Shown here: in pieces, positions 1-22,105 of the stretch
Layout of the letters: each line of letters begins with the position of its first letter
Numbering within the stretch: position 1 is the first letter of the stretch
IMG/VR virus record: IMGVR_UViG_3300032898_000017
Coordinates: 1-22,105 of that record
Strand: one strand, 5' to 3'
Length of the DNA: 22,105 nucleotides
DNA from: a virus
Notes under the pieces: model-generated
Database searches by the model: none
The model's input: only the letters and a program-made list of their open reading frames with translations
Told to the model about the DNA's origin: nothing
Position numbers and translations under genes: made by a program

Positions 1-132
1 GTTGCCTGCTGGAAGGATCATCCCGGTTGGCAAGTCGTGCTGCTGGATAACACCTGGGGTCTGCCCGTGGTGCCGCCCGGCCCCGGTCTCAAGGTAGCAC
101 CCGGTGCCTACAAGCGGGCGTGCGGCGGATGA
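1..132 (+). CDS. C-terminal end of an unidentified protein (partial)
   Basis: Frame 1 is open from the first base of the window to a TGA at 130-132, giving the last 43 residues of a protein that starts off the left edge. The piece is rich in Trp, Pro, Gly and Val and ends in Lys-Arg-Ala-Cys-Gly-Gly. I recognise no domain. The stop codon overlaps the ATG of the next gene in an ATGA (129-132). That junction type recurs across the window and is the main reason to call this real. It probably belongs to the same early/replication operon as the genes that follow. Confidence 0.5.
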   Translation, partial: VACWKDHPGWQVVLLDNTWGLPVVPPGPGLKVAPGAYKRACGG

Positions 133-326
133 CCATCGCCCCACCAATCGTGACCAAGGTCACCATCACCATCGCCTCGGCCGATGCCATCGAGCGCGGC
201 CGGGGTGCCCGAGTGCTTTCCTTCGAAACCGCGATGACCGCGAAGGAAACACACAATGCCCTCAGTGTCGTCGCGACCCTCCTCCGCAATTTCGTTCCCT
301 ATGAAAAGGACGTAAAACATGGCTGA
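129..326 (+). CDS. Small hypothetical protein (65 aa)
   Basis: The start is taken at ATG 129 because it forms an ATGA overlap with the upstream stop; a GTG at 120 is in frame but less likely. The 65-residue product has an N-terminal half rich in Ile, Val and Thr, then a charged C-terminal half. No membrane helix or known motif is visible. It ends inside the start region of the next gene, an 8-base overlap, so the three first genes look translationally coupled. No clear Shine-Dalgarno precedes it, which fits coupling to the upstream gene. Function unknown; the call rests on packing rather than homology. Confidence 0.5.
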   Translation: MTIAPPIVTKVTITIASADAIERGRGARVLSFETAMTAKETHNALSVVATLLRNFVPYEKDVKHG

Positions 327-777
327 AGACTCAACCTTCAACGCCGAACAGTTCGTCGGCATTGCGACGGACCAGGCCGGCGAGACCAAATTCTACCCCG
401 TCCCCGTCGGGGAGTACCTCGCCCAAATCGACAAGGTCGAAGCCCGCGGCGGCATCGACAAGAACGGTAACCCCTGGCGCGCCCTCGACATTTCGTGGGC
501 CATCCTCGACGACGGCGTGAAGGCCGAATTGCAAATGGAGAAGCCCACTGCCCGCCAGAACATCTTCGTCAACGTCACGCCGCAAGGCGGCCTCGATTGG
601 GGTCGGAACAAGAACATCGCCCTGGGCCGCCTCCGCGAAGCCGTCGGCCAGAACCGGCCCGGCCGGGCATGGTCTCCCACTCACCTCATGGGGCAGATGG
701 CCAAGGTCAACGTGATCCACGTGCCGGATCAAAATGGCGATCCCCGGGCGGAGGTCAACAAGGTCGCCTCAGCCTAA
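319..777 (+). CDS. DUF669-like phage protein, candidate single-stranded DNA-binding protein
   Basis: The product has 152 residues. An AAAAGGA Shine-Dalgarno at 304-310 sits 8 bases before ATG 319. The protein resembles phage DUF669-type proteins by eye: a 'PVPVGEYLAQIDKVEARGG' strand-turn near residues 27-46, a central segment 'PWRALDISWAILDDG' (about 52-66) typical of a beta-barrel core, then a region of about 85-120 listing Asn, Arg and Gly, and a final strand 'MAKVNVIHVPDQNGD'. DUF669 proteins often sit in phage recombination/replication clusters and are thought to bind single-stranded DNA. Its place immediately before a methyltransferase and DNA polymerase fits that role. The family assignment is from pattern recognition only; the binding function is inference. 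Confidence 0.6.
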   Translation: MAEDSTFNAEQFVGIATDQAGETKFYPVPVGEYLAQIDKVEARGGIDKNGNPWRALDISWAILDDGVKAELQMEKPTARQNIFVNVTPQGGLDWGRNKNIALGRLREAVGQNRPGRAWSPTHLMGQMAKVNVIHVPDQNGDPRAEVNKVASA

Positions 778-795
778 CCCCCACCCCTTCAATCC

Positions 796-817
796 CCCGG
801 CGGCATTGTCCGCCGGG
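796..817 (+). promoter_or_regulatory. 8-bp perfect hairpin just upstream of the ParB-methyltransferase gene
   Basis: CCCGGCGG at 796-803 pairs perfectly with CCGCCGGG at 810-817 around a 6-base loop. It lies in the only sizeable gap of the left block (778-832), 15 bases before the ATG at 833 and just before an AGGGAAAG Shine-Dalgarno (821-828). There is no T-run after it, so it is not a classical intrinsic terminator. It could slow RNA decay, mark an RNA processing site or tune translation of the methyltransferase. Confidence 0.5.
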
Positions 818-832
818 TCGAGGGAAAGCCCC

Positions 833-2239
833 ATGCCAATCCGCCGTATTGACGAAGTGTTTGTGCCCGAAGGCCGGGTCCGCAAAATCATCGACCCGCA
901 AGGGCTCGAAGACCTTATCAAGTCCATCCAGGAGGTGGGGCTGCTGCACCCCCCCGTGGTGGAGGAAAATGGTGCGTTGCTTGCCGGAGAGCGGCGGTTC
1001 CGCGCCCTCCAGTGCATTGCCGAGCGCGGTCTGACCCACCACTGCAACAAAAAGTGGTTGGCCCCCGGCCTCATCATGACGACCGACATCCGGGACCTCA
1101 CCCCGATCCAAAGGCTCCAAGCCGAGATCGAGGAAAACACCATCCGGATCGACATTTCGTGGCAGGAGAAGTCGGAGGCCACCGCGGCGTTGCACGAGCT
1201 TCGGACGATGCAAAAGGCCGAATCGACCCTCCCAGGATTGCCGCCGGTGCCCCAAACCCACGAGCAAACCGCCGCTGAAATTCGGGGCAAGCCGGCGGAG
1301 GAGGTCACCCGGGCCGAAGTCCGGGACGTGAAGGCCGACCTCTACGTCCAGGCGTGGCTCGCGCACCACCCCGGCGACAAGAGCGTTGCCGATGCGAAGT
1401 CCCGGGCCGAAGCCCTCAAGATGATCGAACTCCACCTCGAGGACGAGCATCGTGCCGCCCTGGGCCGCCGGTTCGTCACCCAGCGCCCCGGCAAGGGCCA
1501 CATCATCCAGCGGGCCGACATGTGTCAGGTCCTCCCCGACACCCCCGACAACATTTACGACGTCATCTGCACGGACCCCCCGTGGGGCCGAGGCGCCGAC
1601 GATTGGACCAACGGGACGTCCCTCCGCCGCCACACCTATCAGGACGATTTTCACACCTTCGAGCGAATCCACCTGTGCCTCGCCACCCACGGCTTTCGCG
1701 TTTGCAAACCCAAAGCGCATCTGTATTTGTTCTGCGCCTTCCAAGCGTTTGACGAACTGAGCAAGATGTTCCGCGCCTCGGGCTGGGACGTGTGGCCCCG
1801 TCCCCTCATCTGGTTCCGTCCATCGGGTGGTATTGCCCCCCGGCCCGAGCATGGTCCCCGCAACACCTATGAGTGCATCCTGTTCGCGAACAAGGGAGAC
1901 AAGCGTGTCCTCACCCTCAAGTCCGATGTCCTCATTTACTCTAAACCTGCGGTGGACCTGCGAGCCGCCGGAAAGCCTGTCGGAGTCGTATATGACTTGC
2001 TTTCTCGAAGTGTATTGCCCGGTGACGAGGTGTTGGACCCGTGTTGCGGCAGTGGACCTATCCTGCCGGCCGCAAATGCGCTTAAGTGCCGCGCCACGTG
2101 TTACGACGTCGCGGACGACGCCATTGGCCTCGCCTCCGGCCGGATCGACGAGACCTACGCTCACACTGAAGCCACGGTCTCGTTCCCAACGACCCGGGAA
2201 CGGGCCGGGATGAAGGTGGCAAAGGTGGCGGAGGGTTGA
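833..2239 (+). CDS. ParB-like domain fused to a DNA methyltransferase
   Basis: The start is ATG 833 (468 aa) because AGGGAAAG at 821-828 is a good Shine-Dalgarno; the frame is open further upstream but runs into the previous gene. Residues 1-110 look like a ParB/Srx N-terminal domain, with 'LIKSIQEVGLLHPPVV' and the GERR box at 52-55. A charged helical linker follows. The methyltransferase part carries the catalytic DPPW box at 248-251 and the S-adenosylmethionine site 'LDPCCGSG' at 401-408. The catalytic box before the SAM site is the permuted beta-class order. DPPW favours N6-adenine methylation, though N4-cytosine is not excluded. Phage enzymes of this kind often protect phage DNA from host restriction. 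No restriction nuclease is next to it. It sits 3 bases before the polymerase gene, so the two are probably co-expressed. Confidence 0.85.
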   Translation: MPIRRIDEVFVPEGRVRKIIDPQGLEDLIKSIQEVGLLHPPVVEENGALLAGERRFRALQCIAERGLTHHCNKKWLAPGLIMTTDIRDLTPIQRLQAEIEENTIRIDISWQEKSEATAALHELRTMQKAESTLPGLPPVPQTHEQTAAEIRGKPAEEVTRAEVRDVKADLYVQAWLAHHPGDKSVADAKSRAEALKMIELHLEDEHRAALGRRFVTQRPGKGHIIQRADMCQVLPDTPDNIYDVICTDPPWGRGADDWTNGTSLRRHTYQDDFHTFERIHLCLATHGFRVCKPKAHLYLFCAFQAFDELSKMFRASGWDVWPRPLIWFRPSGGIAPRPEHGPRNTYECILFANKGDKRVLTLKSDVLIYSKPAVDLRAAGKPVGVVYDLLSRSVLPGDEVLDPCCGSGPILPAANALKCRATCYDVADDAIGLASGRIDETYAHTEATVSFPTTRERAGMKVAKVAEG

Positions 2240-2242
2240 ACA

Positions 2243-3967
2243 ATGCCCAATGACACCGTGGATACATTGCTCACTCTCCCGCCCTCCGCCTCCTTCCGCC
2301 CCATCGAGAGCGGGAGTCCATCGTCCCCCATCTGGATCATCGGCGAGGCGCCCGGCGGCGAGGAAATAGCACAACGCCGGCCCTTCGTCGGGGCCAGCGG
2401 CCAACTGCTCACCCAACTATTGCTCGAAACGGGCTTCGCCCGCCATCAATGCTTCATCACAAATGTCTGCCACGAACGCCCGCCCGAGCAGGTCAAGAAT
2501 GGAAAGGTCATCCGGGATGACATCAGTACCTTCTTCCTCACCAAAACCGAGGCCCGACGACGATTGGTATCGGAGGTATTGGGACGTTACCCCTTGCCTC
2601 CCGTGGTGTCCGGCCGTAATCACCTCATCAACCTCCTCGCTCTACATCGTCCCCAACTCATTCTCGCCTTCGGCAACACCGCCCTCTGGGCGCTCACCGG
2701 CCACACCGGCATCCTCAAGTGGCGAGGCTCCGTCCTCACCGCCACCGAAACCCCCCAGCCATTCACCAAGCTGATCCCCACCGCCCACCCGGCGGCCGTT
2801 CTCCGCGAGTACCCCCTCCGCAACATTGTGTTGCAAGACCTCCGCCGGGCCAAGCGCGAGAGCGCCTTCCCCGAGGTCCGCAAGCCGGCGTGGCAATTCA
2901 TCGTCCGCCCCACCGCTGACACCGCCATCGACTACCTCAACGGCCTATTCCGCAGGCTGACGTGGGGGCGCCAGACCTTTGCCTGCGACATCGAAACCCG
3001 CCGGGGCCAGATCGCCTGCGTCGGCATCGCCCAATCGGAAACCGAAGCGATTTGCATTCCCCTCATGTGTGTCGAGCGGTCGGAGGGCTACTTCTCTCCC
3101 GACGAAGAGCGATCCATCATCCTCCTCCTCCGCGCCGTCCTCTCTCACCCCAACGCCCGCATCGTGTTCCAAAATGGCGCCTACGACCTGCAATACTTTG
3201 CCAAGCAATACGGCTTCCTCCCCCGCATCCAGGACGACACGATGCTGATGCAGCATGTGTGCTTTCCCGGCCTGCGAAAGGGCCTCGACTTCCTCTCCAG
3301 CCTCTATTGCCGATACCACCGCTACTGGAAGGATGATGGGAAAACGTGGGACGACTCAATCAACGAGGAACAGCTTTGGACCTACAACTGCGAGGATTGC
3401 GTCCGCACATTTGAATGCTGGCAGGTGTTGACCGAGGTGGTGCGTGCCCGTGGCCTGACCGATCAATACCACTTCCAGATGCAGGAACTGTTCCCCATCG
3501 TCCTCCGAATGATGCTCCGCGGTATCGCCTTCGACAGCGACCGCCGGGCGTCCGTCCAACGTGACCTCGAAGCCTTCCGCCTCAATGCCCAGGACTGGCT
3601 CGATCGCGCCCTCGGCCACACGATCAACGTCGAGTCCTCGGCCCAAATGCAGCGCCTTTTCTACGAGGACCTGCGGGTGCCGACAATATTGCACCGCAAG
3701 ACCAAGCGCCCCACGTTGGACGACGAGGCCCTCGACCGGATTGCCCGCCAACAGCCCCTTTTGGCCCTCCTGATCCAGCACATCCGCGACATTCGCAGCG
3801 CCAACACCGCCCTCGAGAACGTGTTGACCGCCCGCGTATCGCCGGATGGTCGATCCCGCTCCACCATCAACATGGCCGGGGCGGAGACCTTCCGCTTTTC
3901 CTCCTCCGAGGATGCTTTCGGCTTCGGCTTCAACATGCAAAACATCACGAAGGGAGATGAAGCATGA
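2243..3967 (+). CDS. Uracil-DNA glycosylase / 3'-5' exonuclease / N-terminal half of family A DNA polymerase
   Basis: The 574-residue product has three parts. Residues 28-205 resemble a family 4-type uracil-DNA glycosylase: 'GEAPGGEE' at 34-41, 'PFVG' at 47-50 and 'PTAHPAAVLR' at 179-188. The N-terminal CxxC of iron-sulphur family 4 enzymes is absent. Residues 240-400 are a DnaQ/Pol I-type proofreading exonuclease with all catalytic residues: D249 and E251, N311 and D315, Y381 and D385. Residues 410-570 match the Pol I thumb and the start of the palm, ending with 'ETFRFSSS' (R551) and 'NMQNI' (564-568). The frame then stops, so palm motif A, the fingers and motif C are missing here. They are encoded by the separate gene at 4156. 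The two products together would make a full polymerase. The TGA forms an ATGA with the next micro-ORF. The glycosylase could remove or sense uracil ahead of synthesis; that role is inference. Confidence 0.88.
   Translation: MPNDTVDTLLTLPPSASFRPIESGSPSSPIWIIGEAPGGEEIAQRRPFVGASGQLLTQLLLETGFARHQCFITNVCHERPPEQVKNGKVIRDDISTFFLTKTEARRRLVSEVLGRYPLPPVVSGRNHLINLLALHRPQLILAFGNTALWALTGHTGILKWRGSVLTATETPQPFTKLIPTAHPAAVLREYPLRNIVLQDLRRAKRESAFPEVRKPAWQFIVRPTADTAIDYLNGLFRRLTWGRQTFACDIETRRGQIACVGIAQSETEAICIPLMCVERSEGYFSPDEERSIILLLRAVLSHPNARIVFQNGAYDLQYFAKQYGFLPRIQDDTMLMQHVCFPGLRKGLDFLSSLYCRYHRYWKDDGKTWDDSINEEQLWTYNCEDCVRTFECWQVLTEVVRARGLTDQYHFQMQELFPIVLRMMLRGIAFDSDRRASVQRDLEAFRLNAQDWLDRALGHTINVESSAQMQRLFYEDLRVPTILHRKTKRPTLDDEALDRIARQQPLLALLIQHIRDIRSANTALENVLTARVSPDGRSRSTINMAGAETFRFSSSEDAFGFGFNMQNITKGDEA
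3949..3957 (+). promoter_or_regulatory. Strong Shine-Dalgarno for the first micro-ORF
   Basis: GAAGGGAGA lies inside the last codons of the polymerase N-half and ends 6 bases before ATG 3964. It is one of the best ribosome binding sites in the window. It supports translation of the 31-codon micro-ORF that begins in the ATGA overlap. Confidence 0.65.
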
Positions 3968-4059
3968 CCCCCCAACAGTGCCTCGCTGCCCTCCTCTCCG
4001 TCATCCTCGCCCTCCTCGGCACCTACGTCCTCGTCGTCACCCTAACCTTCGGAGGCTAA
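3964..4059 (+). CDS. Micro-ORF 1: 31-aa single-pass membrane peptide
   Basis: ATG 3964 overlaps the TGA of the polymerase N-half (ATGA) and follows the strong Shine-Dalgarno at 3949-3957. The 31-residue product is polar for six residues, then almost wholly hydrophobic (Leu, Ala, Val, Ile) from about 7 to 28, ending in Gly-Gly. This is one predicted transmembrane helix. Codons are mostly C-ending, as in the surrounding phage genes. It lies in the 188-bp gap that separates the two halves of the DNA polymerase. I recognise no family. It could be a membrane tether for the replisome, a small inhibitor or a holin-like peptide; none of these is supported beyond its hydrophobicity. Confidence 0.55.
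   Translation: MTPQQCLAALLSVILALLGTYVLVVTLTFGG
4051..4055 (+). promoter_or_regulatory. Shine-Dalgarno GGAGG for the second micro-ORF
   Basis: GGAGG lies in the last codons of micro-ORF 1 and is separated from ATG 4061 by 5 bases. Its presence argues that the short reading frame downstream is translated and not a chance ORF. Confidence 0.6.
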
Positions 4060-4060
4060 T

Positions 4061-4150
4061 ATGCCCGCCACCTGGTTCACTTTCGGCTTCATCATGGGCG
4101 TCATCGCCACCACCACCGCCGCTGCCTGGTTCCTCTTGCTCCAAGGTTAA
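4061..4150 (+). CDS. Micro-ORF 2: 29-aa single-pass membrane peptide
   Basis: ATG 4061 lies one base after the TAA of micro-ORF 1 and 5 bases after GGAGG (4051-4055). The 29-residue product is hydrophobic from about residue 5 to 27, with several Phe, Trp, Ala and Thr residues, and reads as a single transmembrane helix. It has no charged residue at all. It is unlike micro-ORF 1 in sequence but alike in size and character, so the two may act as a pair. The stop at 4148-4150 is 5 bases before the ATG of the polymerase C-half, and AAGG at 4143-4146 inside this ORF can serve as the ribosome site for that gene. No family recognised. Confidence 0.5.
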   Translation: MPATWFTFGFIMGVIATTTAAAWFLLLQG

Positions 4151-4155
4151 CCCCC

Positions 4156-4911
4156 ATGCCCAAGTTGAAAATGCCCAACCTCCGCCGGATGTTCACCCCA
4201 GACCCCGATCACACGATCTTTGAGGTCGATCTCTCCGGCGCCGACGCCCGGGTTGTCGCGTGGGAAGCCAATGACGCCCCCCTCAAAGCCGCATTCCGCC
4301 AAAAGGTCGATATCCACGCCTTCAACGCCGAGGCAATTTGGCGGAAGGACGCTCCCCTTTCCCACTACAAGGATGATCGTTACCCCGAGCTTAAGAAGCT
4401 ACGGCAGCGCGCAAAAACGGCCATCCACGCCGTCGATTACGGCTGCAAAGAACGGACCCTCGCCGACCATATCCAGGTCTCCGTGACCGAAGCCGGCCGG
4501 TTCATCGACCGATGGTTCACCCTCCACCCCGGCATCCGCCAGTGGCAAAGCAACATCCAGCGCCAACTCTACGCCACATCCTCCGTCACCAATGTTTGGG
4601 GCTATTCCCGGCCCTATTTCGATCGGCCCAGCAGCCTCCTCCCCGACGCCCTCGCGTGGATCGGCCAATCCACCACTGCCATCGCGATCAACAAGCTCAT
4701 CGTCGCCCTCGACAAATCGGGTATCCCCCTCGACATTCTGCTGCAGACCCACGACAGCGTCACCTTCCAGGTATTCACCCCGTTGGTCCCGATCCATCTC
4801 CCGCGGCTGCGCGAACTGTGTCAGGTCACCGTCCCCTACGCCGACCCCCTCATCATGCCCTGCGACATCCAAACATCCGTCTCCTCGTGGGGCGAACTGG
4901 AGGCCGCCTAA
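4156..4911 (+). CDS. C-terminal (palm and fingers) half of family A DNA polymerase
   Basis: The 251-residue product supplies what the gene at 2243 lacks. Motif A is 'DLSGADAR' at 25-32 (catalytic D25; the Pol I Glu is Asp here). Motif B, the O-helix, has R83, K87, H91, Y95 and G96 in the spacing R-x3-K-x3-F-x3-YG of Pol I, with His at the Phe762/Tyr526 position. Motif C is 'QTHDSVTF' with H199 and D200. The protein begins with 'MPNLRRMFTPDP' (6-17), which in unsplit phage polymerases follows soon after the 'NLQNIP' box. The break therefore falls in a loop and loses almost nothing. With no exonuclease or thumb of its own, it must work with the upstream product. AAGG at 4143-4146 is a moderate ribosome site. 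Confidence 0.88.
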   Translation: MPKLKMPNLRRMFTPDPDHTIFEVDLSGADARVVAWEANDAPLKAAFRQKVDIHAFNAEAIWRKDAPLSHYKDDRYPELKKLRQRAKTAIHAVDYGCKERTLADHIQVSVTEAGRFIDRWFTLHPGIRQWQSNIQRQLYATSSVTNVWGYSRPYFDRPSSLLPDALAWIGQSTTAIAINKLIVALDKSGIPLDILLQTHDSVTFQVFTPLVPIHLPRLRELCQVTVPYADPLIMPCDIQTSVSSWGELEAA

Positions 4912-4929
4912 CAACGAGGCCCGCCGCAA

Positions 4930-6150
4930 ATGGCCCGCCACTTTCCGAATTGGATCACCGCCTATGAGGAATACACGCAGCATTCCGAAGCCCCCCTCGC
5001 TTTCCACCGTTGGACTGCCATCGCCACCATTGCTGGCGCCCTCCGGCGTCGGGTTCGCCTCGAGATGGGCTATTTCCGCTGGTTTCCCAACTTCTTCCTC
5101 TGTTTCGTCGCCCCACCCGGCATCGTCAGCAAGTCCACCACGGCCGACATCGGGATGGCCCTCCTCCGCCGGGTCCCCGGCATCAAGTTCGGACCCGGCG
5201 CCATAACGTGGCAAGCCCTCATCACGAGCCTCGTCGAAAGCCGCGAGGACTTCGCCATGCCCGATGGCACCTTCATGCCGATGTGCGCCATCACGGTCGT
5301 CGCGAGTGAACTCGGCACCTTCATCCAGCCGGGCGACCAATCAATGCTGAATGCCCTAACCCACCTCTGGGACGGGCAGGACGACCCATTCCGCAAGAGG
5401 ACCAAACATGATGGCGAAGAGATCGTTGCAAATCCCTGGATCAACCTCGTCGGTTGCACCACCCCGGCGTGGATCGCGGAGAACTTCAACAACTACTTCA
5501 TCGGGGGAGGCTTCGCGAGTCGGACGTTGTTCATCTTCGCCGAGCACAAAAGGCAGCTGGTTGCCTACCCGGCCGCCAAGATTTCTTCAAAACAGGCGCA
5601 GCTTGGAGATCGCCTTGTTGCAGATCTTGAACAAATTGCTGGCCTCTGTGGAAACTACGTCCTCTCCCCTGACGCTATCCGGTGGGGGGAAGACTGGTAT
5701 GCACGTCACCATTCATCAGATAATCCCCTCCGACTTGATCCTCGGTCCGGAGGCTACTTTGCTCGAAAGCAAACCCACGTTCATAAAACCGCAATGGTTC
5801 TGGCTGCTTGCCAAGGCAACAGTCTCACTATCGAGCGACACCACCTCGAGCAAGCCGTCGAATGGGTGACGGAACTCGAACCCAACATGCTGGCCGTTTT
5901 CGGCGAAATGGGGAAGGAGAAAATCACCGATCAAATGGCCCAGATCCTCAAACACATCCGCGAGGTCGGCCGGGTCCGTCGTCCCGACCTTTACTCGAAG
6001 TTCATAACCCAAATGGGCTACCCAACCTTCAACGATTGCGTTACCGGCCTCCAACAGGCCGGGCTGATCGAATTGGTGCAGGATGCCCAGGGGTTTGTCG
6101 TCAAATACCTCGGCCAGCAAATCGAAATGAAGCTCGAGGCGAAGAAGTGA
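4930..6150 (+). CDS. DUF3987-like P-loop protein, likely replicative helicase
   Basis: The 406-residue product resembles phage DUF3987-type helicase/primase-associated ATPases. Signs are the N-terminal 'HRWTAIATIAGALRRRV' (26-42), a Walker A-like loop 'APPGIVSKST' (61-70) where Ser replaces the usual Gly before the Lys, a Walker B-like strand ending in 'ASEL' (125-128), and 'CTTPAWIAE' (176-184) followed by 'GGGFASR' (192-198), whose Arg may be an arginine finger. The last 80 residues look like a winged helix ('RPDLYSKF', 'GLQQAGLIEL'). It is the last gene of the left block, next to the polymerase, so helicase loading or unwinding is the likely job. A tract at about 5575-5850 uses many more A/T-ending codons than the rest of the gene. 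Its stop is one base from the stop of the convergent gene. Confidence 0.7.
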   Translation: MARHFPNWITAYEEYTQHSEAPLAFHRWTAIATIAGALRRRVRLEMGYFRWFPNFFLCFVAPPGIVSKSTTADIGMALLRRVPGIKFGPGAITWQALITSLVESREDFAMPDGTFMPMCAITVVASELGTFIQPGDQSMLNALTHLWDGQDDPFRKRTKHDGEEIVANPWINLVGCTTPAWIAENFNNYFIGGGFASRTLFIFAEHKRQLVAYPAAKISSKQAQLGDRLVADLEQIAGLCGNYVLSPDAIRWGEDWYARHHSSDNPLRLDPRSGGYFARKQTHVHKTAMVLAACQGNSLTIERHHLEQAVEWVTELEPNMLAVFGEMGKEKITDQMAQILKHIREVGRVRRPDLYSKFITQMGYPTFNDCVTGLQQAGLIELVQDAQGFVVKYLGQQIEMKLEAKK

Positions 6151-6151
6151 C

Positions 6152-8059
6152 CTACGGCGCGTTGGCACGGTCCGCCGCAGCCTGCCCCGCCGCCGGCCCA
6201 AACCGCCGAGTAGCCGCCTCCATCAATTGACTCATCCGTGCCGTTCCGGGTTTGGCCCGACTTGCCGCCATCAACAAGTCCTGACCAAAGTGGTCATTGA
6301 GCATCCGGTTGACGAAGTTGAACGTCGGCCGGACCGCCACCGCCGCCGTTCCCGCAACAGCAGCCCCCTTGACATCCCCATGAAGCAACCTCTCAATCCC
6401 CACCCAAAGCCCGAACTGGCCCGTCGGATGGCCCAGCGACGGGGCTTCGCTCCCGCCTCGCGCCAATTTATCCTCGTCGAGAAAGCCTCTCACACCCTTT
6501 ATCAACATCTGCTCGCGGGTGCTCATAAAGGGAGCCAGCCCGGCTTTATTGTCGAAGAACTTGACGAACTTCCCGGCGTCTACGACGCCTTTGCTGGTGG
6601 CGGAGTCGAGAGCCTTCTTTATTGCCCCCTGGAAGACGGCCTGTTGGCCCTTCTCCCCGACAAGGCCGGCGACGAGTTCCGCCTTATTGGGGTCATCGCC
6701 CAGCGCGATGCTGAGGGCGGTGTTCGCCCGCCTCAGTGGGTCAGGCTCTTCGAGCAACCCCTTGACGGCTGGGTCCTGGTAGGGAGCCACATTTTTCGCA
6801 TAAAAACGCGAGGCTTTTTTCTCCGCGGCTTTTGTTGTTGGGCTTGAAAACGAGTCCAACTTCTTTTGGAGCAGATCACGGGCCTCCCTCACCGCGGCCG
6901 TCGCCGGGTTCTTCGGATCACGGGCATTCTCAAGGTAGGTATTCATCTCCTCGACGCTCTGCTTCATCTGACTCCACCGGATGTCCGGCGCCGGAGCGAT
7001 GTTGCGGCCCTTCAACGCGGCAGCGGTGATGGCAGGCGGTAGGGTGTGCACCCCATCTTTCGTCACATATTGGCCAGTGGGGTCGAGGAAGAACGTCTGT
7101 TTGTTGATCGTCATGGACTTGGGCATCTTGCGATCCGGCGCGAGCACGTCCACGGCATTGTCGAGGATCGACACGGCCTTCTTGTCCGGCGCCAGCATTT
7201 TCCCCGTGCTATCAGCCATCGCTCGAAGTTTTGGTTCGACGTCCGCCATGTTAATCGGACCTTGAGCATCCCCCATCGCACTCGCCCGCTTGCTCAGTGT
7301 CACGAACCCCCCATGCAGCTTATCAACCATCTGGTTGAGGGTCCCCCGCTGCGCTGCTATCGCCGGGTCGAAGTCGGAGAACTCCCGCTGAATGGCGCCG
7401 ATGGCCCGCCGGGCTGCCTTCGTGTTGGCCATCTCGCCAATCAGGTTCCCGGCCTTGCTCAGCACCCCGCCGGTAACGGCACCGGCCGTTGCTCCCACCG
7501 CCTTCCCCGTCAGCCGATCCGACTGACTCGGATCAAATTGGGTGCCACCGGCCGCCCCACCCATGAGGGCCGCCCCCATCGCTGACTCTGGCGCGGCGAG
7601 CATGTAGGGTGCAGCCTGTCCCACGACGTCCCCCGCCTTCGTCATCATGCTGGGAGTCGGCAGAGCCTTGAGGGCTTCATTGGTAGCTTGGGTGAAGTCA
7701 TTGGCCCAGGCCTTCGCCCGGTCGCTGAACATCCCGGCGACATCGAGGCCGGTTTGCACGACGCCCGCCCCAGCCTGCAACAGGCCCCGTCCCACACCAT
7801 ACTTCGCCTGTTCGCCGATCGGCATGTTGTGCATGAGCCGCTGTGCCGTCGCCTTGTCCGTGTCAGCCGTCGGCATCTTGAGGCCAAAGTGCCCCCAGAT
7901 ATCGCTGTCACTATAGCCCTGTTGCTTCGCCGCGGCGAACTGGGGAGATTTTTCAAGATATTCCCCAATCTGTTGATCCGAGTAGCCGGCCTTCCGAGCC
8001 GCCGCTACCTTCGCCATCATATCATTGGGGTCGGGCACCACCACCTCCAAAGATCTCAT
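6152..8059 (-). CDS. Likely DNA ejection / internal virion protein (third of three)
   Basis: The longest form starts at ATG 8059 (635 aa); ATG 8020, just after the upstream stop, is a plausible alternative and removes 13 residues. The N-terminus carries two copies of a short motif: 'AGYSDQQIGEYL' (24-35) and 'QGYSDSDIWGHF' (47-58), of a type I associate with phage virion proteins. Residues 90-210 are rich in Gly and Ala with amphipathic or hydrophobic stretches, compatible with membrane insertion. The rest is charged and helical. I see no lysozyme or transglycosylase motif. Size and last place in the operon match P22 gp16 (609 aa), which enters the host during DNA delivery. The homology is not shown; the role is inferred from position and composition. 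Confidence 0.6.
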   Translation of the reverse strand: MRSLEVVVPDPNDMMAKVAAARKAGYSDQQIGEYLEKSPQFAAAKQQGYSDSDIWGHFGLKMPTADTDKATAQRLMHNMPIGEQAKYGVGRGLLQAGAGVVQTGLDVAGMFSDRAKAWANDFTQATNEALKALPTPSMMTKAGDVVGQAAPYMLAAPESAMGAALMGGAAGGTQFDPSQSDRLTGKAVGATAGAVTGGVLSKAGNLIGEMANTKAARRAIGAIQREFSDFDPAIAAQRGTLNQMVDKLHGGFVTLSKRASAMGDAQGPINMADVEPKLRAMADSTGKMLAPDKKAVSILDNAVDVLAPDRKMPKSMTINKQTFFLDPTGQYVTKDGVHTLPPAITAAALKGRNIAPAPDIRWSQMKQSVEEMNTYLENARDPKNPATAAVREARDLLQKKLDSFSSPTTKAAEKKASRFYAKNVAPYQDPAVKGLLEEPDPLRRANTALSIALGDDPNKAELVAGLVGEKGQQAVFQGAIKKALDSATSKGVVDAGKFVKFFDNKAGLAPFMSTREQMLIKGVRGFLDEDKLARGGSEAPSLGHPTGQFGLWVGIERLLHGDVKGAAVAGTAAVAVRPTFNFVNRMLNDHFGQDLLMAASRAKPGTARMSQLMEAATRRFGPAAGQAAADRANAP

Positions 8060-9845
8060 CGAGGGTCGGCCGGGGCGTCATGCCCACGGGCGGATCAGCG
8101 TCCGTCGTCCCGTTGGTCGATGGCCCCACGAGCTGGTATTGCGACAGGAAATTCTGCCGCAGCTTATCTTCGCTAACGCCTGAAAGCCCCATCGTCGTGT
8201 AAAGCTGGCGCAGGTCCGGCGGCACCCGCTGGCCGGCGTGGGCCAGCGTATCCACCTGATCCTTCACCATGATCTTCGCAATCTCATCACTCATCGCAAG
8301 CTTCGCATTCCGCACGTCCTTACTGTCCCGAGGATTGCCCATCGCATCGCGATACATCTCGATGAGGCGTTGGGTCTGCCGGGTCCCAGCACCCAATTGC
8401 GAGATGCCAATCACGTTGTGTTGGTACGCGGTGTAGGCTTGCGTTCGGATGTCCCGCACATTGGCGTTGTCCCCAATGGGTGGAAGGTGGTTATCCACCA
8501 ACCAGGCATTGATGTTGCGGACGCCAACGTTCCCCATTACGTCCCGGCCGCTGCTGTCGGGGTCTGCATTCATTAGCTTCTTGAGAATTTCGTTAGTATT
8601 GTACCACTGTTGGATGCCTTCGGAAAAGCGGGTGGCCATTTCCGGCGTGGGCTTCGGATTATACTCCATCGTCCCCGGGATCGCGTGAGCCGTCCCATCG
8701 GGATAGAGGCCAAATTCGGCGGAAAAGCCCGGCATCGTTTCCTTCTTGAAGACCTTCGTCGGTTGCTGGGCCTTCGACGCGGCCTCGGCCGCCTTCGCCA
8801 GTTCCTCCGGCGTCCCCCCGGACACATGGGCCAGAATCTCCATGCGTTGTTGGGGCGTCATCGTCACCTTATACGGGGGCATGTTGGCCGTGGGGTCCGC
8901 CCCCTTGTCCAGTTGATCGGCTAAACCGAGTAGGGCTTCGGTCGAGGGACCTTGGCTACTCGCCGGTGGTTGTGCTGCGCCGCCTTGGCCGGGTGACGCG
9001 GTCGGCCCTTGGGTCCCTCCCCCGGTATCCGAAATGCGTTCGACCGCGGGGGACGGAGCGACTTGGCCGGGGGCAGATTCATAGCTTTGCGGACGTGGCG
9101 AAGGCGCTGAGGGCGATGGACCATTGGGAGCGGCTCCGGGGGCAGATGGCCCCATACTGAGGGATTGTAAAAGGGCTCCCGACATTTGTCGGGTTTGATC
9201 CATTTGTTGCTGCAACAGCTTCATCCGCTGTTCGTTGAGTTGGGCGGCCGACGTCTCCTGTGCCGCCCGTGCCCCCTCGCCCGCCGCCGCAGCTTCCCTC
9301 GCTTTGATGTTGGACAGTTCGGCTTGCTGCTGCAGCGCCAACGTTTCACCCTGGTGGGCATTCTGAAAGGCCAGGGCCTGCGACAGTAACCCCGACCGCT
9401 CCGTATCCGCCCGCGCCCGCATGATCTCGGCTTGACTCGCGGCAATACGAGCCTGCCCCTCTTGCTGCTGCAGAGCAAACGCCTGTCCCTGATGGGCATT
9501 CTGGAACTCAAGCGCCTGCGACAACAAATTCGTCCGGGTGGTTTCCGCCTGCGCCCGGCCGGTTTCGGCCTGACTCTCTGCCATCCTGGCCTGACTCATG
9601 CGGAGGTCAGTCAGATTTTTGACAAACTCAATCCCCTCCGGTCCCAGCTTCTGCATGAGATACTGGGCCTGCTCTTCCGGCGGCAGATTTTGCGACTCTT
9701 CGAGAGCCTTCCGCGCCCGCATTTGCTGCAGGATCGGCCCAATGTTCTGGGCCAGACTCTGCAGCCCTTGCCCCAGCCCGGCCCACTTGTTCGGAACCGC
9801 ATCAAGGTAGATGGGGGCCGGGACGTTCCCCGCGAGAGATGCCAT
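8022..9845 (-). CDS. Likely DNA ejection / internal virion protein (second of three), with tandem repeat
   Basis: The 607-residue product begins at ATG 9845 with AAGGAGGG (9850-9857) as ribosome site, overlapping the upstream stop. Residues 30-240 are almost all Gln, Ala, Glu and Arg, predicted as long coiled-coil, and contain a 46-residue unit repeated twice (9306-9581). Residues 240-310 are a low-complexity Pro/Ser/Gly linker. The remainder is a charged, probably helical domain. Such layout is common among podovirus internal virion proteins that line the DNA channel, and its place matches P22 gp20 (471 aa). No enzymatic motif is seen. It overlaps the next gene by up to 38 bases, depending on that gene's start. 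Confidence 0.6.
   Translation of the reverse strand: MASLAGNVPAPIYLDAVPNKWAGLGQGLQSLAQNIGPILQQMRARKALEESQNLPPEEQAQYLMQKLGPEGIEFVKNLTDLRMSQARMAESQAETGRAQAETTRTNLLSQALEFQNAHQGQAFALQQQEGQARIAASQAEIMRARADTERSGLLSQALAFQNAHQGETLALQQQAELSNIKAREAAAAGEGARAAQETSAAQLNEQRMKLLQQQMDQTRQMSGALLQSLSMGPSAPGAAPNGPSPSAPSPRPQSYESAPGQVAPSPAVERISDTGGGTQGPTASPGQGGAAQPPASSQGPSTEALLGLADQLDKGADPTANMPPYKVTMTPQQRMEILAHVSGGTPEELAKAAEAASKAQQPTKVFKKETMPGFSAEFGLYPDGTAHAIPGTMEYNPKPTPEMATRFSEGIQQWYNTNEILKKLMNADPDSSGRDVMGNVGVRNINAWLVDNHLPPIGDNANVRDIRTQAYTAYQHNVIGISQLGAGTRQTQRLIEMYRDAMGNPRDSKDVRNAKLAMSDEIAKIMVKDQVDTLAHAGQRVPPDLRQLYTTMGLSGVSEDKLRQNFLSQYQLVGPSTNGTTDADPPVGMTPRPTLDEIFGGGGARPQ
9306..9581 (-). repeat. Two tandem 138-bp units in the coiled-coil of the ejection protein
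   Basis: The units run 9581-9444 and 9443-9306 on the minus strand, each encoding 46 residues. Both contain 'LLSQAL-FQNAHQG' followed by 'ALQQQ', and both open with 'A-SQAE'. The best conserved 66 bases are 9462-9527 and 9324-9389, offset by exactly 138. The copies have diverged at many third positions, so the duplication is not recent. Confidence 0.85.
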
Positions 9846-9855
9846 TTATCCCTCC

Positions 9856-10770
9856 TTACAGTGGTTGGTTGCCACCAATCGCCCCGCTGGCCGCCAATGC
9901 CGCCGGGAGCGCCAACGACGCCCCACCCGTGAAGGGGGCAGCCACGACGCCAATAAGGCTGCCGAGGCCGGATAGAATGCCGCCGAGGCTGCTTGGCTGG
10001 CCCTGCTGTGCCACGGCCTGGTTCGCCGGGGTTTGCGTCGGGATGCCGAGGTAGGCCAGCAAATCCCCAAGCCCCTGTTGTGTGTATTGGTTTTGCTGCT
10101 GGAAGGCCTGATAGAGATTGGTAAGGTATTGCTGTTGCTGAGCCGTTTGAATACCACCCCCCGTCGTCGCTGCGCCGATGGTCGAGAGGGGGGCTTGCGA
10201 CTGGCCCGGAACTTGGCTCGCTGCCTGCAACTGGTTTTGGATGTTCTGCTGGCCAGTTTGATAGGCAAGTTGGCCCTGCGTCGCCGCGAGGGTGTTGGTA
10301 AAGTTGTTAATGGCCGTGTCGATAGCGTTGCTCTGCGACGTGCTTTGATACCCACCCACGCTGCCACCGCTCGCCGACATAATATCCGGCAGGATGGTTT
10401 GTTGCATTGTCTGTTGCAGGGGCTGCAGCACATTCGTCTGGTAGTAGCCCGTGAGGGATTGCGGCCCACCCGTCAAAATGTTGTTGAGGGTGTTGTAGGC
10501 CGTCCCCTGCAGGGCATTCCCCTGCTGGAGGTTCGTCGTCGCCCCCGGCAGGGCCGAGGCAACCGACGAAATTCCCGACGACTCGAGGGCGGAGAGCGGT
10601 GCGGTGAGGCTTCCCGAGTAGCTAGGAAAGATACTTTGAGGTGTTCCGCTCGTCCCACCCAACGCCGACACGAGTTCGCTTTGTGCACTCGTCTGCGGGG
10701 CGTTGAGGCTGCTCTGGAGGGAGATAGGTACGCTCGAAACGGACGAGCTTGAACCGCCTGCACCAGGCAT
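9856..10770 (-). CDS. Likely small ejection / internal virion protein (first of three)
   Basis: The product has 304 residues and starts at ATG 10770, with GGAGTGA about 7 bases upstream. It is strikingly rich in Gln, Ser, Gly, Ala and Thr and nearly free of charged residues. The C-terminal 50 residues are hydrophobic Gly/Ala/Leu-rich ('LGGILSGLGSLIGVVAAPF', 'LALPAALAASGAIGG'), a likely membrane-active segment. This fits small podovirus ejection proteins such as P22 gp7 or T7 gp14, which insert in the outer membrane, and it is placed where gp7 would be. Sequence homology to either was not recognised. The first 149 bases lie inside the upstream acetyltransferase gene in another frame. Confidence 0.6.
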   Translation of the reverse strand: MPGAGGSSSSVSSVPISLQSSLNAPQTSAQSELVSALGGTSGTPQSIFPSYSGSLTAPLSALESSGISSVASALPGATTNLQQGNALQGTAYNTLNNILTGGPQSLTGYYQTNVLQPLQQTMQQTILPDIMSASGGSVGGYQSTSQSNAIDTAINNFTNTLAATQGQLAYQTGQQNIQNQLQAASQVPGQSQAPLSTIGAATTGGGIQTAQQQQYLTNLYQAFQQQNQYTQQGLGDLLAYLGIPTQTPANQAVAQQGQPSSLGGILSGLGSLIGVVAAPFTGGASLALPAALAASGAIGGNQPL

Positions 10771-11254
10771 CGTGTGTCACTCCATAGAGAATGCGGCCAA
10801 AGGGCCGCCCATTGCGACTGCCAACCTCGGGGATGTAACCTTCCCGATCAAAACCCATTTCCCGGGCGGCCCGCCGGGCCAGCAGGTTGTCCTCGGGGAT
10901 GAACGCACTCAGTTTGTGCATCCCAATCTGGTCGAAGCAGACCGCCATCGCCCAGGCCCCCACATACTTCTTTGTGATGGCAGGAAAGCCCTTGCGAAAC
11001 CCGGTGTGGATCTGAGCCCACCGCATCCCAATTTGCTCGACGAGGATGAAACCGTGTGCCCTCGATCCCGTCATGACGAGCCACAACCAGTTCGTCGGGG
11101 AAATGGAGGTCGCCATCGGCCAGTCCTTCCCCGCCGGCGGCATCCCATCCTCCCATTGGGGGTCGTAGATCTCAGGAAGCCGCATGAGGGTGTGGAACTT
11201 CGTCCAGGGGAAATTGTCCTGGTGTGCTTCCACCATTTCGAGGTCAATGGTCAT
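10622..11254 (-). CDS. GNAT-family N-acetyltransferase
   Basis: The start is ATG 11254, which makes an ATGA with the upstream stop (210 aa). The core reads as a GNAT fold: 'IHTGFRKGF' about residue 82, a helix 'AWAMAVCFDQIGMHKLSAFI' (about 100-119), 'PEDNLLARRAAREMGF' typical of the acetyl-CoA binding/alpha-4 region, then 'EGYIPE' and 'GRPFGRILYGV' as the last strands. It would transfer an acetyl group to an amine on protein or small molecule; the substrate is unknown. It sits between the tail nozzle and ejection genes, so virion proteins are possible targets. The GNAT fold seems complete at about residue 160. The last 50 residues are Arg-rich, unstructured-looking and lie in the overlap with the next gene, so they may be a read-on extension. 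Confidence 0.72.
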   Translation of the reverse strand: MTIDLEMVEAHQDNFPWTKFHTLMRLPEIYDPQWEDGMPPAGKDWPMATSISPTNWLWLVMTGSRAHGFILVEQIGMRWAQIHTGFRKGFPAITKKYVGAWAMAVCFDQIGMHKLSAFIPEDNLLARRAAREMGFDREGYIPEVGSRNGRPFGRILYGVTHDAWCRRFKLVRFERTYLPPEQPQRPADECTKRTRVGVGWDERNTSKYLS

Positions 11255-13149
11255 TGTTCGCTCGCATACATTGTCTTGAACGCAAACCACGAGAGTTTGA
11301 AGCTCGGGTCCACGCCACTGAACCTAATCCGAACGAAATTGCATGTCAATGAACAATCCAACGAAAAGCGAGACCAGAATGTGCCGAGGTTGATTTGGCC
11401 GATCTCCGCGTTCAGCTGGTGGTAGGTCTGTCCCCCATCCGTGCTGATCTCGACGATGTCCACGATCCCCTTGCCGTAGAACACGATGCCATCGAGGGTC
11501 TTCCACTGGTCCGGCAACGGGTAGTCCTTGCTGGTGAAGTACCACGAGATGGGGGTGCCGTTGTCGCTGACCGTGGTGTTCCAGTCGTAGAGGTAGAGGA
11601 AGCCGGTGGGGAAAGCGTAGGTCGCTGTGTCGGGATTGCACAACAACAATTGGTGGTAGAGGGGTTGATTGGCGCGGGCATTCCAGGGCCGATGGCGGTC
11701 GATCCACCGGGTCGAGCCCAGGTCAACCCACCGCAGTGCCGTGTTCCACAGGCTGAAGAGGCCGGCGCCCGAAAAGTTGAGAGGGCTGGTCCACACCCGC
11801 TTGAACCACGCATTGTTCTTGTGGCGGTAGCGCATAACCTTGCCCGGCCACGTCATCGTTTGATCGGCGTAGAAGATCCACGTTTCATCCAAGATCGGGA
11901 CATAGAGGTGGAACATATTGTAGGTAATTTTGCAGTTCAGCTCACCACTGTAACTCAGAAACGAGTTGAAGATTTTGTCCCCAATATCCGTGAGTCCATA
12001 ATCCCCGTTATAGATAAAGACTCCTGGCTCGCACACGAGGAGAGCAGCCGTTCTCGTAGCGCTGACGGCCGCATTTGAGAGGGTGCCCGTGTTTGAGAGT
12101 CCGTAATCATACCACAATACCTGGAGGCCAAGTCCATAATAACTTGCCCTGACGATACTATCTTCGCGGCAGATGGCGAGGTATGGGTTGACGTTGATGA
12201 TGCCTGTGATTGCATCGCCCGAGTCAACAAGGTCATCGTTTCCCGCGTCAAGCGTCGTCCAGTTGGTTGGGTCATTCGTCGCGCTCCGGCGGATGCGATA
12301 CGGATACACCACCCCGCTTTCAGTGGTATAACCGAGGATAGTGATACCGTGATACCGCGCACAGTAGCGGGCGGTTGATACCACCCCGCTGACGTTGGTA
12401 ACAGGCTTGCACACGTCCCCGTCGAACGCCTGGGGCAGATCGAAGCCATTGCAGAAGATGACCCAGCCCTGCGGCGGGGAAAAGCACCACGAAATGGGCA
12501 ACGACCCATCGCTCGTGAAGGTGGGCAATGGGTAGATGCTCGCCCCATTGGCGATCGTCGTGCCGCCGGGCCAGATGGCACTCGTGATGCTGACCGGGCT
12601 GGTTGTCCCGCCGGTCACGCCCACGAGATACAGTCCGTTGTTCATCTGAATGCCGACGAGCTGGCCCGTGGTCCACGTCGCACTTCCAGTAAAGGGGATG
12701 CTGACGGTCGTCCCACTCGTCGGGAGGGTTTGGTTTCCGTTGACCGTCGCCGGGCTCGTCGCATTGCTCGGGATTGGCACCCAATCGCCGTTCGTGCCGA
12801 CGGCACTGTCGTACGAGTAGAGCGTCCGGGTTGTCACCACCAACTCAAACTTCGCGCCGGTGGCGGGCTGGATGAACTCGATCGGCTGCTGCGGGATGCC
12901 GTAAACCCGGCTGCCGAGGAGCTTCACCCCAAAATCGACGCAAAGCACCTTGTTGACGTAAACAAGGTTTTGCATGTCCTGCGACTCGCTGTCATCGAGC
13001 TGATCGGGGGGCCGGTTCGTATTGAGCCCTCCGTCGATGTCGAGGACGATTTTGTAGTCGGGCCGGATAACGCTCTGCGGCGGGACGATCCCGGCGCCCA
13101 CCCCGGCGAGGGTCGGAACGGAGGCTTTCCGCTGCCCGGGGAGAGCCAT
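11251..13149 (-). CDS. Tail nozzle / hub (tail stabilization) protein candidate
   Basis: The 632-residue product begins at ATG 13149, sharing one base with the upstream stop (TGATG). After a short leader, 'DIDGGLNTNRPPDQLDD' (37-53) followed by 'NLVYVNKVLCVDFGVKLLG' is the pattern seen in podovirus tail proteins such as P22 gp10 and T7 gp12, where a stretch of the type 'GGlN...p..L...E....N' opens a beta-propeller. The rest is beta-rich with many aromatic and Gly residues and recurring Trp-containing strands, compatible with a propeller. Large size and place between adaptor and ejection genes support a tail hub/nozzle that seals the packaged DNA. Exact family not proven. The stop overlaps the acetyltransferase start. 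Confidence 0.6.
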   Translation of the reverse strand: MALPGQRKASVPTLAGVGAGIVPPQSVIRPDYKIVLDIDGGLNTNRPPDQLDDSESQDMQNLVYVNKVLCVDFGVKLLGSRVYGIPQQPIEFIQPATGAKFELVVTTRTLYSYDSAVGTNGDWVPIPSNATSPATVNGNQTLPTSGTTVSIPFTGSATWTTGQLVGIQMNNGLYLVGVTGGTTSPVSITSAIWPGGTTIANGASIYPLPTFTSDGSLPISWCFSPPQGWVIFCNGFDLPQAFDGDVCKPVTNVSGVVSTARYCARYHGITILGYTTESGVVYPYRIRRSATNDPTNWTTLDAGNDDLVDSGDAITGIINVNPYLAICREDSIVRASYYGLGLQVLWYDYGLSNTGTLSNAAVSATRTAALLVCEPGVFIYNGDYGLTDIGDKIFNSFLSYSGELNCKITYNMFHLYVPILDETWIFYADQTMTWPGKVMRYRHKNNAWFKRVWTSPLNFSGAGLFSLWNTALRWVDLGSTRWIDRHRPWNARANQPLYHQLLLCNPDTATYAFPTGFLYLYDWNTTVSDNGTPISWYFTSKDYPLPDQWKTLDGIVFYGKGIVDIVEISTDGGQTYHQLNAEIGQINLGTFWSRFSLDCSLTCNFVRIRFSGVDPSFKLSWFAFKTMYASEQ

Positions 13150-13448
13150 CAGACAGTACTACCACTGGCATTAACCCAGTGCGCCCCATTCCACCACGCC
13201 GGGATGCCGAGGGTCGTGTCGAAGATCATGTATCCCACGCCACTGTTGGGGAACTTGGCGAGGTTGGCGGCGGTGGGCCGGCCGGAGGTCGGGCAACTAT
13301 TCGCCTGGTTCGTGTTGATGCAGGCAGCGACCTGCCGCTGAAATTGCGTCAGCGTTATCAGGATGCCCTGAAGACGGTTGAAGAGCGCCGTCGGATTGGT
13401 CACATCATCCGGCGAAAGCTGGAGGGGCAGGGTCCCCCCGGTGAGCAT
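13149..13448 (-). CDS. Small phage structural protein
   Basis: I chose ATG 13448 (99 aa). A TTG at 13460 would give 103 residues and a TTGA overlap with the upstream stop, which matches the operon's style, so the start is uncertain; neither has a good Shine-Dalgarno. The C-terminus has 'GYMIFDTTLGIPAWWNGAHW', a motif common at the end of many phage tail or fibre-associated proteins ('fDttl.kp.wwng..W'). The middle is helical with a Gln-rich stretch. It lies between a fibre-like protein and the nozzle and is probably a minor virion or assembly protein; precise role unknown. Confidence 0.65.
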   Translation of the reverse strand: MLTGGTLPLQLSPDDVTNPTALFNRLQGILITLTQFQRQVAACINTNQANSCPTSGRPTAANLAKFPNSGVGYMIFDTTLGIPAWWNGAHWVNASGSTV

Positions 13449-13456
13449 GAGGGGGG

Positions 13457-14230
13457 TCAATAGATTGCGAACCAGTTAAAGGCGAGGGGGCCGGTCAACA
13501 ATACCTCCCCCGTCGCAATACCATACGTGTAGACGACAGCACTGGATGAACTGATTGTTCCCCCGACGGCGGCGTTGGCCGTGCTGCTGCCGGTTTGGCC
13601 GATGATCTGGGCGAAGAAAGCCGGCGTTCCGGCGAACGAGGGTGAAAAGTTGATGGTGGCCGTACCACTACCGTCGCTCGCCGTGATCCCCGACTGAAAG
13701 GTGTGGCCGTTGGGCCACGTGTAGGTCGGGAAGTTGATGGTAAGCGTGCCTCCGCTCACCGACCCACCATTGATGTTGCTGACGGGGCCGGCGGTCCACT
13801 CATTCGGCGGGTTGTCATAGAGGATGCCGCCCGGGCCAATCGCCAACGTGCCCGCCAGCCCACTGACCGCCCCGGCGGTCCACTGCTGCGCCGGAACTTT
13901 CACCTGTCCCGTTTGCGTTAGCTGGATGACGTTGCCGCCGGAGTCCTGGTAGAAAAGCTCGGTGTTGCCGCTGACCTGCGCCGCCCACACCCGCCCATCG
14001 CCGGCGTCGAGGGCATACGCCGTCGTTTGGCCACTGGCGCGGAGGGTAGCCCACTGGTGCTTCCCATCATTGCCGTCGCCGTTCCATGAGTGGTCGATGG
14101 TCAGCCGTTCCTCAACACCTCCTTTGAGGTTGCGAAGTTGGCTGGCCCCCTGCGCCTCCTCATCCGTGTCGGCCGGCGACGCGATGTAAGCCGCATTCCA
14201 GTTGGGGACGTAGGTGAAAGTGGCGGTCAT
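13457..14230 (-). CDS. Fibre-like / receptor-binding structural protein candidate
   Basis: The 257-residue product starts at ATG 14230 in an ATGA with the upstream stop. The first 60 residues are polar with 'DEEAQGASQLRNLKGGVEERL', a sort of head that appears in phage tail-fibre or virion-associated proteins. The middle has a short repeat, 'WTAGAVSGL' and 'WTAGPVSNI'. The C-terminal 100 residues are Ser/Thr/Gly-rich beta strands, with 'INFSPSFAGTPAFFAQIIG' and a final 'AFNWFAIY', similar in style to gp53-like or H-type-lectin-like fibre tips ('i.Fp..f...P.v', '..W.A.G'). It may bind a host surface sugar or decorate the neck. No enzyme motif. Similarity is by eye and modest. Confidence 0.55.
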   Translation of the reverse strand: MTATFTYVPNWNAAYIASPADTDEEAQGASQLRNLKGGVEERLTIDHSWNGDGNDGKHQWATLRASGQTTAYALDAGDGRVWAAQVSGNTELFYQDSGGNVIQLTQTGQVKVPAQQWTAGAVSGLAGTLAIGPGGILYDNPPNEWTAGPVSNINGGSVSGGTLTINFPTYTWPNGHTFQSGITASDGSGTATINFSPSFAGTPAFFAQIIGQTGSSTANAAVGGTISSSSAVVYTYGIATGEVLLTGPLAFNWFAIY

Positions 14231-14934
14231 GGCGATACCTTAATGAAGGGATCTTGCCAATAGTTGCCGACGTAGCCCGCGTCGGTCAGGTCGAGGCTGA
14301 TCTCGAGGTCGGGCTCATCCGTGTCCTGCTTTACCGCGGTCACGAAGTGCTCTTGCGCTTCACGGAGGTAGTCGTTGGCTTTGTCCATCCGGCCATACGA
14401 CTTCCAAAGGTAGGCACAAGCCAGCGCGATGAGGATATCGTCTTTCCAATCGTAATCACTGTAGGCGAGGGGTTGCTGATTGAAGTCGAATGGGCGGGGG
14501 AACGTCGTGATCCGGCTCCACACGGGATACACAGCATCAGGGACGGGATACACAATCGCAGCAGCAGAGCCCCATTTGCTGTAATAGTACGGCTTTGAGC
14601 GTGCGAGAACCTCGGGCGCAGGCCACTGCTTGTCGAATAGACGCCAGGGTTTGTGCACGAGCTTTCGCGCTGTTGGATCGCCCGGGTTGAGGATGATGGT
14701 GTGGATGTGCTTCAGATACGGCGGCAACGAAATGAACTTGTCGTTGAAGGCGTTATTGGTAAAAAAGGTTTGAGTCTGGAAAAATCCTTTCAGCTCCTGA
14801 AAGTCGTGGGATCGGCTGACGCGCCACTGCGCGAAGTTGAGCGCAGTGGTGCACCGATCATTGGTGAGGTCCGTTCGGTTGAGGAGGCCCGACTGGACCT
14901 CCCCCACCAAATCCGTCAGCGTGGTTTGGCCCAC
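14227..14934 (-). CDS. Head-tail adaptor / tail tubular protein candidate
   Basis: The start is GTG 14934 (235 aa): GGAGGAAAGG immediately upstream (about 14937-14946) is a strong ribosome site and the codon lies 13 bases after the previous stop. An open frame continues further upstream but would overlap the previous gene by 59 bases. The protein opens with 'TLTDLVGEVQSGLLNRTDL', then 'ALNFAQWRVSRSHDFQEL', as in gp4/gp11-like podovirus adaptors where a short helix bundle precedes a beta sandwich. 'YPVPDAVYPV' and 'DYDWKDDILIALACAYLW' are also typical. The product probably sits under the portal and receives the nozzle. The ATGA overlap links it to the fibre-like gene. Confidence 0.65.
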   Translation of the reverse strand: MGQTTLTDLVGEVQSGLLNRTDLTNDRCTTALNFAQWRVSRSHDFQELKGFFQTQTFFTNNAFNDKFISLPPYLKHIHTIILNPGDPTARKLVHKPWRLFDKQWPAPEVLARSKPYYYSKWGSAAAIVYPVPDAVYPVWSRITTFPRPFDFNQQPLAYSDYDWKDDILIALACAYLWKSYGRMDKANDYLREAQEHFVTAVKQDTDEPDLEISLDLTDAGYVGNYWQDPFIKVSP

Positions 14935-14947
14935 GACCTTTCCTCCG

Positions 14948-15430
14948 TCAGAATGGAAAGTCGCAGAGCACCACGCCATTGCCCGCGGAGCCGTAGTACA
15001 GCCCAACGATCTGCTGGGTCAACGCCGTCCGAAGGGCCAGCTGGCCATTCGTCGAGGTGCTGACCATCAGTGTCTGGCCAATCGTGGGGCTGCCGCTTGG
15101 CGCTTGGCTTGTCGAGGCAATCCCCTTGATCTGAATCCACCCGAACTGCACTCCACCCGCAGTAGCAACGGCTGACATTGCAATCCCGGCGCCCAAGGCT
15201 GTGTGGGCGTCATCGACGACGACCTCGCCCCCATCGGATGCGAAGGCGACGTAGCACACTGCATCGCCCAGGGCCACCGCCGTCGTGCCGGAGAACTGCA
15301 CGTACTTGTAGACCGCATTGTTCTCCATCCGGATGGTGCCCAACGGTTCCTTCGCTCCGTTGAGCGGCAACGACGAGTTGTAGGCATACACCGCGTTGAG
15401 CGGAGTAACGAAGGTTTGCTTCTGTCCCAT
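14948..15430 (-). CDS. Possible capsid decoration or head protein
   Basis: ATG 15430 follows AAGGGAGGG by 4 bases, one of the strongest ribosome sites here, 12 bases after the capsid gene. The 160-residue product is Ala/Gly/Ser/Val-rich and beta-strand-like throughout, with low charge. No known motif stands out. Position right after the major capsid gene, strong initiation signal and small size are those of a decoration (cement) protein, but also of a head fibre. Function is inferred only from position and composition. Confidence 0.5.
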   Translation of the reverse strand: MGQKQTFVTPLNAVYAYNSSLPLNGAKEPLGTIRMENNAVYKYVQFSGTTAVALGDAVCYVAFASDGGEVVVDDAHTALGAGIAMSAVATAGGVQFGWIQIKGIASTSQAPSGSPTIGQTLMVSTSTNGQLALRTALTQQIVGLYYGSAGNGVVLCDFPF

Positions 15431-15442
15431 ATTACCCTCCCT

Positions 15443-16486
15443 TCACGGCGTGTTGAGGTTGTACATGACGCCCTGCACCCGGCGCCGGTTGGTCGTGAGG
15501 CAGCAGGACGACACGATCTGGGCCGCCCGGTCATTGACCTGATCCGGGATAGCCTTCCACTCCGTCATGTCGAACCACGAGGCCGGGTCATACACCAACG
15601 AAAGGAAGTTGGTGTTGAGGAAGTACATCGTGCCGCCGGTCGGCGACGCGCTGTCCTCGCCCGCGATGCTCGGTGTCCAGACCATCGGAATGCCCTTGAA
15701 CACCTGGTTCTCGAACGAGGCGTCCGCCAGTTTCCGATTGGTCGTGCGGTAGTACGTCAGCACCGCACCTTCATACTGTTCGTATGTCCATTGGTCATTG
15801 AGCAGGATGTCGGGCCGATCCTCCCGCCGGTTGTTCATGCAGTTGTTGAGCATCTTCCGCATGTTCTGGATGCCGGTGGTGGCGAAGGATGAGCCGCTCA
15901 TGTTGGTGTATTGGTTTTGCCACCACGAGTACTGGGATTGGGAACTGTCGATCCCACCGACCGCAATCCCGTTGCCGCCGCTGTTCGTCGTGGGGTTATT
16001 CGCCACGAGGCACTGGAGGCCGTCGATCGCCTGAGCGAGGCCGGTGGTCGTCCCGGCGGCGATCGACCCAACGCTTCCGACGAGCCGCGTTTCGAACTCG
16101 GTGATGAGGCTCTGCTCGCTGTTATCCAACTTCGAGTTCATCAGCGATAGAATGCGGGCCTTTCCCACATTCTTCTGCTCGTCCGTGCCGAAGCGGACGA
16201 TGCTCGCCGCCACATACCTCCAGTTGAAGTAGGCGGTGGTGAGGAACTCGAAGTCGTTCAACGGGACGGCGGTTCCTTTGTCCACCCAGTTGATATTGCC
16301 GTTCGAGGCGTACTCGAGGTTTTCTTCGATAAACCGACCGCCCCGCTGGGGCCGCAGCTTACCCTTATCCTTCAACCAAAACCAAAACGGCGTTGCGTTG
16401 AAGACGTTGTCCGCGACTCCCTCCATCCGGTTTTGCCAGGTGGTCGTGTAGAGGTTGTCGAGGAACTGCGTCAGGGTGTTAATCAT
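15443..16486 (-). CDS. Major capsid protein (HK97-like fold)
   Basis: The 347-residue product starts at ATG 16486 after GAGGAA, which overlaps the stop of the scaffold gene. It has hallmarks of phage major capsid proteins: an N-terminal arm with helices, 'PQRGGRFIEENLEY' (46-59) and 'WVDKG' as the E-loop area, 'LLNDQWTYEQYEG' (about 225-237) and the P-domain strand 'KGIPMVWTP'. 'TMYFLNTNFLSLVYDP' is near the C-terminus. The length is typical for HK97-fold subunits with a separate scaffold. I see no N-terminal protease-processed delta domain, which fits the separate scaffold gene upstream. It assembles the icosahedral shell. Confidence 0.85.
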   Translation of the reverse strand: MINTLTQFLDNLYTTTWQNRMEGVADNVFNATPFWFWLKDKGKLRPQRGGRFIEENLEYASNGNINWVDKGTAVPLNDFEFLTTAYFNWRYVAASIVRFGTDEQKNVGKARILSLMNSKLDNSEQSLITEFETRLVGSVGSIAAGTTTGLAQAIDGLQCLVANNPTTNSGGNGIAVGGIDSSQSQYSWWQNQYTNMSGSSFATTGIQNMRKMLNNCMNNRREDRPDILLNDQWTYEQYEGAVLTYYRTTNRKLADASFENQVFKGIPMVWTPSIAGEDSASPTGGTMYFLNTNFLSLVYDPASWFDMTEWKAIPDQVNDRAAQIVSSCCLTTNRRRVQGVMYNLNTP

Positions 16487-16489
16487 CCG

Positions 16490-17260
16490 CTATTCCTCAT
16501 CAAACACTGGCTCTCCGCCAAGTGCTTTCACTTGTTCGGCCCACGCAGCGTTCGCCGCCTCCTGGCCATTCATTTTCCGGCCCCGGTTCCCGGTGCCACT
16601 CTGGCCGGGCGTCAGCCCGCCAAAGGACAGCTTGATTGGCTTATTCCCACTGTTCGCAGTGGGGGGGTTGTACTTGGCCTCAAGCTCCTTCACCTTGTCC
16701 GGGTTTTGCCCTCGAACGATGTGGTACAGCGCTTCAGCTGGTACTCCCACGAATGCTGGGTTCTTCGCAACCGTCAGCATCTCTTGCTGCCAATCCCAAA
16801 AGTCCTTGTGGGCAGAGGCAGCTTCCTTCACCGCGGCCTGAACGTCATTCCGGGTGGCTCGCGTGCTGAGTTCGTTCAGCCGCTCGTTCATGGGGCCAAC
16901 AACCTGCTTGTTGACCTCCTTGAGGATCTTGGAGACGAGATGGTCGCCCCACGCACTGCGGGGCATCGTCTCGATCGTCGTCGCATCCAGCTCGGGCTCT
17001 TCCTCCTCGGGCTCGACCCGGGCCGCCGGCTGTTGGGCTGCTGGGCCGCGTTGGGCTACCGCAATAAGCTCACGGATGCCACCGTCAAGCGTCTTCATCG
17101 AGGTCGCAAGGCTGGTGACCCATGCGGGCTCCTTGGAAGAGCCATCGCCAGCACCGCTTCCGCCACCGTCGGTTGGTGAACCGCCGTCGCCACCGCCAGA
17201 GCCGCCGCCTTCGGCGTCTCGCAGCAATGTCGTCCGCCACCGAAAAATGTTATGCGTCAT
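16490..17260 (-). CDS. Scaffolding protein candidate
   Basis: The 256-residue product starts at ATG 17260 with GGAG upstream and overlaps the previous gene by 11 bases. It opens with a Gly/Ser/Asp linker (18-42), then has a Glu-rich stretch (about 81-90) and long charged helices with 'LVSKILKEVNKQVVGPMNERLNEL', and ends acidic. The composition (helical, charged, no Cys-rich core) and the place directly before the major capsid gene match phage scaffolding proteins, which line the inside of the procapsid and leave on maturation. No protease motif is present. The call rests on position and composition. Confidence 0.65.
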   Translation of the reverse strand: MTHNIFRWRTTLLRDAEGGGSGGGDGGSPTDGGGSGAGDGSSKEPAWVTSLATSMKTLDGGIRELIAVAQRGPAAQQPAARVEPEEEEPELDATTIETMPRSAWGDHLVSKILKEVNKQVVGPMNERLNELSTRATRNDVQAAVKEAASAHKDFWDWQQEMLTVAKNPAFVGVPAEALYHIVRGQNPDKVKELEAKYNPPTANSGNKPIKLSFGGLTPGQSGTGNRGRKMNGQEAANAAWAEQVKALGGEPVFDEE

Positions 17261-17540
17261 CGTTTTGCTCCATCAGTTGGGGTTGCCGTCGCTGCTCTCG
17301 CATGATGCGATTGCCCTCCCTCATCCGGGTCTCCATGACCCGGCGGAAGATCAACATAAGCTGCTGCTCGATTCGGCCCTCGGTCAAGATGCCGAGCCGC
17401 AGCACATGCGGGTGGATGTTGCCGGACGAGTCGCAACGGATGAGCAAAACACCGTCTCCAGGGTCACAATCAACGCCCATATCACGGCACAGGGTCGTGA
17501 CGGGGTCAACCGACGCATTATTACTCATTTTTGCGGTCAT
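17250..17540 (-). CDS. Hypothetical protein (96 aa)
   Basis: ATG 17540 overlaps the stop of the zinc-ribbon gene (ATGA) and the stop is 11 bases inside the scaffold gene, so the gene is fully packed into the operon. The N-terminal half contains two cysteines in 'LCRDMGVDCDPGDG' and a short beta-rich piece ('VLLIRC'); the C-terminal half is an Arg/Gln/Met-rich helix. No domain recognised. It could be a small assembly factor, given its place between portal and scaffold. Confidence 0.6.
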   Translation of the reverse strand: MTAKMSNNASVDPVTTLCRDMGVDCDPGDGVLLIRCDSSGNIHPHVLRLGILTEGRIEQQLMLIFRRVMETRMREGNRIMREQRRQPQLMEQNDDA

Positions 17541-17851
17541 ATCCAGCGTCCTTCCTTCGCGCGGAACAGACCTCCCAGGTCCTCCGCGTAGTTGCTGTAA
17601 TTGCCATTTTCCTTCGCGATCCGGCGGAGATCGCTCATGTTGCTGACATGGGCGCCATCGGGGGACACGTGCTCGTAGAAGCCTTCGTGGAACACCACCG
17701 GGCGCTGCACGCTGGCCCCGTAATCACGCCGCCAAGCGTGGCCGCACTGATAGCAGAAAGGCAATCGGTGCTCCCAATCCTCCATCTCGGCAATGGTGCA
17801 AATCCGCTCAAGCCGGTGGCCATCCTGGCAGGCGTAGATGTATGTTGGCAT
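17537..17851 (-). CDS. FmdB-like zinc-ribbon protein
   Basis: ATG 17851 follows GGAGA by a few bases. The 104-residue product begins with 'MPTYIYACQDGHRLE', as in FmdB/CxxC-type zinc ribbons ('MPlYeY.C..Cg..fe'). The metal site looks altered: C8 and H12 replace the first CxxC, while C33 and C36 form the second pair. The tail has 'FHEGFYEHVSPDGAHVSNMSDLRRIAKENG', a stretch also found in small phage zinc-ribbon proteins close to portal genes. Function is unknown; a chaperone or nucleic-acid-binding role would fit. Position between portal and scaffold and the ATGA junction suggest head assembly. Confidence 0.65.
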   Translation of the reverse strand: MPTYIYACQDGHRLERICTIAEMEDWEHRLPFCYQCGHAWRRDYGASVQRPVVFHEGFYEHVSPDGAHVSNMSDLRRIAKENGNYSNYAEDLGGLFRAKEGRWI

Positions 17852-17896
17852 GAGGTTCTCCGATTGCGCATTGTCCGCATGGTGACATTGCCCATT

Positions 17897-19699
17897 TCAC
17901 GCTGCTCGCGGCGGCCCTCCTACCTGCGACACCCGACCCGGCCCCCGGGCCGACGTCCCCGTCCCCTTCATCAGTTCCTTGTATTGCATCATCGTCAAAG
18001 CCGTTTTCATCTGCTCTTGCTGCTGCTGTTGCTGCTCCTGCGGATTGAGCATCATATCGTCGTACTCGGCCCCATGCAATTCCCGCAGCAGGTACTGGGT
18101 CAGCTTTTGCTTGTTAATGAGGGGATTCTGCGACAGCATCTGGTAGACCTGCACCGCCTTTGCCTCCCGCACCTGCTTCGTCTCGGGCAGCGTACTGTCG
18201 GGGTCAATGCTGACGTTATAGCCGCCCTTTTGCAGTTCCTGCGGCCGAAACTTCACCCACACCGGCACCCCACCCGGGCCGATCAGATCGACGACCTGCT
18301 CGTCCGACCCATCCCACCGGCTGAAGATCACGTCGTGCGTCTGCTTCATCACATCCACAATCAGATCAGCCACTGTATCTCGCCGCTCGTCCATCCGGAT
18401 CTGCGTCGCCTGATTAACGATGTTGGCCTCCGTCGCGCTCCGATCAGCAGACCCCGGCGCATACTCTCCGAATTGGTTCGCACCCAGCCCGAGGATCTCT
18501 TGCACATCCCTCTCGACCAGCGCATCCATCGTGATGAGGCCCTGGGGCAAATTCGCCGACTCCATTACTTTGACGTCGGCCACATTCCCTTCCTCCTCCA
18601 GCATGATGACCGGCCCGACCTCCTCGCCCGACAGCTTCTGCACCTCATCCGGCGACAGATGCTCGCGCTTCGCCAGGATCTTGATGAGGCTGATCCGCCG
18701 GTGCTTCATCATGACCGTGCGGATTTCGTTCAACTCGCGTTGCTGTGGCTCGAGGATCTGCGCATCCGGGATGCCCCAGAACCACAAATCGTCCTGGTTG
18801 AAGACCAGGGGAAAATAGGGAAAGTGACCGCGATCCATCATCTCATCGTGGCCCTGGTACAGAATTTTGCTGTGGTGATACGGCGCGATGATGAAGACAA
18901 TCCCGGTCTTTTTGTCCCGAATTTCCACCAGATCAACGAGCCCTTCCTCTCGCGGCCGTTCCGCCCGGATCATCTCGGACCCATACATCTTGCTCACGTT
19001 GATGTCCGACGTGTGCTCAAGCCGGGGATCATCCTTCACATCGTCGATATGGCGCCGGACCCAGTGTCCCACCCATCGGGCCGAGTGCAGGTCAGTTGTC
19101 CCCACGGGGACAATGAACTGACCCGGATGTACTGATAGGAACCACGGCATGTTCGGTAGTACCAGATCGTTGTATTCGACTCGGAAGTCGTGTTTCCCGC
19201 CGGACGTGGGGGCAGCTGCATCGAGGTAGTCCGGTGTTGGGGTGAACTCTGCTCCATATCCCAGTTTCCCTATTCCTGTGCCAAACATGAAGGCGTTTTG
19301 GGTCATCTGCTTGATGGCCTCTTTGACCTTCATCTGACGGATGAGCTTATTGTCGATCCTCTCGAGGATCTGCGCAAACACCGCGTTGTCGTCGCCCGGC
19401 TGTGAGGGCATCACGCTCACACTCGGATTGCGGAAATACACCCGGGGAACCAGCGTCCGCACCATCTTGAACATGATGTTGTAGGGGAGGGTGCCCGTCG
19501 GATACATGCCCCGGTAATACCGGCGAAAGAGGTCCCACTTGTCTTCGAAGGCTACCTTTTTCCGATACTCAACCCCCTTCCGGATTTGACTCATCCAGTA
19601 GGTGCCATCGGGCCGATCCCCTTTAACATACCCACTGTAGGTAATCTGGCCCGGCTTCGGGGGTGCCTCATCCGGCCGCATGAACTCACTATAACTCAC
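17897..19699 (-). CDS. Portal protein
   Basis: I chose GTG 19699 (600 aa) because it overlaps the upstream TGA as GTGA, as the ATP-grasp gene does with the terminase, and has GGGGATGG just upstream; ATG 19705 or 19711 would add 2 or 4 residues. The protein has the portal pattern: 'RRYYRGMYPTGTLPYNIMFKMV' near the start, a stem/wing mix with 'HPGQFIVPVG', 'FPYFPLVF', the clip/stem segment 'IPDAQILEPQQRELNEIR', 'SATEANIVNQATQIRMDERR' and a C-terminal Gln-rich tail with an uninterrupted run of six Gln (CTG/TTG repeats at 18013-18042). It forms the dodecameric ring for DNA entry and tail attachment. Length matches podovirus portals. Confidence 0.85.
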   Translation of the reverse strand: MSYSEFMRPDEAPPKPGQITYSGYVKGDRPDGTYWMSQIRKGVEYRKKVAFEDKWDLFRRYYRGMYPTGTLPYNIMFKMVRTLVPRVYFRNPSVSVMPSQPGDDNAVFAQILERIDNKLIRQMKVKEAIKQMTQNAFMFGTGIGKLGYGAEFTPTPDYLDAAAPTSGGKHDFRVEYNDLVLPNMPWFLSVHPGQFIVPVGTTDLHSARWVGHWVRRHIDDVKDDPRLEHTSDINVSKMYGSEMIRAERPREEGLVDLVEIRDKKTGIVFIIAPYHHSKILYQGHDEMMDRGHFPYFPLVFNQDDLWFWGIPDAQILEPQQRELNEIRTVMMKHRRISLIKILAKREHLSPDEVQKLSGEEVGPVIMLEEEGNVADVKVMESANLPQGLITMDALVERDVQEILGLGANQFGEYAPGSADRSATEANIVNQATQIRMDERRDTVADLIVDVMKQTHDVIFSRWDGSDEQVVDLIGPGGVPVWVKFRPQELQKGGYNVSIDPDSTLPETKQVREAKAVQVYQMLSQNPLINKQKLTQYLLRELHGAEYDDMMLNPQEQQQQQQEQMKTALTMMQYKELMKGTGTSARGPGRVSQVGGPPRAA

Positions 19700-19704
19700 A
19701 GCCA
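19695..19704 (-). repeat. Right-hand copy of a 10-bp direct repeat at the portal junction
   Basis: TGGCTGTGAG (minus strand) covers the last two sense codons and stop of the ATP-grasp gene and the start of the portal gene. The identical sequence occurs at 20948-20957 at the other end of the same gene, so the ATP-grasp gene is flanked by the copies. Confidence 0.6.
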
Positions 19705-20952
19705 TCCCCATTCTTCGAGTTGCTTGATGTCGGCCTCGGCCCTCAGCCCGATGTCCCGCCGATACATTTTGTCGGTCACCCGCAGGTTGTCAATCGTGCG
19801 ATACGCCCGCCGCCGCGCCACTCCCACATCCTCACCCCGCGCCGTCGCCTTCAGCGTCAACCCATCCCCGCCCGCCGTTTTGAACAGCATATCCTTAGGG
19901 TCCACGAAAACGTTGCAGAGCCACAGGTGGTTAATGTTGTTCTCGTTGATCCCGAGGATGGGTTCACCCCATTCCACCTTAATCCCCTCATCCTCCGACG
20001 GATACGGCGGCACTCCCATCCGCACCGCAATCGTCGGCCCCGGCCACATTTCGACGGCCGTCAGCCGCCCCTCCGCTACTTCCCGAAAAAACTCGCCAGC
20101 ACCCAGGCGCATGCCCTCAAGCAAAGCCTCGATCGCATCGTAACCGAAGCGAGCCGTGGCTTCCAGAGCAAAAGCCCCATCAGCATTGACAATGCAATTG
20201 ACATCAACAGGGCCGCGCCACCCCAAGCGCGTAAGGAGGGGCTTAAGCCGGCCGACAGTAGCATCGACAAGGCGGTTCGCAGGGCGAGTAATGACGATAT
20301 TACCCATGCACCCAGTATTGGGACCAAGGTTCCCCTCCATGAATTTCTTTTCCTCGAAAGTGTGGTTGAATGGTCTGATCCATTCTCGCCCATTGAACCA
20401 CCCCTCCGTGGATACCTCAATACCCTTCACCACCCGCTGCACGATGATGTGGCAGGAAGTGGGGTATTGGTTGAGCGCCCATTCGAGCTGCTCTGGTTCT
20501 TTTAGCACCCGGCTGCTGGCACACCCGATGTTACCGTCGGCCTTGATCGCGAAGCCATCGCCCCATTCTTCCCCAACGAAGAACTGGCGGACTTCATCCG
20601 GCGAGTTGAAAGACCAAGTCTCAGGGATCGTAATGCCGTATTTCTGAAACACCTCCATGCCATACGCCCGGTCGAGTTCAATCCGATCCATTTCCTTGGA
20701 TGCGCCGATCGCCGGCACACCCACCGCCTTGATCACAGGCTCCAATTGTTGCCCCATCCCCACCATATCCACGAGGATGAGGTCCGTATTCCGTAGGCCC
20801 TCGCGCCACGAGTCAATCCGTTGGACGATATTCTGCCCACTCCGCTTGTAGTGTGGCGACTTAATCCACATCCGGACGCTGTGGCCCTCCAGGCGCAGCC
20901 TACTAGCTACGCCGAGCGAATCCCCCGTTTGGCTAAGAACCGTGATCCTCAC
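19696..20952 (-). CDS. PurD-like ATP-grasp ligase (phosphoribosylamine-glycine ligase homologue)
   Basis: GTG 20952 overlaps the terminase stop (GTGA); the product has 418 residues, close to bacterial PurD. The order matches PurD: an N-terminal sub-domain to about 85, an A/B-type ATP-grasp core with 'GNIGCASSRVL' (140-150), 'FMEGNLGPNTGCMG' (204-217; PurD 'DGDEGPNTGGMG'), 'VDVNCIVNADGAFALEATARFG' at the metal site, and a C-terminal domain with 'TAGGDGLTLKATARGE', 'RRAYRTI' and 'YRRDIGLRA'. PurD joins glycine to phosphoribosylamine in purine synthesis. Two departures: the usual N-terminal GGREHA box is absent, and the Asn of 'EFNARFG' is Thr (T266). The substrate may thus differ. No other purine gene is near; the gene is locked into the virion operon. 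Confidence 0.78.
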   Translation of the reverse strand: MRITVLSQTGDSLGVASRLRLEGHSVRMWIKSPHYKRSGQNIVQRIDSWREGLRNTDLILVDMVGMGQQLEPVIKAVGVPAIGASKEMDRIELDRAYGMEVFQKYGITIPETWSFNSPDEVRQFFVGEEWGDGFAIKADGNIGCASSRVLKEPEQLEWALNQYPTSCHIIVQRVVKGIEVSTEGWFNGREWIRPFNHTFEEKKFMEGNLGPNTGCMGNIVITRPANRLVDATVGRLKPLLTRLGWRGPVDVNCIVNADGAFALEATARFGYDAIEALLEGMRLGAGEFFREVAEGRLTAVEMWPGPTIAVRMGVPPYPSEDEGIKVEWGEPILGINENNINHLWLCNVFVDPKDMLFKTAGGDGLTLKATARGEDVGVARRRAYRTIDNLRVTDKMYRRDIGLRAEADIKQLEEWGWL

Positions 20953-20957
20953 AGCCA
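20948..20957 (-). repeat. Left-hand copy of a 10-bp direct repeat at the terminase junction
   Basis: TGGCTGTGAG (minus strand) spans the last two codons and stop of the terminase gene and the GTG start of the ATP-grasp gene. It is identical to 19695-19704, which lies at the ATP-grasp/portal junction. Confidence 0.6.
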
Positions 20958-22105
20958 GTCCATCCCACTGGAAATCGGCAGGGGATCATGTGTCTGTTGG
21001 TATCGAGCCACAACCTCCTCGAAAAGGCGGCCTGCCTCGAAGATCTGAGCCGTCGTAGGCGCCTTGCCCTGGGCCTCTCGTCGAACCGTACCCGCGTGGC
21101 GGAGTGCAGCTTGCGGTCTCGCATACGCTGCCATTGCCGACGCTAGCACACAGTCATCATGACACCCAACCTCCGCCCCAAGCCGGCCCGTTTCATGCTG
21201 CACGAACGACGCACACTCATCCCGGAGGGTCGTGCTGTAAATCTGTAGCTCCCGCCGGATTTGCGTTTGCAGCGCCCCCACGATGAGCGCCTTCACGACG
21301 TCAGACGTGAAGGTGCCAAAGGACGCCAGTTCCGCCACCTCATTGTTGGGCACCCGGCCGGTGCGGCGCTTCGGCTGGTGGATACGGCCATGCTTGTAGT
21401 TCTTGATGAGGGCCTTAACATACAAAATGCCGTGGTTATTCCGTTCAGGATTAACGTAGGCATCCCCAAATTCCCGGAGCAATTTCGAGTGCAGGATAGC
21501 CGCCCGATCCGGCTCCATCATGTTGTTGCGCCACTCGAGGACCTGTTCGCCCGTTTCCACGTCGAAGATTTCGAGGACGGTAAAGTCCTGCCCAATTCCC
21601 GCCCCCACATCCACCCCAGCAACATACGTATGGCCCAGCTGCGGATGGCCTTGCAGCCGATGTGTCCAGGGGTCAACCGCCCGCCATTGCGGCGACTCAG
21701 CGAAATTCACCTCCTTGAAGAGGCCGAACCCGGTCGATTGGAAACACTCTTGCAGTGTTACCGGATAGTTCTCGCTGAAGGACCGGAGGTCATAATCCAC
21801 CTCCTCCAGCTTCATCCTCCGCCACGCGAGTTGCCCCGCGGTCAGTCCCAGCTTGGCGTATTTCGGCTCCTCAAGGGTCTCGTCGAGGTTTGCCATGAAC
21901 GCGGCGGGATCGTCGACCTTGAGGGTGTACTCGGGAGTGTTGATCCACGAGAAGAAATGGAGCTTGTATCCGAGTCCCGTGCCTCCGGCAGCCCGCATAA
22001 CTGCCCGATGGAACCAGTTTCCGACTCCTCGACCAGTGCTCTCAATGAGCACGTTTCCGTCCGGCGGCACCGCCTGGAAGAGGCCTGACAGGAGGGCCTG
22101 TGGGT
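20949..22105 (-). CDS. terL: Terminase large subunit, C-terminal part (partial)
   Basis: The frame is open to the right edge, so the start and the Walker ATPase N-terminus lie outside the window; a GTG at 22070 is internal. Residues are numbered from that GTG. 'VLIESTGRGVGNWFH' (7-21) is the end of the ATPase domain. The RuvC/RNase H-like nuclease has D154 in 'GVDVGAG', E209 in 'NPERNNHG' and D306-D307 in 'HDDCVLASA', which are the expected metal-binding acids. The enzyme cuts concatemeric phage DNA and drives it through the portal. The ending 'DWL' and stop overlap the ATP-grasp gene. The small terminase subunit is not in the window. Confidence 0.92.
   Translation of the reverse strand, partial: PQALLSGLFQAVPPDGNVLIESTGRGVGNWFHRAVMRAAGGTGLGYKLHFFSWINTPEYTLKVDDPAAFMANLDETLEEPKYAKLGLTAGQLAWRRMKLEEVDYDLRSFSENYPVTLQECFQSTGFGLFKEVNFAESPQWRAVDPWTHRLQGHPQLGHTYVAGVDVGAGIGQDFTVLEIFDVETGEQVLEWRNNMMEPDRAAILHSKLLREFGDAYVNPERNNHGILYVKALIKNYKHGRIHQPKRRTGRVPNNEVAELASFGTFTSDVVKALIVGALQTQIRRELQIYSTTLRDECASFVQHETGRLGAEVGCHDDCVLASAMAAYARPQAALRHAGTVRREAQGKAPTTAQIFEAGRLFEEVVARYQQTHDPLPISSGMDWL

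Follow-up and report, generated by a model that had tools for sequence, protein, structure and literature searches.

The family A DNA polymerase of this virus is encoded by two genes, and we put at roughly 90% the probability that their products are two subunits of one replicative enzyme, translationally coupled and cut within a surface loop. The window, meaning the entire stretch of DNA that was analyzed (22.1 kb), is a virus record from IMG/VR. Its polymerase combines a uracil-DNA glycosylase (UDG), a 3′–5′ exonuclease and a family A polymerase, and consists of gene A (polA-N, 2243–3967) and gene B (polA-C, 4156–4911). Because the same cut is present in dozens of related viruses, the arrangement appears to be a functional enzyme in two parts that arose on repeated occasions, and not a broken gene. 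The break is conserved and recurrent, the catalytic residues on both sides of it are intact, both halves are under selection, the small ORFs that separate them are gene-like, and no sign of an intron was seen. Polymerase activity would be expected of the two products together.

Gene A (plus strand, frame 2) specifies 574 amino acids comprising the UDG, the 3′–5′ exonuclease, the thumb and the first part of the palm, with Pfam matches to PF03167 (residues 23–193), PF01612 (245–400) and PF00476 (450–569, equivalent to profile positions 19–132). It ends with NMQNITKGDEA and a stop codon, a few residues past the “NMQNI” box. Gene B (plus strand, frame 1) specifies 251 amino acids, opens with MPKLKMPNLRRMF followed by motif A, and continues through the fingers, motif B and motif C (PF00476 positions 140–342). 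From the stop of gene A to the ATG of gene B there are 188 nt (3968–4155). Since the Pfam match in gene A ends at position 132 of the 381-position PF00476 profile and that in gene B starts at position 140, the two genes jointly span one polymerase domain; their DNA_pol_A scores (38.1 and 80.9 bits, respectively) are both above the cut-off of 34.3. The usual single continuous polymerase polypeptide is not found in the window, where two ORFs lie in different frames 188 nt apart. The initial annotation had described a polymerase split just before motif A with 188 bp between the parts, the first ending right after the “NMQNI” box and the second resuming with motif A; the gene coordinates, the two PF00476 halves and the translations all agree with that description.

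Motif A (4228–4245, plus strand) holds the catalytic aspartate, D25 of gene B, together with D30, and is kept in every split row of the alignment that has letters there. Motif B (4414–4440, plus strand) provides K87, H91 and Y95 of gene B, and motif C (4750–4758, plus strand) provides H199-D200-S201, such that the PolA motif residues D25, K87, Y95 and H199-D200 are all present in gene B. Residues D249, E251, D315, Y381 and D385 of the gene A exonuclease are invariant, and the polymerase residues R551 and Q566 of gene A are conserved, as are D25, K87, H199 and D200 of gene B. Every catalytic position checked is kept in both the split and the unsplit rows, which bears out the claim that both parts retain their catalytic residues. 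Continuous genes in relatives combined with damaged residues here had been named as an observation that would speak against a two-subunit enzyme; such genes do exist, but no residues are damaged here. Note that H91 (4426–4428) stands where E. coli Pol I has Phe762, a residue that controls nucleotide discrimination in Pol I, and that almost all members of the family, whether split or not, have histidine there. Note also that in this phage family a UDG domain (2309–2821 in the window) is fused N-terminally to a replicative polymerase; the dUTPase and ThyX genes carried between the halves of some split loci would fit a link between this fusion and uracil avoidance.

The genes are flanked upstream by a ParB-N plus DNA methyltransferase gene (734–2239, plus strand) and downstream by a gene for a DUF3987 / phrog_14296 DNA primase-type protein (4930–6150, plus strand), neighbors that are common to the loci L002, L003, L130 and L078. 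Elsewhere in the window, a PurD-like ATP-grasp protein (GARS_A, GARS_C; 19696–20952, minus strand) is encoded beside the portal gene amid structural genes.

Two small ORFs fill the interval between the halves. ORF1 (3964–4059, plus strand; 31 amino acids, MTPQQCLAALLSVILALLGTYVLVVTLTFGG) starts with an ATG that overlaps the gene A stop as ATGA, and ORF2 (4061–4150, plus strand; 29 amino acids, MPATWFTFGFIMGVIATTTAAAWFLLLQG) starts one base past the ORF1 stop and is preceded by a Shine-Dalgarno (SD) sequence, GGAGG, at 4051–4055. Gene B starts five bases past the ORF2 stop. The in-frame stop at 4057 reported in the initial annotation is real, but it belongs to ORF1, which had not been listed. 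Given the first ATG, this tiling was reproduced by 6.9% of shuffled sequences and is thus weak coding evidence; codon and SD evidence was therefore used instead. Codon scores per codon were 0.26 for ORF1 and 0.36 for ORF2, compared to 0.22 for gene A and 0.26 for gene B, and other readings of the gap were negative. The sequence AAGGGAGATGAAGC (3950–3963, plus strand), which constitutes the KGDEA codons of gene A, is at the same time an SD for the ATG at 3964, with a duplex energy of −10.5 kcal/mol. That of ORF2 is −9.5 kcal/mol, and both are strong given that the 5% tail of random 20-mers lies at −8.5 kcal/mol, while the SD of gene B itself is weak in the window (−3.8 kcal/mol). Searches of Pfam and PHROG gave no family match for either ORF, and no convincing relatives of them were present among the fetched loci. 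Both products are hydrophobic, and judging from its sequence each would suffice for one membrane span.

To estimate how widespread the break is, approximately 200 loci were retrieved with profiles of genes A and B and then classified; only the best 80 matches per scan were taken, and the census is consequently biased toward best matches. The search for the same break in related genomes, which the initial annotation had proposed, yielded at least 49 distinct sequences (window included, duplicates removed) in which A and B are separate ORFs split at the identical alignment column, a recurrence far beyond chance, although the B frame of L109 lacks a normal start codon and only part of gene A is matched by L113, L156, L196 and L198. 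Typically, A ends with NLQN[IL]xKGDE or similar (e.g., NLQNIPKGDE followed by a stop) and B opens a few codons ahead of LPNIRKMFxPDPG and motif A. The nearest relatives among the matches listed, L002 (61% identity in A and 58% in B) and L003 (56% and 49%), have A and B joined by a 4-nt ATGA overlap with no insert. With starts assigned mechanically, 20 of the 49 splits show a 4-nt overlap between the A stop and the first start that follows, and eight show a 1-nt overlap. One of the 49 is an isolate, Vibrio phage VS-ABTNL-3, and an exact-pattern scan revealed further contigs, beyond the classified set, in which the A-end motif is followed by a stop. Prokaryote genomes contained only three relatives, none of which is split. 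Unsplit relatives carry a linker of 1 to 52 residues at the break position that is variable and often acidic. A hint of further half-length polymerases comes from phrog_12241 and phrog_2573, profiles with an end and a start at the break; their members may include intron-split genes.

Two other departures from a continuous gene were observed among the fetched loci. L004, L006, L046 (Caulobacter phage Kuura), L083, L185, L187 and L192 are split at a second recurrent position, which separates the exonuclease domain from the polymerase domain; some of them have small ORFs between the parts. The unsplit polymerases of L012 (about 6884–7797) and L023 (about 6953–7800) contain an in-frame insertion of ∼300 amino acids within motif B, an intein-like position, for which no Pfam intein match was obtained.

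Both parts of the split enzyme are constrained. Values of dN/dS in close split pairs were mostly 0.05 to 0.16 for both halves, although close pairs were few and several dS values were saturated; the exceptions were half B of L056/L060 (0.64, from a short fragment of 65 codons) and half A of L180/L201 (0.23). Evolutionary distances in A and B were correlated in splits (r = 0.55), as they were in unsplit genes (0.62), compared to a permutation maximum of 0.22. Twelve split records were searched for an alternative replicase. All contain both PolA parts, save L147, in which only the B part was found by Pfam, and none has another family A, B or C polymerase; because the records may be incomplete, a missing second polymerase is no proof. 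With the break conserved in relatives, purifying selection on both halves and a cultured phage that shares the break, these observations favor the prediction of the initial annotation that the locus encodes a two-subunit enzyme and not a dead gene.

In the AlphaFold model of the unsplit polymerase L052 (802 amino acids, pLDDT 93.7), which matches the Klenow and Pol theta folds, the break falls within a coil of ∼30 residues (531–561) that connects a strand of the palm to that of motif A; this coil contains the blocks of lowest internal confidence (76–78, versus a mean of 93.7). Half B of the window modeled alone has a predicted pLDDT of 94.8, and its best Foldseek matches are Bst and Klenow (TM-score ∼0.8 over the query), where it superposes on the corresponding part of the polymerase. 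A cut in this loop would probably leave the fold undisturbed. From Pol I structures, what a polymerase needs is divided between the products: A has the thumb and primer-template residues, and B has both catalytic aspartates. Neither half is expected to be a polymerase alone, because B is without a thumb and A without the catalytic aspartates.

In the mechanism that we propose, A and B would be translated from a single operon mRNA. The A stop overlaps the next start, the final codons of A would serve as the SD for reinitiation, and in the window phage translation would traverse ORF1 and ORF2 before reaching B. The A product would contribute the UDG, the proofreading exonuclease, the thumb and the first palm strands, and the B product the remaining palm with both catalytic aspartates, plus the fingers. 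The two chains would then assemble non-covalently, as expected since unsplit relatives have a long, variable surface loop at the site of the cut.

Four other readings were weighed against this one. The initial annotation had offered as an alternative one polymerase gene with a small self-splicing intron of ∼185 nt, the removal of which restores the frame and, as then worded, the “family-typical joining” of the parts. An intron has been suggested by the authors who described the split polymerase of phage MEP401 (PMC10580990), and four of the genes found between halves encode HNH endonucleases, which are often intron-borne. However, relatives with the 4-nt ATGA overlap leave nothing to splice, the A stop lies at a near-constant distance past the NLQN box, almost every split has a separate start for B, and the frame relation of A to B is mixed (19/16/14). 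There is also no fixed joining to restore, given the variable linker of unsplit genes. Inserted genes are mostly ordinary ones, and in the window the gap holds two gene-like ORFs. A covariance search of the window and of 22 split loci with cargo gave no match to Rfam intron models, no catalytic group I core was found, and folding of the gap RNA was no better than that of shuffled sequences (z = +0.64). We consider splicing exceedingly improbable. Scarcely any weight, too, can be given to a decaying gene in which a nonsense or frameshift mutation left a dead 3′ part. A stop and a change of frame do disrupt a domain that many relatives have in one piece, but decay is countered by the retained catalytic residues, by purifying selection on both halves, by a break common to a well-supported clade of 16 split rows and by the absence of a replacement polymerase from the 12 split records. 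An assembly error at 3960–4160, which had been named as something that would refute the two-gene reading, was discarded because the break recurs in contigs of independent origin as well as in an isolate.

Another reading is that programmed ribosomal frameshifting or readthrough of the stop fuses the two proteins in a fraction of the products. A slip near the stop would join the frames of L002 and other relatives with the ATGA overlap, and slippery-looking sequences are present (AAAGGGG in L002 and AAAGGGA in L028). Neither mechanism could bridge the ORF-filled gap of the window or cargo of 0.2 to 2.8 kb, and inspection by eye revealed no slippery heptamer at the window or L003 junctions. The mixed frames and the mixed A stop codons (TGA in 31 splits, TAA in 12 and TAG in six) indicate that there is no common recoding signal. 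This reading is very unlikely, and the earlier judgment that a simple frameshift does not fit holds. Similarly small is the chance that the halves are no longer one enzyme, with A acting alone as a UDG-exonuclease and B in another role. A does have two complete enzymatic domains and B is predicted to fold alone, but the polymerase residues R551 and Q566 of A and D25, K87, H199 and D200 of B stay conserved, the genes remain close together with correlated distances, and each half is missing what the other supplies. A split intein was looked for at the break and none was seen; there is no room for intein halves because the A end and the B start lie within a few residues of each other in the family alignment.

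On a tree of 85 polymerases the window falls within the clade of 16 split rows (SH-aLRT 99), and the split/unsplit label requires 10 changes, at least seven of them forced by strong branches. A single clade of all splits was rejected (AU p = 0.0005, from a short tree search and a two-tree test), and therefore splitting or rejoining happened repeatedly. One unsplit gene (L202, 4243–6717) is nested among the split L146, L147, L153, L163 and L181 and is a candidate for a rejoining of halves. The SD energy of the A tail has a median of −8.5 kcal/mol in splits, and in 36 of 48 cases it ranks within the top 10% for in-frame 24-mers from the same gene. The same codons in unsplit genes have a median of −6.6 kcal/mol (P = 0.006, a value that ignores kinship), which is still a stronger SD than such genes usually contain (mean percentile 0.28). 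SD-like codons at the A tail may plausibly be a reason for the repeated splitting.

What lies between A and B varies from nothing, through a short ORF, to as much as ∼2.8 kb. Pfam and PHROG matches identified HNH endonucleases (L061, L101, L113, L155), dUTPases (L147, L181), ThyX (L087), a ribonucleotide reductase (L205), DnaQ-like exonucleases (L051, L056, L180), methyltransferases (L068, L171) and pyrophosphatases (L078, L097, L149). An odd cargo for a phage operon is the 499-amino acid di-haem oxidoreductase-like protein (Pfam DHOR) of L191 (4492–5991), where the close relative L067 has only ∼300 nt. L151 (ATGA overlap) and L155 (HNH insert) are 94% identical in A and 97% in B, and L175 versus L194 and L179 versus L068 are further close pairs with and without cargo; such pairs demonstrate cargo turnover on top of a pre-existing split. 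Fission is probably older than the insert of the window, since the nearest relatives overlap A and B directly and inserted genes vary by lineage. Insertion after fission is the simplest reading, with cargo loss possible in single cases. More tentatively, and with less than even confidence, we suggest that the family has a built-in fission point: acidic codons in the variable surface loop (e.g., AAG GGA GAT GAR) would already be SD-like, a stop and a nearby ATG would repeatedly give two coupled subunits, and the junction would then become an expression slot that captures nucleotide-metabolism or small membrane-protein genes, their dose tied to that of the replicative polymerase.

In textbooks, a family A replicative polymerase is a single-chain enzyme, and the palm is its catalytic core. 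A natural, conserved and repeated cut in the palm would show that this core can assemble from two chains in the cell, and would supply ready-made split polymerases for reconstitution assays. Half-genes of this kind are easily misreported as introns, frameshifts or pseudogenes, and a set of split and unsplit genes this closely related allows direct tests of how gene fission evolves.

The closest known systems are the unsplit UDG-exo-PolA proteins of uncultured phages (e.g., L052, L007 and L042), phage MW202489 and Microcystis phage Mel-JY34, which share domain order and catalytic residues with the window at ∼33% to 46% identity but are single genes in which the 1- to 52-residue linker takes the place of the stop, the two ORFs and the second start present in the window. 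In Vibrio phage vB_VspS_VS-ABTNL-3 (MF497422; PVS_29, PVS_28 and PVS_27) the break column is the same, A ends with NLQNLPKGDG and a stop, and an ORF lies between the halves with overlaps; its cargo differs, being one 184-amino acid phrog_8380 protein of unknown function, and identity to the window is only ∼30%. In the Methylophilales (marine OM43) phages MEP401 and MEP402 a family A polymerase is likewise divided over two ORFs that flank a small one, an arrangement for which the authors suggested an intron (PMC10580990), but no UDG domain was found and the break lies ∼15 residues downstream, beside motif A, after NLQNFDGEIKTLFLSRYGE. In the literature covered, of which subscription journals form little part, these were the only split family A polymerases found, and neither this recurrent break nor its cargo was reported. 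Against that literature, what is new is the cargo slot and a break that is both conserved and recurrent, a split PolA itself having been reported once, for MEP401. Caulobacter phage Kuura (OQ067476) has a related polymerase as two genes with two small ORFs between; there, and in the six other loci listed above with the second split position, the break is between the exonuclease and polymerase domains and not in the palm. A T4-like family B replicative polymerase comes in two pieces, gp43A and gp43B. Phage MIJ3 has a split family B polymerase with a split intein (PMC6892783). Both systems differ from the window in polymerase family, and no intein is seen at the window break, but they resemble it in having a replicative phage polymerase made in two pieces.

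What the first reader, a model, noticed from the sequence alone, without database searches (positions are those of the whole stretch)
3964..4150. Two membrane micro-ORFs with strong ribosome sites inside the polymerase split
Reading frames of 31 and 29 codons each encode one hydrophobic helix and each follow a near-ideal Shine-Dalgarno (3949-3957, 4051-4055). They are chained by an ATGA and a one-base gap and fill the whole interval between the polymerase halves. Such peptides escape normal gene calling. They may tether replication to the membrane, act on the host, or be the remnant of what split the gene.
Basis: partly seen in the sequence, partly recalled or inferred. Interest (0 to 1): 0.8.

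Follow-up and report, generated by a model that had tools for sequence, protein, structure and literature searches.

The report
Two membrane micro-genes in split polymerase
A phage known only from metagenome DNA carries two tiny, probably real membrane-peptide genes wedged between the two halves of its DNA polymerase gene, at a joint where related phages carry nothing or carry quite different genes, so the joint looks like a re-used docking slot rather than a wound left by these two peptides.

Summary
Two reading frames (3964-4059, 31 codons; 4061-4150, 29 codons) fill the gap between the N-half (2243-3967) and C-half (4156-4911) of a family A DNA polymerase. Each encodes one uncharged hydrophobic helix and follows a strong Shine-Dalgarno. 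They are very unlikely to be chance: 0 of 20,000 shuffles match, and their codon usage is that of the phage's genes.

Relatives change the interpretation. The nearest phages (L007, L008, L072) have the same split with nothing inserted: N-half stop and C-half start overlap (ATGA or TGATG). So the split is older than the peptides. Micro-ORF 1 sits exactly at the old C-half start and inherited its ribosome site; the C-half is left with the weakest site in the operon (-3.3 versus -8.4 kcal/mol).

Of 74 related loci, 40 are split at the same loop. Thirty-five of these carry inserts of 73-2097 nt: dUTPase (9), ribonucleotide reductase, a MazG-like enzyme, HNH, methyltransferase or unknown genes. The joint is therefore a recurrent insertion slot, and the micro-ORFs are small recent cargo. 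No intron was found. I found no homologue of either peptide, so their function (most likely host-membrane acting) is inference. Replication tethering is not supported.

The parts
2243..3967 (+). N-half of split family A DNA polymerase: UDG-like domain, 3'-5' exonuclease, start of polymerase domain; ends ...NMQNITKGDEA*
   Evidence: Pfam PF03167, PF01612, PF00476 (positions 19-132); phrog_17 479-989; junction aligned with relatives
3949..3957 (+). Shine-Dalgarno (GAAGGGAGA) encoded by the conserved Lys-Gly-Asp codons of the N-half; in L007/L008/L019 the same position serves the C-half itself
   Evidence: sequence; -8.4 kcal/mol, same value as the C-half site of L008 and L019
3964..4059 (+). Micro-ORF 1, 31 aa MTPQQCLAALLSVILALLGTYVLVVTLTFGG; one predicted membrane helix, no charge; starts in ATGA overlap with N-half stop
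4051..4055 (+). Shine-Dalgarno GGAGG of micro-ORF 2, inside the last codons of micro-ORF 1
   Evidence: sequence; -9.5 kcal/mol
4061..4150 (+). Micro-ORF 2, 29 aa MPATWFTFGFIMGVIATTTAAAWFLLLQG; one predicted membrane helix with GxxxG, no charge
4143..4146 (+). Weak Shine-Dalgarno (AAGG) left for the C-half
   Evidence: -3.3 kcal/mol, the weakest of the seven + strand starts tested
4156..4911 (+). C-half of split family A DNA polymerase (motifs A, B, C; palm and fingers)
   Evidence: PF00476 positions 140-342; phrog_17 996-1234; alignment A1
4930..6150 (+). DUF3987 / phage primase-like gene that follows the polymerase
   Evidence: PF13148, phrog_14296 DNA primase 5.5e-76

Best explanation
The polymerase of this phage group is made as two chains, split in a variable loop between the NLQN motif and motif A. 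The joint is a translational-coupling junction whose ribosome site is written in the last codons of the N-half. The same joint has been filled repeatedly with extra genes. In this phage two microprotein genes were inserted there after the split: micro-ORF 1 took over the exact start position and ribosome site of the C-half, micro-ORF 2 is coupled to it, and the C-half now depends mainly on ribosomes finishing micro-ORF 2, five bases upstream. SHOWN: coding signature, chain of overlapping or adjoining starts and stops, same split without insert in the nearest relatives, other cargo at the same joint elsewhere. INFERRED: that the peptides are made, that the two polymerase chains assemble, that coupling drives the C-half, and that the peptides act in the host membrane (as small early phage membrane peptides do) rather than on the polymerase.
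For: Coding and chance tests. Same split with ATGA/TGATG overlap and no insert in L007, L008, L072, L019, L020; window + L007 + L008 100%, with L072 94%. 40 split and 34 read-through loci at the same joint, nearly all split tails NLQN..KG(D/E)E-like, heads just before PNxRxxF; 35 with inserts of 73-2097 nt. First ATG of the following ORF lies -8 to +1 nt from the N-half stop in 33 of 40, against 21% for any 21-nt span. Cargo: dUTPase in L015, L029, L032, L045, L047, L048, L050, L063, L064; ribonucleotide reductase L036; MazG-like L016; HNH L073, L080; methyltransferase L013; DUF7768 L021, L047. A single split clade is rejected (p-AU 1e-93) and 8 state changes are needed. In an AlphaFold model of the intact relative L011 (mean pLDDT 92) the joint is coil 531-561 with pLDDT about 72-75. 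No Rfam family, no unusual fold.
Against: No relative with either peptide was found, so neither conservation nor selection on the peptides could be tested. One metagenomic contig is the only source. Membrane location rests on hydropathy alone. A host-membrane role is by analogy. The three nearest relatives could in principle each have lost the insert.
Confidence: 0.66

Rival explanations
1. Translational relay only: the peptides have no function of their own; the insert is kept open because ribosomes must pass through it to reach the C-half, and the hydrophobic sequence is incidental.
For: Tight coupling at all three joints and a weak C-half site (-3.3 kcal/mol); no homologues of the peptides.
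Against: A relay needs open frames, not two uncharged helices: two chained hydrophobic frames appear in 0 of 20,000 shuffles. The five no-insert relatives manage without a relay.
Confidence: 0.15
2. The peptides tether or regulate the split polymerase at the host membrane.
For: Position between the two halves and shared translation; a sister phage (L008) has another single-helix micro-ORF coupled directly after the C-half.
Against: L007, L072, L019, L020 have the same split and no such peptide at the joint; most other split loci carry soluble enzymes or unknowns.
Confidence: 0.09
3. The insert is the worn-down remnant of the mobile element (intron, intein or homing endonuclease) that split the gene.
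For: HNH genes occur in the same gap in L073 and L080; homing endonucleases split genes in T4-like phages (PMC2988022).
Against: Nearest relatives are split without insert; no intron or Rfam match in the window or in 15 other split loci; no special RNA fold, z +0.73; strong coding signature.
Confidence: 0.06
4. Chance open frames in a pyrimidine-rich spacer.
For: No conservation could be tested; the C-rich + strand favours Leu, Val, Thr and Ala codons.
Against: Shuffles, codon usage and ribosome sites.
Confidence: 0.04

Closest known systems
Split family A polymerase of OM43 phages MEP401/MEP402 (Zobellviridae; PMC10580990, OP830906)
   Same: Exonuclease plus N-terminal polymerase domain in one ORF, C-terminal polymerase domain in another, one small unknown ORF (77 aa) between, tight spacing.
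   Different: Their split lies about 15 residues further on, just before motif A; the ORF is unrelated and charged; the MEP401 N-half starts directly with the exonuclease. The authors suspected an intron.
Vibrio phage vB_VspS_VS-ABTNL-3 genes PVS_29/28/27 (MF497422)
   Same: Split at the same joint as the window, with an ORF coupled to the N-half stop.
   Different: A 184-aa protein of unknown function (phrog_8380) instead of two membrane peptides.
Split gene 43 of T4-like Aeromonas phages 25 and 44RR, and other homing-endonuclease splits (PMC2988022)
   Same: A phage replicative polymerase encoded as two chains separated by an intercistronic insert; the halves of phage 25 co-purify and are active.
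   Different: Family B polymerase; the insert is an endonuclease gene or an untranslated sequence.
Bacterial single-helix small membrane proteins such as 27-aa YohP (PMC7549839)
   Same: Size and single hydrophobic helix.
   Different: No sequence relation shown; those are host stress proteins.

Membership tests
Split family A DNA polymerase with intervening ORF(s) | N-half with exonuclease and N-terminal part of PF00476; C-half with the rest | tested here: met
Split family A DNA polymerase with intervening ORF(s) | Read-through homologues with the two halves fused at this point | tested here: met
   34 intact loci, e.g. L009-L012, L093, L094
Split family A DNA polymerase with intervening ORF(s) | Two chains assemble into an active enzyme | not testable with these tools
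   inferred from conserved halves; shown only for family B of phage 25 (PMC2988022)
Self-splicing intron or intein in a polymerase gene | Group I/II intron RNA recognised by Rfam | tested here: not met
Self-splicing intron or intein in a polymerase gene | Homing endonuclease in or near the insert | tested here: not met
   no family for either micro-ORF; present only in distant loci L073, L080
Single-helix small membrane proteins | Under about 50 aa, one hydrophobic helix, own ribosome site | tested here: met
Single-helix small membrane proteins | Product found in a membrane | not testable with these tools
   no expression data
Phage holin/antiholin pair | Homology to a holin family or location beside an endolysin | tested here: not met
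   no Pfam/PHROG match above threshold for either peptide; neighbours are polymerase and primase. The contig is partial, so lysis genes may lie outside it.

The most novel reading that the evidence does not exclude
The polymerase joint is a selected cargo slot: because the last codons of the N-half form a ribosome site and the loop tolerates a break, any gene dropped there is made in step with the polymerase. Phages use it for dNTP-pool enzymes (dUTPase inside a polymerase that also carries a uracil-glycosylase-like domain) and here for a two-peptide membrane device acting on the host.
Probability: 0.3. Interest if true: 0.7.

Novelty: new variant of a known kind. Interest (0 to 1): 0.5.

Why it matters
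Split phage polymerases with an odd ORF between the halves have been reported case by case and suspected to be introns. Here the same joint is seen in 40 loci, gained or lost several times, empty in the window's nearest kin, and filled elsewhere with dUTPase, ribonucleotide reductase, MazG-like or unknown genes. That points to a permissive slot with built-in translational coupling. It also gives a simple rule for finding unannotated phage microproteins: look inside split replication genes.

Tried and rejected
Intron or ribozyme: Rfam on the gap, the window and 15 split loci gave nothing above threshold; RNA fold z +0.73. tRNA: none. Homologues of the peptides: Pfam, PHROGs, tblastn in phages, back-translated patterns in viral contigs (eight FIMGVIA matches, none beside this polymerase) and tblastn in all fetched loci gave nothing convincing; the search for related loci refuses queries this short. 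Origin of the insert by duplication of the N-half end: a 14/15-nt match (3923-3937 / 4082-4096) is unusual but codon shuffles reach 14 in 1 of 300, and it does not extend. 'The split recurs there because it is the strongest built-in Shine-Dalgarno': in 22 intact relatives the joint ranks 24th of 779 columns, top 3% but not unique. Programmed -1 frameshift fusing the halves: only L001/L007 has a slippery AAAGGGG; the window and L002 do not (direct reading).

Full report
THE OBSERVATION. Micro-ORF 1 starts inside the ATGA that ends the polymerase N-half, ends at 4059, and micro-ORF 2 runs 4061-4150, leaving five bases to the C-half ATG at 4156. Neither peptide has a charged residue; the best 19-residue hydropathy averages are 2.64 and 1.87. 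On both strands of the 22 kb they are the only ATG frames of 20-70 codons that combine such a helix with a Shine-Dalgarno of four or more bases, and none of 20,000 dinucleotide shuffles of the gap gives two chained hydrophobic frames. Their synonymous codon choice is that of the phage's genes: 97th and 87th percentile of in-frame windows, and higher than all but 0.03% and 0.2% of off-frame windows.

THE SURROUNDINGS. The N-half carries a uracil-DNA-glycosylase-like domain, a 3'-5' exonuclease and the start of the family A polymerase domain; the C-half carries the rest. Upstream lie an SSB-like gene (weak match) and a ParB/methyltransferase gene, downstream a DUF3987 primase-like gene. The other strand carries structural and packaging genes. 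The window is the whole of a 22,105-base virus record.

WHAT RELATIVES SHOW. In the two nearest relatives (58% and 49% identity in the C-half) the gene is split at the same codon neighbourhood and the halves overlap by ATGA, with no insert. The sequence AAGGGAGA(T/C)GA(A/G)..ATGA is the same in layout in the window and in L002/L008 and L019, so micro-ORF 1 stands exactly where the C-half used to start and uses its ribosome site (-8.4 kcal/mol in all three). The C-half of the window is left with -3.3 kcal/mol and a stop codon five bases upstream, which suggests that it now lives on ribosomes coming from micro-ORF 2 (inference).

Wider searches and a uniform scan gave 40 split and 34 read-through loci after removal of repeats. 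The splits fall in the same loop: tails NLQN-I/L-x-K/S-G-x-E in nearly all, heads a few residues before PN-I/V-RK-x-F. Five have no insert; 35 have 73 to 2,097 bases. The following ATG lies -8 to +1 from the N-half stop in 33 of 40, against 21% for any 21-nt span. The loop is also the place where intact relatives vary in length, and in an AlphaFold model of the intact relative L011 (mean pLDDT 92) it is a coil, 531-561, with pLDDT about 72-75, among the least certain stretches of the polymerase domain.

CARGO. Pfam and PHROGs name dUTPase in nine loci (L063 slightly below the curated cut-off), a ribonucleotide reductase, a MazG-like pyrophosphohydrolase, a YfbR-like phosphohydrolase (just below cut-off), HNH endonucleases, a methyltransferase and several families of unknown function. 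dUTPase inside a polymerase that bears a UDG-like domain makes functional sense (uracil control), but I show only the arrangement.

HISTORY. On a tree of concatenated halves the window groups with L007 and L008 (100% SH-aLRT) and L072 (94%), all split, the other three without insert. Split and intact states need eight changes on the tree without the far rows, against at least 15 for shuffled labels, and one single split clade is rejected (p-AU 1e-93; a two-tree test under one model). So the split was gained or lost several times, and the micro-ORFs entered a gene that was already split. The direction of change elsewhere in the tree is not determined.

MECHANISM. Shown: gene order, overlaps, coding signature, absence of recognised introns. 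Inferred: two separate polymerase chains that assemble, as shown for the unrelated family B polymerase of phage 25 (PMC2988022); co-translation of micro-ORFs and C-half; membrane insertion. For function I commit to small membrane peptides acting on the host during replication-stage expression, at about 40%, because relatives do not need them for the polymerase. A mere translational relay is the main rival. A sister phage, L008, has a different single-helix frame (39 aa) coupled by TGATG after its C-half, and short membrane frames sit elsewhere in the replication region of several relatives, which fits loosely attached, exchangeable peptides.

KNOWN OR NEW. A split phage family A polymerase with a small unknown ORF between the halves has been described for OM43 phages MEP401/402, whose authors suspected an intron (PMC10580990); their split is about 15 residues further on. 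My searches of the held library found no account of a shared joint with varied cargo, but that library is incomplete. The micro-ORF pair has no relative in anything searched.

Noticed in passing
L015, L029, L032, L045, L047, L048, L050, L063, L064 (gap between polymerase halves): dUTPase gene nested between the two halves of a polymerase that also carries a uracil-DNA-glycosylase-like domain; these loci lie in one clade of the tree.
   Followed up: partly
L036 2047-3768: A 573-aa ribonucleotide reductase sits between the halves of the split polymerase.
   Followed up: partly
L008 about 4782-4901 (L002 5782-5901): A 39-codon single-helix frame (MVTYCALFLCFLAQTVFNVIASHEIGRLKVRVQQLEKGR) overlaps the C-half stop as TGATG.
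   Followed up: partly
window 4156-4911: Motif B of the polymerase seems to have His where F/Y/L is usual (R83...K87...H91...Y95 G96) and motif C reads HDS instead of HDE; possibly altered nucleotide selection.
   Followed up: no
window 3923-3937 and 4082-4096: A 14/15-nt near repeat TTCGGCTTCAxCATG links the end of the N-half with micro-ORF 2; rare in codon shuffles (1 in 300).
   Followed up: partly
window 833-2239: One gene fuses a ParB N-terminal domain to an N6/N4 DNA methylase.
   Followed up: no
L096 6111-8221 (MEP401): The OM43 phage polymerase is split about 15 residues downstream of the joint seen here, directly before motif A: a second break point nearby.
   Followed up: partly
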